Positions 1 to 57,612 of a DNA stretch of 57,612 bases are shown here, piece by piece. This DNA comes from an uncultured Oscillospiraceae bacterium (GTDB lineage Bacteria > Bacillota > Clostridia > Oscillospirales > Oscillospiraceae). The notes under the pieces are model-generated. The model was given only the letters and a program-made list of their open reading frames with translations. It was not told the origin of the DNA and ran no database searches. The stretch is from contig CANQCS010000001.1 in the NCBI GenBank assembly GCA_947589745.1, positions 1 to 57,612 of the forward strand, in the 5' to 3' direction. Every line of letters starts with the position of its first letter. The first letter of the stretch is position 1. A program made the translations under genes and the position numbers.

Positions 1-302
1 TTCAGCGCCTCCAGGATGGTCTTGCCGATGAGGATCTCGCTGGCCATGGCGGCGGAGTGGGTCATGCCGGAGCAGCCCAGGGTCTCCACCAGGGCCTCCT
101 CGATGACGCCCTCCTTCACGTTCAGGGTCAGCTTGCAGGCGCCCTGCTGGGGAGCGCACCAGCCCACGCCGTGGGTGAAGCCGCTGATGTCCTTGATCTC
201 CTTGGCCTGGACCCACTTGCCCTCCTCAGGGATGGGAGCCGGACCATGGTATGCGCCCTTGGCGACGGGGCACATATGCTGTACTTCGGTAGAATAGATC
301 AT
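1..302 (-). CDS. NifU-like iron-sulfur scaffold protein, 3' part outside window
   Basis: Only the first 100 residues are visible; the gene runs off the left edge. The region around residues 65-100 has the pattern ETLGCSGMTHSAAMASEIL followed by GKTILEAL. This resembles the NifU/IscU core, where a cysteine sits in a GC-x-x-A-x-A-SS segment and is followed by G-K-x-L-x-E-A. A second cysteine lies in GWCAPQQGAC. Close relatives in Clostridia are annotated as iron-sulfur scaffold proteins and usually precede a GGGtGRT-type protein; that neighbour cannot be seen here. The ATG at 302 is preceded by an AAAGGAAG ribosome site and a near-perfect promoter. The family assignment is by resemblance, and the function in cluster assembly is inferred. 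Confidence 0.6.
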   Translation of the reverse strand, partial: MIYSTEVQHMCPVAKGAYHGPAPIPEEGKWVQAKEIKDISGFTHGVGWCAPQQGACKLTLNVKEGVIEEALVETLGCSGMTHSAAMASEILIGKTILEAL

Positions 303-359
303 GGCGTATCTTCCTTTCCTTTATTTGAACTCTTGCAAGAACAACCGATGGTTCCTCTG

Positions 360-379
360 GGACCTGTATCCACAGGTCC
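360..379. repeat. 8-bp inverted repeat in the leader of the NifU-like gene
   Basis: GGACCTGT and ACAGGTCC are perfect complements around a 4-nt loop (ATCC), just downstream of the predicted transcription start at about 391. It could be a repressor operator or a short leader hairpin; nothing else identifies it. Confidence 0.5.
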
Positions 380-397
380 TTACTTTCCACCGAATAG

Positions 398-426
398 ATT
401 ATATGAGACCCTGTCCTCTTTGTCAA
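398..426 (-). promoter_or_regulatory. Consensus sigma-70 promoter for the NifU-like gene
   Basis: On the minus strand TTGACA (426-421) and TATAAT (403-398) are separated by exactly 17 bp, a perfect match to the vegetative consensus. Transcription would start near 391, giving a leader of about 90 nt. Confidence 0.85.
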
Positions 427-571
427 GAACCACCGCCGGAAAAGTTCCCCCATTTTTCCGGTGCCGGAAGCATGAGATTTTTTCATCTCCAAAATATTCA
501 CAAAAAAGGTTGCTATTTGCCGCGAAATATGGTAGAGTTTTCATATGATTTAAAATAGGAGGGATATTTTC

Positions 572-2464
572 GTGTTTTCAGACAGCTTCTTTGACAAGTT
601 CGTTCTGCCCGCGGACCTGCGGGAGGCGCTGAAGAAGTGCCGCTCCATCGCCTACATCGAGACCCAGGAGGAGCTGGACGAGCTGGTCTTCGGCCCCACC
701 CACACCTCCAAGTATGACGTAGTGTACAACATCGTGGGCAAGGGCACCGTGAAGGAGGCGGAGGTCATCCGCTGCAAGAACGGCGCGCTGGTCAACTTCA
801 TGGAGGACTACATGCGCCGCCGTGACCCCAACTCCATGGTCATCAGCGACGATCTGCCCACCGACAAGCCCCGGTTCAGGGACCGCTTCGGCTATGACTT
901 CGCCTCCCTGCGGCAGGAGACCATGGACTGGTTCTCCACCCAGCGGGTGATCCTCCTGCCCTTCAAGGCCGGCGACCGGAAGTACGGCTACGACAGCGTC
1001 ATGGTCTGCCCGGCCAACGCCGCCTTCTTCGCCCTGGCCCTGGCCAACATGCAGGGGTTCGTGTCCATCAACGACATCCCCAACAACTACGTGCCCCGGT
1101 CCATCATCTACGTGGCCCCGCCCTTCCGCCACACCCACTTCGACGGCAAGCAGGTCGTTGTACATAACCGCGGCAAGGACCTCCACGAGGTCTTCGCCTA
1201 CAACCTCTACCCCGGTCCCTCCGCCAAGAAGGGCGTGTACTCCGTGCTGCTGGACATCGGCGAGCAGGAGGGCTGGGTCTGCTGCCACGCCAGCGCGGCC
1301 CTGGTGGAGACGCCCTACGAGAACGAGGTGGTGTTCATGCACGAAGGCGCCTCCGGCGGCGGCAAGAGCGAGATGCTGGAGGACTTCCAGCGGGAGGACG
1401 ACAACCGCATCCTCCTGGGCACCCACATCGTCACCGGCGAGACCTACACCCTGACCCTCCGCGAGTCCTGCACCATCTACCCCATCTGCGACGACATGGC
1501 CCTGGCCCACAAGGACTTCCAGGACCCGGAGAGCGGACAGCTCAAGATCCTGGACGCCGAGGACGGCTGGTTCCTCCGCATGGACAGCCTCCACGCCTAC
1601 GGCAACAACCCCATCTATGAGAAGGTGTCCATCCACCCCTCCCGTCCCCTACTGTTCTTCAACCTGGACGGCGTGCCAGGGGCCACCTGCCTCATCTGGG
1701 AGCACGTGCTGGACTCCAACGGCAAGCCCTGCTCCAACCCCCGTGTCATCATCCCCCGGGACATGATCGAGAACATCGCCCCCCAGGAGCCCCAGGAGGT
1801 GGCGGTGCGGAGCTTCGGCGTCCGGATGCCCCCCTCCACCGCCGACGAGCCCAACTACGGCATCATGGGCATGCTCCACATCATCCCGCCGGCCCTGGCC
1901 TGGCTGTGGCGGCTGGTGGCCCCCCGGGGCTTCAAGAACCCCAGCATCGTGGACGGCGGCGGCAAGATGACCAGCGAGGGCGTGGGCTCCTACTGGCCCT
2001 TCGCCACGGGCCGGAAGGTCACCCAGGCCAACCTGCTGCTGCGGCAGATTTTGGCGTGCCCCAACACCCTGAACGTGCTGATCCCCAACCAGCACATCGG
2101 CGCCTACAACGTGGGCTTCATGAGCGAGTGGATCAGCCGGGAGTACTTATGCCGCCACAACGGCACCGTGAAGGCCAAGCACCTGACCCCCGCCCGGTGC
2201 CCCCTCTTCGGCTACGCCCTGCTGGACATGAAGCTGGACGGCCAGTTCATCCGCCCCACCTTCCTGCGGCCTGAGACTCAGTCCAAGCTGGGCGAGGCGG
2301 GTTACGACGCCGGCGCCAAGATCCTCACCGACTTCTTCAAGTCGGAGGTGGCTCAGTTCGACACCGACGAGCTGGACCCCCTGGGCCGGGAGATCATCCG
2401 CTGCTGCCTGAACGACGGCACTCTGGAGGACTACCTGCGGCTGACGCCCATGAAGATTCGCTGA
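572..2464 (+). CDS. DUF4914 family P-loop protein
   Basis: A 630-residue cytoplasmic protein with no signal peptide or membrane segment. Around residues 255-268 it carries GASGGGKSEM, a phosphate-binding loop of the kind seen in phosphoenolpyruvate carboxykinases. Its length and overall pattern match the DUF4914 family, which is common in gut Clostridia and has no established reaction. The start is GTG at 572, chosen because AGGAGGG (557-563) lies 8 nt upstream. A strong stem-loop follows the stop codon, so it is probably monocistronic. An ATP/GTP-dependent kinase- or carboxykinase-like activity is possible but is only inferred from the loop. Confidence 0.8.
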   Translation: MFSDSFFDKFVLPADLREALKKCRSIAYIETQEELDELVFGPTHTSKYDVVYNIVGKGTVKEAEVIRCKNGALVNFMEDYMRRRDPNSMVISDDLPTDKPRFRDRFGYDFASLRQETMDWFSTQRVILLPFKAGDRKYGYDSVMVCPANAAFFALALANMQGFVSINDIPNNYVPRSIIYVAPPFRHTHFDGKQVVVHNRGKDLHEVFAYNLYPGPSAKKGVYSVLLDIGEQEGWVCCHASAALVETPYENEVVFMHEGASGGGKSEMLEDFQREDDNRILLGTHIVTGETYTLTLRESCTIYPICDDMALAHKDFQDPESGQLKILDAEDGWFLRMDSLHAYGNNPIYEKVSIHPSRPLLFFNLDGVPGATCLIWEHVLDSNGKPCSNPRVIIPRDMIENIAPQEPQEVAVRSFGVRMPPSTADEPNYGIMGMLHIIPPALAWLWRLVAPRGFKNPSIVDGGGKMTSEGVGSYWPFATGRKVTQANLLLRQILACPNTLNVLIPNQHIGAYNVGFMSEWISREYLCRHNGTVKAKHLTPARCPLFGYALLDMKLDGQFIRPTFLRPETQSKLGEAGYDAGAKILTDFFKSEVAQFDTDELDPLGREIIRCCLNDGTLEDYLRLTPMKIR

Positions 2465-2479
2465 CATTTTTTCTTGATG

Positions 2480-2515
2480 AAGGTCCCGGCATGAAACAAC
2501 TCATGCCGGGACCTT
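2480..2515 (+). terminator. 15-bp stem-loop terminator after the DUF4914 gene
   Basis: A perfect 15-bp inverted repeat (2480-2494 and 2501-2515) with a 6-nt loop starts 15 nt after the stop codon. The following tract CCTTCTC is only moderately T-rich. Confidence 0.7.
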
Positions 2516-2526
2516 CCTTCTCACTT

Positions 2527-2596
2527 GAAAATCAATGCGAAGTTGATTTTCTGCAAAATCACCTCCATTGAAATCAACTGAAGTATGGGGTATCAT
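2527..2596 (+). promoter_or_regulatory. Promoter and candidate operator of the XRE/ABC operon
   Basis: TTGAAA (2568-2573) and TATCAT (2591-2596) are spaced by 17 bp. Just upstream, GAAAATCAA and TTGATTTTC (2527-2551) form a perfect 9-bp inverted repeat. The half-site AATCAAC recurs at the -35 element, which suggests a binding site for the XRE regulator encoded next. Confidence 0.6.
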
Positions 2597-2627
2597 ACAA
2601 CTATCACTTGATAAAGGAGGCGATGGC

Positions 2628-3515
2628 ATGAACATCGAACTCATCGGCGAGCAGATCGCCAAATTCCGAAAGTCCCTGCGGATGACACAGGAGGAGCTGG
2701 GCCAGGCCGTTGGGGTCAGCACCCAGGCGGTGAGCCGCTGGGAGAACGGAGGGGCCCCGGACGCGGGCCTGCTGTCCGCCATCGCGGACAAGCTGGGGGT
2801 GACCATCGACGCCCTCTTCGGCCGGGAGGAGGGAGAGGTGCGGGACATGGACGATACCTTTGTCCGCTATCTGCGGTCTCTGCCGGAGAAGGACCGGCTG
2901 AACCGGATCACGCGGCTGCTGTGGGAGGCGGCCATCTACGGGGTCAGCGACGTGCTGTTCACTGCGCCCAGAATAAACTACCCAGAAAATGCGGAGCTGG
3001 ATATGCTGTCCGTGGCCGAGGGCCGCGGCCTGATGCGCACGGTGACGGGCAGAGACTGCGGCTACATCCTGGGCGTGGGGGCAGAGGACTACTCCTTTTT
3101 CGGGGTGTTCCCGGAGCCGGAGGCGGGCTATGAGAGATATTTCCTGACCGATGACGAATGCCGCACCCTGTTCGGGGCCCTGGCGCTGCCCGGGGCCATG
3201 GAGACGCTGCGGTTCTTCTGCCGGAACAGGCAGTCCCTTTACGCGGCGGCGGCTGTCGCCCAGCGCACGGGGGTGCCGCTGCCGGAGACGGAGCGGGCTA
3301 TGGAGGCGCTGACCCGGGCCCATCTGCTCCAAAAGGAGGAGATCACCCTGCCGGACGGCCCGTTGGATACCTATGCCATCGGCGACTACAGCGGTATCGT
3401 GCCTCTTTTGACCTTTGCCCGCTGGATCTTTCAGCCGTATGGAATGAATCTGATCGGCAACGTGGTACGGGCCACGTGCTTTGGAAGAGAGGCGGCGCGG
3501 GATGAGAAAGCCTGA
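2628..3515 (+). CDS. XRE-family transcriptional regulator
   Basis: A 295-residue protein. Residues 1-65 form a classical Cro/C1-type helix-turn-helix (FRKSLRMTQEELGQAVGVST, then QAVSRWENG). The rest is a ligand-binding or winged-helix-like region of about 220 residues that I cannot assign. The start is the ATG at 2628, because AAAGGAGG lies 7 nt upstream; an earlier in-frame ATG has no ribosome site. The 3' end overlaps the ABC exporter gene by 14 bp, so the two are translated from one message. The regulator likely controls this exporter. The inverted repeat at 2527-2551 may be its operator. Confidence 0.85.
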   Translation: MNIELIGEQIAKFRKSLRMTQEELGQAVGVSTQAVSRWENGGAPDAGLLSAIADKLGVTIDALFGREEGEVRDMDDTFVRYLRSLPEKDRLNRITRLLWEAAIYGVSDVLFTAPRINYPENAELDMLSVAEGRGLMRTVTGRDCGYILGVGAEDYSFFGVFPEPEAGYERYFLTDDECRTLFGALALPGAMETLRFFCRNRQSLYAAAAVAQRTGVPLPETERAMEALTRAHLLQKEEITLPDGPLDTYAIGDYSGIVPLLTFARWIFQPYGMNLIGNVVRATCFGREAARDEKA

Positions 3516-5214
3516 CCCCGCCCGGCCCTACATCCGGGCGTTTTACGAGCACAACCGCCTCCGCTTCCTGGGGACGGCGGCGCTGTACCTTCTGGAGATC
3601 CCGGTCATGCTGGTGGTGTCCTGGGTGCTGGGCGAGGTGGTGGACGCCATCGCGGCGCTGGACGCCGCCCGGCTTCTGCGGCTTTTGTGGGTGGCCGCGG
3701 GCACGGCGGTGTTCATAGGCATCTCGGAGACGCTGTACTACCGGGCCCTCAGCGGCTGGCTGGGCAGGGCGCTGCGCCAATACAAGTCCTACGCCTTCCG
3801 GCGGCTCTCCGAAAAGGGCATCAGCGCTTTTACCAGGGAAAGTACCGGGCGGTATCTGTCCGTCCTCACCAGCGATGTGACGGTGATCGTCTCCGACTAT
3901 CTGCAAAACCTGTTTGCTCTGATTGTTCTGCCCCTTAATTTTGCGGCCACCCTGGTGTTCCTGCTCACCTACAGCCCCGCCCTGACGGGGGCCGCCGTGG
4001 CGCTCTGCGTGCTTCCTTTCCTGGGGGTGGCCGCCTTCGGCCCGGGGCTGGCCCGGCGGGAGAAGGCATTCAGCGACGCCAGCGAGGGGTTTGTGGGCAA
4101 GCTCAAGGACCTGCTCTCCGGCTTCGCCGTCATCAAGAGCTTCAAGGCCGAGGGGGAGGCGGGGCGCATCTTCGACGGGGAGAACCGCGGCCTGGAACAG
4201 GCCCGGAGCCGCCGGCTGCTCTGGCGGGGCGCGATGCAGGGGGTGAGCAGCAGTCTCTCGGTAATCATGCAGTTCGGTCTGTTTTTTATCGGCGCGTATC
4301 TGGCGCTGCGCGGCAGCGTCACAGCGGGGACGGTGCTGATCTTCACCAACCTCTCCAACTCCCTCATCCAGCCGGTCCAACAGATCCCCCAGCTGCTGGC
4401 CCAGCGGAAGGCGGCCCGGGGCCTCATTGAGAAGCTGGCCGCCACCGTGGAGGAGAACGCCGCCCGCACCGGCGAGGCCATCCAGCCGGTACTCACGGAC
4501 GCCATCGCCCTGGACCGGGTGACTTTTGGCTACGAGCCGGACAAGCCGGTGCTACGGGATCTGTCCCTTCGGTTGGAGGCGGGGAAAAAGTACGCCCTGG
4601 TGGGTGCCTCCGGCTCCGGCAAGAGCACCCTGCTGAACCTCCTGATGGGGGCCTGCGACGGCTATACCGGCAGTATCTCCATCGACGGGAAGGAACTGCG
4701 GGCGGTGGACCCGGACAGCCTCTACGACCTGATGAGCCTTATCGGGCAGAACGTCTTTGTCTTTGACGACACCATCCGGCGGAACATCACCATGTTCCGG
4801 GACTTCCCCCAGGAGGCGGTGGACAGCGCCGCGGAGCGGGCGGGCCTTACGGCGGTCATCGCGGAGCACGGGGAGGACTACCGCTGCGGCGAGAACGGCG
4901 CCGGCCTCTCCGGCGGGGAGCGGCAGCGGGTCAGCATCGCCCGGTGCCTGCTGCGGGGCACCCCGGTGCTGCTGCTGGACGAGGCCACGGCGTCCCTGGA
5001 CAACCAGACTGCTTTCGCCGTCACCGGCGCCATCCTGGCCCTGGACGGCCTCACCCGGCTGGTGGTGACCCACCGCCTGGATGCGGCGCTGCTGGAGCAA
5101 TACGACGCCATCTTTGTCCTCCGGGACGGTACGCTGGCGGAGGCGGGCACCTTCGGCGATCTGATGGCGGAGAAAGGGTACTTCTACTCCCTGTACCGGG
5201 TGGCCAACGGGTAA
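3502..5214 (+). CDS. ABC exporter, fused permease and ATPase half-transporter
   Basis: 570 residues: an N-terminal transmembrane domain of about six helices (residues 15-300) followed by a nucleotide-binding domain. Visible motifs are Walker A GASGSGKST, Q-loop IGQN, signature LSGGERQRV, Walker B VLLLDEATA and switch histidine VTHRL. The substrate is unknown; the type is multidrug/lipid/peptide export, and half-transporters of this class work as dimers. The start is the ATG at 3502 inside the regulator gene; the TTG at 3481 is less likely. The stop codon TAA runs directly into a dispersed repeat (5214 onward) that begins with a hairpin, which may serve as its terminator. Confidence 0.9.
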   Translation: MRKPDPARPYIRAFYEHNRLRFLGTAALYLLEIPVMLVVSWVLGEVVDAIAALDAARLLRLLWVAAGTAVFIGISETLYYRALSGWLGRALRQYKSYAFRRLSEKGISAFTRESTGRYLSVLTSDVTVIVSDYLQNLFALIVLPLNFAATLVFLLTYSPALTGAAVALCVLPFLGVAAFGPGLARREKAFSDASEGFVGKLKDLLSGFAVIKSFKAEGEAGRIFDGENRGLEQARSRRLLWRGAMQGVSSSLSVIMQFGLFFIGAYLALRGSVTAGTVLIFTNLSNSLIQPVQQIPQLLAQRKAARGLIEKLAATVEENAARTGEAIQPVLTDAIALDRVTFGYEPDKPVLRDLSLRLEAGKKYALVGASGSGKSTLLNLLMGACDGYTGSISIDGKELRAVDPDSLYDLMSLIGQNVFVFDDTIRRNITMFRDFPQEAVDSAAERAGLTAVIAEHGEDYRCGENGAGLSGGERQRVSIARCLLRGTPVLLLDEATASLDNQTAFAVTGAILALDGLTRLVVTHRLDAALLEQYDAIFVLRDGTLAEAGTFGDLMAEKGYFYSLYRVANG

Positions 5215-5350
5215 TACTTTTTCTTGAAAGAAAAAGTATCAAAAAGAACTTTACTCTCGCTACCAAAGCACTGCAATTCCTATCTTTCCCGCACGGTAAC
5301 GATATACTGTTCTAATTGAAGAATAGTATAATACTTTTTTTGAAAGAAAG
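5214..5350 (+). repeat. Dispersed repeat R1, copy A
   Basis: The element begins with a 26-nt palindrome (5214-5239, arms ATACTTTTTCTT and AAGAAAAAGTAT) that overlaps the last base of the ABC exporter stop codon. It continues with the shared body, including CAAAAAGAACTTTAC and CGCACGGTAACGA, and ends with GAATAGTATA at 5321-5330. A degenerate second hairpin follows at 5331-5350. See the copies at 10364, 17932, 19316, 19461, 32125, 34797 and 38061. Confidence 0.85.
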
Positions 5351-5378
5351 TGGCGCGGAGGTCCCTGTCCAATGAAAA

Positions 5379-5417
5379 GAAAGTCCCCTGGAATCTCAGC
5401 GATTCCGGGGGACTTTC
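5379..5417 (-). terminator. Terminator of the tRNA-Ser(GCU) gene
   Basis: A 17-bp stem with one mismatch (5379-5395 / 5401-5417) and a 5-nt loop abuts the 3' CCA end of the tRNA. On the minus strand it is followed by a T-rich stretch. Confidence 0.75.
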
Positions 5418-5509
5418 TGGCGCGGAAGGAGGGATTTGAACCCTCGCACGTTGTTTAGACGTCTACTCCCTTAGCAGGGGAGCCCCTTCGGCCACTTGGG
5501 TACTTCCGC
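5418..5509 (-). tRNA. tRNA-Ser, anticodon GCU
   Basis: A 92-nt class II tRNA on the minus strand. The acceptor stem is GCGGAAG / CTTCCGC with discriminator G and an encoded CCA. The anticodon loop is CTGCTAA (anticodon GCT, reading AGC/AGU), with a long variable arm and the T-loop GGTTCAAATCC. Confidence 0.95.
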
Positions 5510-5556
5510 ACAGGTCGAAGAATGTTATCTGATTGAATACGCCGGTCTGTGAAAAA

Positions 5557-5644
5557 TGGCGGAGAGAGTGGGATTCGAACCCACGGATGCTCACGCATCG
5601 CCGGTTTTCAAGACCGGTTCCTTAAACCGCTCGGACATCTCTCC
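5557..5644 (-). tRNA. tRNA-Ser, anticodon UGA
   Basis: An 88-nt class II tRNA on the minus strand. The acceptor stem is GGAGAGA / TCTCTCC, CCA is encoded, and the anticodon loop is CTTGAAA (anticodon TGA, reading UCN). It has a long variable arm and the T-loop GGTTCGAATCC. It lies 48 bp upstream of the GCU gene and is probably co-transcribed with it. Confidence 0.95.
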
Positions 5645-5734
5645 CAATCGGTTTCAGGCGCTTATTTAGAATACCATGCCGCCCTTGTTTTGTCAACAAA
5701 AAAATGTGATCCCGCAGAAAAATTTTTCAAAAAC

Positions 5735-5764
5735 CGGGCCGGGGGCCCGCAGGTCCCCGGCCCG
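5735..5764 (-). terminator. Intrinsic terminator of icd
   Basis: A 10-bp GC stem (CGGGCCGGGG / CCCCGGCCCG) lies 25 nt downstream of the icd stop. On the minus strand it is followed by GTTTTTGAAAAATTTTT. Confidence 0.85.
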
Positions 5765-5788
5765 TTCCGTGTCTCTGTGATTTCTCTC

Positions 5789-7006
5789 TTATGCCAGCTT
5801 GGCGGCCAGGCGCTCCGCAACGGCGTTCAGGAACTCCTCGGAGTTGACGGCATGGGCCTCGAAGCCGGGCTCCACCAGGCCCACCAGGTCCTTGGTCATG
5901 ATCCCGTCGTTGAGGGTCTCCAGGCTGGCCTCCTCCAGCTTCTTGCCGAAAGCGACCAGATCCTGCAGGCCGTCCAGCTCGCCGCGCTTCTTGAACGCGC
6001 CGGCCCAGGCGAAGATCATGGCGATGGGGTTGGTGGAGGTCTTCTCCCCCTTGAGGTATCTGTAGTAGTGCTTGGTGACGGTGCCGTGGGCGGCCTCGTA
6101 CTCGGTGGGGCCGTCGGGGGAGACCAGCACGGAGGTCATCATGGCCAGGGAGCCGAAAGCGGTGGAGATCATGTCGCTCATCACGTCGCCGTCGTAGTTC
6201 TTGCAGGCCCAGATGTAACCGCCCTCGCTGCGGACGGTGCGGGCGATGGCGTCGTCGATGAGGGTGTAGAAGTAGGTCAGGCCCAGCTCCTGGAACTTGG
6301 CCTTGTAGTTGTTCTCGTACTCCTCCTCGAAGATCTTCTTGAACTCGCCGTCGTAGATCTTGGCGATGGTGTCCTTGGCGGAGAACCACAGGTCCTGCTT
6401 GGTGTCGATAGCGTACTGGAAACAGGAGCGGGCGAAGGAGCGGATGGACTTCTGCTTGTTGTGAGCGCCCTGCCAGACAGCGGGGCCGTTGACCTTCTGG
6501 ACCACCACGGTCTTCTCCGCGCCGCTCTCGCCCTTGAAGGTCATGGTGCAGACGCCAGGCTCGTCTGTGACAAAGTCCACGGACTTGTACACGTCGCCGT
6601 AGGCGTGACGGGCGATGGTGATGGGCTTCTTCCAGTTCTTGACCACGGGCTTGATGGCGTCGATGCAGATGGGGGTGCGGAACACGGTGCCGTCCAGAAT
6701 GGAGCGGATGGTGCCGTTGGGGCTCTTCCACATCTCGGTGAGCTGGGGATACTCCACCATGCGCTGCTTGTTGGGGGTGATGGTGGCGCACTTGACGCCC
6801 ACGCCGTATTTTTTCGTCGCGTTGGCGGCGTCCACGGTGACCTGGTCCTTGGTGTCGTTGCGGTTCAGGAGGCCCAGATCATAGTACTCGGTATTCAGGT
6901 CCACGAAGGGGAGGATCAGCTTCTCCTTGATCATGCCCCACAGGACACGGGCCATCTCGTCGCCGTCCATCTCCACCAGGGGGGTAGTCATTTTGATTTT
7001 TTCCAT
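5789..7006 (-). CDS. icd: NADP-dependent isocitrate dehydrogenase
   Basis: A 405-residue protein of the eukaryotic-like (class II) isocitrate dehydrogenase type, converting isocitrate to 2-oxoglutarate with NADP+. Diagnostic stretches are PLVEMDGDEMARVLW at the N terminus, the substrate-binding region with SPNGTIRSILDGTVFR, and the metal- and cofactor-binding region containing DDAIA and EAAHGTVTKHYY. I chose the ATG at 7006 (MEKIKMTTP), which matches family N termini; the AAAGGA ribosome site is about 13 nt upstream, which is long. The aconitase-family gene lies about 750 bp away in the same direction, so the two supply adjacent steps toward 2-oxoglutarate and glutamate. They are separated by a large repeat and probably transcribed independently. 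No citrate synthase is in the window. Confidence 0.95.
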   Translation of the reverse strand: MEKIKMTTPLVEMDGDEMARVLWGMIKEKLILPFVDLNTEYYDLGLLNRNDTKDQVTVDAANATKKYGVGVKCATITPNKQRMVEYPQLTEMWKSPNGTIRSILDGTVFRTPICIDAIKPVVKNWKKPITIARHAYGDVYKSVDFVTDEPGVCTMTFKGESGAEKTVVVQKVNGPAVWQGAHNKQKSIRSFARSCFQYAIDTKQDLWFSAKDTIAKIYDGEFKKIFEEEYENNYKAKFQELGLTYFYTLIDDAIARTVRSEGGYIWACKNYDGDVMSDMISTAFGSLAMMTSVLVSPDGPTEYEAAHGTVTKHYYRYLKGEKTSTNPIAMIFAWAGAFKKRGELDGLQDLVAFGKKLEEASLETLNDGIMTKDLVGLVEPGFEAHAVNSEEFLNAVAERLAAKLA

Positions 7007-7074
7007 TTTTGTAAAAAATCCTTTCTGCCCCAAAGGGGGCAAACTCTTATTTTCTAACCGGGATATGGATTGAT

Positions 7075-7753
7075 ATTTTACGAACCTGGGTGCCGTGGGC
7101 GTGGGCCTTGCAGGCCCCAGCCCTTAAGCCGCCCTACGGGCGGCCCACAGGGGCTTCCAGCCCCTCGATGGATGGTAGGGACCTTCGGTCCCTGCCCACC
7201 CTGGGTGACTTTTTGTGCGGACAAAAAGTCACCAAAAAACCGCCAGCCCTACGGGCTGGACCCCCTTTATTCCGTCAGCTGCCATGCTGACAGGAACGTC
7301 TGGAGGGCCTATTTGTTTGCTATTTGTTATTAAACTGCGTCCTGGCGCTCCGTGCTACTACGCGCGGGACAGATTTTCCGTATACGAGCGAATAGAACCA
7401 TCTGTCCCTGGCGGAGTGGAACGGAGCAGAATGCAGTTGGTTAACGTTCCGAAAAGCACCGCGCTCTCAATTGCGTAGTGGAACGGAGCAACCGGCAGTC
7501 GGACTACGGAAAAAAGAGGGCAGCCCCGATGAAAGCTTTCTCTGGGTTCCTGTCATCAGTAATCTCCCCCGAAATAAAGGGGGTCCAGCCCGTAGGGCTG
7601 GCGCGCTTTTTGGTGACTTTTTCCCGCGTGGGAAAAAGTCACCCAGGGTGGGCAGGGACCGAAGGTCCCTACCATCCCCCGAGGGGCTGGAAGCCCCCGG
7701 CACCATCCCCCCCGCCTGGAAAGGCGAATCTTCCGGGAGGCCCGGGAAGGACC
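7075..7753. repeat. Composite hairpin-rich repeat R2, copy 1 (between icd and aconitase)
   Basis: No gene is convincing here. Two arms (about 7090-7270 and 7570-7750) are roughly inverted versions of each other. Each holds a string of small hairpins, for example AGGGACCTTCGGTCCCT, CCAGCCCTACGGGCTGG, and a long one built on GTGACTTTTT / AAAAAGTCAC. The core (about 7335-7520) contains TTGCGTAGTGGAACGGAGCA, a degenerate second copy, and an inverted degenerate copy. The same order of parts recurs at 41830-42430. Confidence 0.7.
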
Positions 7754-10015
7754 TCAGTCCTTCCCGTACCCCGCGGCGTAATAGTTCATCAGGCAGCCCT
7801 CCTGGAGGATCAACCGCTCGTCGGCGGTCAGCCCCGCGCAGCGGAGCGGCAGGTCGGCCACCGTGCCGTCCTTGCGGATGACCTTGGCGGTGAACGCCTC
7901 CACGCCGCTGGCGATGGCGGCCTTCACGCCGGGCACGTACACCCAGTCGCCGTCCTCATAGGGGAACTCGATGGACCCATCCATCGTAAAGGGCACGATG
8001 CCCCAGTTGATGCAGTTGGAGCGGTACCGCTTGGTGGCGTACTCATAGCAGATGTTGCCGAAGCCGCCCAGGACCTTCTGGCAGGACGCCGCCTGCTCGC
8101 GAGCAGAGCCGTCGCCGGGTTTATTGGCAAAGACGCAGGAGCCGATGGTGGTCTTCTTCAGCTCGCCGCCCACCTTGGCCAGGACCTCCGCCGCCTCGGC
8201 GGGAACTTCACCGGCCTCACGGGCCTCCTCCAGGGCGCGGACCGCCTTGCTGCGGCCTACGTACTCCGGCACCCGGCGGCTGAGAGCGAACTCACTGAGG
8301 CCGATGGGGTTGGAGCGGTAGGAGCTGGTCTCGCCGGAGGGGATCAGCTCGTCGGTGGTGGTGACGGGGTCGTGGATGACCGCGCAGAGCTTCAGCAGCA
8401 GGTCGTCCTCCAGCTTGGGCATGTGGGGCCAATCCTTGATGTTGGGGCCGTAGCGCAGCTCCACGGTGGGATCGGCCTTGCCGAAGCCCTCATAGCACCG
8501 CTTGGCGTAGACGCTGCCGTCGTAAGTATAGTGCAGCTCCTCCGCGGTGGGGGACTCGTAGTCGATATCCGTGGCGGCGGTGAGGACGCCGCCGTTGCGG
8601 GCGGTGGCGGCGATGGACCGGGCGTCCATCAGGGCCACGGCGCTGATCTGGCCGTTGCCGGGCTTGGAGCCCTCCCGGTTGGCAAAGTTCCGGGTGGCGT
8701 GGCGGATGGAGAGGGCGTTGTTGGCGGGGGTGTCCCCGGCGCCGAAGCAGGGGCCGCAGAAGGCGGGCTTCATCACGCACCCGGCCTCCATCAGGGTGGC
8801 GGAGGTGCCGTTGCGGGTGATGGCCAGGCTGATGGGGGTGGAGGAGGGATAGACGCTCATGTCGAAGTAGCCGTTGCCGATGCTGTGGTCCTTCAGAATA
8901 GCGGCGGCCTCCACCAGGTTCTCATACATGCCGCCGGAGCAGCCCACGATGACGCCCTGGTCGCAGGTGACCTTTCCGTCCACGATGTTCCGGCGCAGGT
9001 CCATCTTCACCTTGCCGCCCAGCTGCTTGTTGCAGGCCTCCTCCACCTTGGCCAGGATGCCCTCGGGGTCGGCCTGGAGCTCGTGGATGGTGTAGGCAAT
9101 GGAGGGATGGAAGGGCAGAGCGATCATGCACTCCATCTTGCTCAGGTCGATCTTCACCACGCTGTCGTAGTACGCGCCGTTCTGGGGGTGCAGCTCCCGG
9201 AAGTCCTCGGGGCGGCCCACGTTCTCATAGAACGCCTTCACGGTGTCGTCGGTCTCCCAGATGGAGGTGAGGCAGCTGGTCTCGGTGGTCATCACGTCGA
9301 TGCCGATGCGGTAGTCGCAGCTCAGGGACTGCACGCCGGGGCCCACGAACTCCAGCACCTTGTTCTTCACGTCGCCGTGGGGGAAGGTAGCGCCCACCAG
9401 TGCGATGGCCACGTCCTGGGGCCCCACGCCCTTGGGGGGCTTGCCCTCCAGGTAGACCATGACCACCTCGGGGGCGGCCACGTCGTAGGTGTTCTCCAGC
9501 AGCTGCTTCACCAGCTCGCCGCCGCCCTCGCCTACGCCCATGCAGCCGTAAGCGCCGTAACGGGTGTGGGAGTCGGAGCCCAGGATCATCCTGCCGCAGC
9601 CGGCCAGCCGCTCGCGGGCGTACTGGTGGATGACGGCCTGGTTGGCGGGGACATAGATGCCGCCGTACTTCTTGGCCGCGGAGAGGCCGAAAGCGTGGTC
9701 ATCCTCGTTGATGGTGCCGCCCACCGCGCACAGGGAGTTGTGGCAGTTGGTCATGGCGTAGGGGATGGGGAACTCCTTCAGGCCGCTGGCCTTGGCGGTC
9801 TGGATGATGCCCACGAAGGTGATGTCGTGGGAGATCAGCGCGTCGAATTTGATGCGGAGCTTCTTGGGGTCGTCGCTCTTGTTGTGGGCACGCAGGATGG
9901 AATAGGCGATGGTCTTCTCGCGGGCGGCATCGGGGGCCTCCGCGTCTTGGGCGTCCTCCGCCCAGACGATCTGCCCGTCTACCAGATACGCGCCCTTTTT
10001 GTAAAGCTCTACCAT
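7754..10015 (-). CDS. Aconitase-family hydratase (YbhJ-like size)
   Basis: 753 residues. Aconitase-superfamily landmarks are all present: GSDSHTRYGAYGCMGVGEGG in the N-terminal third, a CGPC iron-sulfur ligand pair in KPAFCGPCFGAGDTP, a further cysteine in IVGCSGG, and the substrate-binding RNFANREG segment. The likely reaction is citrate/isocitrate interconversion, supported by the nearby icd, but a related 2-hydroxy-acid hydratase is not excluded because the length matches the YbhJ-type subgroup rather than AcnA. The start is the ATG at 10015 (MVELYKKGAYLV), with GGAGGAAAG just upstream; the upstream in-frame extension is non-coding in character. A promoter is visible at 10070-10098. Confidence 0.85.
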   Translation of the reverse strand: MVELYKKGAYLVDGQIVWAEDAQDAEAPDAAREKTIAYSILRAHNKSDDPKKLRIKFDALISHDITFVGIIQTAKASGLKEFPIPYAMTNCHNSLCAVGGTINEDDHAFGLSAAKKYGGIYVPANQAVIHQYARERLAGCGRMILGSDSHTRYGAYGCMGVGEGGGELVKQLLENTYDVAAPEVVMVYLEGKPPKGVGPQDVAIALVGATFPHGDVKNKVLEFVGPGVQSLSCDYRIGIDVMTTETSCLTSIWETDDTVKAFYENVGRPEDFRELHPQNGAYYDSVVKIDLSKMECMIALPFHPSIAYTIHELQADPEGILAKVEEACNKQLGGKVKMDLRRNIVDGKVTCDQGVIVGCSGGMYENLVEAAAILKDHSIGNGYFDMSVYPSSTPISLAITRNGTSATLMEAGCVMKPAFCGPCFGAGDTPANNALSIRHATRNFANREGSKPGNGQISAVALMDARSIAATARNGGVLTAATDIDYESPTAEELHYTYDGSVYAKRCYEGFGKADPTVELRYGPNIKDWPHMPKLEDDLLLKLCAVIHDPVTTTDELIPSGETSSYRSNPIGLSEFALSRRVPEYVGRSKAVRALEEAREAGEVPAEAAEVLAKVGGELKKTTIGSCVFANKPGDGSAREQAASCQKVLGGFGNICYEYATKRYRSNCINWGIVPFTMDGSIEFPYEDGDWVYVPGVKAAIASGVEAFTAKVIRKDGTVADLPLRCAGLTADERLILQEGCLMNYYAAGYGKD

Positions 10016-10069
10016 AGATATTCTTTCCTCCATTTCAGCCGCCCTCCGGCGGCCAATTCTCACGGATGC

Positions 10070-10098
10070 AGTGTAGCACAAATTTATTTTTTTGTGAA
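10070..10098 (-). promoter_or_regulatory. Promoter of the aconitase-family gene
   Basis: TTCACA (10098-10093) and TACACT (10075-10070), spacing 17 bp, on the minus strand. The leader contains a GC hairpin (AGCCGCC / GGCGGCC type, about 10036-10054) just before the ribosome site. Confidence 0.6.
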
Positions 10099-10333
10099 TA
10101 GTAACGGAGAAAAAACTTTTCCTTTCCGGAAATTTCGTATGATTGACGGCAAAAAAGCAAAAACCGGCGGCGTTTTGCAAAGCATTGAATGATAACTTGC
10201 AAAACCAGAAAAGTATGCAGGATGAAATGCAGCCATTGCCGCACACGGATGAAGAATCCCAAACACGTCCCGCCAAAAAAATGCACAAACGGGAGGGACC
10301 GCCCCCGGAGCGCAGTTCCCACACAAAAGAACA

Positions 10334-10359
10334 GGCCCCCGGAACAATGCACGGGGGCC
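10334..10359 (-). terminator. Terminator downstream of the GH36/esterase/nitrilase operon
   Basis: GGCCCCCG / CGGGGGCC stem with a 10-nt loop, extendable by GAAC/GTTC past one bulge. On the minus strand it is followed by TGTTCTTTTGTG. I see no gene in 10140-10330. Confidence 0.65.
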
Positions 10360-10363
10360 GTTC

Positions 10364-10524
10364 ATACTTTTTCTTGAAAGAAAAAGTATCAAAAAGAACT
10401 TTATCCTCGCTCTCAAAGCGTTGCGATTCCTACATTTTCCGCACAGTAACGAAGTGCACTTTTCATGAGAGAATAGTATCATACGCGTTTTCAACCTGAT
10501 ACTTTTTCTTTCAAGAAAAAGTAT
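10364..10524 (+). repeat. Dispersed repeat R1, copy B, with hairpins at both ends
   Basis: The left palindrome at 10364-10389 is followed by the shared body, ending in GAATAGTATCATAC at 10471-10484. A second palindrome in the opposite sense lies at 10499-10524 and overlaps the first base of the nitrilase stop codon (10524-10526). Confidence 0.85.
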
Positions 10525-11396
10525 CAGCCGTCCCGCCGGGCGTCCGCCCGGACAAAGGGCGGACACACCTCCGGCGCAATGAGCGCCGCGTACAGGCCGG
10601 GCCGCCGGTAGGCGTTGCCGTGGACCTCCCTGGCGCGGTAGTCCCGGAGAGTATCCATGGGGAATGCCGCCATGTAGAGCCCCTCGGCCTCCCCGGCCTC
10701 CACGATCAGGGTATCCCTGGCCTCCACCTGCCCGGGGCGGATCTCCCCGTAGGCGATCCCGTCAAAGGCGCTGGAGTGGCCGTTGCAGTCCGGCTGGCCG
10801 TAGGGGTAGTTGGCGGTGGCGATGCCCACCATATTTTCAAAGGCCCTGGCCCGGAGCTGGCTCAGCCGGTTCAGCTCCATGGGGCAGGCGTTGGGGACCA
10901 GGATGATCTCCGCCCCCTGGAGCATCAGGATGCGGGCGCTCTCGGGGAACTCCCGGTCATAACAGATCATGGCCCCGATGCGCACCGGCCCGCCCGCCGT
11001 GTCCAGCTGGGCGGTATCAAATCCGTCCCCCGGCGTCAGGACCCGCTCGTCCCCGAAGTCGCAGGTGTGGACCTTGGCGTAGGTCAGAACCTCTCTCCCC
11101 CGCCGGTCGAAGACCGTGACCGTGTTCCGGGGCAGGGGCTCGTACCGCTCCAGGTAGGTCACGGCGACGGCCATGTCCAGCTCTCTCGCCAGCTCCCGGT
11201 AGGCGGTCAGGAACGCGCTGTCCCGCCCGATGGGCGTCTGGGTCAGGTCGTAGCCGCTGCTCCACATCTCCGGGAACAGGGCCAGGTCCGCGCCCAGCGC
11301 CTTCGCCCGGCGGCACCAGAGGACGCCTTTCTCCAGATTCCCCTCCAGGCTGCCCGTGGGCAAAAGCTGCAAAAGCGCCACGCGAAAGCAGTTCAT
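10524..11396 (-). CDS. Carbon-nitrogen hydrolase (nitrilase superfamily)
   Basis: 290 residues spanning a complete nitrilase-superfamily fold. The catalytic Glu-Lys-Cys triad is visible as E43 (LFPEMWSSG), K108 (YAKVH) and C145 (MICYDREFPE). The family hydrolyses amides or nitriles; the substrate here is unknown, and the sequence resembles the N-carbamoyl / omega-amidase branches. The ATG at 11396 overlaps the stop of the upstream esterase gene by 4 bp, so translation is coupled. It is the last gene of the alpha-galactosidase operon, which suggests carbohydrate- or amino-sugar-linked scavenging (inferred). The stop codon abuts repeat R1. Confidence 0.85.
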   Translation of the reverse strand: MNCFRVALLQLLPTGSLEGNLEKGVLWCRRAKALGADLALFPEMWSSGYDLTQTPIGRDSAFLTAYRELARELDMAVAVTYLERYEPLPRNTVTVFDRRGREVLTYAKVHTCDFGDERVLTPGDGFDTAQLDTAGGPVRIGAMICYDREFPESARILMLQGAEIILVPNACPMELNRLSQLRARAFENMVGIATANYPYGQPDCNGHSSAFDGIAYGEIRPGQVEARDTLIVEAGEAEGLYMAAFPMDTLRDYRAREVHGNAYRRPGLYAALIAPEVCPPFVRADARRDG

Positions 11397-12307
11397 TCCG
11401 CTTTCTCCTGCTCCGGAGCCTTCTCTGCCGGCTGTCCCGGAACGTACTTCTCATCCGAAAACTCCCTGGACGGCACGGCGTGGTCGCCGAAGTGCCGCTG
11501 GAGCCACTCGTCGCACCGCTGCACCCACACGGCGCACATGGGGGACATGTACTGCATCTCCTCCACGGCGTAGACCGTCCGGTCCGCCAGGGACTGCCCG
11601 TGGCTGCCGTGGGGGTACAGGCGGACCTCGATCTCCACCCCGGCCTTCTTGCAGGCGTCCGCCAGCAGCAGGGTGTTCTCCACCGGCACACAGGTGTCAT
11701 CGTTGGTGTGCCAGACGAACATGGGCGGAGCCTCAGGAGTGACCCGGTTCTCCAGGGAGGCCGCCTCCAGCAGCTCGTCATACCGGTCCCCCAGCAGGGC
11801 CACGAAGGACCCGCGGTGGGCCTTGGGCCCGCCGGTGATGACCGGATAGCCCAGCACCGTGCCGTCGGCGCGGTAGGCCCTGGGCTCCTTGCCCAGCGCC
11901 TCGTACACCTCCGGCTCGTTCCACAATAGCGCCCCGGAGGCCGCCGCGTGGGCGCCGGCGGAGAAGCCCATGGTCACGATGGCGCCGGGGTCCACGTGGT
12001 AGCGCTCCGCATGGGTGCGGACGTAGTCGACGGCAGCCGCCACCTGCCGCTGGGGCACGGGCCAGCGGCCCCTAGGGGCCACGTGGTAGTACAACACAAA
12101 GGCGGCGTAGCCCAGGCCCGCGAAGCGCAGGGCCACCGGTTCGCCCTCCCGGTCGGAGAGGGCCACATAGCCGCCGCCGGGGCAGATGATGATGCCGGGG
12201 CGGGTCCGGCTAATGCCCATCTCCGGGAAGTTGCCGGGGGCGTAGACCACCAGCTCGGCGGGGCCGTCCGCGCCGGGGACGGTCAGTTGAATGCTCTCAT
12301 ATATCAT
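11393..12307 (-). CDS. Alpha/beta hydrolase, acetyl-esterase type
   Basis: 304 residues with no signal peptide. The nucleophile elbow is GFSAG (S116). The oxyanion loop is CPGGGY (residues 42-47), the GGG variant of the HGG motif. An acid candidate lies in HTNDDTCVP and the catalytic histidine in YPHGSHG. The pattern fits cytoplasmic deacetylases that remove acetyl groups from sugars (BD-FAE/AXE-like). The position between a GH36 galactosidase and a nitrilase supports a role in processing substituted oligosaccharides (inferred). The gene lies 36 bp downstream of the galactosidase and overlaps the nitrilase start by 4 bp. Confidence 0.85.
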   Translation of the reverse strand: MIYESIQLTVPGADGPAELVVYAPGNFPEMGISRTRPGIIICPGGGYVALSDREGEPVALRFAGLGYAAFVLYYHVAPRGRWPVPQRQVAAAVDYVRTHAERYHVDPGAIVTMGFSAGAHAAASGALLWNEPEVYEALGKEPRAYRADGTVLGYPVITGGPKAHRGSFVALLGDRYDELLEAASLENRVTPEAPPMFVWHTNDDTCVPVENTLLLADACKKAGVEIEVRLYPHGSHGQSLADRTVYAVEEMQYMSPMCAVWVQRCDEWLQRHFGDHAVPSREFSDEKYVPGQPAEKAPEQEKAE

Positions 12308-12343
12308 AGCCGTTTTTCTCCTTTCAAGGGATGGCGGGATCTT

Positions 12344-14680
12344 TTACGCCTGCTCATCAATGCGCTCCAGGACGTAGAGCCTGCTGCCGGAGTCGCCCAT
12401 GACGCGGGTCTCCCGGCTGTAGCCGGTGCCTGTGAAGCTGGGCTTCACCCACACGCCCGCCTTCATCAGCAGGTCCCCGGAGGCGGTGACGTCCTCCTGC
12501 TCCCCCGGCAGCTCCACCAGCTTCCCGGCCAGCGCGTCGGCCAGGGAACCGGGGGTGATGCGCACCGGCGACACCGTGTTCACCAGGGAGCCGAACTCCC
12601 GCAGGCCGTTGACCACCGGCCGCACCGACAGGTGGTACACCGCCCCGGGCCGCAGCCCCCGGACCGGGAGGCGCAGCGCCCCGGTGTTGGCCCGGTTCTC
12701 CTGCTGGAACAGCAGCGTCAAGGCGTCCCGCCGGTGGTTCCCCACCGCGGACATGATCCACAGCCCGTCCCGGCCGTCCCGGAGGCGGTAGAGCTGGCCG
12801 TACTGGAGCACGTCCCGGTACTTCTTATAGAAGGCGATTTGCCCCGCGATGCGCTCCCGGTCCCGGTCGGAGAGGGCGCCCAGATCCAGCTCGTAGCCCA
12901 GCAGGCCGAAGGACGCCACCTGGAACCGGCTGTCCAGCGGGGCGCAGCGGAGGGTCTGGTGGTTGGGGGCGGCGCTGACGTGGGCGCCCATGACGGACTG
13001 GGGATAGCCGAAGCTGGCGTTGTACTGCATCCGGCAGCGGCAGAGGGCGTCGGTGTTGTCCGACAGCCACACCTGGGGCATATAGCAGAGGATGCCGGGG
13101 TCCGTCCGGTTGCCGCCTCCGGCGCAGCCCTCGAAGAGGATCTTGGGGAACCGCTCCGTCAGGGTGGAGAGCACCCGGTACAGTCCCAGGATATACCTGT
13201 GGCGCACCTCGCCCTGGGCCTCCGGGGGGAGGGCGGGGGAGTAGGTGTCGGACTTGTTCCGGTTCATGTCCCACTTGACATAGGCTGGGTCCGCCTCGGT
13301 GAAGACCTGGGTCAGGGCGGCGATGAGGTAGTCCTGCACCTCCCGGCGGCTCAGGTCCAGTATGTACTGGTTGCGGCCGATGGCCTGCTCCCGGCGGCCC
13401 AAAATCCAGTCCGGGTGGGCTCTGTAAAGCTCACTGTCCTCACTGACCATCTCCGGCTCCACCCAGAGGCCGAAGGCCATATCCAGCTCCCGGACCTTGC
13501 CCGCCAGGGCCCCCAGGCCGTCGGGCAGCTTCTTCCTGTTGACGATGGTCCAGTCCCCCAGGGAGCAGTTGTCGGCGTCCCGCTTGCCGAACCAGCCGTC
13601 GTCCAGCACGAACAGCTCCGCCCCCAGGTCCCGGCCCTGCCGGGCCAGCCGCAGCAGGTCCTTCTGGGTGAAGCGGAAGTAGAAGCTCTCCCAGCTGTTG
13701 ACCAGCACGGGCCGCTCCCGGTGCTTCCACTCCCCCCGGACCACATGCTCCCGGAGGAAGCCGTGGAGGTTCCGGCTCATGGCGGCCAGGCCCCAGCCCC
13801 AGGTCATGGCGGCCTCCGGGGCGGTGAAGCTCTCGCCGGGGGCCAGACGCCAGGAGAAGCCCTCCGGCTGGATGCCGTGGAGGACGCGGAGCTTGCCGAA
13901 GGGACTGCCGTCGGCGCACTCGAAGTGGTCGCCGCTGTAAAGGAGGTGGAACCCGTAGCAGTCGCCGTGGTCCTCGTCGGCGCCCTGGCGGCGGAGCATG
14001 AAGAACGGGTTGGCCTGGTTGGAGGAGCTGCCAGACCGGCTGCCGCCCACCACGGTGGCGGGACCGCAGGGGAGATCCACGGGCTCGAACTCCCTGGCCC
14101 AGGCGCCGGTGAAGGAGGTAAAGACGTAGTCCTGCTCAAAGAGGTCCAGCTGGTTGCTCATCAGCCGCAGCACCGTCACCGGGCCGTCGCTGTCGTTGAC
14201 CAGCCGGGCGGAGCGGGCGATGACGTCGCAATTGTCGAAGGTGGTGTACAGCAGCTCCAGCCGGAGCCCCGCGGCCTTTGCCAGCAGGACCACCCGCAAG
14301 GTCTTGCACTTGCCAGCCTCGTCGTAGGAGGAGGGCAGGCCCTCCAGGGCCGGCTTCTCCGCCAGCACCTCGGCGCTCTCATAGCGGAAGTCGGTGAGCG
14401 TGTCCCCGGCGGCGGTGCGCACGATGGCGAAGGGCTCCCGCAGGTCCCCCAGGCCGGGGGCGGAGTACTCCAGGGCCAGGTCGTCCTGGCAGAGGCCCTC
14501 CAGGATGCAGGAGTCCCCCGGTCCCCGTAAAATCTGGGGGACCAGGGCGTCCCACCCGGCGGACAGGTCCATCCGGGGGCCGTAGTGGAGGTGCTGCAGA
14601 TAGCCCTGCTCCGTCACGCGGAAGCAGTAGCTCGTGTGATCGGTCTCCAGAACAAAGAGGGGACCGCGATGGAGGATCAT
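12344..14680 (-). CDS. Alpha-galactosidase, GH36
   Basis: 778 residues: an N-terminal beta-supersandwich, a central TIM barrel and a C-terminal beta-sandwich, the full-length bacterial GH36 architecture. Nucleophile candidate D471 lies in YVKWDMNR and acid/base candidate D541 in WLSDNTDA; both match GH36 signatures. There is no signal peptide, so it acts inside the cell on imported raffinose- or melibiose-type oligosaccharides. The ATG at 14680 has AAGGAGCC upstream. It is the first gene of the operon with the esterase and nitrilase. Two direct repeats upstream (14707-14738) look like a regulator site. Confidence 0.95.
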   Translation of the reverse strand: MILHRGPLFVLETDHTSYCFRVTEQGYLQHLHYGPRMDLSAGWDALVPQILRGPGDSCILEGLCQDDLALEYSAPGLGDLREPFAIVRTAAGDTLTDFRYESAEVLAEKPALEGLPSSYDEAGKCKTLRVVLLAKAAGLRLELLYTTFDNCDVIARSARLVNDSDGPVTVLRLMSNQLDLFEQDYVFTSFTGAWAREFEPVDLPCGPATVVGGSRSGSSSNQANPFFMLRRQGADEDHGDCYGFHLLYSGDHFECADGSPFGKLRVLHGIQPEGFSWRLAPGESFTAPEAAMTWGWGLAAMSRNLHGFLREHVVRGEWKHRERPVLVNSWESFYFRFTQKDLLRLARQGRDLGAELFVLDDGWFGKRDADNCSLGDWTIVNRKKLPDGLGALAGKVRELDMAFGLWVEPEMVSEDSELYRAHPDWILGRREQAIGRNQYILDLSRREVQDYLIAALTQVFTEADPAYVKWDMNRNKSDTYSPALPPEAQGEVRHRYILGLYRVLSTLTERFPKILFEGCAGGGNRTDPGILCYMPQVWLSDNTDALCRCRMQYNASFGYPQSVMGAHVSAAPNHQTLRCAPLDSRFQVASFGLLGYELDLGALSDRDRERIAGQIAFYKKYRDVLQYGQLYRLRDGRDGLWIMSAVGNHRRDALTLLFQQENRANTGALRLPVRGLRPGAVYHLSVRPVVNGLREFGSLVNTVSPVRITPGSLADALAGKLVELPGEQEDVTASGDLLMKAGVWVKPSFTGTGYSRETRVMGDSGSRLYVLERIDEQA

Positions 14681-14706
14681 AAGCAGGCTCCTTTCCGTTA
14701 TATTTT

Positions 14707-14738
14707 TGTCGAAAAATACGGTCTGTTGTCAAAAATAC
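14707..14738 (-). promoter_or_regulatory. Paired direct repeats upstream of the alpha-galactosidase
   Basis: TGTCGAAAAATAC (14707-14719) and TGTCAAAAATAC (14727-14738) are repeated at a 20-bp interval, two helical turns. This arrangement is typical of AraC-type activator sites. A TTGACA-like hexamer is part of the second copy. Confidence 0.45.
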
Positions 14739-14846
14739 ACCTTGCGGACTTTATGGCTGCATTATAACAGAAGAAACGCGTTTTGGGAAGCACCGTGTTT
14801 CGGACTTGCCGGAAAAACCCGTCCGGCGGCCTCTAAATATCCACAT

Positions 14847-14908
14847 GTGACAAATCAATAAATTTTGTCACCGGAGCGATTGATTTCCAACCGTGCCCAT
14901 GATAGAAT
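14847..14908 (+). promoter_or_regulatory. Promoter and palindrome upstream of the hybrid sensor kinase
   Basis: TTGATT (14880-14885) and TAGAAT (14903-14908), spacing 17 bp. The palindrome GTGACAAA / TTTGTCAC (14847-14871) lies just upstream of the -35 box, in a position suited to an activator or repressor. Confidence 0.55.
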
Positions 14909-14959
14909 AACATCCACACCTTATCTTTCAACCGAATTGTTGATAGGAAGGAGCCAGCG

Positions 14960-17932
14960 ATGAAAAAATGGGTTCGCCGCGCATTCCCTTTCTTTTTGAT
15001 ATGTATTGCCGGCATTGCCGCCGTTTGGATCAGTATCGTCTACTTTAACTTTATTTCCCAGCGGATCTACGAGGACAGCACCGGCCACCTCAGCGAGATC
15101 TACGGCCAGGTCAACCGCGCCTTCGGCTCCTTTGTGGAGAAGAACTGGGGGCTGCTGGACAGCTGGGGCGACTACCTCGTCCTGGCGGAGGAAAAGGGGG
15201 GCTCCGCGGCCGCGGATTTTATCGCCGGGGAGCAGGACTACTGGGGATTTTCTGAGTTTTATTTTCTCTCCGGGGATGAGCGCTGTATGACGCTCTCCGG
15301 CCTTGCGTCCGGCATGGCGCTGGGCGGGAGCTGGGACAGCCTCATCCGGCAGCGGGAGCCGGTGATGGCGGGGGAGACCCTGCCCGACGGCCGGGAGGTG
15401 ACCGTGTTCGCCGTCCCCGTCCCCCACGGGACCTACGGGGATTTCCCCTATGACGCCATCGCCATCAGCTATACCAACGCCGACCTGGCCAAGTCCCTGA
15501 ACGTGGACGCCTTCTCCGGGAAGGCCAAGTGCTTTGTGATCCACAGCGACGGCAGCGTGCTGCTGTCCACCCAGTCCGGCGGCAGTGTGTTCAACAACTA
15601 TCTCACCTATCTGCGGGCCGCCTCCGACCTGGACGAGGCGCAGCTGGCCCGGCTCCTCAGCGACTGGCAGAGCGGCGCCACCGGCCTGCTGCAGTGCCGC
15701 ATCGGCGATGTGAGCCAGTGCATCCTGTACCAGAGCGTGGGGTATCTGGACTATGTCCTCCTGAGCGTGGTGCCCCAGAGCGCGGTCAGCGCCGGCTTCC
15801 TGGCGGTGCAGACCACCACCATGTACGGCCTGGCGGCCATCTTCCTTCTGGTGGGCGCGGTGGTGGTGGCGCTGCTCATCCTGCGGGGGCGGAAGCTGTC
15901 CCGGAAGAACCGGCTGGAGCTCCAGTCCCGGGAGCGCATGTTTGACGTGCTGTCCAACAGCGTCGACGATATCTTCCTGATGCTGGACGTGAGGGGCGGG
16001 TCCCGGGTGGACTACCTGAGCCCCAATGTGGAGCGGCTCCTGGGCATCCCCACGGAGGAGGCCAGGAGCAACATCCGGGTCATGGAGAAGTGCGCCATCA
16101 ACGGCGACGTCTTTATCCCCCGGGACGAGCTGGAGGCGATCCCGCCCAACGGCAACATCTACCGGGAGTGCGAGTATATGCACCAGACCACCGGCGAGCG
16201 CCGCTGGTACCGGATGACGGTGTACCGGGCGGTGATCCAGGACGTCACCAAGTTCATCATCGTCATGTCCGACCGCACCCATGAGCGGCAGATGAACCAG
16301 AAGCTGCAGGAGGCCCTGGACGCCGCCCGCAGCGCCAACGAGGCCAAGAGCAACTTCTTGTCCAACATGTCCCACGATATCCGCACCCCCATGAACGCCA
16401 TCGTCGGCTTCTCGGTGCTGCTGGAGAAGGACGCGGACCAGGCCGACAAGGTCCGGGAGTACACCCACAAGATCAAGGCCTCCAGCCAGCACCTGCTGAG
16501 CCTCATCAACGACGTGCTGGACATGAGCAAGATCGAGAGCGGCAAGACCTCCCTGAACGTGGACCGCTTCAGCCTGCCGGAGCTGGTGGAGGAGCTCACC
16601 ATCATCCTGACGCCCCAGGCCAAGGCCAAGCGCCAGTGCTTCCGCAGCTACGTCCAGGGCGCGCCGCCGGAGCAGCTGATTGGCGACAAGCTGCGCCTGA
16701 ACCAGATCCTCATCAATCTGCTGTCCAACGCGGTCAAGTATACGCCGGACGGCGGGAACATCGAGTTCGTGGTCAGCGAGCTCCCCCAGAGCGCGCCCCA
16801 GTACGTCAAGCTGCGCTTCGAGGTCCGGGACAACGGCATCGGCATGAGCGAGGCATTCCAGAAGCAGGTCTTCGCCCCCTTCAGCCGGGAGATCAGCTCC
16901 GTCACCAACAAGATCCAGGGCACCGGCCTGGGCATGGCCATCACCAAAAACCTGGTGGACCTGATGGGCGGCATCATCCGGGTGGAGAGCCAGCCGGGGG
17001 CCGGCAGCACCTTTACGGTGGAGCTGTCCTTCGCCCTCCCGGAGCAGGAGGAGTCGGAGTCCTGGTTCCGCCACAGGATCACCCGGATGCTGGTGGCGGA
17101 CGACGAGGAGGAGATCTGCCTGGACATCCGGGAGCTGATGCGGGACACCGGCGTGGCGGTGTCCTATGTGACGGAGGGCGCCGCCGCCGTGGAGGAGGCG
17201 GTGCGGGCCCACCAGCAAGGGGAGGACTACCACGTCATCCTGCTGGACTGGAAAATGCCGGGGCTGGACGGCGTGGAGACCGCCCGAAAGATCCGGGAGC
17301 AGACCGGCACACAGGCGCCGATCCTGGTACTGACCTCCTACGACTGGGCCGAGATCGAGACGGAGGCCCGTCAGGCGGGCATCAACGCCTTCCTGGCGAA
17401 GCCCTTCTTCGTCTCCTCCTTCTGGCAGACGATCAAGCCGCTGTTCCTGGCCCAGGACGAACAGGAGGCCCCCGCCGCGGACGCCGCCGGGCCGGTGATG
17501 GAGGGCCGCCTGTTCCTGGTGGCGGAGGACAACGAGCTGAACGCGGAGATCCTGACGGAGATGCTGGACATGGAGGGCGCCAGGTGCGAGCTGGCGGTGA
17601 ACGGTCAGGAGGCCGTGGAGATGTTCACCCGCTCGGCCCCAGGCTACTACGACATGATCCTGATGGACGTGCAGATGCCGGTGATGAACGGCTACGAGGC
17701 CACCCGGCAGATCCGCGCCTCGGATCACCCGGAGGCCCAAACGATCCCCATCGCCGCCATGACCGCCAACACCTTCGCCGAGGATGTGCGCAACGCCATG
17801 GACGCCGGGATGGACGGCCATCTGGCGAAGCCCATCGACATGGATGCCGTGCGGGCCCTGGTGGGCCGCCTCCTGGCGCGGGGACGCGCCCCCTCAGACA
17901 GAACCGAAAACAAGGAAGGAGAACCCAATTGA
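14960..17932 (+). CDS. Hybrid sensor histidine kinase with PAS and two receiver domains
   Basis: 990 residues. TM1 at about 8-28, an extracytoplasmic sensing region of about 250 residues, TM2 at about 285-308, and a PAS-like domain at about 320-435. A HisKA domain follows with phospho-acceptor H472 (MSHDIRTPMNAI), then a HATPase with DNGIGMS and GTGLGMAI. Two receivers follow: D763 (LLDWKMPG) and D903 (LMDVQMPV). There is no output domain, so the signal must pass to another protein through phosphotransfer. The only neighbour in line is a lipoprotein solute-binding protein separated by a repeat, which suggests binding-protein-assisted sensing of a sugar or peptide. The stop codon overlaps repeat R1. 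Confidence 0.92.
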   Translation: MKKWVRRAFPFFLICIAGIAAVWISIVYFNFISQRIYEDSTGHLSEIYGQVNRAFGSFVEKNWGLLDSWGDYLVLAEEKGGSAAADFIAGEQDYWGFSEFYFLSGDERCMTLSGLASGMALGGSWDSLIRQREPVMAGETLPDGREVTVFAVPVPHGTYGDFPYDAIAISYTNADLAKSLNVDAFSGKAKCFVIHSDGSVLLSTQSGGSVFNNYLTYLRAASDLDEAQLARLLSDWQSGATGLLQCRIGDVSQCILYQSVGYLDYVLLSVVPQSAVSAGFLAVQTTTMYGLAAIFLLVGAVVVALLILRGRKLSRKNRLELQSRERMFDVLSNSVDDIFLMLDVRGGSRVDYLSPNVERLLGIPTEEARSNIRVMEKCAINGDVFIPRDELEAIPPNGNIYRECEYMHQTTGERRWYRMTVYRAVIQDVTKFIIVMSDRTHERQMNQKLQEALDAARSANEAKSNFLSNMSHDIRTPMNAIVGFSVLLEKDADQADKVREYTHKIKASSQHLLSLINDVLDMSKIESGKTSLNVDRFSLPELVEELTIILTPQAKAKRQCFRSYVQGAPPEQLIGDKLRLNQILINLLSNAVKYTPDGGNIEFVVSELPQSAPQYVKLRFEVRDNGIGMSEAFQKQVFAPFSREISSVTNKIQGTGLGMAITKNLVDLMGGIIRVESQPGAGSTFTVELSFALPEQEESESWFRHRITRMLVADDEEEICLDIRELMRDTGVAVSYVTEGAAAVEEAVRAHQQGEDYHVILLDWKMPGLDGVETARKIREQTGTQAPILVLTSYDWAEIETEARQAGINAFLAKPFFVSSFWQTIKPLFLAQDEQEAPAADAAGPVMEGRLFLVAEDNELNAEILTEMLDMEGARCELAVNGQEAVEMFTRSAPGYYDMILMDVQMPVMNGYEATRQIRASDHPEAQTIPIAAMTANTFAEDVRNAMDAGMDGHLAKPIDMDAVRALVGRLLARGRAPSDRTENKEGEPN

Positions 17933-18046
17933 TACTTTTTCTTGAAAGAAAAAGTATCAAAAAGAACTTTACTATCGCTCTCAAAGCGTTGCAATTCTGC
18001 GATTTCCGCACGGTAACGAAGTATACTTCTAATAGGAGAATAGTAT
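17932..18046 (+). repeat. Dispersed repeat R1, copy C
   Basis: The element starts with the 26-nt palindrome at 17932-17957, sharing the final A of the kinase TGA. It ends in AGGAGAATAGTAT, which provides both the ribosome-binding site and the first bases of the ATG (18045) of the solute-binding protein. It fills the whole gap between the two genes. Confidence 0.9.
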
Positions 18047-19316
18047 GAAAACGAAACGGCTTGCTCTGCTGCTGGTTGCCGCCATCCTGATGCTGACCTC
18101 CTGCGGAGGCGACAGCGGGGCGTCCTCCGCGCCTGTGCTGACGGTCATGGGCAGGAAGAGCGACATGGAAAAAAGCTACATGACCAGCATCTTTGACCTG
18201 TACGAGAAGTCCACCGGCAACCGGCTGGACGTGATCTCCTACGAGGACGCCTCGTTTGAGACTGAGGCCGCCAAGGAATTTTCCGCCGGACATATTCCGG
18301 ATGTATTCATCCACTTCCACAACGCGGACCTGAACCGCTTCAACGTCTCCGAGCATTTCTATGATCTGAAGGACGAGAGCTGGGTCTCCGACCTGACGGA
18401 CAGCGCCGAGGCCTACTGCGTGGACCGGGAGGGGCGGCTCCTGGGCCTGCCCTTCTGGGAGAACTCGGTGTCCGGGTGCTACTACAACAAGACGCTGCTG
18501 GACAGCCTGGGGCTGAAGCCGGCCACCACCCAGGCCGAGTTCGACGTGCTGTGCCAGGTGCTTGCCGACGTGGGGTACACGCCCATCTGCTGGCCCGCCA
18601 GCGGCTGCACCTGGATGTTCCAGTTCGGCCTGGACCCCATTTTTGCCGACGACCCCACCCTGCTGGACCGGCTGAATAAAAACGAGATCACCTACTCCGA
18701 GATCCCCGCCGTGACGGACATGGCCCAGTGGATCGAGGACGCCGCCAACAAGGGCTGGTTCGGCGACAGCTATCTGGAGCAGGGCTGGTCGGACATCGGC
18801 CCCGTCCTCAGCTCCGGCGGCGCGGTGATGACCTTCATCTGGGATACGTGGTTCTATACGGATTTTGCGGCCGGAGGCCAGTATTCCATCGACGACTTCG
18901 CCCTGATGCCCGTCTTTATGAACACGGTGGACGGCGGCACCTATGAGGGCGGCAACCTGAACATGATGATGGTCAACAAGGACAGCGAGCAGCTGGACCT
19001 GGCGCTGGAGTTCCTCTCCTTCTGCGCCACCCCGGACAACTACAATACGGCCTTTGACGGCATCTCCACGGTGAGCTGCTTCCAGGGGCAGACCACCAAC
19101 ATCCAGTCCCAGATGGTGACCAACGCCGAAGCCTCCATCGCGGAGCGGGAGCGGGTATCCACCGCCGCCTCCAAGATCGTGGGATACAGCGCCGACGACG
19201 TGTCCGCCGCCTTTGACAGCCTTCTCCGTGGCAAGACGGACGCGGCAGGGTGTGTGCGAATGATGGACGACTTCCGCATCGCGGAGGCCAAAGAACAGGG
19301 CGTGGAAGGGTTTTAA
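18045..19316 (+). CDS. Extracellular solute-binding lipoprotein
   Basis: 423 residues. The signal peptide ends in lipobox LTSC, with lipidated C20. The mature protein has the pattern of family-1 (sugar-type) ABC binding proteins: a two-lobe layout with PDVFIHFHNADL near residue 85 and a WPASGCTWMFQFGL hinge-region segment. No permease or ATPase genes are adjacent, so it is either an orphan subunit or a sensor partner of the upstream kinase. The ATG at 18045 has AGGAGAA 5 nt upstream, and both start and ribosome site lie inside repeat R1. Sugar is the likely ligand class, given the galactosidase operon nearby (inferred). Confidence 0.88.
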   Translation: MKTKRLALLLVAAILMLTSCGGDSGASSAPVLTVMGRKSDMEKSYMTSIFDLYEKSTGNRLDVISYEDASFETEAAKEFSAGHIPDVFIHFHNADLNRFNVSEHFYDLKDESWVSDLTDSAEAYCVDREGRLLGLPFWENSVSGCYYNKTLLDSLGLKPATTQAEFDVLCQVLADVGYTPICWPASGCTWMFQFGLDPIFADDPTLLDRLNKNEITYSEIPAVTDMAQWIEDAANKGWFGDSYLEQGWSDIGPVLSSGGAVMTFIWDTWFYTDFAAGGQYSIDDFALMPVFMNTVDGGTYEGGNLNMMMVNKDSEQLDLALEFLSFCATPDNYNTAFDGISTVSCFQGQTTNIQSQMVTNAEASIAERERVSTAASKIVGYSADDVSAAFDSLLRGKTDAAGCVRMMDDFRIAEAKEQGVEGF

Positions 19317-19394
19317 TATCGCTGCCAAAATGTTGCAATTCCTACATTTTCCGCACGGTAACGATACATAGTTTTGCATTGAAGAATCGTATCA
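19316..19394 (+). repeat. Dispersed repeat R1, copy D (lacks the hairpin end)
   Basis: The body sequence begins at the last base of the stop codon of the solute-binding protein (ATATCGCTGCC...). It includes TTCCGCACGGTAACGA and ends with GAATCGTATCAC. The leading palindrome is missing. Confidence 0.75.
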
Positions 19395-19421
19395 CCCGCT
19401 GTTCTTGCTGCATAAACAACC

Positions 19422-19460
19422 GAAAACCGGGGTTCCCTTAAATGGGGAACCCCGGTTTTC
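19422..19460 (+). terminator. 16-bp stem-loop terminator after the solute-binding protein
   Basis: A perfect 16-bp stem (19422-19437 / 19445-19460) with a 7-nt loop, ending in CGGTTTTC. It is symmetrical enough to act in both directions between convergent repeat copies. Confidence 0.8.
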
Positions 19461-19642
19461 ATACTGTTCTCCGATGAGAACCATGCGCCGTCACCGTGCG
19501 GAGAACGTGGGTATCGCATCGCTTTAATACTATTCTCCCATTAGAAGCCCCCTTCGTTACCGTGCGGGAATCGCAGGGATTGCAACGCTTTGAGAGCGAT
19601 AGTAAAGTTCTTTTTGATCCTTTTTCTTTCAAGAAAAAGGAT
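19461..19642 (-). repeat. Dispersed repeat R1, copies E (partial) and F (full) in tandem
   Basis: Two minus-oriented copies: a truncated one at 19461-19525 and a complete one at about 19526-19642. The complete copy ends in the palindrome ATCCTTTTTCTT / AAGAAAAAGGAT. The last four codons of the phosphatase gene, including its stop, lie inside this palindrome. Confidence 0.8.
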
Positions 19643-20252
19643 GACCGCAGTTTCCGGCGTCCACGGCGCAGGTCACGCTGCCCGCCAGACGCACCTGTCC
19701 GGCCAGCCAGCTCTCCCGGTCCGTCTCCAGCACCCAGCCCCCCGCCAGGGGGGTCTGCCACTGCCAGTAGTCCCGTTGGGGCAGGGCGTAGCGCTCCATC
19801 ACCACCATCTGCACCCCGCCGTGGGCCACGATGGCCAGCGTCTCCCGCCCCGCGTCCAGGGCCTCGTCCACCAGGGCGGCAAAGGCCCCGCAGACCCGCC
19901 GGGAGAAGGCCGCCCGGTCCTCCCCGCCAGGGGTGGATCCCAGGCACCAGCCGTCCACCCAGGCGCGGTAGGCTGCGTCGTTTTCCATCTCCGCCGCCGT
20001 CCGGCCCTCAAAGGCGCCGAAGTCCATCTCCTCCAGGCCGGGCACGGCCACCGGCACCGCACCGGGGAACAGCCGCTCCGCCGTCTGCCGGGCACGGCGC
20101 ATGGGGCTCACATAGACCGCGTCCACCGAAAAGCCCGCCGGGCGCAACGACGCCAGCCCCTCCGGCGAGAGGGGCGCGTCGGTCTGCCTCCCCTGGTAGC
20201 GGTGCTGGGCGTTCCACTCCGTGGCCCCGTGGCGCAGCAGATAGATCCTCAC
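19629..20252 (-). CDS. cobC: Histidine phosphatase, probable alpha-ribazole phosphatase
   Basis: 207 residues. The N terminus IYLLRHGATEWN is the phosphohistidine motif of the phosphoglycerate-mutase-like family, and a second conserved histidine lies in IVAHGG. In a cobalamin operon the expected reaction is dephosphorylation of alpha-ribazole-5'-phosphate or adenosylcobalamin-5'-phosphate. The start is GTG at 20252, overlapping the stop of the mini-CobU gene by 4 bp. The last residues (PFS and stop) are encoded by the hairpin of repeat R1, so insertion has replaced the original C terminus. Confidence 0.85.
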   Translation of the reverse strand: MRIYLLRHGATEWNAQHRYQGRQTDAPLSPEGLASLRPAGFSVDAVYVSPMRRARQTAERLFPGAVPVAVPGLEEMDFGAFEGRTAAEMENDAAYRAWVDGWCLGSTPGGEDRAAFSRRVCGAFAALVDEALDAGRETLAIVAHGGVQMVVMERYALPQRDYWQWQTPLAGGWVLETDRESWLAGQVRLAGSVTCAVDAGNCGHPFS

Positions 20253-20569
20253 GGCAGCTCCCCCTTCAGCACCAGGGGCAGGCCGCAGAAGACCCGCACC
20301 ACCGTCTCCGCCCGCTCCGCCAGCAGGCAGGACAGCCGCCCCGCCGCCTCCCGGGCGGCCCGGACCTCCGGCTCGACGGGCACCACGCCGCCGCCGATCT
20401 CGGTGGCGATGACCACCTCGTATTCCGCCGCCAGCCGGTCCGCCAAAGCGGGCGGGTCCGCCTCCCCGGCGGCCAGGTCCTGCACGTCCCAGACCGTGGG
20501 CACCTCCCCCCAGGTCTTCCGGGCAAAGGTCCGCTTGCCGCTGTACAGCGGCCCAGTCACAAAGATCAC
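20249..20569 (-). CDS. Short CobU-like P-loop protein
   Basis: 106 residues. It starts with the P-loop TGPLYSGKRTFAR and contains ATEIGGGVVPVEPEVRAARE and VFCGLPLVLKG. These correspond to the NEVG-x-GIVP and C-terminal G-x-P-x-x-LK parts of adenosylcobinamide kinase CobU. It is about 65 residues shorter than CobU, lacking the central guanylylation region. A full-length CobU is encoded two genes upstream. It could be a regulatory or kinase-only paralogue. The GTG start at 20569 overlaps cobS by 4 bp, so it is translationally coupled within the operon. Confidence 0.75.
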   Translation of the reverse strand: MIFVTGPLYSGKRTFARKTWGEVPTVWDVQDLAAGEADPPALADRLAAEYEVVIATEIGGGVVPVEPEVRAAREAAGRLSCLLAERAETVVRVFCGLPLVLKGELP

Positions 20570-21330
20570 GGTCCCACCTCCAAAAGCTGACACACCACCA
20601 CGGCGGCCAGTTGCCACAGCTCACAGGTCTCCACGAACCATCCGGCCAGATCGCCGGAGATGCCGCCGAACTCCTTCTTCGCCACATAGGCGTACCGCCC
20701 CAGCGCCAGCAGTGACACCGCCACCACGCCCGCTCCTGCCCATCGTCCCACAACTATCAGCGCCGCCGCCAGCACACAGGCCAGGGCCGCCAGCACCCAC
20801 TTCACCCGCCGCCGGTCCGCGGCGGAGGCGAAGGCGTGGGCCAGCCCGGTGTGTTTGGCGGTGGGCAGGGACGCGATGGCCCAGCCAGACAGGCTCCGGG
20901 ACAGCACGAAGCCCAGCCCCACGCAGGCTACCGCCCGGGCCGTGGCCTCCAGCGTCACGCACAGGGCCAGATAGGCCAGGAAGAACAGGCACAGGTGGAT
21001 CACCGCGAAAGCCCCGCACCGTGGGTCCTTCAAAATTTCCTGCTTCTTCGCCGGCTCCGCGTGGCTGGCCAGGGCGTCCCAGGTGTCGGCGTAGCCGTCC
21101 AGGTGGATGCCGCCGGTGACCAGCACCGGGGCCAGACACAGGGCGGTCCCCCTGAGAAAGTCGGGCAGCGGCAGCGCCGCCAGCACCGCCCAGCACCCGG
21201 CGCACACCGCCCCCACCAGGGGGAATGCGCACATGGCGTAGCGCATGTTCCGCTGGTTCCACGCAAACTGGGGCATGGGCAGGGCGCTGAACATGGAGAA
21301 CGCCACCGCTATCGTCTCCAGGACGATCAT
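20566..21330 (-). CDS. cobS: Adenosylcobinamide-GDP ribazoletransferase
   Basis: 254 residues, an integral membrane enzyme with about six helices. It joins adenosylcobinamide-GDP with alpha-ribazole (phosphate) in the last step of nucleotide-loop assembly. Family marks are FSALPMPQ near the N terminus, GGIHLDGYADTWDAL, and DPRCGAFAVI. The ATG at 21330 overlaps the cobU stop (ATGA), and the 3' end overlaps the mini-CobU start (GTGA). Confidence 0.92.
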   Translation of the reverse strand: MIVLETIAVAFSMFSALPMPQFAWNQRNMRYAMCAFPLVGAVCAGCWAVLAALPLPDFLRGTALCLAPVLVTGGIHLDGYADTWDALASHAEPAKKQEILKDPRCGAFAVIHLCLFFLAYLALCVTLEATARAVACVGLGFVLSRSLSGWAIASLPTAKHTGLAHAFASAADRRRVKWVLAALACVLAAALIVVGRWAGAGVVAVSLLALGRYAYVAKKEFGGISGDLAGWFVETCELWQLAAVVVCQLLEVGP

Positions 21331-21851
21331 CTCTCCGCCCCCTTGTACCAGATCACCTGCCCGCAGGCCACCTCGGCCACCCGGTCCGCCCGCTGGGCCA
21401 CCGCACGGTTCACCGCCGCCAGCACCTGCAAGTACCGCCCGGTGTCCCCGGCGTAGTCCTGCCCCCCGGTGAACACCTCGTTGGTGACCACCACCAGGTC
21501 GGCGCACCGCGCCAGCAGCCGGTCGATGCCCCGGAGGATGGCGCTCTCCGCGTCCTCCCCCGCGCCGCTGGGGCTGTACAGCTCGTTGGCCGTCAGGTTG
21601 CCCATGCACTCCAGCAGCGCCGCGCAGCCCCCCGGCACCTCCGCGCCCGCCAGGTCCGTGTAGCGCTCCACGGTGATGAACCCCTTCTCCACCCGCATGG
21701 CCCTGTGCCGGGCCACCCTGGCCGCGCCCTCCGGGCCGAAGGGCTCCATGGTGGCCAGATACACCCTGGGCCGGGCAGGGGCCTGCAAAATCAGGCTCTC
21801 CGCAAATTCGCTCTTTCCGCTGGCCGAGCCGCCGATCACGAGGGTCAGCAT
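21327..21851 (-). CDS. cobU: Adenosylcobinamide kinase / guanylyltransferase
   Basis: 174 residues. P-loop GGSASGKS at residues 7-14, YLATMEP (family YIATA-like), a conserved HRAMR region carrying the guanylylated-histidine candidate, and TNEVFTGG. It phosphorylates adenosylcobinamide and activates it with GTP. It starts 1 nt after cobT and overlaps cobS by 4 bp, the middle of a compact operon. Confidence 0.92.
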   Translation of the reverse strand: MLTLVIGGSASGKSEFAESLILQAPARPRVYLATMEPFGPEGAARVARHRAMRVEKGFITVERYTDLAGAEVPGGCAALLECMGNLTANELYSPSGAGEDAESAILRGIDRLLARCADLVVVTNEVFTGGQDYAGDTGRYLQVLAAVNRAVAQRADRVAEVACGQVIWYKGAER

Positions 21852-21852
21852 C

Positions 21853-22902
21853 TCAGCCCCCCAGAGGCTGGTACGCCTCGATGCCCCGCTGGTCGAAGGT
21901 GTCGCTCTCGGCGTACACCGCCCTGGCCATGTCCAGCAGCGGGATGGCCGCCACGGCCCCGGTGCCCTCGCCCAGCCGCAGCCCGGCGGTGATGAGGGGC
22001 TTCTTGCCCAGGGCCTCCAGCAGCATGGCCCCGGCGGGCTCGGCGGAGACGTGGCTGGCGAAGATGGCCTGCCCCGCCTCCGGGGCCAGCCGCGCCGCGC
22101 ACAGCGCCGCCGCTGCGGTGATGAGCCCGTCCATCAGCACAGGCACCCGGTGGATGGCCCCGCCCAGAAATACCCCGCAGAGCCCCGCGATATCAAATCC
22201 CCCCACCTTGGCCAGCACGCCGATGGGGTCGTTTGGGGCGGGCCGGTTCACCGCCAGGGCCCGGCCCACGGCGGCGATCTTCCGGGTGAGCCCCTGGTCG
22301 GAGAGCCCGGCCCCCCGGCCCGTCACCCGCTCCGGCGGCAGGTCCAGCAGGGCGGCGGTGACAGCGCTGGAGGTGGTGGTGTTGCCAATGCCCATCTCCC
22401 CCACCGCCAGCAGCCGCACCCCGGCGGCCTTCTGCTCCGCCACCAGCTCAATGCCCGCCCGGATGGCGGCCTCGGCCTGGTCCCGCGTCATGGCGGGCCC
22501 CTGGGTGATATCGGTGGTGCCGTTGCCCACCCGGCGGTCCAGCACGCCGGGGCAGCCGGGGAAGTCCAAAATCCCCATGTCCACCGGCACCACCCGGCAG
22601 CTTGCCACCGCCGCCATGCGGCACACGGAGGTGCCGCCGGAGGCCAGGCCACGGGCCACGGCAGCGGTGACGGAGCTGTCCGACTGGGTGACGCCCTGGG
22701 CCACCACGCCGTTGTCGGCGCAGAGCACCAGCACCGCCCTGGGCGCCAGCGGCACGGACACGTCGCCGGTGAGGGCGGCAATATCCTCCAAAACGGTCTC
22801 CAGCGCGCCCAATCCCCCCAGGGGGTGGGCGCAGGCCGCCCAGTGGTCATGGGCCGCCTGCCGGGCGGCCTCGTCGGGCGGAAGAATGGCGGGAATGTTC
22901 AT
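21853..22902 (-). CDS. cobT: Nicotinate-nucleotide-dimethylbenzimidazole phosphoribosyltransferase
   Basis: 349 residues, the usual CobT length. It makes alpha-ribazole phosphate from the lower-ligand base and nicotinate mononucleotide. Motifs: LCADNGVVAQGVTQS, GEMGIGNTTTSSA and the C-terminal GEGTGAV, containing the catalytic glutamate region. It is the first gene of cobT-cobU-cobS-(mini cobU)-cobC. No corrin-ring genes are nearby, so the cluster completes or remodels imported cobinamides (inferred). Confidence 0.95.
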   Translation of the reverse strand: MNIPAILPPDEAARQAAHDHWAACAHPLGGLGALETVLEDIAALTGDVSVPLAPRAVLVLCADNGVVAQGVTQSDSSVTAAVARGLASGGTSVCRMAAVASCRVVPVDMGILDFPGCPGVLDRRVGNGTTDITQGPAMTRDQAEAAIRAGIELVAEQKAAGVRLLAVGEMGIGNTTTSSAVTAALLDLPPERVTGRGAGLSDQGLTRKIAAVGRALAVNRPAPNDPIGVLAKVGGFDIAGLCGVFLGGAIHRVPVLMDGLITAAAALCAARLAPEAGQAIFASHVSAEPAGAMLLEALGKKPLITAGLRLGEGTGAVAAIPLLDMARAVYAESDTFDQRGIEAYQPLGG

Positions 22903-22920
22903 CTGTCTCTATCTCCTTGC

Positions 22921-22995
22921 GGGAGACCCGGCCCGAGGCCGGCTGTCTCCCCAAAACTCCAGTGTGATGATATCACATCCCGCCCCGACGCGCAA
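22921..22995 (-). promoter_or_regulatory. cobT operon promoter with operator-like palindrome and leader hairpin
   Basis: On the minus strand TTGCGC (22995-22990) and TATCAT (22972-22967), spacing 17. The palindrome TGTGAT-ATC-ATCACA covers the -10 box. A strong leader hairpin (GGGAGAC / GTCTCCC with inner CCGGCC / GGCCGG) spans 22921-22951. I see no cobalamin riboswitch signature. Confidence 0.5.
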
Positions 22996-23053
22996 GGGAA
23001 AGCGGCCCGCTTTAGTGAAATAATCCTCTCCCCGAGAAGCCCCTGATCCGCCC

Positions 23054-23081
23054 TTGACTTTTCCGAGGGCTCCTGTATACT
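23054..23081 (+). promoter_or_regulatory. Promoter of the HAD phosphatase gene
   Basis: TTGACT (23054-23059) and TATACT (23076-23081), spacing 16 bp. Confidence 0.65.
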
Positions 23082-23126
23082 GGAGAGCAGCGAGAATTTC
23101 TATTCCTGATGGGGAGGTGCGGCTTC

Positions 23127-23939
23127 ATGGCAGACCTGGGCGGCAAGCGGCTGTTTTTACTGGATATGGACGGAACCATCTACCTGGACGAGGACCTGTT
23201 CCCCGGCACGCTGCCGTTCCTCCGGGCCGTGGAGGAGCGGGGCGGGCGGTATCTGTTCCTCACCAACAACTCCTCCAAGTCGGTGGACGCCTATATCGCC
23301 AAGCTCGCCCGCATGGGCATCGACGCCGGACGGCGGGATTTTCTCACCTCCGTGGACGCCCTCGTCGCCCACCTGCAAAATCGCCCGCCTTACCGCCTCT
23401 GCTACGTCTTCGGCACCGAGAGCTTCCGCCGCCAGCTGGCCGGGGCGGGGATCCCGGTGACGGACCGGCGGTCCGATGAAGTGGACTGCCTGCTCATTGG
23501 CTTCGACACGGAGCTGACCTTTCAGAAGCTGGAGGACGCCTGCATCCTGCTGAACCGGGGGGTGGACTTCATCGCCACCAATCCGGACTGGGTGTGCCCC
23601 ACCTGGTACGGCTCCGTGCCGGACTGCGGCAGCGTCTGCGAGATGCTGTACCGGGCCACCGGGCGGCGTCCCGTGGTCATCGGCAAGCCCCAGCCCGCCA
23701 TGGCGCTGCTGGCCCTGGCGCGCACCGGTTTTGCCCCGGAGCAGGCCCTGATGGTGGGGGACCGGCTGTACACCGATATCGCCTCCGGCGTCAACGCCGG
23801 GATCGACACCGCGTTCGTCCTCTCCGGCGAGGGGACGATGGCGGACCTGGCCGCCAGTGAGGTGAAGCCCACCTGGGTGTTCGACGATATCTCGGCCCTG
23901 CACCGGGCTTGGGCGGAGGGAGAGCCCTCTTTCAAATAA
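23127..23939 (+). CDS. HAD-IIA phosphatase (NagD / 4-nitrophenylphosphatase type)
   Basis: 270 residues. HAD motif I is LLDMDGTIYLDED (nucleophile in DMDGT), motif II FLTNNSS, motif III lysine in IGKPQPAM, and motif IV MVGDRLYTDI. The cap is of the C2a type between motifs II and III. The family dephosphorylates small sugar phosphates, phosphoglycolate or nucleotides; the exact substrate is unknown. The ATG at 23127 is chosen because GGGGAGGTG is 7 nt upstream; the upstream ATG at 23109 lacks a site. Single gene, terminated by the bidirectional hairpin at 23956. Confidence 0.88.
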   Translation: MADLGGKRLFLLDMDGTIYLDEDLFPGTLPFLRAVEERGGRYLFLTNNSSKSVDAYIAKLARMGIDAGRRDFLTSVDALVAHLQNRPPYRLCYVFGTESFRRQLAGAGIPVTDRRSDEVDCLLIGFDTELTFQKLEDACILLNRGVDFIATNPDWVCPTWYGSVPDCGSVCEMLYRATGRRPVVIGKPQPAMALLALARTGFAPEQALMVGDRLYTDIASGVNAGIDTAFVLSGEGTMADLAASEVKPTWVFDDISALHRAWAEGEPSFK

Positions 23940-23955
23940 ACACGATAGCAGAAAA

Positions 23956-23986
23956 AAAGCGCCCCGGCGTTCTACCGGAGCGCTTT
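23956..23986. terminator. Bidirectional terminator between HAD phosphatase and lyase genes
   Basis: AAAGCGCCCCGG / CCGGAGCGCTTT stem with one mismatch and a 7-nt loop, flanked by A7 on the left and CTTTCTG on the right. It terminates both convergent genes. Confidence 0.85.
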
Positions 23987-24002
23987 CTGTGCTTGTTGTC
24001 GA

Positions 24003-25451
24003 TTATTGTTCTTCGCCGAAATCAGCGATATAGGCCTCGGCCAGCTTCTCGGGCCAGTCGGAGACGGGCTCCAGGATGCCGGTGAAGAAGCGGAGGGTCT
24101 TGGGCTCGTGGATGAACTTCAGGCCGCCGATCATCTCGCGGTGGTCGTAGACCCACTTCACGCGGTCAATGACGTACTCGGTCTGGGACAGGGTGAACAC
24201 GCGGCGGGGGAAGGCCAGGCGGACCAGCTCCATGGACGCCATGCGCTCGCTGCCGTCGGCGTTGCGCTCCTCGGAGAGGGTGCCGCGCTCCATGCCGCGG
24301 ATGCTGCCGCAGATATACAGGGCGCACACCAGGGCGCCGGCGGGATACTGGGTCTGGGGGATGTGGCCCACGAACTGGCTGGCGTCCAGATGGGCGCCCA
24401 GGCCGCCGCCGGGGGTGATGACGGGGATGCCGTACTCATCCAGCGCCCGCACGCAGTAGTCCACGAACTGGGGCCCCTGGGAGATGACGTCCATGTCCAT
24501 GCTCTCGTCGAAGCCCACGGTCATGGCCTCCATCTCCTTGACGGACATGCCGCCGTAGGTCATGAAGCCCTCGAACATGGGGACCAGGTCCTCCATGGAG
24601 TCGTGCATGGCCTTGTCGCGGATGAGGATGCCGCCGCCACGGGCGAAGCCGAACTTCCGGGCGGAGAAGTAGATGATGTCGAAGCAGTCCGCAATCATGC
24701 GGGTGATCTCACGGGTGGACTTGTCCTTCATGCCCTCCTCGCGGATCTTGATGAAGTACAGGTTGTCCTGGAGCAGGGAGGCGTCCAGCACGGTGATGAT
24801 GCCGTACTTCTTGCAGATCTCGGTGGCGGCCTTGATGTTGGCGTAGCTCATGGGCTGGCCGCCGATCAAGTTGGTGCCGGACTCCAGGCGGACGAAAGCC
24901 ACGTTCTCCGGGGTCTCGTCCTGGATGCACTTCTCCAGCCGCTCCAGGTCGATATCGCCCTTGAAAGGCAGGTCGCTCTTGGGCTCCAGGCCCTCGTACT
25001 TCACCAGCTCCTCCACGCGGCCGCCCAGGCGGGTGATGTGGGCCTTGGCGGTGGTGAAGTGGTAGTTCATGATGACCACCTTGCCGGGGGTCACGAAGCG
25101 GGTGGCCAGGATGTTCTCCGCCGCGCGGCCCTGGTGGGCGGGCAGGCAGTACTGCATCCCGAACAGCTCCCGCAGCTTGTTCTCCATGCGGTAGTAGGTC
25201 TCGCTGCCGGCATAGGCGTCGTCGGCCCGCAGCATGGCGGACTGGGCCACGTCGCTCATGGCGTTGACGCCGGAGTCGGTGAGCATATCCATAAAGATAT
25301 CGCCGTTGTGGAGCTGGAAGGTGTTGAAGCCGGCCTCATACATCTTCTTGAGGCGCTCGCGGGTGGGCAGCAGCCGCAGCTGCTGGACGGTCTTCACCTT
25401 GTGCATCTCCAGGGGGATGGGATCGTGCTTGTAGAATGTGATCTGAGCCAT
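24003..25451 (-). CDS. Tryptophanase / tyrosine phenol-lyase family beta-eliminating lyase
   Basis: 482 residues. PLP-dependent beta-eliminating lyase pattern: RERLKKMYEAGFNTFQLHNG, DIFMDMLTDSGVNAMSD, DDAYAGSETYY, PAHQGRAAEN, RGMERGTLSEERN, and a C-terminal RLAFPRRVFTLSQTEYVID with GLKFIHEPKTLRFF. The PLP lysine candidate is K266 in SARKFGFARGGG, where classical tryptophanases and tyrosine phenol-lyases have S-x-KKD. Products would be pyruvate, ammonia and indole or phenol, or another leaving group. I cannot decide the substrate. No TnaB-type permease is adjacent. AAGGAG precedes the ATG. Confidence 0.82.
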   Translation of the reverse strand: MAQITFYKHDPIPLEMHKVKTVQQLRLLPTRERLKKMYEAGFNTFQLHNGDIFMDMLTDSGVNAMSDVAQSAMLRADDAYAGSETYYRMENKLRELFGMQYCLPAHQGRAAENILATRFVTPGKVVIMNYHFTTAKAHITRLGGRVEELVKYEGLEPKSDLPFKGDIDLERLEKCIQDETPENVAFVRLESGTNLIGGQPMSYANIKAATEICKKYGIITVLDASLLQDNLYFIKIREEGMKDKSTREITRMIADCFDIIYFSARKFGFARGGGILIRDKAMHDSMEDLVPMFEGFMTYGGMSVKEMEAMTVGFDESMDMDVISQGPQFVDYCVRALDEYGIPVITPGGGLGAHLDASQFVGHIPQTQYPAGALVCALYICGSIRGMERGTLSEERNADGSERMASMELVRLAFPRRVFTLSQTEYVIDRVKWVYDHREMIGGLKFIHEPKTLRFFTGILEPVSDWPEKLAEAYIADFGEEQ

Positions 25452-25642
25452 CTTCGGAAACTCCTTGTCGTATCGTTTTATGCGGCACAGCCGCGATTTT
25501 CGCGCTTCATAACTTTAAAACTTTATATGGGAAAAGTAAATAGGTAAAGTAACGATTTTTCAGAGCGAGTATCCTGAAAACTTGGCAAAAGCGCCGGAAG
25601 TGGAAACTTCCTGCGGGAGATACGCAAAAAAGTTGCCCATGC

Positions 25643-25672
25643 TTGACAGATACGGCCCGGCTGTGTTGTTAT
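25643..25672 (+). promoter_or_regulatory. Promoter of the ECF sigma operon
   Basis: TTGACA (25643-25648) with TGTTAT (25667-25672), spacing 18 bp. TATATA at 25670 is an alternative with long spacing. It overlaps an in-frame upstream ATG, showing that the coding start must lie further right. Confidence 0.5.
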
Positions 25673-25708
25673 ATAGGTAGAAGCTTTTCGCGGGAGGAGG
25701 GATGCCGC

Positions 25709-26197
25709 TTGGAGGAACAGGAGCGGCGGGCCCGGTATCTGGTGGACCGGTACAGCGGCCTGCTGCTGCGGATCGGGTACACCTGGCTGGGTGATCTGGA
25801 CGACGCCCAGGATATCTGCCAGACCGTCCTCATTAAGGCGCTGGAGGACGGCCGCACCTTTCCAAACAGCGGACAGGAGCGGGCTTGGATGATCCGGGCG
25901 GCGGTAAACGCCTGCAAGAATTGGCGCAGATCCGCCTGGTTCCGGCGGCGCGCCCCTCTGGAAGAGGGACTGTGTCTCCCGGTGGAGATGCCGGAGGCGG
26001 AGGACGGGGCCTTGCTGGAGCTGGTGCAGCGGCTGCCGCCCCACTACCGGGAGGCCATCTTCCTGCGGTACTACGAGGGGTACGAGGTCCGAGAAATTGC
26101 CAACATCCTGGGCCGCTCCCCCGCCCTGGTGAGCACCCATCTGAAGCGGGGCAAGGAGAAGCTGCGGGCCATGCTGGGAGGTGACAGGAATGGATGA
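25709..26197 (+). CDS. ECF-type RNA polymerase sigma factor
   Basis: 162 residues. Region 2 (YSGLLLRIGYTWLGDLDDAQDICQTVLIKAL) and region 4 with its helix-turn-helix (LPPHYREAIFLRYYEGYEVR, then EIANILGRSPALVSTHLKRGKEKL) are both clear, with no extra domains, as in group 4 sigma factors. I chose the TTG at 25709: GGAGGAGG ends 8 nt before it, while the ATG at 25643 coincides with the -35 box. It overlaps the next gene by 8 bp. The membrane protein encoded there is probably its signalling partner. Confidence 0.88.
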   Translation: MEEQERRARYLVDRYSGLLLRIGYTWLGDLDDAQDICQTVLIKALEDGRTFPNSGQERAWMIRAAVNACKNWRRSAWFRRRAPLEEGLCLPVEMPEAEDGALLELVQRLPPHYREAIFLRYYEGYEVREIANILGRSPALVSTHLKRGKEKLRAMLGGDRNG

Positions 26198-26804
26198 ATC
26201 CTGGGAGAAGTACCGGGAGGCGCTGGACGGCCTCCGGCTGACAGCGGAGGGCAGGGACCAACTGACAGAGCGGCTGGCACACCTCACCCCCGCCCCTCCG
26301 GGGCCCCGCCGGAGACTGCGCCCCGCCCTGGCTGCGACCGCATCCGTCGTGGTCTGCCTGCTGCTGACGGCGGGGGGCTGGATCAGGCTGACGGGCCTGT
26401 CCGTCTACCGTGTGGACGACTATGATTTCAACCCGTTCTATACGCTCTACACCAATGGCGTGATTTATTTTGTGGAGGTGAGTCCTTTGGGCTGGGGATG
26501 TATCGGTCTGGCGCTGCTGTTCGCGGCACAGCTGGCGCTGTGTCTCAAATGCAGGCGGAAAGCGGTCAAGTGCATTCCGCTGTATCTGATCCTGCTGGGA
26601 CTGCTGCTCAGCGTGGCGGAGTACCTGGGGGTCTTCGGGTCCTACTCCGCCGGGGCGATCTCCGGCAACCAGCTGGTGGGGCTCATCCTCGCCCTCATCA
26701 CCGGCATCGCCGCAGCCGGCGTGGCGGCGGCCTGGGGGGTGTATGGGATCATTCTGCTGATCCGGAGGCGCACGCAAAACAGTCACAAGGATAACCCGTC
26801 ATAA
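26190..26804 (+). CDS. Membrane protein co-encoded with the ECF sigma factor, putative anti-sigma
   Basis: 204 residues. A short acidic N-terminal cytoplasmic region of about 45 residues is followed by four predicted membrane helices (about 48-68, 102-122, 130-150, 165-190). There is no zinc-binding H-x3-C-x2-C motif. The overlap with the sigma gene and the membrane location fit an anti-sigma factor, but no family motif proves it. It is terminated by the hairpin at 26811. Confidence 0.6.
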   Translation: MDESWEKYREALDGLRLTAEGRDQLTERLAHLTPAPPGPRRRLRPALAATASVVVCLLLTAGGWIRLTGLSVYRVDDYDFNPFYTLYTNGVIYFVEVSPLGWGCIGLALLFAAQLALCLKCRRKAVKCIPLYLILLGLLLSVAEYLGVFGSYSAGAISGNQLVGLILALITGIAAAGVAAAWGVYGIILLIRRRTQNSHKDNPS

Positions 26805-26810
26805 TGAAAT

Positions 26811-26847
26811 CCCTGGGCCGGCTGGATCGCATCCAGCCGGCCCAGGG
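26811..26847. terminator. Bidirectional 17-bp terminator
   Basis: A perfect 17-bp stem (26811-26827 / 26831-26847) with a 3-nt loop, followed by GTGTTTTC. It lies between the putative anti-sigma gene and the convergent SLH protein. Confidence 0.85.
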
Positions 26848-26855
26848 GTGTTTTC

Positions 26856-27911
26856 TCATTGGACCAAATATCTGGTGACGCCGAAAAGCCGCGCCAGCTG
26901 CAGCTTGGCGGCCAGACTCTCCGGGCTCTGGTACCAGACCGTGGCGGTCTGCTCGTCGTTGGGGTGGTAGATGAAGTAGGCGCTCTGATACCGGTCGGAG
27001 TAGTAGGAGGACGTGCCCTCCTTCTCCAGCAGCCGGGCCACCTCCTCCGCCGTGACGGGGGCGCTGCCCAGGAGCTGTCCACCGGCGGTGAGGGTCCGGA
27101 TGCCGCCGCCGGTCAGCGCCAGCACGGCCTTGCTCATGTCCTGGCCTCCGGCCCGGAGCTTGCGCAGCGCGTCATACAGCTCCGGCAGGGGCTCCAGCGG
27201 GGTCAGCGGGATCTCGGTGCCCGGCTGGGCCTCCGGCGCCCTGGCGATGACGGTGACGTCGCCGCTGCCGGCCTCGGTCACCTTCTCGGTGCCGGCGTAC
27301 CAGCGGTCGTAGGTCCGCACCAGGATGACGGCGGCCTGCTCCCGGGTGGCGGTGCCGTCCGGGTCAAAGCTGTCCTTGCCCACGCCGCTGACGATGCCCA
27401 TGTCGTGGGCCAGGGTGATGAACCCCTCCTTGGCGGTCACGTCGGAGAAATCCGAATCATAGGCGTCCGCCGCGTGTCCGGCCAGGGAGGCGTAGCCCAT
27501 GCCCCGCACCAGCATCTCCACCAGCTCCGCCCGGGTGATGTCGCTGTCCGGCCGGAAGACGGCGTCCGCGGCGGCGACGGCGCCGTTGGCCAGGGCGGTC
27601 TCCGCCGCCTTGGCGTACCACTTCCCCAGCGGCACGTCGGTGAAGGAGGGCGTCTCCGGCTGCACCTGGGTCCAGCCGAAGAAGCGCACCAGCGCGGTGA
27701 CGAACTCCGCCCGGGTGATGGACTGGCCCAGGCCGAACTTCCCGTCGCCCACCCCCTGGAAGAGTCCCAGCTCCGTGGCCCGGGCGATATCCTTGGCGGC
27801 CCAGTGACCGGCGGGCACGTCGGTATATCCGCCCGCTCCGGCGGAGGCGGGCGGCGCCGCCGCCCACACCAGGGCTAAAATCAAGAGAAGTGAAAAGATC
27901 CGTTTTTTCAT
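26856..27911 (-). CDS. S-layer-homology-domain surface protein
   Basis: 351 residues. A Sec signal peptide at 1-25 (KKRIFSLLLILALVWAAAPP, ending ASAG) is followed by three SLH modules: FTDVP-type repeats YTDVPAGHWAAKDIARA, FTDVPLGKWYAKAAETA and FSDVTAKEGFITLAHDM, each with a TRAEFV- or TREQAA-like end. The C-terminal ~130 residues are unassigned. SLH modules bind pyruvylated secondary cell-wall polymer, so the protein is wall-attached. The ATG at 27911 is preceded by GAGG. Its promoter has a perfect -10 box. Confidence 0.88.
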   Translation of the reverse strand: MKKRIFSLLLILALVWAAAPPASAGAGGYTDVPAGHWAAKDIARATELGLFQGVGDGKFGLGQSITRAEFVTALVRFFGWTQVQPETPSFTDVPLGKWYAKAAETALANGAVAAADAVFRPDSDITRAELVEMLVRGMGYASLAGHAADAYDSDFSDVTAKEGFITLAHDMGIVSGVGKDSFDPDGTATREQAAVILVRTYDRWYAGTEKVTEAGSGDVTVIARAPEAQPGTEIPLTPLEPLPELYDALRKLRAGGQDMSKAVLALTGGGIRTLTAGGQLLGSAPVTAEEVARLLEKEGTSSYYSDRYQSAYFIYHPNDEQTATVWYQSPESLAAKLQLARLFGVTRYLVQ

Positions 27912-27944
27912 GAGGGGAACCTCGTTTCCTTGAAATATGCTTTC

Positions 27945-27973
27945 ATTATAACAGAATTTCCGCTGCCCGTCAA
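27945..27973 (-). promoter_or_regulatory. Promoter of the SLH protein gene
   Basis: Minus strand TTGACG (27973-27968) and TATAAT (27950-27945), spacing 17 bp. Confidence 0.8.
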
Positions 27974-28083
27974 TTTCGGAAACAGGGAGTTTCTGACAGA
28001 AAGTGTCATTCTTGGAGATTTGTTTCCCGGATATGGACCGGAGATCGGGGAAGGCTAGGCGGGATACCGGCAAAAAATCGCTC

Positions 28084-28119
28084 TTGACAGCGTTTAATTC
28101 CTGGAATAGAATAGGAATT
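28084..28119 (+). promoter_or_regulatory. iscR promoter with autoregulatory palindrome
   Basis: TTGACA (28084-28089) and TAGAAT (28107-28112), spacing 17. The palindrome AATTCCT / AGGAATT (28096-28102 and 28113-28119) brackets the -10 box, the expected place for an Rrf2-family autorepressor. Confidence 0.7.
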
Positions 28120-28135
28120 GAGAGGAGGCGGTCCC

Positions 28136-28603
28136 ATGAAGATATCCGCCAAGAGCCGGTATGCCCTGCACCTGATGCTGGCCCTGGCCATGGAGGATGA
28201 GGGCAACAACCTGTCTGTGAAGACCGTGGCCGAGAGCCACGGCATCAGCGAGAAGTACCTGGAGCAGATCATCCCGGTGCTGGTCCGCAGCGGCCTGGTC
28301 CGCAGCGTCCGGGGGGCCAAGGGCGGCTACCACCTGACCCGCAGTCCGGAGGACTACACCGTGGGCCTGATTCTCCGCACCGTGGAGGGCAGCATCGCCC
28401 CGGTGTCCTGCCTGGACGACGAGGTGAACCAGTGCGCCCGGTGCCGGGAGTGCGTCACCCTGGACCTGTGGGAGCAGGTGGATATGGCCATCAGCAACGT
28501 GGTGGACCACGTGACCCTGGCCGACCTGGTGGACAAGCAGCGCCGCATCGACGCCCGCTGCGCCGCCCGCCAGGGAGCGCCCCTGGAAAAAGGAAATTGC
28601 TGA
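28136..28603 (+). CDS. iscR: Rrf2-family regulator, IscR-like
   Basis: 155 residues. The N-terminal winged helix (MKISAKSRYALHLMLALA ... GISEKYLEQIIPVLVRSGLV) is typical of Rrf2 proteins. The cluster-ligand segment SCLDDEVNQCARCRECVTL holds the cysteines that bind a 2Fe-2S cluster in IscR. It directly precedes nifS and nifU, so it should adjust cluster synthesis to demand. The ATG at 28136 has GAGGAGG 7 nt upstream. A palindrome over its own -10 box indicates autoregulation. Confidence 0.9.
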   Translation: MKISAKSRYALHLMLALAMEDEGNNLSVKTVAESHGISEKYLEQIIPVLVRSGLVRSVRGAKGGYHLTRSPEDYTVGLILRTVEGSIAPVSCLDDEVNQCARCRECVTLDLWEQVDMAISNVVDHVTLADLVDKQRRIDARCAARQGAPLEKGNC

Positions 28604-28610
28604 CGCCCTA

Positions 28611-28680
28611 TTGACATTTCCTCCCGGATGCCGTATCATATCAAATCAGAGAAGTCCTATTCCCATATAGGGATTTAGGA
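28611..28680 (+). promoter_or_regulatory. Second promoter and imperfect palindrome before nifS
   Basis: TTGACA (28611-28616) and TATCAT (28634-28639), spacing 17. Downstream, TCCTA and TAGGA (28655-28659 / 28676-28680) with inner TCCC / GGGA form a near-palindrome resembling the iscR operator, so nifS can be expressed separately from iscR under the same control. Confidence 0.6.
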
Positions 28681-28731
28681 GAACCAGTCCGGCGGGTTGC
28701 CGCCGGGGACAGAAAGAAGGAATTTCCAGCC

Positions 28732-29922
28732 ATGTTCGTATACGCCGACAACGCGGCCACCACCGCCGTCAGCAAGACCGCTCTGGAGGCCATGCTCCCC
28801 GCCTTGCACGAGATGTACGGCAACCCCAGCAGCCTCCACCAGAAGGGCCGTGAGGCCAACATGGCCCTCATTGGGGCCCGGGAGACCGTGGCCAAGTGCC
28901 TGAACGCCTCCCCCAAGGAGATCTACTTCACCGGCTGCGGCACCGAGGCCGACAACTGGGCCATCACCGAGGGCGCCCGCCTGGGGGCCCTGGCCGGGAA
29001 GAAGCACATCATCTCCGACACCATCGAGCACCACGCCGTACTCCACACCCTGGCCAAGCTGGAGAAGCAGGGATTCGAGGTCACCTACCTGCCGGTCCAC
29101 TCCAACGGCATCGTGCGGGTGGAGGAGCTGGAGGCCGCCATCCGGCCCGACACCTGCCTCGTCACCATCATGTTCTCCAACAACGAGATCGGCACCCTCC
29201 AGCCCATCCGGGAGATCGGCGCCATCTGCCGCAGCAGGGGCATCCTGTTCCACACCGACGCCGTTCAGGCCGTGGGCCACGTGCCCGTGGACGTGGAGGC
29301 GGACCACATCGACATGCTGTCCCTCTCCGGCCACAAGTTCCACGCGCCCAAGGGCGTGGGGGCGCTGTACTGCCGGAAGGGCATCAAGCTGAAGAACTTC
29401 ATCGAGGGCGGCGCCCAGGAGCGGGGCAAGCGGGGCGGCACCGAGGCCATCCCGGCCATCCTGGCCATGGCGGCGGCCATGCAGGAGAGCTGTGAGCACC
29501 TGCCCGAGAACATGGCCCATGTGACGGCCATGCGGGATAAGCTCATCGAGGGCCTCAGCAAGATCCCCTACTCCCACTGCAACGGCGACCCGGACCACAA
29601 GGCCCCCGGCATCGTCAGCTTCTGCTTCGAGGGCATCGAGGGCGAGAGCCTGCTGCTCCGCCTGGACCTGGCCGGCATCTGCGCCAGCTCCGGCAGCGCC
29701 TGCACCAGCGGCTCCCTGGACCCCAGCCACGTGCTGCTGGCCCTGGGCCTGCCCCACGAGATCGCCCACGGCTCCCTGCGCCTCAGCCTCTGTGAGTACA
29801 ACACCATGGAGGAAGTGGACTACATCCTGGAGCAGGTGCCCCAGGTGGTCAAGACCCTGCGGCAGATGAGCCCGGTGTGGATGCACATGCTGGAGAAGAT
29901 GCCCGACCCGTACCAGGACTAA
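28732..29922 (+). CDS. nifS: Cysteine desulfurase (NifS/IscS type)
   Basis: 396 residues of class V aminotransferase fold. The PLP lysine is K202 in SLSGHKFHAPKG, and the catalytic cysteine C324 lies in SSGSACTSGSLDPS. The N terminus YADNAATT and the EHHAVL histidine region are standard. It removes sulfur from cysteine and passes persulfide to the NifU scaffold encoded 39 bp downstream. The ATG at 28732 is preceded by GAAGGA. Confidence 0.96.
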   Translation: MFVYADNAATTAVSKTALEAMLPALHEMYGNPSSLHQKGREANMALIGARETVAKCLNASPKEIYFTGCGTEADNWAITEGARLGALAGKKHIISDTIEHHAVLHTLAKLEKQGFEVTYLPVHSNGIVRVEELEAAIRPDTCLVTIMFSNNEIGTLQPIREIGAICRSRGILFHTDAVQAVGHVPVDVEADHIDMLSLSGHKFHAPKGVGALYCRKGIKLKNFIEGGAQERGKRGGTEAIPAILAMAAAMQESCEHLPENMAHVTAMRDKLIEGLSKIPYSHCNGDPDHKAPGIVSFCFEGIEGESLLLRLDLAGICASSGSACTSGSLDPSHVLLALGLPHEIAHGSLRLSLCEYNTMEEVDYILEQVPQVVKTLRQMSPVWMHMLEKMPDPYQD

Positions 29923-29961
29923 CGGCGAATCTATTTTAAATCAGAAAGGAAGTCATCTGTT

Positions 29962-30408
29962 ATGGCTATGGAATACAGCGCAAAGGTCATGGAGCACTTC
30001 GCCCACCCCCACAACGTGGGCTCCATTGAGGACGCCAACGGCATCGGCGAGGTCGGCAACGCCAAGTGCGGCGACATCATGCGGATGTACCTGAAGATCA
30101 GCGACGACGAGATCATCGAGGACGTGAAGTTCCAGACCTTCGGCTGCGCCTCCGCCATCGCCACCAGCTCCATCGCCACGGACCTCATCAAGGGCCAGCC
30201 CCTCTCCGAGGCGCTGAAGCTCACCAATCAGGCCGTGGTGGAGGCCCTGGACGGACTGCCGGCGGTGAAGATCCACTGCTCCGTGCTGGCGGAGGAGGCC
30301 ATTAAGGCCGCCATCAACGACTACTACAAGCGCAAGGGCGTCCACTGCGTGGTGGACGAGAGCTGCGGCTGCGCCCACGAGCACGACGTTGCGGAGGAAG
30401 AAGAGTAA
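29962..30408 (+). CDS. nifU: NifU/IscU-type iron-sulfur scaffold
   Basis: 148 residues. Three cluster-ligand cysteines appear in NAKCGD, TFGCASAIATSS and KIHCSVLAEEA. It ends in a short tail with CGCAHEHD that may bind metal. It corresponds to the N-terminal (NifU_N) scaffold domain only, as in Clostridial NifSU pairs. It is the last gene of the iscR-nifS-nifU unit, followed by a canonical terminator. Confidence 0.95.
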   Translation: MAMEYSAKVMEHFAHPHNVGSIEDANGIGEVGNAKCGDIMRMYLKISDDEIIEDVKFQTFGCASAIATSSIATDLIKGQPLSEALKLTNQAVVEALDGLPAVKIHCSVLAEEAIKAAINDYYKRKGVHCVVDESCGCAHEHDVAEEEE

Positions 30409-30438
30409 TTTCCGTAAAACATCATATCCTATCCAAGA

Positions 30439-30468
30439 GGCCGCGCCCAGCCGGGCGCGGCCCTTTTT
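30439..30468 (+). terminator. Intrinsic terminator after nifU
   Basis: GGCCGCGCCC / GGGCGCGGCC perfect 10-bp stem, 4-nt loop, followed by CTTTTTAT. Confidence 0.93.
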
Positions 30469-30648
30469 ATGGCCCCCATGTACCCAAACGGTTTGTTTCC
30501 CCGTGTTGGCAAGTTCACAAACGGTTTCCCAAATGTTAAAAGTCTTTGCAAAGATTCTTCATATTCTTGTCATAAATGGGCGGTATCTTATGACCATCGA
30601 CAGGGACAAACCCCGGCCAAACAAATTTCTCTCAGGAGGTCGATCGAT

Positions 30649-32025
30649 ATGTTCGAGAACAACGAAGAAGATCGCAGCCAATATGAGTACCACTACAATT
30701 ACCAACCCACCCAGCCCGTTCCCCCCACCACGCCCCCCATGGGGTGGCAGCCGGAACAGCCCCCCAAGAAGCGCCGCTGGCCCCGGGTGGTGGCCATCGT
30801 CCTCTGCGCCTCCCTGCTGCTAAGCATCACCTTCGGCGCCGGCTGGTTCCTCAGCGGGCGCACCGGTGAGGACAGGAACAGCCAGGCCCAGATCATGGTC
30901 AGCGACCGCCAGCCCGTGGATGTGCAGACCGTCAGCATTACCGGAAGTCAGAAGCTGACCTATGAGGAGATCTACGCCGCCAACGTGGACAGCTGCGTCA
31001 GCATCAACGTGGTGAGCTCCGCCGGGTACAACTTCTTTGGCCAGCCGGTGATGAACGCCAGCTCCGGCAGCGGCTTCATCATCACCGACACCGGCTATAT
31101 CGTCACCAACTACCACGTCATCAACGGCGGACAGAGCACCCAGGTCACCCTCAACGACGGCTCCACCTATGACGCACAGATCGTGGGCGGCGACTCCGAC
31201 TACGACGTGGCCGTGCTGAAGATCGAGCCCGAGGAGGGCGAGACCTTCAAGCCCGTGGTCATCGACGCCAGCGGCAGCCTGGTGGTAGGCGACGAGATCA
31301 TGACCATCGGCAACCCCTTGGGCGAGCTGACCTTCTCCCTGTCCGACGGCCGCGTGTCCTGCCTGGACCGGGAGATCAACCTGGACGGCACCCCCTTCAA
31401 CATGATCCAGATTACCGCCCCCATCAACCACGGCAACTCCGGCGGCCCTCTCTTTAACCTCTACGGCGAGGTGGTGGGCATCGTGGCCGCCAAGTCTGAG
31501 AACAGCTCCGGCAACACCTCCGTGGAGGGCCTGGGCTTCGCCATCCCCATTGAGGACGTGATGGACCTCATCAAAGACATCATGGAGAACGGCCAGGTCA
31601 CCAGCCACGCCTGGCTGGGCATCAAGGGCGGCGACGCGGCCCGGTATCCCGACGCCGGTGTGTCCGCGGGCGCCTATATCGGTGAGGTCACCGAGAACGG
31701 CCCTGCCGAGGCGGCGGGCCTCCAGGCGGGCGACGTCATCACCATGCTGGGCACCACCCAGATCAGCTCTTTCGCCGATCTCCAGTCCGCCGTGGGCAGC
31801 AAGAGCTACCGCGCCGGGGACACCGCCACCGTCACCTATGTCCGGGACGGCAAGGTCTACACCACCGAGCTCACTTTCGGCAGCACCACCGATATGCCCG
31901 AGGAGGAGGAAGAACCCCAGCAGAGCCAGCAGGACTGGAACGGCTACCCTGACCAGTCCGAGGGCGGGAATTACGACGGCAGCATGGAGGACTTCTTCGA
32001 CCGCTTCTTCGGCTACGGCTTCTAA
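30649..32025 (+). CDS. HtrA/DegP-like membrane-anchored serine protease
   Basis: 458 residues. A cytoplasmic proline-rich N terminus is followed by one membrane helix (about 47-67), a trypsin-like domain with triad H156 (TNYHVING), D186 (SDYDVAVLK) and S264 (NHGNSGGPL), then a PDZ domain (about 330-415) and an acidic, glutamine-rich tail. It degrades misfolded exported proteins. The ATG at 30649 has AGGAGGT 8 nt upstream. The 240-bp upstream region has direct repeats of CAAACGGTTT and a weak TTTGCA / TGTCAT promoter; I do not see a CtsR or CIRCE box. Confidence 0.93.
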   Translation: MFENNEEDRSQYEYHYNYQPTQPVPPTTPPMGWQPEQPPKKRRWPRVVAIVLCASLLLSITFGAGWFLSGRTGEDRNSQAQIMVSDRQPVDVQTVSITGSQKLTYEEIYAANVDSCVSINVVSSAGYNFFGQPVMNASSGSGFIITDTGYIVTNYHVINGGQSTQVTLNDGSTYDAQIVGGDSDYDVAVLKIEPEEGETFKPVVIDASGSLVVGDEIMTIGNPLGELTFSLSDGRVSCLDREINLDGTPFNMIQITAPINHGNSGGPLFNLYGEVVGIVAAKSENSSGNTSVEGLGFAIPIEDVMDLIKDIMENGQVTSHAWLGIKGGDAARYPDAGVSAGAYIGEVTENGPAEAAGLQAGDVITMLGTTQISSFADLQSAVGSKSYRAGDTATVTYVRDGKVYTTELTFGSTTDMPEEEEEPQQSQQDWNGYPDQSEGGNYDGSMEDFFDRFFGYGF

Positions 32026-32077
32026 ACCAGATTACGAGTTTCTCTCTTTTCTCTCTCTTCATTCTCTTTTCTCAAAA

Positions 32078-32119
32078 CCCAAGCGGGGGGAAGGGCGCAA
32101 GCCTTTCCCCCCGCTTGGG
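32078..32119 (+). terminator. Terminator after the HtrA gene
   Basis: A perfect 15-bp stem CCCAAGCGGGGGGAA / TTCCCCCCGCTTGGG, followed by CTTTCTG. Confidence 0.85.
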
Positions 32120-32124
32120 CTTTC

Positions 32125-32242
32125 TGATACGATCCTCCAATAGAACAAGGCATCGTTACCGTGCATGAAATGCAGGGATCGCAACGCTTTGAGAGCGATA
32201 GTAAAGTTCTTTTTGCTCCTTTTTCCTTCAAGAAAAAGGATT
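32125..32242 (-). repeat. Dispersed repeat R1, copy G
   Basis: A full minus-oriented copy. Its hairpin end (TCCTTTTT...AAAAAGGA, 32217-32240) touches the Gx-transporter gene, whose TAA stop (32241-32243) follows it directly. The body contains CGTTACCGTGCATGAAATG and GAGAGCGATAGTAAAG. Confidence 0.85.
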
Positions 32243-32723
32243 ATAGCTTGATCCGCTCGGTGACGGTCCCGCCGATCAGGCCGATGGCCACGCCGGCCGC
32301 CGTGCCGGACACCAGCAGGGGCGGCAGGTACCACGCCAGCCGCGCCGTCCCCAGCACCGCCATGGCCACCAGGATCTGCCCGATGTTGTGGCACACCCCT
32401 CCGGCCACGCTGACGCCCACGATGGAGAAGCGGCCCGTGCGCTTCAGCACCGCCATCACCGCGAAGCTCAGCACCGCCCCAGCCAAGGAGTAGGCGAAGC
32501 TGTAGGCGTTGCCGAAGGTCAGAGACACCAGTACCACCCGCACCAGGGAGATGGCCGCCGCGTCCCGCTCCGACAGCCGGTAGAGGGCGAAGATGACCAC
32601 CAGATTGGTCAGCCCCAGCTTCATCCCCGGGACGGCGGCGGCCACCGGCACCAGGCTCTCCAGCCAGGACAGCACCATAGCCAGGGCCACCAGGAGCGCG
32701 TACCGCGCCACATTTTTACCCAT
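32241..32723 (-). CDS. Gx transporter family protein (heptaprenyl diphosphate synthase component I-like)
   Basis: 160 residues with five or six hydrophobic helices. The pattern GMKLGLTNLVVIFALYRL is characteristic of this small ECF-S-like membrane family, annotated either as Gx transporter or as HepPP synthase component I. Its cargo is unknown. The gene lies 13 bp downstream of a NusG-domain-II gene, a pairing often seen in Clostridia near FMN-transfer and Rnf genes. The ATG at 32723 is chosen because GAGGAGG precedes it; longer N-terminal versions start in the preceding gene. Confidence 0.75.
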   Translation of the reverse strand: MGKNVARYALLVALAMVLSWLESLVPVAAAVPGMKLGLTNLVVIFALYRLSERDAAAISLVRVVLVSLTFGNAYSFAYSLAGAVLSFAVMAVLKRTGRFSIVGVSVAGGVCHNIGQILVAMAVLGTARLAWYLPPLLVSGTAAGVAIGLIGGTVTERIKL

Positions 32724-32736
32724 ATCCGCCCCTCCT

Positions 32737-33072
32737 CTACTGCGCCGCCGCGTCGAAGGGAGCGGCCTCGCCGCCCTCAATGGACACGATCAAATGGTGG
32801 GGAAGGCAGACGATGGTCTCCCCGTCCCGGGAGATGGCGCCCATGCGCATACAGGTGTGGTCGCCGCAGTTGGCCTCAATCACCGCAGCCGCACCGTCCC
32901 TGATCTCCAGCACGTTGTAGTCGCCGTCCCCGATGGTGACGGTCCTGTCCTGGCCGAGGGGATAGCGGGCGGTCTCCACGCCGTCCCGCGTCACCACCAC
33001 CCACCCGCCGGCAGCGCCGGGGCGGAGGAACAGGTACAGGAGCGCCGCCGCCAGCAGGACGCCCAGAATCAA
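32737..33072 (-). CDS. NusG domain II-containing small membrane protein, start uncertain
   Basis: About 111 residues from a TTG at 33072. One N-terminal membrane helix (ILGVLLAAALLYLFL) is followed by an extracytoplasmic NusG-II beta domain with its hallmark HTCMRMG and ETIVCLPHHLIV (two cysteines). The GGGAGGGGG ribosome-like stretch lies about 33-45 nt upstream of this TTG. The codons between (beginning ACG-GAA-AAA-CAG) are in frame and plausibly coding (KQKLRSDILL), yet no ATG/GTG/TTG exists there. The true start may therefore be a rare codon. Function unknown. Confidence 0.7.
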   Translation of the reverse strand: MILGVLLAAALLYLFLRPGAAGGWVVVTRDGVETARYPLGQDRTVTIGDGDYNVLEIRDGAAAVIEANCGDHTCMRMGAISRDGETIVCLPHHLIVSIEGGEAAPFDAAAQ

Positions 33073-33139
33073 CAGAATGTCGGAGCGAAGCTTCTGTTTT
33101 TCCGTATGGCCCCCTCCCCTCTCGTACCGTGTTGGCTAC

Positions 33140-33170
33140 ATAGTACCACAGAAGGCGGGGGGACTGTCAA
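33140..33170 (-). promoter_or_regulatory. Promoter of the NusG-II / Gx operon
   Basis: Minus strand TTGACA (33170-33165) and TACTAT (33145-33140), spacing 19 bp, which is longer than ideal. It predicts a leader of only about 20-60 nt. Confidence 0.45.
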
Positions 33171-33192
33171 GAGCGGATTGGGTCCATATGCG

Positions 33193-33223
33193 AAAAAGAG
33201 CGCCGTCCCCGGCGCTCTTTTTT
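33193..33223 (-). terminator. Terminator of thiT
   Basis: AAAAGAGCGCC / GGCGCTCTTTT perfect stem with loop GTCCCC, and a T5 run on the minus strand. Confidence 0.9.
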
Positions 33224-33225
33224 GA

Positions 33226-33795
33226 TTATTGCAGGTCCTGCCGCAGCAGATACCGCTCCATCGGTCTCATCCGGTAGAACAGATAGAAAAGAAACACACT
33301 CAGCGCGGTGTTGGGCGCGGCCCAGGTGATATTGTAGAGGAACGAATAGAACCAGGGGGTGGTCATGGTCATGCCCATGAACGTCTCCGGCATCCACTTG
33401 CCCCAGACGAACACGCCTACCAGATAGCTGGAGAGGAACTGGAGGGCTCCGCCCAGGATGCTGCCCCAGATAGCGCTCCACTTCTTCCCCTTGCACAGCC
33501 CCGCGCCCAGGCCCAGCATGGCAAAAGCCAGGAAGTAATCGCAGATGATGGTGGTCCAGTCGATGGCCTCGCCTCCCATCATGTAGTCGAGCCCGCCAAA
33601 GGCGAAGCCCACGATGGCGCCGTAGCCACCGCCGTAGCGGATGGCGAAGAACACGATGGGCAGCGTACTGATGTTCAGCAGGGAACCGCCGTTGGGGAGG
33701 TGCCCGAAGGGGATGAGCTCCTTCAGATAGTCCAGCACCAGGGCCAGGGCCACCATGATGGCCCCCTCACAGATTGCTTTTGTTTTGTACCGCAT
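33226..33795 (-). CDS. thiT: Thiamine ECF transporter S component
   Basis: 189 residues, six helices. ThiT features: PFGHLPNGGSLLNISTLPIVFFAIRYG near residues 30-60 and the segment YMMGGEAIDWTT contributing to the thiamine site. It imports thiamine together with the shared ECF A/A'/T module encoded elsewhere. The ATG at 33795 has GGAGGAAG upstream. A TPP riboswitch with its own terminator lies between promoter and start codon, giving repression by thiamine pyrophosphate. Confidence 0.92.
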   Translation of the reverse strand: MRYKTKAICEGAIMVALALVLDYLKELIPFGHLPNGGSLLNISTLPIVFFAIRYGGGYGAIVGFAFGGLDYMMGGEAIDWTTIICDYFLAFAMLGLGAGLCKGKKWSAIWGSILGGALQFLSSYLVGVFVWGKWMPETFMGMTMTTPWFYSFLYNITWAAPNTALSVFLFYLFYRMRPMERYLLRQDLQ

Positions 33796-33851
33796 AGTTT
33801 TGCTTCCTCCTTCAAAATGGATGGGACGTGCCCGCGGACCGGCGGCAAAAC

Positions 33852-33892
33852 AAAAAAACACCGCAGGCCCGCAAGGCGCGGGTGTGCGGTGT
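33852..33892 (-). terminator. Riboswitch expression-platform terminator before thiT
   Basis: ACACCGCA / TGCGGTGT stem (33858-33865 / 33885-33892) with an inner CCCGC / GCGGG, followed on the minus strand by T7. It lies between the aptamer and thiT, so ligand binding most likely causes premature termination. Confidence 0.88.
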
Positions 33893-33902
33893 CACTGACG
33901 TT

Positions 33903-34009
33903 CCACTGATCGCATCCCTACGCCGGCATTACCCGGATCAGGTCTGAGGGACCGGACGGCGATACGTCTCATCTCAGCCGGCATGCGCCGGCACCCCTTG
34001 GATCTGTGG
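33903..34009 (-). promoter_or_regulatory. TPP riboswitch (THI element)
   Basis: On the minus strand the conserved blocks appear in order: AAGGGGTGCC, GGCTGAGATGAGA, ACCTGATCCGGGTAATGCC and GGCGTAGGGA. The closing helix pairs CCAC/GTGG and GATC/GATC at the two ends. Confidence 0.97.
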
Positions 34010-34083
34010 TAAGTATAGCAGAGAAACCCGATCTTATCAACAGTCTCGTCATCGGTTCCGGTACGAAGATCTTTCCCCATTTG

Positions 34084-34112
34084 TTGACTTTTGCAGGATT
34101 TCGTTGTAAAAT
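34084..34112 (+). promoter_or_regulatory. Promoter of the methyltransferase gene
   Basis: TTGACT (34084-34089) and TAAAAT (34107-34112), spacing 17 bp. Confidence 0.7.
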
Positions 34113-34142
34113 GCTTCGGTATCACGCTTTGGAGGTGATGTT

Positions 34143-34799
34143 TTGAACGACACTTTATGGGAGGACCTCTGGTCCCGCGAGGATAGCGGCGCTCTGTTTT
34201 CGCATCTCGAACGCTTCTATAGGCTGAAGTCGCGTGCTATCGACATTTTTAAGGACTCCGGCACCGTCCGCATCTGCGACGCCGCCTGCGGCTATGGCGC
34301 GTATTCGGTGGCCTTGGCCTCGAACGGCTTTGAAGTCTACAGCTTCGACGTCTCTCCGACCGCGGCGATGTTCACACGCATGGGTCTTGCGCACTATGGC
34401 TTCGACAGTTCCCATGTCAAGTCTGCCGACATTTTATCGACCGGATACCCGGACGCTTTTTTCGACGGAGCCGTAGCGAACTCGGTGCTGGACCACATGA
34501 GCGTTGCAGACGCAAAAGCTGCCCTTTCGGAGCTGTGCCGCATCACAAGACCGGGCGGCCTTATCATGGTGTCCTTTGACCGGCCAGAGGAGGACGATAT
34601 GTCCCCACCTCACGAGATCCTTTCGGACGGCAGCCTACTTTACACATCCGGGAGCCGCCGCGGGATGATCCTCCACCCTTATACCGCGTCGGAGGCGCTT
34701 CGTCTTCTAGAAGGGTACGAGATTGTGTATGCAGACCTGGATCTGCAGGACGAGCAGGTGTTCCTCTTCAAAAGTCCAAATGGCACCAATGTATGTTGA
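34143..34799 (+). CDS. Class I SAM-dependent methyltransferase
   Basis: 218 residues. SAM-binding motif I is ICDAACGYGAYSVALA, the post-I acidic residue lies in YSFDVSP, and motif IV-like FDGAVANSVLDHM is followed by LCRITRPGGLIMVSFD. The methylated substrate is unknown. The start is TTG at 34143, with GGAGGTGA 4-7 nt upstream. Codon use is less GC-biased than in all neighbouring genes (for example tcgaacgcttctatagg), suggesting recent acquisition. The stop codon is directly followed by a truncated copy of repeat R1. Confidence 0.82.
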   Translation: MNDTLWEDLWSREDSGALFSHLERFYRLKSRAIDIFKDSGTVRICDAACGYGAYSVALASNGFEVYSFDVSPTAAMFTRMGLAHYGFDSSHVKSADILSTGYPDAFFDGAVANSVLDHMSVADAKAALSELCRITRPGGLIMVSFDRPEEDDMSPPHEILSDGSLLYTSGSRRGMILHPYTASEALRLLEGYEIVYADLDLQDEQVFLFKSPNGTNVC

Positions 34800-34846
34800 C
34801 CTCGCTGCCAAAACGCTGCGATTCCTAGATTCTCCTTGTCAGCACA
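34797..34846 (+). repeat. Dispersed repeat R1, copy H (fragment)
   Basis: ACCTCGCTGCCAAAACGCTG followed by CGATTCCTAGATT matches the middle of the R1 body. It begins at the methyltransferase TGA; both ends of the element are missing. Confidence 0.6.
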
Positions 34847-34850
34847 AGAA

Positions 34851-34879
34851 AGGACCGGGCCCCCAAGGGACCCGGTCCT
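34851..34879 (-). terminator. Terminator between methyltransferase and NlpC/P60 genes
   Basis: AGGACCGGG / CCCGGTCCT stem, followed on the minus strand by TTTCTTGTG. Probably bidirectional. Confidence 0.75.
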
Positions 34880-34903
34880 CTGTTCTGTTACTGTTGGCTG
34901 CTA

Positions 34904-35998
34904 TTACGGACGGCGCGCGCCCTTATAATAGGTGGCGTAGTAGTTGGTGCTCAGGTCGCTGACCACGACGCCCTTGTTGGAGCCGGAGGAGGCGTGGACG
35001 AACTGGCCGTCGCCGACGTAGATGCCCACGTGGGAGCAGGGCTTGCCGCCGCTGATGGACGGGTCGTTGAAGAACACCAGGTCGCCGGGCTGCAGATTAT
35101 CCCGGGACACGGAGGTGCCCAGACTGTTCCACTGGGAGCTGGCGGAGTGGGGCAGGTCGATGCCGAAGAGGCCGTAGATGTACATGGTGAAGCCGGAGCA
35201 ATCGAAGCCTTTGCCGGAGGAACCGCCGTACACGTAGGGAACGCCCAGATACTCAAGGGCGGTATCCACCACGGACTGGTTGCCGCTGCCGGAACTCTTG
35301 GTGACGCTGGCGCCGCTGTAGATGCGCAGGTAATCGGCGTTTATGTAACCGGTGACACCGTTGAAGCTGACGTTGTACCAGCCGTCCTTCACGGAGATGA
35401 GGTCCAGCACGTCGCCCTCATAGACCTTGGTGACGATCTCACTGTCAGTGCTGGGGGTGCTGCGGACATTGACACAGTCGCCGGTAATGACGCCCTGGGG
35501 GTCCACCACGGGGAGGCCGTCCACGGACACGTAGTCGGCGGAGATGTAGCCCTCCTGGCCCTGCCAGACGGCCTTGCACCAGCCGTCCTCCAGGCTCACG
35601 AGAGACACCTGGGTGTCGATATCCAGCATGGTGATCACGCCGGTGCTGGTGGAGGGGCCGGAACGGAAGTTGACGTTAGTGCCGCTGATGACGCCGGTCT
35701 TGCCGCTCACATCGATGACGCCCTCAGCGGGGGTGAACTTCACATAGTCGGCGGAGAGATAGCCGGTGCAGTCCTGCCATGTGGCCTTGTACCAGCCGTC
35801 CAGCTTCTCCAGGATCCGGACCTCGGTGTCCATGCTCAGGTAGGTGACGGTGGAGGCGTCTGTGGAGGGGGCGCTGCGCATCCGGAGGGAATCGGCGGTG
35901 ATGATGCCGGTGCCGAGGTCAGCGGCCGCGGCGGTGACAGTCAGGAGAATGACCGTGAGTACGGCCAGCAGAGTTACCTTGCTCAACAGCTTCTTCAT
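34904..35998 (-). CDS. Secreted cell-wall hydrolase: three SH3b domains plus NlpC/P60
   Basis: 364 residues. A signal peptide (about 1-25) is followed by three bacterial SH3 repeats, each with an N-(F/V/M)-R-S-x-PST core (LRMRSAPST, VNFRSGPST, VNVRSTPST). The C-terminal C40 peptidase has its cysteine in KGFDCSGFTMY, histidine in CSHVGIYVG and third residue in FVHASS. It cleaves D-Glu-diaminopimelate peptide links in peptidoglycan. It lies 39 bp downstream of the 96-residue conserved protein and is probably co-transcribed with it. Confidence 0.93.
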   Translation of the reverse strand: MKKLLSKVTLLAVLTVILLTVTAAAADLGTGIITADSLRMRSAPSTDASTVTYLSMDTEVRILEKLDGWYKATWQDCTGYLSADYVKFTPAEGVIDVSGKTGVISGTNVNFRSGPSTSTGVITMLDIDTQVSLVSLEDGWCKAVWQGQEGYISADYVSVDGLPVVDPQGVITGDCVNVRSTPSTDSEIVTKVYEGDVLDLISVKDGWYNVSFNGVTGYINADYLRIYSGASVTKSSGSGNQSVVDTALEYLGVPYVYGGSSGKGFDCSGFTMYIYGLFGIDLPHSASSQWNSLGTSVSRDNLQPGDLVFFNDPSISGGKPCSHVGIYVGDGQFVHASSGSNKGVVVSDLSTNYYATYYKGARRP

Positions 35999-36037
35999 TT
36001 GTACTTTCCTCGATTTTCTTATGTGTAGTGTGGGGCG

Positions 36038-36328
36038 TTACTTGCCCGCCAGCGCCCGGTCCAGCCAGATGGCGGAAATATCCATCGCCGCATAGAGGCT
36101 GTCCTTCTCGCTGCGCTTGACCACCCGGTCCCGGCTCTTCAGCTCGGGCGCCGTGCGCTGGAGCTCCACCGTTACTCTGGTGGCCAGCTCCAGGTCGTTT
36201 TCCTTCCTGCTCTCCTTCACCTGCATGAAGATGATGTAGGGATCGGCCATGGAACCGTAGTAGATCATATTCCCTACACGGCGCAGGGGGTGGTTTTTGT
36301 AGACCAGTCCATCCTTCTTGTCTGCCAT
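36038..36328 (-). CDS. Small conserved protein of unknown function
   Basis: 96 residues, no signal peptide or membrane helix, charged, with NMIYYGSMADPYIIFMQV and a C-terminal SLYAAMDISAIWLDRALA. I have seen similar short proteins across Clostridia, always without an assigned function. The ATG at 36328 has AAGGATGTG upstream; a longer start at 36463 is not supported by a ribosome site. A near-consensus promoter lies at 36387-36415. Confidence 0.75.
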   Translation of the reverse strand: MADKKDGLVYKNHPLRRVGNMIYYGSMADPYIIFMQVKESRKENDLELATRVTVELQRTAPELKSRDRVVKRSEKDSLYAAMDISAIWLDRALAGK

Positions 36329-36386
36329 AGAGTCACATCCTTCTGGTCTGTTTTCCTTCTTTGACTTTGTCATCTTTTGTAACCAA

Positions 36387-36415
36387 ATTGTAACAGGTTG
36401 TAGCCGGTTTGTCAA
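36387..36415 (-). promoter_or_regulatory. Promoter of the small protein / NlpC operon
   Basis: Minus strand TTGACA (36415-36410) and TACAAT (36392-36387), spacing 17 bp. Confidence 0.85.
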
Positions 36416-36476
36416 CACCTTCCGGAAAATTCCTCGGTGGAAATTTTTGGGAAGGTGGAACATTGTCCGTCCGCGG

Positions 36477-36500
36477 AAAAGCGGAGGCGTCTGCCTCCGC
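36477..36500 (-). terminator. Terminator of the membrane E2-like acyltransferase gene
   Basis: GCGGAGGC / GCCTCCGC stem with a 4-nt loop, then TTTTCC on the minus strand. Confidence 0.85.
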
Positions 36501-36516
36501 CGGTATGCGGGGGTAA

Positions 36517-37956
36517 TCAGTCCACGTCCCGGGCCACCGTTTCGGGCGGGACGTCCAGCTGGGCGGGGTCCTGAAGGAGCCCCCGGAAGCAGCGCAGCAC
36601 CGAGGCGTAATAGAAGCCGTCCACGATGCGCTCATCCGTCACAAAGGTGTAGTCCATGTAGCGGTGGATCACCACCTTGCCGTCCTTATCCACCTCCCGG
36701 CGGCGGTATTTCTTGCCCAGGGAGATAAAAACGGGGATATTGCCGAAGTCGTACAGGTGGTGGTAGATGGGCGGGATGCCCAGGGAGGCCATGGAGGTGA
36801 TGAAGAGGGAGCCGTGGAAGGGGCTCAGCTTCGTGAGCCACCGGGGCAGCAGGCCGAAGTAGTCCAGCAGCTTCAAAAACCAGACCGTGAATTTCAGCAG
36901 CAGGCCGGGGATGAAGTTGACGACCTTGGCCAGGAGATCGAAGCTGTTCTGGCTGACGGTGGTGGACTTGACGGCGTCCACCTTCTCCTGGAGCTTGCGG
37001 TAGACCTCCTCCGCCGTGTCGGTGGGGGCCAGGTAGACCTTGATGACCGTCTCGGTGGAGGTGGTGGACATCTCCGGCTTGACGACGAGGGCCACCTCCA
37101 GTTCTTCCCCCCTGCTGTGGATGCGCTGCCCGGAGAGGAAGCGGTTGAGGCCCGGATACTGGGCCGCGCACCGGGCGTAGGCGGCCAGCACCACGTGCAT
37201 CACGCCGAACCCGTCCAGGCCCTCCAGCCGCTTGTGGCGGATATACACATCCAGCTTGGAGCACTCCATGGTGTCCCGCAGAAAATCGGAGGCGGTGTTG
37301 CGGGTGACCATGATATAGGGAGAGACGGCATAGATGGGGGTGATGCTGTGGAGGCGGCGTCCGTCGTTCCGGTCGCCCCAGGAGGGCGCCCAGCCGTCGG
37401 TCTCCCGCCGCACCATGGCCACGGCGATGAGCAGCAGCGCCAGCATGGCCATCAGCACCGTGCCCTCCGCCAGGAGATACCACCGGGCGGTGCGGCCGCC
37501 GGACAGGGCGGTGGTGTAGAGGCTCAGGTATTTGTGCTGCCAGAAGTCCTCCACCATCCCGTGGTAGGCCAGGGCGCAGGCCGTCATGGCGGCGAAGATC
37601 CACTTGTTGAGGGCCCTGGTCACCGTCAGCCAGTACACCGCCGCCGCGGCGATATACAGCGCCCAGCAGAGATACCGCTGCATGGCCGGGAAAGCCGCAG
37701 CCTTCACCGCGAAGAACACCAGCCCCAGCAGCACCGGCAGGAACGTCCGGTGGAGCCGGTCGGCGGCGGAGGTGAACAGCATCACCAGCAGCCACAGCCC
37801 GGCGAAGACCGGCAGGACCCCCTGCAGCCAGAGCTCCCCAACGGAGGCCTGCACACCCGCGTAGTACACGATCCGCAACAGACACGCTCCCAGCAGCAGC
37901 GCCGCTGAGAGGAGCACGGCCAAATTCAACTTTGGTATAACATAATATTTCTTCAT
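36517..37956 (-). CDS. Six-helix membrane protein fused to an E2-like (CAT-fold) acyltransferase domain
   Basis: 479 residues. Residues 1-190 hold about six membrane helices. Residues about 200-479 match stand-alone Clostridial proteins annotated as 2-oxoacid dehydrogenase E2 subunits (SPYIMVTRNTASDFLRDTME, GSLFITSMASLGIPPIYHHL). At the catalytic position, where true E2/CAT enzymes have H-x3-D-G, this protein has DERIVDG, with E442 instead of histidine. Relatives I recall share DER, so this is a family trait rather than decay. There is no lipoyl domain and no dehydrogenase genes nearby. Function unknown. The gene appears leaderless. Confidence 0.75.
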   Translation of the reverse strand: MKKYYVIPKLNLAVLLSAALLLGACLLRIVYYAGVQASVGELWLQGVLPVFAGLWLLVMLFTSAADRLHRTFLPVLLGLVFFAVKAAAFPAMQRYLCWALYIAAAAVYWLTVTRALNKWIFAAMTACALAYHGMVEDFWQHKYLSLYTTALSGGRTARWYLLAEGTVLMAMLALLLIAVAMVRRETDGWAPSWGDRNDGRRLHSITPIYAVSPYIMVTRNTASDFLRDTMECSKLDVYIRHKRLEGLDGFGVMHVVLAAYARCAAQYPGLNRFLSGQRIHSRGEELEVALVVKPEMSTTSTETVIKVYLAPTDTAEEVYRKLQEKVDAVKSTTVSQNSFDLLAKVVNFIPGLLLKFTVWFLKLLDYFGLLPRWLTKLSPFHGSLFITSMASLGIPPIYHHLYDFGNIPVFISLGKKYRRREVDKDGKVVIHRYMDYTFVTDERIVDGFYYASVLRCFRGLLQDPAQLDVPPETVARDVD

Positions 37957-37965
37957 AACAGAAGT

Positions 37966-37994
37966 AGTATATCTGTATTTGCCGGCAATTGCAA
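37966..37994 (-). promoter_or_regulatory. Promoter placed for a leaderless transcript
   Basis: Minus strand TTGCAA (37994-37989) and TATACT (37971-37966), spacing 17. The predicted start point (about 37959) is within 2-4 nt of the ATG at 37956, and no ribosome site exists before it. Confidence 0.6.
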
Positions 37995-38060
37995 GGGGAA
38001 TTGTAAAAATTTAAAAAACTTGAAACAATTTGAGAGCAGCGGGACAAGCGTGACGAATGA

Positions 38061-38175
38061 TGCGATCCTCCGGCCGGGACAAGGCATCGTTACCGTGCGG
38101 AAAATGTAGGTATCACAGCGCTTTGGTAGCGATATTAAAGTTCTTTTTGATACTTTTTCTTTCAAGAAAAAGTAT
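38061..38175 (-). repeat. Dispersed repeat R1, copy I
   Basis: A full minus-oriented copy; the palindrome ATACTTTTTCTT / AAGAAAAAGTAT is at 38150-38175. The body includes CGTTACCGTGCGGAAAATG. It sits between the divergently placed promoter of the E2-like gene and the terminator of fthC. Confidence 0.85.
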
Positions 38176-38187
38176 TGAAAAAGCATC

Positions 38188-38226
38188 AAAAACCGGCGCG
38201 GAACAGAGAGGCCTCTGTTCCGCGCC
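38188..38226 (-). terminator. Terminator of the fchA-folD-DUF1576-fthC operon
   Basis: A perfect 14-bp stem GGCGCGGAACAGAG / CTCTGTTCCGCGCC, with T5 following on the minus strand. Confidence 0.88.
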
Positions 38227-38259
38227 GTTCCTATGGAGAAAATTTTCTGTGCCGCCCGG

Positions 38260-38829
38260 TCACAGCCGGACCTGCCGGCAGTCCACGATCCCCCGCTCCG
38301 TCACCAGATAGTCCATGGTGAGGTCGTGGGGCTCCATGGGGATGTCCTCCGCCAGGATGTGGCGGCGGCAGAGGAGCATGGTGGGGCACTTTACTTTCGT
38401 CAGGTAGCGGTCATAGAACCCGCCGCCGTAGCCCAGCCTCTGCCCCTTGGCGTTGGCGGTGCAGCAGGGGACGATGACCAGGTCGAACGCCTCCGGCTCC
38501 ACCACGGGGCACTCCAGCTTGGGCGCCAGGATGTTGTACTTGCCGGTGACCAGATCGCTGAGGTTCTGGACCCGGCGGGCCTCCATCACCCCCAAGGACT
38601 GGCAGTAGGGCAGGGCCAGGGCCTTGCCGTCCCGCACCGCCGCCCGGAGCAGGGGCATGGTGTTGATCTCCCGGCTGGTGCCCACGTAGCAGAAGATGGT
38701 CCGGGCGTTCCGGTACAGCTCCGACCGGATCACCTGGGAGCAGATGTTGCTGTCTGCCTCCTGGCAGTAGGTGGGAGAGAGATTTGCCACTTTCGCGGCA
38801 ACAGCCGCGCGCAGTTCCGCCTTGGTCAC
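38260..38829 (-). CDS. fthC: 5-formyltetrahydrofolate cyclo-ligase
   Basis: 189 residues. The ATP-binding signature LGYGGGFYDRYL is at about 133-144, with KGQRLG before it and the substrate segment FCYVGTSREINT upstream. It converts 5-formyl-THF to 5,10-methenyl-THF, feeding the FolD/FchA cycle encoded in the same operon. The start is GTG at 38829, with AAGGAGG just upstream and only 24 bp after DUF1576. Confidence 0.93.
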   Translation of the reverse strand: MTKAELRAAVAAKVANLSPTYCQEADSNICSQVIRSELYRNARTIFCYVGTSREINTMPLLRAAVRDGKALALPYCQSLGVMEARRVQNLSDLVTGKYNILAPKLECPVVEPEAFDLVIVPCCTANAKGQRLGYGGGFYDRYLTKVKCPTMLLCRRHILAEDIPMEPHDLTMDYLVTERGIVDCRQVRL

Positions 38830-38853
38830 GGGATGCGCCTCCTTACTTACGAA

Positions 38854-40152
38854 CTACTTTTTCGCCGGGGCCTTGGCGGCCTTCCGTTCCGCCTTGGTCT
38901 TGCAGAAGCTCTCCAGCTGGGGCACCATGATCACGGCGATCAGCAGGGCCGTGAAGCCGCCGTTATACAGGCAGAAGCCGCCGTGGATGGCCGGGACGGA
39001 GGTGACCAGGGCGTAGTGGGCCGCGCCGCCGATGACGCCCGCCCACCAGCCGTAGACACCGGCGATGGGGGCCAGGCCGCTGGCGAAGCAGAGGCCGATC
39101 ATGATCGCCTGGGCGTTGGCCGCGTTGACACCCAGGAAGCTGGCCAGCACATAGCCCACCATGATGGGCCAGGTGTTGCCGGGATGGGCCCCCGCCGCAC
39201 CCCAGCACACCATGCAGAAGATGATGCCCAGGGTCACGCCGTTGAAGGACCCGCCCACCAGGATATAGTATGCCACGATGAAGAGGCCGTAGACGCCCAC
39301 GTTCATGATGGCCAGGCCGGGACCGTACTTGCTGGTGAAGTCCGCCTTATGGCCGGTGTCTTTCAGCAGGTCCAGATAGCCCTTGAAGCTCTTGCCGTTC
39401 AGCAGGAAGCCCCCCAGGATGCACAGCCCGAAGAAGATGCCGCAGAAGGTCCACACGATCTCCGGCCGCCCGTCGCCCAGGGTGGGGGTGATGGCGGGCA
39501 CGTCGTGGCCCAGGGTCTTGTACAGCGTGGCTACCAGGAAGAAGCCCAGCAGGCCGCCGGGGAGGGCCGCGGAGTACAGGTCATAGCCCTTGTGGAGGTT
39601 GGGGGAGTGGGCCGCCATGGCCGGGGTCAGGAACCCCACCGCCATGCCGATCGCCAGGGCCAGCAGGGCGCTGGTGAAGGTGATGCCGTGGACCTCCTCC
39701 GCGTTGGGGTAGCGCAGCAGCAGCTCGCTGACCAGGGGGCACAGGGCCGTGGAGAACATGGCCAGGTCCACGTACTGGGAGAAGGGCTTCCGCTTCACCA
39801 GGGACAGCACCAGTACGCCCAGCACGAAAGGCCAGATGTTCAGGAAGTTGATGCCCCAGGTGGAGAACCCGGCGGTGAGGAAGTAGGCCGCCACGGTGCT
39901 GCCCTTGGACACGGTGCCGGGGATGTAGAGCATGACCGTGAACACCGCCATCACCAGTCCCACGTTCAGGAACGTGCCCGACACGCTACCGATGATGAAG
40001 TAGTCCTTGGTGATCTGGGCCGGGGACATGAGGATGCCCGCGAGGCCGGTGAACATCTGCGCCCGGTCCGGGCACAGCACCGCCGCCACCAGGAACGCCA
40101 GGGTGGACGCGGTCAGGAAGGTGCGGATGGGGTTTTCTTTCAGAGCCTTCAT
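38854..40152 (-). CDS. DUF1576 polytopic membrane protein
   Basis: 432 residues with about ten to twelve membrane helices and short loops. Conserved glycine-rich helices include SALLALAIGMAVGFLTPAMA and CMVCWGAAGAHPGNTWPIMV. DUF1576 has no established function. It lies 18 bp after folD and 24 bp before fthC, inside a dedicated one-carbon folate operon, which makes a transport role for a folate, formate or related C1 compound a testable guess. The C-terminal tail is lysine-rich. Confidence 0.85.
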   Translation of the reverse strand: MKALKENPIRTFLTASTLAFLVAAVLCPDRAQMFTGLAGILMSPAQITKDYFIIGSVSGTFLNVGLVMAVFTVMLYIPGTVSKGSTVAAYFLTAGFSTWGINFLNIWPFVLGVLVLSLVKRKPFSQYVDLAMFSTALCPLVSELLLRYPNAEEVHGITFTSALLALAIGMAVGFLTPAMAAHSPNLHKGYDLYSAALPGGLLGFFLVATLYKTLGHDVPAITPTLGDGRPEIVWTFCGIFFGLCILGGFLLNGKSFKGYLDLLKDTGHKADFTSKYGPGLAIMNVGVYGLFIVAYYILVGGSFNGVTLGIIFCMVCWGAAGAHPGNTWPIMVGYVLASFLGVNAANAQAIMIGLCFASGLAPIAGVYGWWAGVIGGAAHYALVTSVPAIHGGFCLYNGGFTALLIAVIMVPQLESFCKTKAERKAAKAPAKK

Positions 40153-40170
40153 AGGGAGAAGCGCCTCCTC

Positions 40171-41031
40171 TCAGCTGAGAGTGCGCTTCGCCGCCTCCAC
40201 CACATGACCGATGAGCACGGAGGTGGTGACGGCGCCCACGCCGCCGGGGACGGGGGTGATGGCGTCCACGATGGGCTCCACCTCGTCAAATACGGCGTCG
40301 CCGGCGATGCCGCCCTTGGCCTCGTCCCAGTTGATGGACACGTCAATGACGATCTGGCCGGGCCGCACGTAGTCCTTGGTCAGGCTCTTCAGCACACCGG
40401 CGGAGGACACCAGGATGTCGGCCTGCTGGGCCTCCTCAGCCACGTTCCTGGTGCGGGTGTGGCAGACGGTGACGGTGGCGTTCTTGGCCATCAGCATCAT
40501 GGCGGCGGGCTTGCCGACCACCAGGCTGCGGCCGATGACCACGGCCTTCTTGCCCTTGCAGTCGATGCCGTAGTGGTCCAGGATCTCCATGCAGGCGGAG
40601 GGGGTGCAGGGGGGGAAGCCCAGCTTCTTGTTCATGAACACGCCGGCGTTGGAGCCGTCGGTCATGCCGTCCACGTCCTTGCGGGGGTCCAGACGGTTGC
40701 AGATGTAGTCCTCGTCGGCCTTCAGGTGCTTGGGCAGGGGGCGGAACATGAGGACGCCGTGGATCTTGTCGTTGGCGTTGATGTCCTCGATGACCTTGAT
40801 GAGCTCCTCCTTGGTGACGTCGGCGGGAAGCACGAACTTCTCCACGGCCACGCCCAGGGTCTCGGCCCGCTTGGTGGCGCCCCGCTCGTAGCTCAGGTCG
40901 TCGGGCCGCTCGCCGCAACGGACGATGGCCAGCGTGGGCTGGACGCCCTGGGCCTTGACGGCCTCACAGTCGGCAATGATGCGGGCGTTCAGCGCCGCGT
41001 TGACTTCTTTTCCTAACAGCAATTTAGCCAT
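40171..41031 (-). CDS. folD: Methylene-THF dehydrogenase FolD, apparently lacking cyclohydrolase residues
   Basis: 286 residues with the FolD fold: KDVDGMTDGSNAG, VVIGRSLVVGKPAAMMLM (NADP site) and ITPVPGGVGAVT. Gap-free alignment to E. coli FolD puts Y48 in place, but the catalytic lysine of the Y-x3-K motif is A52 (SYERGATKRAE). The glutamine of VQLPLP is also replaced (LMFRPLP). Both residues are needed for the cyclohydrolase step, so this enzyme is probably dehydrogenase-only. The separate cyclohydrolase gene fchA lies just upstream. Start ATG at 41031. Confidence 0.92.
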   Translation of the reverse strand: MAKLLLGKEVNAALNARIIADCEAVKAQGVQPTLAIVRCGERPDDLSYERGATKRAETLGVAVEKFVLPADVTKEELIKVIEDINANDKIHGVLMFRPLPKHLKADEDYICNRLDPRKDVDGMTDGSNAGVFMNKKLGFPPCTPSACMEILDHYGIDCKGKKAVVIGRSLVVGKPAAMMLMAKNATVTVCHTRTRNVAEEAQQADILVSSAGVLKSLTKDYVRPGQIVIDVSINWDEAKGGIAGDAVFDEVEPIVDAITPVPGGVGAVTTSVLIGHVVEAAKRTLS

Positions 41032-41057
41032 TGTCTTCTATTATCCTTTCTTCCGGA

Positions 41058-41073
41058 TGTTTCACGTGAAACA
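41058..41073. promoter_or_regulatory. parS chromosome-partition site
   Basis: TGTTTCACGTGAAACA is a perfect 16-bp palindrome identical to the bacterial parS consensus bound by ParB/Spo0J. It lies in the 88-bp gap between fchA and folD. It is the only such site I found in the window. Confidence 0.92.
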
Positions 41074-41119
41074 TATGTTTGATTATAGTCGAACCACCCG
41101 CGGGAGCGGGCGGAGCCGG

Positions 41120-41746
41120 TCACTTGAAGAAGCCCGCCTTGACGGTCTCGAAGATCTGGTCGGCCATGGGGCAGTACTTGTCCAGCATGGCAAAGCACTT
41201 GTTGTTCATGGCGTCGGCCAGGGCTCGGTCCTTGAGGGTCTTGGTGTTGATGAACACGTTGAGGCTGGCGGCCTGGAGGGCGGCCTTGACGCAGACGGCG
41301 CCGCAGCCGGCGTCGCTGACGGCCAGGCGGCTGCCCTTGGCGGCGAAGACGGCGATAGCGTCCAGGGACTCGCAGCACAGCTCCATGATCCGCATGGGGA
41401 CCTCGCAGGCCACGATGGTGGCGTTCTCCAGGACCTGGTCCCGGTTGGGGTCGTCCTTGGGGATGCCGTAGGCCCTGGACAGGGGCTCAAAGCCCTTGGC
41501 GTCGGCGGCGATTTGCTCCAGCAGCTCCTTCTGGAGGGCGTCGCACTTGGCCTTCAGGGCGATGATCTCCTCCTCCACATCGGCATATTTCTTTTTGCCC
41601 ACGGTGAGGGAACCCACCATGTTGCCCAGGGCGGTGCCCAGGGCGGCCACCAGGGCGGAGGCTCCGCCGCCGCCGGGTACCGGGGCGTTGGAAGCCAGCT
41701 CTTTTACAAAATCGGTGCAGGTCGCATCGGCAAAAGCAAAACTCAT
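41120..41746 (-). CDS. fchA: Methenyltetrahydrofolate cyclohydrolase (FTCD-like)
   Basis: 208 residues, an all-helical protein of the formiminotransferase-cyclodeaminase C-terminal family. Hallmarks are APVPGGGGASALVAALGTAL near the N terminus, DDPNRDQVLENATIVACEVP, and ALADAMNNK. It hydrolyses methenyl-THF to 10-formyl-THF, linking fhs to folD. It is the first gene of the fchA-folD-DUF1576-fthC unit. Its leader includes a GC hairpin (about 41767-41787) after the R2 repeat. Confidence 0.9.
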   Translation of the reverse strand: MSFAFADATCTDFVKELASNAPVPGGGGASALVAALGTALGNMVGSLTVGKKKYADVEEEIIALKAKCDALQKELLEQIAADAKGFEPLSRAYGIPKDDPNRDQVLENATIVACEVPMRIMELCCESLDAIAVFAAKGSRLAVSDAGCGAVCVKAALQAASLNVFINTKTLKDRALADAMNNKCFAMLDKYCPMADQIFETVKAGFFK

Positions 41747-41829
41747 CTTTAATCAACAGTCCTTTCTGCCGCCGCTGCGCGGCGGCGGGCTCATTGCTTC
41801 TATTCGATAGCCCGGGCCTCCCGGCCCGG

Positions 41830-42430
41830 AACCCGGGGTTACTTTTCCCTTGCAGGAAAAGTAACCAAAAGTGCATTTAAGAAAACCGAGGTTTTCTTAA
41901 AAATCTTTCCTTATTTTTTGTTTATGTTTGCGCTCCCCCTGGGGCTGGTCTTTTCTAAACCGCGCCGGGTCCCGTGTATGGGGCGAAGCGGCTACAGCGA
42001 GTATGTTCCCAAGGGGATTGAAGCGCTGGTGCGGGGACTCATTGGGTGCGTTGGTCGTTTTGTCCGTTGTCTTACTGCGTCCTGCTCCGTTCCACTACGC
42101 AAAGGACAGACTTCCGTATACGATTCGATACGAAACATTCATCAATTGCGTAGTGGAACGGAGCAACCGGCAGTAAGAATACGGAAAAAACAACACAGCA
42201 GTACCGATGAATGCCTTCCCTGGCCCCTAGTCCCAACATCCATCTGCCCTTAACCGTCATCCCGAGGGGATTCTCAAGGGGGCCCCAGCCCCCTTGAGCG
42301 CACTTTTGGGTACTTTTCCTGCGAGGGAAAAGTACCCCAGGGTCAGCAGGGACCGGAGGTCCCTACCAAGCCAGGTAGGGGCCGGAGGCCCCTGCGAAGG
42401 GACCCGGGGGCTGCGCCCCCGCCCCTGTTC
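41830..42430. repeat. Composite hairpin-rich repeat R2, copy 2 (between fchA and fhs)
   Basis: Left hairpin GGTTACTTTTCC / GGAAAAGTAACC, a 24-nt palindrome at 41877-41900 (arms TTAAGAAAACC / GGTTTTCTTAA), and a core with a perfect 20-bp inverted repeat: TGCTCCGTTCCACTACGCAA at 42083-42102 and its complement at 42146-42165. Right arm hairpins include GGGTACTTTTCC and AGGGACCGGAGGTCCCT. The parts and their order match copy 1 at 7075-7753. No gene is convincing. Confidence 0.7.
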
Positions 42431-42450
42431 CGGGGACGGGAATAAAGGAA

Positions 42451-42479
42451 ATCCCGGCGGCGGAACCCGCCGCCGGGAT
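42451..42479 (-). terminator. Terminator of fhs
   Basis: A perfect 13-bp stem ATCCCGGCGGCGG / CCGCCGCCGGGAT with a 3-nt loop, followed on the minus strand by TTCCTTTATT. Confidence 0.88.
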
Positions 42480-42493
42480 CAAAACCGGGGGAA

Positions 42494-44305
42494 TTAGAAC
42501 AGTCCGCTGACCTTGCCGGTCTCGGTGTCCACATCGACACGGCGATAGGCCGGGTCGGAGCTGGTGCCGGGCATCATGGAGATGGTACCGGCCATCGGGC
42601 ACAGGAACTTGGCTCCGCCGTACTCCAGGATGTCCCGGATGGGCAGACGCCAGTTCTTGGGCACACCCTTCCAGCTGGGCTCGTGGCTCAGGGACAGGTG
42701 GGTCTTGACCATCATGGTGCAGTAGTCGGCATACTTGGGATCGCTCTCGAAGCGCTTGGCTTTCTCCAGAGCCAGAGGAGCCCAATCCACGCCGTCGGCG
42801 CCGTAGACTTCCTTGGCGATCTTCTCGACGCGCTCGCGCAGAGGCATCTCCAGAGGATAGAGGAACTTGATCTCGCTCTTCTCCTCGCAGGCGTCCACAA
42901 CGGCCTCGGCCAGCTCGATGGCGCCCTCGCCGCCATAACGCCAGTGGTTGCTGACGGCGCAGCGGACACCGTGCTCCTCGCACAGACGGCGGAGCAGCTT
43001 GATCTCGTTGTCGGTATCGGTGTAGAACTGGTTGATGCAGACCACGGGCACGATGCCGGACTTCTTGATGGTGGCGATGTGGTGGAACAGGTTCTCAGTG
43101 CCCTTCTCCAGCAGCTCCAGGTTCTCCTTGGTGTACTCCTCGGGCAGAGGACGGCCGGCTACGACGGTGGGGCCGCCGCCGTGCATCTTGAGGGCCCGGA
43201 TGGTGGCCACCAGGACGGAGACGTTGGGGGTCAGGCCGCTGAGGCGGCTCTTCACGTTCCAGAACTTCTCAAAGCCGATGTCGGCGGCGAAGCCGGACTC
43301 GGTGACATGGTAATCGAACAGCTTCAGCGCCAGACGGTCGCCGATGATGGAGGACTGGCCGATGGCGATGTTGGCGAAGGGGCCGGCGTGGACCAGCACA
43401 GGCTGGTGCTCCACGGTGTAGCACATGGTGGGGTTGATGCACTTGCGCATCCAGGCGGTCATGGCGCCGGCCACTTCCAGATCCTCGGTGGTGACGGGGT
43501 TGCCCTTGCGGTCATAGGCCACCACGATCTTGCCGATACGCTCGCGCAGGTCCTTCAGGTCGGTGGCGACAGCCAGAATGGCCATCAGCTCGCTGCCCAC
43601 GGCGATGCCGAACTTGCTCTCCATGAGGTAGCCGTCCTTGGGGCCGCCGATGCCGATGATGATGTTGCGGAGACCCTGGGCGCAGAAGTCCAGGACCCAG
43701 CCCATCTCCACGCGCTTGGGGTCGATATCCAGACGCTTCAGGCCGCGCTTGGCCAGCTGCTCGTCGTTGTAGTTGCGCTCATGCTGCATACGGGCGTTCA
43801 GCGCCACCATGGCCAGGTTGTGGGCGTTCATGATGTCGTTGATATCGCCGGTCAGGCCCAGGGAGAACTCGGTCATGGGCATCAGCAGGGCGTTGCCGCC
43901 GCCGGCGGCGGTACCCTTGACGTTCATAGTGGGGCCGCCGGAGGGCTGACGCAGGCAGCCGCCCACGTTCTTGCCGATCTTGCCCAGGCCCTCGATCAGG
44001 CCCAGAGAAACGGTGCTCTTGCCCTCGCCCAGGGGGGTGGGGGTGATGGCGGTGACTTCAATGAACTTGCCGTCGGGCTTGTCCTTCAGGCGGTTCATGA
44101 TCTTGAGGAAATCCAGTTTAGGAGTCTTGCCATAGGGAATGATCTCATCAGGCAGCAGGCCCAGCTTCTCCCGGAACTCCTCCACGGGGGGCAGGGTCTT
44201 CTCCGCCTCTTCGGCGATCTGCCAGTCCTTGTACTCGGTGGGGTCCAGGGTCACATGACCGGTCACCGGGTCCACATACTTACCGTCCTTGAATTCGATT
44301 GCCAT
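42494..44305 (-). CDS. fhs: Formate-tetrahydrofolate ligase
   Basis: 603 residues. The ATP site [29 protein letters not shown], the TGDINDI loop and the conserved C-terminal GTISMMPG are all present. It activates formate onto THF with ATP, giving 10-formyl-THF for FchA and FolD. The protein is about 45 residues longer than typical Fhs (about 556) because of an N-terminal extension (residues 1-40, with [16 protein letters not shown]). The ATG at 44305 has GGAGG 6-9 nt upstream. It has its own promoter and a hairpin-containing leader. Confidence 0.96.
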
Positions 44306-44467
44306 AGGAATCCTCCTTGGTTTCCCGGGATATTTCACCACCCCCGGGAAAAATATTTATTTTGACGCCGCGCTTCAATCGTCCGCGACACCGGCGCCAA
44401 TCACAAGAGCATACCCGCGGCCCCTCCGCGGGGGCGGGGCTTTTTCTCAGCCCCACCTTTCGTTAAA

Positions 44468-44496
44468 ATAATAACAAATGCCTAGTGGAATTGCAA
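44468..44496 (-). promoter_or_regulatory. Promoter of fhs with a structured ~155-nt leader
   Basis: Minus strand TTGCAA (44496-44491) and TATTAT (44473-44468), spacing 17. The leader holds hairpins GGGGCT / AGCCCC and CCCGCGG / CCGCGGG. I find no THF aptamer in it. Confidence 0.6.
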
Positions 44497-44573
44497 GTGT
44501 CATGTTTGACAAACTTTTCACAACTTGTTTGTATAGATTGTCAATTTCGGCGAAACCTGAACAAATCCGGCGC

Positions 44574-45842
44574 TTATCCCCGGGAAAAACAGGCTCTCAC
44601 GTCGCCGCTCATGTACAAAGAGCCCAGCGCGCAGGCCACGCCGTCCTTGCCCTCCGCCTGGATGGCGGCGGCCACGCCCGCCTCCACAGAGGGGCAGGGC
44701 ACGGCGCTGACGCCCAGGGCCTGGATGCGCTTTGCCAGCTCCTCCGCGGACATGGCCCGGGGGTTGTTGGGACGGACAGTGAAGAACCGCTCGGCCAGGG
44801 GGACAATGAGGCCCAGGATGGACTCCACGTCCTTGTCCGCCATGACGCCGGTGAGGAAGGTGAACTTCCGGCCGGGGAAGAGCCGCTTCAGGCTCTCCGC
44901 CGTGGCCTTGATGCCGTGGGGGTTGTGGCCGCCGTCCACGATGAACACCGGGTCCTTCTGCAGCACCTCGAACCGGGCGGGCCACCGGGTGTGGGCCAGG
45001 CCCTGCCGCACCTCGGCGTCGGAGATGTGCCAGCCCCCACTGCGGAGGACCTCCACCGTCTCCAGCACCACGGCGGCGTTGTTCATCTGGTAGCTGCCGA
45101 TGAGGGGGATGGTCAGATCCTTCCAATTTTTATAGGAGAAGGTCTGGCCGTCCAGGCTGAAATTGCCGGGGACAATGGCGGAGAAATCCGGGCTGTGGAG
45201 CCCAGCGCCCTTGGCCTGGCAGGTCTCGGCGATGACGGCGTCCGCGTCCGGGTTGCCGCCGTAGCTCACCACCTGGCCGCCGGCCTTGATGATCCCGGCC
45301 TTGGCCCGGGCGATATCGGCCATGGTGGGCCCCAGCTCCTTCACGTGGTCCAGGCCCATGGCGACGATGACCGCCGCCTCCGGCACGTCGATGACGTTGG
45401 TGGAGTCCAGCTCCCCGCCCATGCCGACCTCCAGCACCACGATGTCGCACTTGTGCCGGGCAAAGTACTCCATGGCGAGGGCGGTGATCAGCTCGAACTC
45501 CGTGGGCCGGTCGGCCATGCTGTCCGCCAGGGGGCGGATGTGCTCCGTCAGCTCCGCCAGCTCCCCGTCGGGGATCTGCTCATGGTTGATCTGCATCCGC
45601 TCGTTGAAGCGGTTGATGAAGGGGGAGGTGTAGAGGCCGGTCCTGTAGCCCGCCTCCTCCAGGATGGAGGCCAGCATGGCGGCGGTGGAGCCCTTGCCGT
45701 TGGTGCCGGCGATGTGGATGAATTTCAGCTTTTTCTCCGGGTTGCCCAGCATGGCCAGCAACTCCTGGGTGCGCTCCAGGCCCAGCTTGCTGCCCTGCCA
45801 GTAGACGGTGTGGATATATTTCAGCGCTTCTTCGTAGGTCAT
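44574..45842 (-). CDS. folC: Folylpolyglutamate synthase / dihydrofolate synthase
   Basis: 422 residues of the Mur-ligase-like family. P-loop HIAGTNGKGSTAAML, the folate-binding region TSPFINRFNERMQIN, and FIVDGGHNPHG of the ATPase core. It adds glutamate to folates, retaining them in the cell. The ATG at 45842 is preferred, with AGGTGAT upstream; a GTG 9 nt earlier has no site. It is the second gene after folT (51-bp gap), so it is probably under the same THF riboswitch. Confidence 0.94.
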   Translation of the reverse strand: MTYEEALKYIHTVYWQGSKLGLERTQELLAMLGNPEKKLKFIHIAGTNGKGSTAAMLASILEEAGYRTGLYTSPFINRFNERMQINHEQIPDGELAELTEHIRPLADSMADRPTEFELITALAMEYFARHKCDIVVLEVGMGGELDSTNVIDVPEAAVIVAMGLDHVKELGPTMADIARAKAGIIKAGGQVVSYGGNPDADAVIAETCQAKGAGLHSPDFSAIVPGNFSLDGQTFSYKNWKDLTIPLIGSYQMNNAAVVLETVEVLRSGGWHISDAEVRQGLAHTRWPARFEVLQKDPVFIVDGGHNPHGIKATAESLKRLFPGRKFTFLTGVMADKDVESILGLIVPLAERFFTVRPNNPRAMSAEELAKRIQALGVSAVPCPSVEAGVAAAIQAEGKDGVACALGSLYMSGDVRACFSRG

Positions 45843-45893
45843 TTCGATCACCTGATCTTTTCTTACTTATATAAAATTAGGATAGACAGCGGT

Positions 45894-46496
45894 TCATGCC
45901 GCCCGCTGCAGGATCTGCCGCACCACGGGCTTGTAGGCCGCACGGTTCACCAGCGACACGGCCAGGGAGCTGACGATGATGGTCAGGGGCTTGCTCACCA
46001 GCCGCTGGAGGAGGTTGGCGTACACCAGGGCCCAGAAAGCCCCCTCCTTGCCCGCAAAGAGCATGGAGTACCAGGTGGAGGCCAGCAGGCCGATGCCGTA
46101 GGTGTTGATGATGCCGCCCACCACGGTGATCAGCAGGACCTTCCAGGTGTCCTTTGTCTCCGCCAGACTGCTCTTGCACACGTATTTGGTACAGATGCCG
46201 CAGAACCAGGCGAAGAACATGGGGCCCAGCACCAGCGGCGGGAACCAGACGCCGTAGCCGGAGAGAATGGTGCCGATGATATCGGCCAGGAAAGCCACCA
46301 GGGCGCCCAGCAGGGGCCCCAGCCACATGCCCGCCAGGGCCAGGGGGATGGTCTCGAAGCTGAGCCGGAGGTCGGCGGCCACCTGGATGGCGGTGACCCG
46401 GGACAGCACGATCTGGATGGCGATGAGCGCGGCCATCATGGTGAGGTTGCGGGTGGAAAAGGTGTTCTTGAGGGAGTCTTTCAGTGTACGCTTCAT
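45894..46496 (-). CDS. folT: Folate ECF transporter S component
   Basis: 200 residues, six helices. FolT-like features are TRNLTMMAALIAIQIVLSRV, RLSFETIPLALAGMWLGPL and ADIIGTILSGYG. It imports folates with the shared ECF module. It is preceded by a THF riboswitch and a terminator, and followed by folC, forming a folate uptake-and-retention unit. The ATG at 46496 has AAGGAGG upstream. Confidence 0.92.
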   Translation of the reverse strand: MKRTLKDSLKNTFSTRNLTMMAALIAIQIVLSRVTAIQVAADLRLSFETIPLALAGMWLGPLLGALVAFLADIIGTILSGYGVWFPPLVLGPMFFAWFCGICTKYVCKSSLAETKDTWKVLLITVVGGIINTYGIGLLASTWYSMLFAGKEGAFWALVYANLLQRLVSKPLTIIVSSLAVSLVNRAAYKPVVRQILQRAA

Positions 46497-46584
46497 GTTG
46501 CGTTCCTCCTTTTGGTTTGCCCGGCCTGGCCGGGGTCTATTTCAGGGAGGTCGAGCGTGCATGGAGGCTGCCCGCACAAGGGTG

Positions 46585-46633
46585 AAAAAACCGCGCCGAC
46601 CTAAAGCCATATCAACATGACCATAGATCGGCG
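46585..46633 (-). terminator. Leader terminator downstream of the THF aptamer
   Basis: CGCCGATCT / AGGTCGGCG (one G-U pair) form a 9-bp stem around a 22-nt loop, then CGGTTTTTTC on the minus strand. It lies between the aptamer and folT. Confidence 0.75.
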
Positions 46634-46656
46634 TCGTATCCATCCGTTGTTGTGCC

Positions 46657-46761
46657 GGTAGCGGATGCAGCATGGAATCGTAGGCCCTATTTCTCGGGGG
46701 CCTTTCGTGCAAGGGCAACTTCCCAGCCGCTTGCCACTTTACGCGCCATGCTTACTCTACC
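46657..46761 (-). promoter_or_regulatory. Tetrahydrofolate (THF-I) riboswitch aptamer
   Basis: Read on the minus strand it begins GGTAGAGTA and ends GCATCCGCTACC, pairing GGTAG with CTACC as P1. It has GCATGG / CCATGC as P2, the conserved GCGCGTAAAGTG junction, a loop with GGGAAGTTGCC, and the ACGAA turn followed by an AGGCCC / GGGCCT arm. These match the published THF-I layout, and the gene controlled is folT. Confidence 0.85.
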
Positions 46762-46807
46762 AATCCTATTTTTGCCCCCGGGACCCTCACCCCGGGAAAC
46801 ATAGCGT

Positions 46808-46836
46808 ATCATACACCATATAGGAGCGGAATGCAA
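46808..46836 (-). promoter_or_regulatory. Promoter of the folT-folC operon
   Basis: Minus strand TTGCAT (46836-46831) and TATGAT (46813-46808), spacing 17. The leader to folT is about 300 nt. Confidence 0.65.
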
Positions 46837-46874
46837 TAGAGTTTGACAAAATTTTCACGGAAATTTTCCGGCGC

Positions 46875-47489
46875 TCACAGGGCGGCGCCAATCCGCTTCA
46901 TCCGGTCCAGGATGATATCCCCGATGTTGGCCAGATCCTCGGCGGTGAAGGCGTAGCGGAAATTGTCCGAGAACAGGATCTGGGCGTTGGGCGGGAACTC
47001 GTCGTCCCCCACCCACAGCAGGAACTGGACGCCCAGCCCCGGCATCAGCTCCACCTCCCAGCCGCAGTCGCTGCGGCTGAGGCGCTTGGCGGGCATCTGC
47101 TCCATGATCCGGTTCAGGAGCTCGGGCTTGAAGCCGTAGGAGAAGGCGAAGCGCTTGATGCACCGGCCGGTGAACTGCTGGAGATACACGTCCCCCCAGG
47201 GGAAGTCCCGGTAGGTGAGGTACTCCCCGCCGGGCTGTACATGGTGCCCCTCCAGCAGGTAGCGCAGCAGCAGGATGCGCTCGGCGTTGGTGAGGGGCGC
47301 GGGGCCCACCACGGTGTAGTCCGGGTAGGAGAGGGTGTACTCCTTCCCCAGCAGGGTGGCGGTGAAGGTCCTGGTGTCCAGGTCCCAGGCCAGGCCGCTG
47401 CGGAGGGACATCTCCGCGGGGTCGGTGGCCCGGTAAAGGGAGAGGTAATATTCGAGGGGCTTGCCCTCCTTGTTGTTGACAACGTCCAT
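46875..47489 (-). CDS. DUF3786 domain protein
   Basis: 204 residues, soluble, no signal peptide. Pattern: NNKEGKPLEYYLSLYRATDP at the N terminus, LLGKEYTLSYPDYTV, LTNAERILLLRYLL and the C-terminal VQFLLWVGDDEFPPNAQILF. These match DUF3786, found alone or fused to iron-sulfur domains in anaerobes, with no proven role. It is monocistronic, with a promoter at 47522-47550. No terminator is obvious before the folT promoter. Confidence 0.8.
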   Translation of the reverse strand: MDVVNNKEGKPLEYYLSLYRATDPAEMSLRSGLAWDLDTRTFTATLLGKEYTLSYPDYTVVGPAPLTNAERILLLRYLLEGHHVQPGGEYLTYRDFPWGDVYLQQFTGRCIKRFAFSYGFKPELLNRIMEQMPAKRLSRSDCGWEVELMPGLGVQFLLWVGDDEFPPNAQILFSDNFRYAFTAEDLANIGDIILDRMKRIGAAL

Positions 47490-47521
47490 GGCGGTCTCCT
47501 TTGTGCGGTACTGTTGGGGGT

Positions 47522-47550
47522 ATTATAACACGGCGGGGCGGCGGCGGCAA
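47522..47550 (-). promoter_or_regulatory. Promoter of the DUF3786 gene
   Basis: Minus strand TTGCCG (47550-47545) and TATAAT (47527-47522), spacing 17 bp. Confidence 0.75.
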
Positions 47551-47618
47551 GGGCGATTTCTTTTCGGAACAGGATCGCGAGCAGGGCGGAATGATCTCCA
47601 AACTTCTCAAAAAGGGGA

Positions 47619-47647
47619 TTGTAAAACCAACGCCTCCGTGTTAGAAT
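47619..47647 (+). promoter_or_regulatory. Promoter driving the structured leader of the first LRR gene
   Basis: TTGTAA (47619-47624) and TAGAAT (47642-47647), spacing 17. The predicted start at about 47654 coincides with the first base of the nested inverted repeat. Confidence 0.65.
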
Positions 47648-47654
47648 CAAAGAT

Positions 47655-47757
47655 GCCACGCAAACCAAATTATGAAACCACAGGGAATGTGTTTTTACTT
47701 CGGTAAAAATGCACTCTCTATTTTGGCATTCCCTGTGGTGTCGAAGGTTTGCGTGGC
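47655..47757 (+). ncRNA. Nested-hairpin leader or small RNA, unassigned class
   Basis: Three concentric inverted repeats: GCCACGCAAACC / GGTTTGCGTGGC (47655-47666 / 47746-47757), ACCACAGGGAATG / CATTCCCTGTGGT (47677-47689 / 47727-47739) and TTTTTAC-TTCG-GTAAAAA (47692-47709). It lies directly after a promoter and before a terminator, upstream of the LRR surface protein gene. I recognise no known RNA family. Confidence 0.6.
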
Positions 47758-47782
47758 AGCAGACGGAGAGATGCGTTTTTCG

Positions 47783-47815
47783 GTGCGCGGTCTCTCCGGG
47801 GCTGCGCACTTTTTT
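47783..47815 (+). terminator. Leader terminator with a competing hairpin
   Basis: GTGCGC / GCGCAC stem (47783-47788 / 47804-47809) followed by T6. The alternative pair GGAGAGA (47765-47771) / TCTCTCC (47791-47797) would use the terminator loop and intrude on the stem, so it could act as antiterminator. Confidence 0.6.
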
Positions 47816-47919
47816 CAGTAGGGGGGGTAGACGACGGGATATCAGAACCACGCGAGGCAAATCACTGTCGATCCTTTTGGTACCCAGGAAATTCAAAATT
47901 TTAGGAGGAATTGCGAGAG

Positions 47920-50900
47920 ATGAAAAGACGACTGGTATCTATACTGCTGGTATTATGTATGCTGCTGTCCCTGCTGCCGGAGACGGCCCTAGCGGCGGAG
48001 GAAAAACCGACCTCAGGACAGTGCGGTGATAATGTGTATTGGAGCTTTGATGAGGGCACAGGCACCCTGACCATCAGTGGGACAGGGGAGATGGAGGATT
48101 GGGATTGGGATTATGGTTCGCCTTGGTACGGCAGAGAAGTAAAGCAAGCAGTGATTAATGACGGCGTCACGTCCATTGGGGATATTGCGTTTATGGATTG
48201 TAGCAACCTGACCAGCGTGGTCATCCCGGACAGCGTCACGTCCATTGGAGTCCAGGCGTTTATGGATTGTAGCAGCCTGACCAGCGTGGTCATCCCGGAC
48301 AGCGTCACTTTTATCGGGTTTGAGGCGTTTATGGATTGTAGCAGCCTGACCAGCGTGGTCATCCCGGACAACGTCACGGCCATCGGGGGGGATGTGTTTT
48401 CTGGTTGCAGCAGCCTGACCAGCGTGGTCATCCCGGACAGCGTCACGTACATCGGGGAGAATGCGTTTTCTGGTTGCAGCAGCCTGACCAGCGTGGTCAT
48501 CCCGGACAGCGTCACGTACATCAGTATGCGTACATTTTCTGGTTGTAGCAGCCTGACTAGTGTGGTCATCCCGGACAGCGTCACTTCCATCTGGTATAAT
48601 GCGTTTGAAGGTTGCAGCAGCTTGACCGATGTCTACTATTCAGGTAGCGAGGAGCAGTGGAATCACATTGACATTCGTTATCGTTATGATGATTATGATG
48701 GTAATAATCCCCTGCACAACGCCACTATCCACTTCAACAGCACCGGACCGGGCGAAGGTGGTATAGGGGACATCGGGGTGTCTCAAGAAAAGTTCGAGGA
48801 AGAGTACATAGAAGAACACAAAAACTACTTTCGGACAGCCTATGCCAGCGATATTGTTCCTATGGCAATGACATCCGGACTGGGATTTCTTCTGGCGGAT
48901 GCCGAAGATGATATGAGCAACAAATTGTATAAAGATCTCTCCATTTCTGTCGCATTTGCCGATACGATAGAAGGATTCTTAAATCCATTTGCTTTCGTCG
49001 ATGTATCGTTAGCAGATGCAAAAAAAATTACGCTCAAAATTCCCGATATTGCTCTTTTGGATTTGGGTAGCAGTGAATACTCAGTTCTCTTATATCAGCT
49101 GATGGCAAGCGATACGGTTTATCAGGGTATTTTGGACAGTTTCTCCATCAGCTACCAAAAAAATTTGCGTAGTTTTGCTAAGTCTATTTCAGACAATGTC
49201 ATCAAGCTATCTAAAAACGCGACAGATCCAGACTTTCTTGAAGCAAAAGCGAAGCTAGTCGAAGCCGCGCGAACAATTCAAAATGCCGACCCAGACAGCG
49301 TAGAATTTTCGGTTGCCTATGAAATATTCGAGAGACTTGGTGATCAATTCCTAGATAGTAATAAAACGAAAAAGTACCTAGAGAATTTGTCGAGTAATGC
49401 CACTGATGCGTTTTCGTTTATGGGCTCTGTCCTGGATGAAATCAATTCTATCGGACGTGCTTATCAATATCTCTGTTGGGCTGAAAGCTATGCGGAAACA
49501 AAAGCAGAATTCAAAACTGTTTTAAAGGGCATCGCCGCGCAAGCAGACGAGCGTGTAAGGTCGATCTCTGTACTTGATAAGTTTGAGTATAGAGATGAAC
49601 TAATGAACCCATACAGTGAGGTAAGTATGTGTCATGGATTGTCGAATGCAATTAATTCTTATCTTAAAACAATGGACCAATATGCCGAAGATGCACATAG
49701 AAGTTTTGTGAATGAAGTCATCAACAAAACCGGAAAATCATGTGTAAAGCTAGTTGGCAGCTTTATTGGTTCTAAAGCAACAAAGGCATTAGGCGGATCG
49801 ATTTGCCCAGAATTAGCGGCACTTAATGCAGCACTAAAATCAGGAAAATTAATAGTTGATCTTTTTACCAATATAGACCAAGAGCAAAAGATGCTACTAT
49901 CTGTAGAATCCTTAGAAATCATTGCGAGAATGCTGAAAGAAGTTTCTGAGGATTATGGGAATGCACTTATATTGCCGCCGGTCGTATCGCCGCTTGGACA
50001 GGTGCCTGAACCCCTTGAGTTTGCAAAGGTGTTTGACGAATCCATAAAAATGTATAAAAACGCCCTATTGCTCGCCTGTGACTACGGCATTGAGTACGAA
50101 AAATCCAAACTAGCATATGCTGCGAAAAAGGCTGGAAGCGTTCCAGATTTCTGGTACGACATGGGGGCAACTACTCCTTGGCAAAAACAGGTGAGTGAAA
50201 GTTCACTTGCAATTAATCTCCTTTCATTTCAAAAAGCGCAGGTCGCTGATATTCATTGTCACGATGATGGGCATCCATATAATAGCTCTGATGGGCAGGT
50301 TGAGTATCGTCAGTCGCTGAAAGTAACAAGCGTAGCGTGCCCTGTGGGTGTCACAGTTATTGCCCCAGATGGTACGCAGCTTGCACATTTGACAAATGAC
50401 TCCGCAGAAATCGCCCCTGGTTATGAATCATATTTCTTTACCGTTCCTCTGGATGAGATGGCATCTGACTATGTGAAAGTAGCAATTATTCCAGAACTAA
50501 GTGATTATCAGATTTTGCTCAATGGTACTGAAGATGGAAAGATGAGCGTCTTTACAGGAAGATATGATGGGGAAAATATCACAGATGTCGAAACTTACGC
50601 CAATTTTCCAATAACTGATAGCACATCTGGGCACCTTACTTCTGGAACAGAAGCAGACCCACTTGGAAGTCTGGTGCTGGATGACCAAGTTTATGGGAAC
50701 GAGGAGAATATAGGATTTGTTGTCACCCTCGACCTTGGCGGCGGCACCTTGACCGGCCCGACCACCCTGACCACCAACGCCTCCGGTACGCTCGACTATC
50801 TCCCCACCCCCACCCGCGACGGCTATACCTTCGATTGCTGGTCCACCGCGCCCGAGGGCTCGCTCGGGTTGGTCGTCGAGCCAAACAACATCATTTTTAC

Positions 50901-51306
50901 AGAGGACACCACCATCTATGCCTGCTGGACCAAAATTTCCAAAGGCACCTATAAAGTCACCCTTGACCCCAGCGGTGGCACACTGACCGGCCAGACCACC
51001 CTGACCACTAACGCCGCCGGTACTCTCTCCTCCCTCCCCACCCCCACCCGGAGCGGCTACACCTTCCTGGGCTGGTACACCGCGCCCGAGGGCGGGACGA
51101 AGATCACCACGAGCACCGTCTTTACCAAGGACACCACCCTGTACGCGCACTATCAGAGCTCCGATTCCTCCTCTTCCTTCCGCTTCGTCTTTGACTTCGA
51201 CCACATGAAGCTCGATAATCTGAGCGGAACGATGACCTTCAGCATCCAGGTCTTTATGAACGGCATATTCCTCCTCGACATTCCTGTCACGCTGCACCTC
51301 AGATAA
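47920..51306 (+). CDS. Secreted BspA-like LRR protein with large central helical region
   Basis: 1128 residues. Signal peptide 1-26 (RRLVSILLVLCMLLSLLPET, then ALAA), a WSFDEGTGTLTISGTGEM lead-in, and seven 23-residue BspA-type leucine-rich repeats (LTSVVIPDSVTxIG). A roughly 640-residue helix-rich region (about 285-930) follows, coded by AT-richer DNA. Then come two InlB/Listeria-Bacteroides B repeats (GYTFDCWSTAPEG, GYTFLGWYTAPEG) and a 40-residue tail ending FMNGIFLLDIPVTLHLR. No LPXTG or SLH anchor. Likely a surface adhesin. The ATG at 47920 follows AGGAGGA by 11 nt; the TTG at 47911 is a less likely start. Confidence 0.85.
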   Translation: MKRRLVSILLVLCMLLSLLPETALAAEEKPTSGQCGDNVYWSFDEGTGTLTISGTGEMEDWDWDYGSPWYGREVKQAVINDGVTSIGDIAFMDCSNLTSVVIPDSVTSIGVQAFMDCSSLTSVVIPDSVTFIGFEAFMDCSSLTSVVIPDNVTAIGGDVFSGCSSLTSVVIPDSVTYIGENAFSGCSSLTSVVIPDSVTYISMRTFSGCSSLTSVVIPDSVTSIWYNAFEGCSSLTDVYYSGSEEQWNHIDIRYRYDDYDGNNPLHNATIHFNSTGPGEGGIGDIGVSQEKFEEEYIEEHKNYFRTAYASDIVPMAMTSGLGFLLADAEDDMSNKLYKDLSISVAFADTIEGFLNPFAFVDVSLADAKKITLKIPDIALLDLGSSEYSVLLYQLMASDTVYQGILDSFSISYQKNLRSFAKSISDNVIKLSKNATDPDFLEAKAKLVEAARTIQNADPDSVEFSVAYEIFERLGDQFLDSNKTKKYLENLSSNATDAFSFMGSVLDEINSIGRAYQYLCWAESYAETKAEFKTVLKGIAAQADERVRSISVLDKFEYRDELMNPYSEVSMCHGLSNAINSYLKTMDQYAEDAHRSFVNEVINKTGKSCVKLVGSFIGSKATKALGGSICPELAALNAALKSGKLIVDLFTNIDQEQKMLLSVESLEIIARMLKEVSEDYGNALILPPVVSPLGQVPEPLEFAKVFDESIKMYKNALLLACDYGIEYEKSKLAYAAKKAGSVPDFWYDMGATTPWQKQVSESSLAINLLSFQKAQVADIHCHDDGHPYNSSDGQVEYRQSLKVTSVACPVGVTVIAPDGTQLAHLTNDSAEIAPGYESYFFTVPLDEMASDYVKVAIIPELSDYQILLNGTEDGKMSVFTGRYDGENITDVETYANFPITDSTSGHLTSGTEADPLGSLVLDDQVYGNEENIGFVVTLDLGGGTLTGPTTLTTNASGTLDYLPTPTRDGYTFDCWSTAPEGSLGLVVEPNNIIFTEDTTIYACWTKISKGTYKVTLDPSGGTLTGQTTLTTNAAGTLSSLPTPTRSGYTFLGWYTAPEGGTKITTSTVFTKDTTLYAHYQSSDSSSSFRFVFDFDHMKLDNLSGTMTFSIQVFMNGIFLLDIPVTLHLR
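48166..48648 (+). repeat. Seven tandem 69-bp LRR-coding units
   Basis: Near-identical DNA units containing AGCGTGGTCATCCCGGACAG, each coding 23 residues of the BspA LRR. The nucleotide identity is high enough for slippage or recombination to change copy number. Confidence 0.85.
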
Positions 51307-51334
51307 GTGCCGGACCCGGCGGCCGGTATATTTC

Positions 51335-51407
51335 CAGCGCCCGGACCTCTCCCCGCGGGGAGAGGTCCGGGCGCTGCGACTGGCCAAAAGGCCGGCGGCC
51401 TTTTGGC
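51335..51407 (+). terminator. Two consecutive strong stem-loops after the first LRR gene
   Basis: A perfect ~20-bp stem at 51335-51376 (CAGCGCCCGG...CCGGGCGCTG) is followed by an 11-bp stem GCCAAAAGGCC / GGCCTTTTGGC at 51383-51407. Confidence 0.75.
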
Positions 51408-51578
51408 ACTCTGCATTACCCGCGGCGCGGCGGTCGGCGAGATGGAAGATTGTTTCAAAACCGCGCCCCCTCCGGCGGGAAGAATCGTCGAAATCCCTGC
51501 ATTTTTTTCGTGCAATTTTTCCCGGATGGGTGTATCATAGAGGTGCGATCCCCATTCCGTAAGGAGGCTATCTGAACG

Positions 51579-52589
51579 ATGAGCAACTGTTATATCCCCC
51601 AGGGCTACCGCACGCCCCTGACCGGCTACGATCTCCAGCGGGCCATTGAGTTCGTCAAGAGCAGCTTTCAGGAGAATCTGAAGCTGGCCCTGAATCTCCG
51701 CCGGGTCTCCGCGCCCCTGTTCGTGGACCGGAACTCTGGCCTCAACGACAACCTGAACGGCGTGGAGCGGCCCGTCAGCTTTGACATCCCCGCCGTGGCC
51801 GGGGCCACCGGCGAGGTGGTCCACTCCCTGGCCAAGTGGAAGCGCCTGGCCCTCAAGCGCTACGGCTTCTACCCCGGCAACGGGCTCTACACCGATATGA
51901 ACGCCATCCGCCGGGACGAGAGCGTGGACAACCTCCACTCCGTCTACGTGGACCAGTGGGACTGGGAGAAGGTCATCACCCGGGAGGAGCGGAACGTGGA
52001 CTACCTCAAGTACACCGTCCGCTCCATCGTGGGTGCGGTGTGCGACACCTGCGACGCCCTCCGCCGGGCGTTCCCCCAGCTGAACGTGAAGCTGGAGCGG
52101 GAGGTCACCTTCATCACCACCCAGGAGCTGGAGGACCTGTACCCGGAGCTGGCCCCCATCCAGCGGGAGACCGAGTTCCTGCGGACCCACAAGACCGTGT
52201 TCCTCATGCAGATCGGCAAGACCCTGCGCAGCGGCATCCGCCACGACGGCCGCGCCCCGGACTACGACGACTGGGAGCTGAACGGCGACATCCTCATGTG
52301 GAACGACGTGCTGGGCCGGGCCTTTGAGCTGTCCTCCATGGGCATCCGCGTGGACGAGGAGAGCCTGGACCGCCAGCTCACCCTGGCGGGCTGCGACGGC
52401 CGCCGGGAACTGCCCTTCCACAAGATGCTGCTGAACGGCCAGCTGCCCCTGACCATGGGCGGCGGCATCGGCCAGAGCCGCCTGTGCATGCTGCTGATCG
52501 GCTGCTGCCACATCGGCGAGGTGCAGGTGAGCCTGTGGGACCAGGACACCCTGGACACCTGCGAGGCCGCCGGGGTGCATCTCCTATAA
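51579..52589 (+). CDS. asnA: Aspartate-ammonia ligase
   Basis: 336 residues, the standard AsnA length. It forms asparagine from aspartate, ammonia and ATP. Diagnostic segments: RVSAPLFVDRNSGLNDNLNG, SLAKWKRLAL, YTDMNAIRRDE, SVYVDQWDWEKVI and the C-terminal MGGGIGQSRLCMLLI. AAGGAGG precedes the ATG. The upstream promoter is weak (TATCAT at 51533 with a poor -35). pepD follows after 75 bp in the same direction and may be co-transcribed. Confidence 0.96.
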   Translation: MSNCYIPQGYRTPLTGYDLQRAIEFVKSSFQENLKLALNLRRVSAPLFVDRNSGLNDNLNGVERPVSFDIPAVAGATGEVVHSLAKWKRLALKRYGFYPGNGLYTDMNAIRRDESVDNLHSVYVDQWDWEKVITREERNVDYLKYTVRSIVGAVCDTCDALRRAFPQLNVKLEREVTFITTQELEDLYPELAPIQRETEFLRTHKTVFLMQIGKTLRSGIRHDGRAPDYDDWELNGDILMWNDVLGRAFELSSMGIRVDEESLDRQLTLAGCDGRRELPFHKMLLNGQLPLTMGGGIGQSRLCMLLIGCCHIGEVQVSLWDQDTLDTCEAAGVHLL

Positions 52590-52664
52590 GGAAAAGATCC
52601 CGCGGGAAAAAAGCCCCGCGAGATGTAGTTTGGACAAATCATGGATAGGGAGGAGAACGATACG

Positions 52665-54101
52665 ATGGAAACGCAAAAGAACGTACTGGGCGCGCTCCGG
52701 CCGGAGGCGGTGTTCCGCTTCTTCGAGGAGCTGTGCCGCCTGCCCCACGGCTCCGGCAACACCAAGGCCGCCAGCGACTGGGCGGAGGAGTTCGCCAAGG
52801 CTCGGGGACTCCGGTACCGCCGGGATGGGATGGGCAACGTGGTCATCTGGAAGGACGGGACCCCCGGCTATGAGGATCGCCCCGCCGTCATGCTCCAGGG
52901 ACACCTGGACATGGTGTGCGTCAAGGAGCCGGGACTGGACCACGACTTTACCAGGGACCCGCTGGACCTCTATCTCGACGGCGACTGGATCCGGGCCAGG
53001 GGCACCACCCTGGGCGGCGACGACGGCATTGCTGTAGCCATGGCCATGGCGGTGCTGGACGACCCTGCCCTCCCCCACCCGCCGCTGGAGGCGGTGTTTA
53101 CGGTGGACGAGGAGATCGGCCTGCTGGGGGCCACGGGGCTGGATATGTCCGACCTGAAGAGCGCCTACCTCATCAACCTGGACTCCGAGGCGGAGGGCAT
53201 CCTCACCGTGGGCTGCGCCGGGGGCGCCCGGTGCGATCTCAAGGCGGCGCTGCGCGCCGAGGAGATTTCCGGTGAGCTGTGCACATTCACCCTCAAGGGC
53301 CTCTCCGGCGGCCACTCCGGGACCATGATCCATCTGGGCCTGGCCAACGCCAACAAGCTGATGGGCGACTGTCTGGCCCACATCGGCTCCTGCCGCCTGG
53401 TGTCCATCCACGGCGGCGAGCAGGACAACGCCATCCCCAACAGCGCCGAGGCCGTGGTCCTCCTGGCGCCCGGCGGGACGGAGGCGGCCGGTGAGGCCGC
53501 CCGGGCCTGGCTGGCGAACCAGTCCTGGCCGGGAGACCCCGACCTGTCCCTCACTTGGACCGGCGAGGCCGGGACTGCCGCCGCCATCAGCGAGGCGGAC
53601 ACCGCCCGGCTCCTCCGGTTCCTCCAGACCGCCCCCAACGGCGTCCAGGCCATGGAGCCGGACCTGCCGGGGCAGGTGCGGACCTCCCTGAACCTGGGCC
53701 GCCTGCGGCTGAAGGACGGGGAGCTGTGCCTCACCTTCTCCGTCCGCAGCTCCTCCGGCGCGGACAAGGCCGCGCTGTGCGGGAAGCTGGCGGCCCTGGC
53801 GGAGGAGTTCGGCGCGTCCTATTCCCAGCGGGGCGAGTATCCCCCCTGGGAGTACCGCAAGGACTCCCACCTCCGGGACACCATGGTCCGGGTCTTCCGG
53901 GAGAAGTTCGGAAAGGACGCGGTGGTGGAGACCATCCACGCGGGCCTGGAGTGCGGCATCCTGACGGAGAAGCTGCGCGGCCTGGACGCCGTGTCCATCG
54001 GGCCGGATATGCAGGAGATCCACAGCGCCCGGGAGCGGCTCTCCGTCGCGTCCGTGGCCCGGACGTGGGACTTCGTCACCGCCGTGCTGGCTGCGCTGTG
54101 A
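52665..54101 (+). CDS. pepD: Aminoacyl-histidine dipeptidase (M20 family)
   Basis: 478 residues. M20C zinc peptidase: metal ligands in QGHLDMVC and LGGDDGIAVAMAMA, catalytic and metal glutamates in TVDEEIGLLGATGLD, then NLDSEAEG, and a dimerisation domain with LSGGHSGTMIHLG. It cleaves Xaa-His and broad dipeptides. I start at the ATG at 52665, with GGGAGGAG 9 nt upstream; an in-frame ATG at 52641 lacks a site. A hairpin follows at 54141. Confidence 0.93.
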   Translation: METQKNVLGALRPEAVFRFFEELCRLPHGSGNTKAASDWAEEFAKARGLRYRRDGMGNVVIWKDGTPGYEDRPAVMLQGHLDMVCVKEPGLDHDFTRDPLDLYLDGDWIRARGTTLGGDDGIAVAMAMAVLDDPALPHPPLEAVFTVDEEIGLLGATGLDMSDLKSAYLINLDSEAEGILTVGCAGGARCDLKAALRAEEISGELCTFTLKGLSGGHSGTMIHLGLANANKLMGDCLAHIGSCRLVSIHGGEQDNAIPNSAEAVVLLAPGGTEAAGEAARAWLANQSWPGDPDLSLTWTGEAGTAAAISEADTARLLRFLQTAPNGVQAMEPDLPGQVRTSLNLGRLRLKDGELCLTFSVRSSSGADKAALCGKLAALAEEFGASYSQRGEYPPWEYRKDSHLRDTMVRVFREKFGKDAVVETIHAGLECGILTEKLRGLDAVSIGPDMQEIHSARERLSVASVARTWDFVTAVLAAL

Positions 54102-54140
54102 CCGGCGGCGCGGAATCGGCCCTGCCAAAATAAAATTTTT

Positions 54141-54172
54141 GGAAAAGTTGCACGGAGACGTGCAACTTTTCC
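54141..54172. repeat. Perfect 14-bp palindromic stem upstream of the recombinase gene
   Basis: GGAAAAGTTGCACG / CGTGCAACTTTTCC around GAGA. The same core (GTTGCACG / CGTGCAAC) recurs at 55191-55220 downstream of the recombinase. It may act as pepD terminator and/or as a protein site. Confidence 0.7.
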
Positions 54173-54219
54173 GCTTTTCGCGGGAAAGTATATAGGACTT
54201 TTTCACGGGAGGCAACACC

Positions 54220-55032
54220 ATGGACCATTTCACCGCCTATCTCCGCAAAAACGACAAGTCCCCCGCCACCATCGAGAAGTACCGGCGGGAGGTCGGACAG
54301 TTCCTCTCCTGGCTGGCAGGCCGGGACATCTCCGAGGAAACCGCCCGGGCCTACCGGGACACCCTGCTCCGAAGCCGCGCCCCCTCCGGCGTCAACGGGG
54401 CCGTGGCCGCGCTGAACCGCTACTTTGATTTTCTGGGCAGGTCGGAGTGTAAACTGAAATCCGTCCGGGTCCAGCGCACCATTTTCCGGGACGAGGCGAG
54501 GGAGCTGAGCCGGGACGAGTACCGCCGCCTGCTGGCCGCGGCGGAGAAAAGGGGCAGTCAGCGCCTTATGCTGGTCATGGAGACCATCTGCGCCACCGGC
54601 ATCCGAGTCAGCGAGCTGCAATTCTTCACCGTGGAGGCGGTGCGCCTGGGGCGGGCCCAGGTGCGGAACAAGGGGAAGAGCCGCACCGTCTTTCTCCCCG
54701 TCAAGCTGCAAAGGCGGCTGCTGAAGTACGCCGGGGCGAAAAAAATCGCCGCCGGGCCCATTTTTGTGACCCGCAGCGGAAGACCCCTGGACCGCTCTAA
54801 CATCTGGCACGACATGAAAGCGCTGTGCAAAGAGGCAGGAGTGGCGGAGACGAAGGTCTTCCCCCACAACCTGCGGCACCTGTTCGCCCGGACGTTCTAC
54901 GGACTGGAGAAGGATATCGTGCGGCTGGCGGATATCCTGGGGCACTCGTCTATCAACACCACCCGGATCTATACCATGGAATCCGGGTATGAGCACCGGC
55001 GGCAGCTGGATAAGATGAAATTGGTGATATAA
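54220..55032 (+). CDS. Tyrosine recombinase, candidate DNA invertase
   Basis: 270 residues. The N-terminal SAM-like core-binding domain (1-90) is followed by the catalytic domain. The active-site set is complete: R in ICATGIRVSEL, K in VRNKGKSRTV, H-x2-R in FPHNLRHLFAR, H in LGHSS and Y in TTRIYTME. The compact size and lack of an arm-binding domain fit Xer-like invertases that flip nearby promoters. The ATG at 54220 has GGAGG 8 nt upstream. Two inverted 24-bp sites begin 7 bp after its stop codon, ahead of the LRR gene it probably controls. Confidence 0.9.
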   Translation: MDHFTAYLRKNDKSPATIEKYRREVGQFLSWLAGRDISEETARAYRDTLLRSRAPSGVNGAVAALNRYFDFLGRSECKLKSVRVQRTIFRDEARELSRDEYRRLLAAAEKRGSQRLMLVMETICATGIRVSELQFFTVEAVRLGRAQVRNKGKSRTVFLPVKLQRRLLKYAGAKKIAAGPIFVTRSGRPLDRSNIWHDMKALCKEAGVAETKVFPHNLRHLFARTFYGLEKDIVRLADILGHSSINTTRIYTMESGYEHRRQLDKMKLVI

Positions 55033-55039
55033 AAAGAAA

Positions 55040-55063
55040 ACCACGGAATTGTTGTTCCGTGGT
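55040..55063 (+). repeat. Left recombination site of the invertible segment
   Basis: Arms ACCACGGAA and TTCCGTGGT around the asymmetric 6-bp spacer TTGTTG, the arm-spacer-arm form of a tyrosine-recombinase core site. Its partner at 55262-55285 is in the opposite orientation. Confidence 0.75.
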
Positions 55064-55096
55064 ATAGAGCTGATTTCCCCAGCTACTACATAGCAT

Positions 55097-55125
55097 ATCT
55101 TATCATGCGATTTTGCCAAATGCAA
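55097..55125 (-). promoter_or_regulatory. Promoter-like sequence inside the invertible segment
   Basis: Minus strand TTGCAT (55125-55120) and extended -10 TGATAAGAT, with TAAGAT at 55102-55097, spacing 17. An overlapping alternative is TTGGCA (55119-55114) with TATGCT (55097-55092), spacing 16. Both point toward the recombinase, away from the LRR gene. Confidence 0.45.
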
Positions 55126-55190
55126 GGATATTTTTTCCTTTTGGGCATGACAGACAGACCGGCTCTCAGAAAATTTTTGAAACCGGCCCG

Positions 55191-55220
55191 AAAAGGTTGC
55201 ACGAAAACGTGCAACCTTTT
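55191..55220. repeat. 13-bp palindromic stem inside the invertible segment
   Basis: AAAAGGTTGCACG / CGTGCAACCTTTT around AAAA. It shares its core with the stem at 54141-54172. In this orientation it stands between the recombinase and the LRR gene and could block read-through. Confidence 0.7.
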
Positions 55221-55261
55221 ATCAAAAAATAAAAGACGGTCAGACGTCTTACCGTTCCTCC

Positions 55262-55285
55262 ACCACGGAACAACAATTCTGTGGT
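55262..55285 (-). repeat. Right recombination site of the invertible segment
   Basis: On the plus strand the arms are ACCACGGAA and TTCTGTGGT around CAACAA. Read on the minus strand it equals the left site at 23 of 24 positions, with the same TTGTTG spacer. Confidence 0.75.
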
Positions 55286-55318
55286 AAATACGAATGATGT
55301 AAGGAGGACCATCAAGAC

Positions 55319-57229
55319 ATGAAGAAACGAGCGTTATCCATCTTGCTGGCGCTTTGTATAGCGCTGGCCCTGGTACCGGGCACAGCCCTGGCGGTATCAA
55401 GCGAAGTGCCATATCCTGTCACCGGCGGAAACATCTATTTCGACAAGGCTACGGGAAAAATCACGAACTGCGACTGGGAAGTGACAGCAGCGGTGATTCC
55501 GTCGAAAATCGAAGGGGTCCCTGTCACGTCCATCGGGGATAATGTGTTTTGGGGTTATAAGAATCTGACCAGTGTAGTCATTCCCGAGGGCGTCACCTCT
55601 ATCGGGGATGATGCGTTTGAGTATTGCACCAACCTCACCAGCGTCGTCATCCCCGATAGTGTCACGGATATCGGGGAGTATGCGTTTTTCGGCTGCACCA
55701 GCTTGACTAGTGTGGTCATCCCTGATGGCGTCACGGAAATCAAAAGTTGTGTGTTTTCCGGCTGTAGCGGACTTACCAGTGTAGTCATTCCGGAGAGCGT
55801 CACATACATTGCGGGTGAGGCGTTTTCTGGTTGCAGCGGTCTGACTAACGTGGTCATCCCTGACAGCATCACAGAGATTGTATATGGTGTGTTTTCCGGC
55901 TGCAGCGGTCTAACTAGCGTGGTCATCCCCGACAGTGTCACATACATCAGTGGTGATGCGTTTTATGGTTGCAGTGGGCTGACCAGCATAGTCATTCCAG
56001 ATAGAGTCACATGCATCGACTTTAATGCGTTTTCCAACTGCACTAGCTTGACTAGTGTGGTCATCCCCGACAGTGTCACGGACATTGAGAGTGGGGCGTT
56101 TTCTGGCTGCACCAGCCTCACCAGCGTGGTCATCCCCGACAGTGTCACAGAGATTTGGGGTGGGGTGTTTTCTGGTTGCACCAGTCTGACTAGTGTGGTC
56201 ATCCAGAATGACGACATATATATTAGTGGTAATATGTTTGAGGGGTGCACCGGTTTGACCAGTATTCCAGACAGCATCACAAGAATCAGGAGCGGTATGT
56301 TTATTGGCTGTACCGGTCTCACCAGCATCCCGGAGAGATTTACTTCCATCTCGGATAGGGCGTTTTCTGGCTGCACCGGCCTCACCAGCATCCCGAACAG
56401 CGTCACAGATATTGAGGATAGCGCGTTTTCCGGTTGCACTGGCCTCACCAGCATTCCGAACAGTGTCACGTACATCGGGAACGGCGCGTTTTCCGGCTGC
56501 ACCGGTCTGACCGACGTGGTCATTCCGGAGAGCGTCTGGTTCATTGGGGATGAGGCGTTTGCTGACTGCACAGGCCTGATCAGCGCGGCCATCAAGGCAG
56601 ACGTCACGCTCATCGAGAACTCCACGTTTTCCGGCTGCACCAACCTGACCAGCGTGTCTATCCCCGCCAGCGTGACGACCATCAGGAGCAGGGCGTTTTA
56701 TGGCTGCGAGAGCCTGGAGAAGGTATACTATCCCGGTACACAAGCGCAATGGAACGCCGTTTCGATCAGCACCAACAACGAGCCGCTGAAGAACGCCGAG
56801 GTGATCTTCAACAGCACCGGGCCGGACACCCCCACGCCGCCCGCTGTCTGCACCGTCACCTTTACCGACCAGCAGACCGGCGGTGTGATTGCCGCCCGCA
56901 CGGTCCAGGAGGGCGGCACCGTCGGCAGTCTTCCCGCCGCCCCCGCCCACGACGGCTACACCTTCCAGGGCTGGTACGACGCCAGCGGCAAGGCGGTCAC
57001 CGCCTCCACCAAGGTCACCGGTGACATGACGGTCTACGCCCGCTACGAGAAGGCGTCCACCGAACCCTCCGGTCCTTCCGGCCCCACCGAGCCCTCCGGC
57101 CCGGCCTTTACTTTCGAGTTTGAGTTTGGCGGCCTGGACCCCCAGACCGGCACCCTCAGCATGAGCATCGTGGTCTACATGAACGGCATTGAGCTGCTCA
57201 CCATCCCCCTGACCCTCAACCTCGGCTGA
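55319..57229 (+). CDS. Secreted BspA-like LRR protein, probably phase-variable
   Basis: 636 residues. Signal peptide 1-25 (KKRALSILLALCIALALVPG, then TALA) is followed by 18 BspA-type leucine-rich repeats (about 69-475), four of which are 21 instead of 23 residues. One InlB-type B repeat follows (GYTFQGWYDASG), then a Pro/Ser/Gly linker (EPSGPSGPTEPSGP) and a 40-residue tail (YMNGIELLTIPLTLNLG) shared with the other LRR protein. No LPXTG motif. The ATG at 55319 has AAGGAGGA 11 nt upstream, but only 33 bp separate it from the right recombination site, so its promoter must lie in or beyond the invertible segment. Likely an adhesin. Confidence 0.88.
   Translation: MKKRALSILLALCIALALVPGTALAVSSEVPYPVTGGNIYFDKATGKITNCDWEVTAAVIPSKIEGVPVTSIGDNVFWGYKNLTSVVIPEGVTSIGDDAFEYCTNLTSVVIPDSVTDIGEYAFFGCTSLTSVVIPDGVTEIKSCVFSGCSGLTSVVIPESVTYIAGEAFSGCSGLTNVVIPDSITEIVYGVFSGCSGLTSVVIPDSVTYISGDAFYGCSGLTSIVIPDRVTCIDFNAFSNCTSLTSVVIPDSVTDIESGAFSGCTSLTSVVIPDSVTEIWGGVFSGCTSLTSVVIQNDDIYISGNMFEGCTGLTSIPDSITRIRSGMFIGCTGLTSIPERFTSISDRAFSGCTGLTSIPNSVTDIEDSAFSGCTGLTSIPNSVTYIGNGAFSGCTGLTDVVIPESVWFIGDEAFADCTGLISAAIKADVTLIENSTFSGCTNLTSVSIPASVTTIRSRAFYGCESLEKVYYPGTQAQWNAVSISTNNEPLKNAEVIFNSTGPDTPTPPAVCTVTFTDQQTGGVIAARTVQEGGTVGSLPAAPAHDGYTFQGWYDASGKAVTASTKVTGDMTVYARYEKASTEPSGPSGPTEPSGPAFTFEFEFGGLDPQTGTLSMSIVVYMNGIELLTIPLTLNLG
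55523..56741 (+). repeat. Eighteen tandem LRR-coding units (69 or 63 bp)
   Basis: Units code x-(V/I)T-x-I-x4-F-x-GC-x-x-LTS(VV)IP. Units 11-14 lack the two residues before IP and are 21 residues long. DNA identity between units is high (for example TTTTCTGGCTGCACC). Confidence 0.85.
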
Positions 57230-57243
57230 GCGGGGGACGGAAC

Positions 57244-57278
57244 GGAGGCCCTGTATCCCGCCGGGATACAGGGCCTCC
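57244..57278. terminator. Bidirectional terminator after the second LRR gene
   Basis: A perfect 16-bp stem GGAGGCCCTGTATCCC / GGGATACAGGGCCTCC with a 3-nt loop, between the LRR gene and a convergent integrase gene. Confidence 0.85.
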
Positions 57279-57281
57279 CCA

Positions 57282-57612
57282 TTATTCCTCGCCGCTGTCG
57301 ATGGCGCGGCCCACCTCCTGGACCACGTTCAGGTTGGTCTCATCAAAGAGGTGCATATAGATCTGCGTGGTGGTGTTGGTGCTGCTGTGGCCCAGGGCCT
57401 TGCTGATGCTGAACAGCGGCACGTTGCGGCTGTGGGCGATGCTGGTGAAGCTGTGGCGCAGGCCGTGGAGGGTCACATAGGGCAGCTCCGTCTGCCGCAG
57501 CAGGTACTGGAGGCGGTTGCTGAGATAGTCCGGCTGGTAGGGGTGGCCGTCGGTGCGGCAGATGACAAAGCCCTGGTCCTGGTAGTTGGCGCCCCACCGG
57601 GCCATGTCCCGC
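57282..57612 (-). CDS. Tyrosine recombinase/integrase, C-terminal part only
   Basis: About 110 residues are visible; the gene continues past the right edge. The catalytic C-terminal half is clear: H-x2-R in LHGLRHSFTSIA, GHSSTNTTTQIY with the active-site tyrosine, and a preceding CRTDGHPYQPDYLS as in phage/ICE integrases of Firmicutes. It differs from the recombinase at 54220 and is closer to the mobile-element type. An ATG at 57605 is in frame but internal to the family alignment, so it is not the true start. It may mark the end of an integrated element. Confidence 0.85.
   Translation of the reverse strand, partial: RDMARWGANYQDQGFVICRTDGHPYQPDYLSNRLQYLLRQTELPYVTLHGLRHSFTSIAHSRNVPLFSISKALGHSSTNTTTQIYMHLFDETNLNVVQEVGRAIDSGEE

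Follow-up and report, generated by a model that had tools for sequence, protein, structure and literature searches.

The 57,612-nucleotide stretch of DNA analyzed here (the window) very probably contains a self-contained ON/OFF switch, in which inversion of a promoter controls a gene for a secreted leucine-rich repeat (LRR) protein. Judging from the sequence, an enzyme probably flips a piece of 198 bases that holds the promoter, so that only a part of the cells makes this protein. As an earlier note on this DNA had described, an intact recombinase gene, two inverted sites and the LRR gene are all present, which was confirmed by open reading frame analysis and a repeat search. The tyrosine recombinase ORF (270 aa; positions 54220-55032, plus strand) is followed after 7 bp by the left recombination site, ACCACGGAA-TTGTTG-TTCCGTGGT (55040-55063, plus strand). 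The right site is an inverted copy with one arm mismatch (55262-55285, minus strand), and these two 24-nt sites, both found by the inverted-repeat search, bound a putatively invertible segment of 198 bp (55064-55261). The switched gene starts 33 bp beyond the right site (55319-57229, plus strand), has the ribosome binding site AAGGAGG, and encodes a BspA-type LRR protein of 636 aa that matches PF13306 (E 5.1e-115) and PF09479 (E 4.5e-13). An N-terminal signal peptide was judged by eye, and the protein presumably has a role at the surface or in adhesion. A perfect 17-bp hairpin 3' of the LRR gene (57244-57278, plus strand), also found by the inverted-repeat search, is a possible terminator. With a recombinase of its own and a secreted BspA-type LRR protein as its target, the locus is a clean switch that lends itself to testing.

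The recombinase likely acts as a dedicated invertase. It matches Pfam PF00589 (Phage_integrase; E 6.8e-24) and PF02899, which places it with the tyrosine type and not with the serine invertases of the Hin/Gin type, and in an alignment to XerD (1a0p) the residues R129, H216, R219, H242 and Y251, which we take to be the catalytic ones, are kept. Its two presumed sites match at 23 of 24 positions (96% complementary) with 198 nt between them, and the TTGTTG spacer is identical when one site is reversed, in agreement with the earlier note. Inverted repeats of 24 nt with at most one mismatch within 1 kb were absent from each of five dinucleotide shuffles of the whole window; under the same criteria the real window has the site pair and three other places, the one of these that was checked being a dispersed repeat. 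Among the loci with the window's site type, the spacer is the same in both sites of one locus in 8 of 8 cases, an identity that is favoured because the search which yielded the compared pairs was one for inverted repeats and tolerated at most 17% mismatch. The spacers of these eight loci mostly differ from one locus to the next (mean of 2.3 mismatches in 6).

The segment carries a predicted leftward promoter (55097-55125, minus strand) that consists of a −35 element TTGCAT (55125-55120), a spacing of 17 nt, and a −10 element TAAGAT (55102-55097) with an extended TG. The presence and leftward direction of this sequence, as previously proposed, stand, but a simple promoter scan passes over the TTGCAT form in favour of an overlapping leftward TTGGCA-16-TATGCT with 9 of 12 matches. 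It is the TTGCAT form that recurs among the family loci described below. These data support the view that the window is drawn in the OFF state, with the promoter facing left, away from the LRR gene. That the promoter lies within the segment and would face the LRR gene after inversion is indicated by its sequence and conservation, and by a paralogous locus of the same genome: on contig C58, the window's promoter block is found in the opposite, ON orientation directly 5' of an LRR gene (91% over 70 nt). This locus has one decayed site and is without a recombinase. A second full cassette, on contig C4, has the same site arms as the window and a spacer that differs at one base, and is in the OFF orientation. 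The segment has good matches in this genome on C1 (the window's own contig), C4 and C58, and two short ones at E 0.145 and 3.29; the window segment flipped at its own locus was not found on any contig of this genome.

A switch that is locked OFF, with recombinase and sites still recognisable and inversion no longer occurring at the window locus, would also yield such a picture, since the right site has an arm mismatch, both cassettes of the window's site type in this genome (C1 and C4) share one orientation, and C58 shows that decay of such loci is possible. We nevertheless consider locking unlikely: the recombinase frame is open and intact and keeps the XerD-aligned residues, the spacer is still identical in both window sites, and the very same right-site mismatch is present in the C4 cassette alongside a recombinase that is 96% identical.

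To place the switch in a wider context, we examined 60 places taken from the top of a longer list of recombinase relatives, all those below the last one being excluded; the selection also omits six places whose E-values are better than that of the last one taken (G130:C39 and G123:C33, both at contig ends, two in G011, one in G073 and one in G050). From 65 loci, 4 with 74-248 bp downstream were excluded, which left 61 with enough flank. Inverted sites lie just 3' of the recombinase in 54 of these 61 loci, as compared to a mean of 4.2 and a maximum of 9 of 61 in 20 shuffles, and site pairs with a score of 16 or more occur in 46 loci versus none in the shuffles. Seven loci lack a site pair under these criteria (L069, L070, L075, L084, L095, L096 and L098); L095 and L096 had earlier been dropped by name, and both also fail the later site-pair criteria. 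An extended −10 promoter pattern was found in 36 of the 54 segments (shuffle mean 1.9, maximum 6 of 54, figures that do not adjust for the strict pattern having been picked after the result of a cruder scorer was known). That scorer, which was used first, gave 30 OFF, 15 ON and 9 untyped loci, and it called C4 ON on the strength of a weak match. In all 36 typed loci the promoter lies 23-66 bp from the site that it faces (200 shuffles at 15-70 bp: mean 0.6, maximum 3), and never on both strands.

The earlier note had asked for orientation to be compared among related genomes, and both states indeed occur among the related loci: 26 of the 36 typed loci are OFF and 10 are ON, an excess of OFF with a binomial p-value of 0.011 when related loci are treated as independent. 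At least six orientation changes are found on the recombinase tree, and one locus with a recombinase 78% identical (L050) has an ambiguous orientation. Direct comparison of segments leads to the same picture: those of L053 and L009 are inverted relative to each other (70% over 111 nt), and the window segment is inverted relative to L053. Part of the minus-strand matching stems from the palindromic hairpin itself (L009 versus the window, 29 nt). The segments of L065 and L103, whose recombinases are sisters from one genome, are likewise inverted (79% over 162 nt); here the segment and not a typed promoter is seen inverted, because both are among the 18 of 54 segments without the extended −10 pattern. 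Both orientations in relatives, matched spacers and the flipped promoter block before the C58 LRR gene together argue for the phase-variation promoter switch that had been suggested at the outset. This yields a comparative set of 54 modules in which the sequence by itself reveals the sites and, in 36 of them, the promoter orientation as well.

Beyond the family loci, a scan of genome contigs by six short peptide patterns gave only three recombinase relatives, and a scan of viral contigs with the recombinase found no relative. For the target genes, 7 of 54 were omitted from the family scan (no clear frame), proteins were cut at 700 aa, and the starts of two targets (L051 and L107) were chosen by hand. 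PADLOC matches among the remaining 47 are scattered over 17 families, each in one or two members. Target Pfam names such as PIR1-like and Di19 were rejected as zinc-finger cross-matches. The data suggest that members of a single recombinase family act as general-purpose switches in this bacterial order, on targets that extend well past surface proteins.

From the features of the locus we infer catalysis by the recombinase, flipping at the window locus, promoter activity, termination, and expression of the LRR gene. The recombinase would bind the arms ACCACGGAA and TTCCGTGGT of both sites, and strand exchange across the 6-bp spacer would invert the 198-bp segment. As sequenced, the LRR gene would be OFF because the promoter is directed leftward and the gap of 33 bp that separates the start codon from the right site is too short to hold a separate promoter; a hairpin in the segment (55191-55220) may also block transcripts that enter from the recombinase gene. 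Inversion would turn the promoter to the right, from where it would transcribe the LRR gene (ON) with a 5' UTR of about 84 nt if the start is taken 6 nt after the −10 element, close to the earlier estimate of about 85 nt. A leftward transcript made in the OFF state would run into the left-site hairpin and a U-tract, and would end there instead of continuing antisense through the recombinase gene. An A-rich run just outside the left site (55030-55039), detected by a simple terminator scan on the minus strand, corresponds to a U-tract for leftward transcripts, and together with the left-site hairpin (−13.1 kcal/mol) it resembles a one-way intrinsic terminator. Terminator-like sites as such are not enriched in the region (3 versus a shuffle mean of 1.8, sd 1.5). 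The left-site U-tract is present in 8 of 8 loci of the window's site type (6-7 T of 8, with at most 4 on the right side), and in only 4 of the 46 others, so that it is not family-wide. ON transcripts would pass the hairpin of the LRR-side site because there is no U-tract there.

The placement of the terminator-like element bears on the idea that the flip acts mainly as feedback on the recombinase, with antisense RNA over its gene stabilising the OFF state and LRR control being only a part. In 26 of the 36 typed loci the promoter does point at the 3' end of the recombinase gene, but in all eight loci of the window's site type the hairpin and U-tract are placed to stop just such an RNA, and this idea is quite improbable. 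One could also suppose that the inverted sites are mere hairpins (terminator or operator) and that the recombinase serves a mobile element with its integration site elsewhere, citing the listing of the left site and A-run as a leftward terminator and the partial tyrosine integrase gene at the window's right edge. With the neighbouring frames inspected roughly, this is very unlikely: a site pair comes directly after the recombinase in 54 of 61 loci, the two spacers of a locus agree, and the promoter occurs in both orientations.

The switch described here is of a kind that is already known, and the window locus is a further example. Known cases include the fim switch of Escherichia coli, whose recombinases FimB and FimE are of the tyrosine type, and the CwpV/RecV system of Clostridioides difficile, in which recV, to our knowledge, does not lie beside cwpV. 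The closest published parallel, as far as its main-text description allows comparison, is inverton group 139 with invertase group 35 of Clostridia from the hCom2 community (PMC11892184); the likeness consists of an inverted-repeat-flanked segment and a nearby tyrosine-type recombinase. Of the group 139 segments, 32 of 33 stem from Clostridia, nearly all have a tyrosine-type recombinase gene nearby, and both orientations were scored from reads; neither "leucine" nor "LRR" appears anywhere in its main text (PMC11892184). The CwpV switch, as described in PMC2784873, has 21-bp inverted repeats 195 bp apart before a cell-wall protein gene, and has in common with the window an XerC/D-type tyrosine recombinase and a hairpin with poly-U at a repeat. 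However, the CwpV promoter is located 5' of the segment, and termination is the mechanism proposed for OFF, whereas the recurring promoter of the window family lies inside the segment; moreover, RecV was identified by testing seven recombinase genes across the genome, whereas the window recombinase gene is adjacent to its sites (PMC2784873). In the fim switch (same source), the promoter is inside the inverted segment and the recombinases are dedicated, as in the window, but the host, sites and target differ and there are two recombinases. In a genome-wide survey of inversions, 14 of 15 signature-positive Firmicutes samples were Clostridia, with neighbour genes mainly for signalling and chemotaxis, unlike the LRR gene of the window; "leucine" is absent from its main text (PMC5903667).

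The 13-bp hairpin in the segment (55191-55220; −19.5 and −19.7 kcal/mol on the two strands), which the earlier note does not mention, contains a palindrome (55196-55215) that six of the eight segments with the window's site type retain at 0-4 mismatches. A palindrome GTTGCACG-N4-CGTGCAAC also lies 5' of the recombinase (54147-54166), with a −10-like TATATA element 3' of it (54189-54194), and its genome-wide count, allowing two mismatches, is 18 versus 2 for a reversed control pattern. A terminator private to the segment was rejected as an explanation because the palindrome is dispersed genome-wide and the simple terminator scan does not list the hairpin, which may act as a terminator or as an operator. 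Beyond the two cassettes, 13 of the 14 palindrome copies are followed by a TATATA-like element, as judged with a loose expression and no shuffle control. Against an operator, just 2 of the 7 loci retrieved from genome G009 show this element, palindrome copies versus control were 1 versus 1 in G001 and 5 versus 2 in G018, and a near-intact copy 5' of the recombinase is present in 4 of 8 loci of the same site type and 1 of 46 others. We tentatively envisage, as a possibility that is rather doubtful, a portable and self-insulated switch: the crossover site would be a one-way terminator, with a U-tract on the recombinase side only; the palindrome common to the recombinase promoter region, the segment and other genes (a few of them phage-like) would link inversion to a regulator that governs these genes; and the wider module would have been placed before very different targets, namely LRR, SLH, treble-clef zinc-finger and AP2/HNH-like proteins and second recombinases. 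The less ordinary features of the locus are the terminator-like recombinase-side site with its U-tract and the genome-dispersed palindrome 5' of the recombinase.

The tyrosine recombinase gene, inverted sites, leftward promoter and LRR gene that the earlier note had described in the window were all found in the proposed order and place. The recombinase open reading frame (54220-55032, 270 aa) matches Phage_integrase with an E-value of 6.8e-24, and in an alignment to XerD (PDB 1a0p) it keeps R129, H216-x-x-R219, H242 and Y251; we take R129, H216, R219, H242 and Y251 to be the catalytic residues. Seven bases past its stop codon lies the left site, ACCACGGAA-TTGTTG-TTCCGTGGT (55040-55063), and 198 bp further on the right site (55262-55285), an inverted copy with one arm mismatch. 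When the full window was dinucleotide-shuffled five times, no inverted repeat as good as this one appeared within 1 kb. The right site is separated by 33 bp from the start of the LRR gene (55319-57229), the product of which has a BspA-type LRR_5 match (E 5.1e-115), a Listeria-Bacteroides repeat and an N-terminus that by eye looks like a signal peptide. The segment between the sites contains a leftward promoter, TTGCAT-N17-TAAGAT with a TG (55125-55097, minus strand), and a 13-bp hairpin (55191-55220) with folding energies of −19.5 and −19.7 kcal/mol for its two strands. A simple promoter and terminator scan called neither of these; what it called were the left site, as a terminator, and a leftward promoter overlapping the TTGCAT one. 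At the window edge, adjoining the LRR gene, the minus strand encodes the C-terminal portion of a phage-type tyrosine integrase (57282-57612). Some 3 kb before the recombinase gene, 47911-51306 encodes a second BspA-type LRR protein (1131 aa), and a search for 24-nt inverted pairs differing at one position or fewer found none beside it. Long imperfect inverted repeats also occur at 7165-7680, 10362-10526 and 41835-42340; with 52 matches in the genome, the first of these appears to be a dispersed MITE-like element and not a switch.

A pattern search of the window's own genome identified a second site pair, 196 bp apart, on contig C4, adjoining an LRR gene and a recombinase 96% identical to that of the window; its promoter faces the recombinase (OFF), as in the window. 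The window's promoter block recurs once more, on contig C58 (around 7211-7304; 91% identity over 70 nt), where it faces a third LRR gene in the order TTGCAA-N17-TAGGAT, a site with two mismatches, ribosome binding site and ATG. The genome search for the recombinase gave 7 matches, none of them on C58. With its orphan LRR gene and one decayed site, this locus is likely a remnant fixed with the promoter facing the target (ON); no other observation points as directly to the promoter serving the LRR gene after a flip. Two more family cassettes with other site types are present in this genome, on C143 (locus L059, OFF) and C147 (locus L074, ON).

Of 149 genomes searched for the recombinase, the window's own among them, 139 had some match at E ≤0.001; many of these were weak and may represent ordinary Xer-type proteins. 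We collected 65 loci, comprising 60 high-scoring places, 3 from a further contig scan, C4 and the window, and counted the 61 in which 600 bp or more follow the recombinase. In 54 of the 61 loci there was an inverted repeat 13 nt or longer that began no more than 135 bp from the recombinase end, its copies lying 150-650 bp apart, whereas 20 dinucleotide shuffles gave such repeats in 4.2 loci on average and in 9 at most; at a score of at least 16, 46 loci had such repeats versus none in the shuffles. Outside these counts, repeats also followed the recombinase in four plasmid-record loci (Pusillibacter faecalis pMM59_01, where the next annotated gene encodes an S-layer homology protein, Monoglobus pectinilyticus, and two of Subdoligranulum variabile), two with the promoter pattern described below, both OFF, and two lacking it. 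No repeat pair was found at a fifth extra locus, from an unverified phage record.

The promoter pattern TTG-N3-N13-15-TG-N-TA-N3-T was present in 36 of the 54 segments (200 shuffles: mean 1.9, maximum 6), never on both strands, and always ended 23-66 bp from the site that it faced. Orientation was OFF in 26 and ON in 10, with this strict pattern having been chosen after the outcome of a cruder scorer (30 OFF, 15 ON, 9 untyped, C4 being ON); the OFF excess has a binomial p-value of 0.011 if related loci are treated as independent. ON and OFF labels change at least six times on the recombinase tree. Homologous segments are mutually inverted between L053 and L009 (70% over 111 nt), between L065 and L103, whose recombinases are sisters from a single genome (79% over 162 nt), and between L057 and L103 (80% over 172 nt), the loci L057, L065 and L103 lacking the promoter pattern; some minus-strand matches reflect the palindromic hairpin alone, such as 29 nt between L009 and the window. 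The comparison of related genomes suggested in the earlier note revealed both orientations, and together with the C4 cassette and the ON promoter block on C58 this upholds its phase-switch interpretation. The window cassette is a probable promoter-inversion switch of an already known type, well supported at the sequence level and with a clear comparative record. The closest parallel, by likeness of description and not implying identity, is Clostridia inverton group 139, linked with tyrosine-type invertase group 35 in PMC11892184; the C. difficile comparison draws on PMC2784873 and PMC5903667. Our search, which lay outside preprints and most subscription journals, found no publication on the window locus; on invertons together with leucine-rich repeats it turned up a single paper, on Streptococcus pneumoniae, and on BspA phase variation by DNA inversion two, on Mycoplasma agalactiae.

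Eight loci share ACCACGG-type sites with a 6-bp spacer. The spacer is identical in both site copies at all eight, although selecting pairs as inverted repeats with at most 17% mismatch leans toward matching spacers; between loci, spacers differ at 2.3 of 6 positions on average (2 of 56 ordered comparisons identical). Identity within a locus is expected if strand exchange requires identical spacers and continues or did so recently. All eight also have an A-run outside the left site, so that a leftward transcript would have a hairpin followed by 6-7 U in 8 positions, compared to at most 4 at the right-site flank; among loci of other site types, 4 of 46 have the left-side U-tract. We infer a second role for the site, as a one-way terminator that protects the recombinase gene when the promoter is OFF, although the A-run could instead be inherited A-rich sequence without function.

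Among the matches listed (25 of 41 families) for 47 target proteins scanned from the 54 loci, 9 were treble-clef DUF4379, 6 BspA-type LRR, 5 AP2 and 4 integrase N-terminal domain proteins, with single SLH, chemotaxis receptor, ABC-2 transporter, nucleotide-sugar epimerase and other targets. This variety indicates that the switch family extends beyond surface proteins. Among the 18 segments lacking the promoter pattern are L050, of ambiguous direction, and many with AP2/HNH-like targets. Such targets predominate among those in clear frame at L054, L055, L057, L061, L062, L064-L067, L071, L078, L087 and L103, and since these segments lack an extended −10 promoter, the promoter flipped at these loci may be of another type. 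Phage HNH endonuclease families were matched by the AP2-like target of L055 and the DUF4379-like target of L104. At L058, L074, L100 and L107 the switched gene looks by sequence like a second tyrosine recombinase, confirmed for L058, which suggests nested switches.

The palindrome GTTGCACG-N4-CGTGCAAC occurs both upstream of the recombinase (54147-54166) and inside the segment (55196-55215). Allowing two mismatches, the window's genome has 18 copies versus 2 of the reversed pattern; the corresponding numbers in relatives are 15 and 1 (G009), 9 and 1 (G019), 5 and 2 (G018), and 1 and 1 (G001). The copies elsewhere in the window's genome (L141-L165) lie on C2, C70, C71, C80, C101, C112, C123, C136, C137, C158, C163 and C192. 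A TATATA-like element, defined by a loose expression and counted without a shuffle control, follows 13 of the 14 copies outside both own-genome cassettes, and 2 of 7 loci fetched from G009. The palindrome is possibly a regulon operator bound by a shared regulator. Six of the 13 copies precede small proteins of an MQRTSNYQLP-like family, starting MQ(R/H)T-NYQLP-like; in a PHROG scan of five of these, three had no match and two had weak matches, including one to tail-fibre families (best E 3.4e-05). Another of the palindrome copies lies ahead of a protein with a match to a phage family of unknown function (E 4.6e-17) and a weak one to replication initiation.
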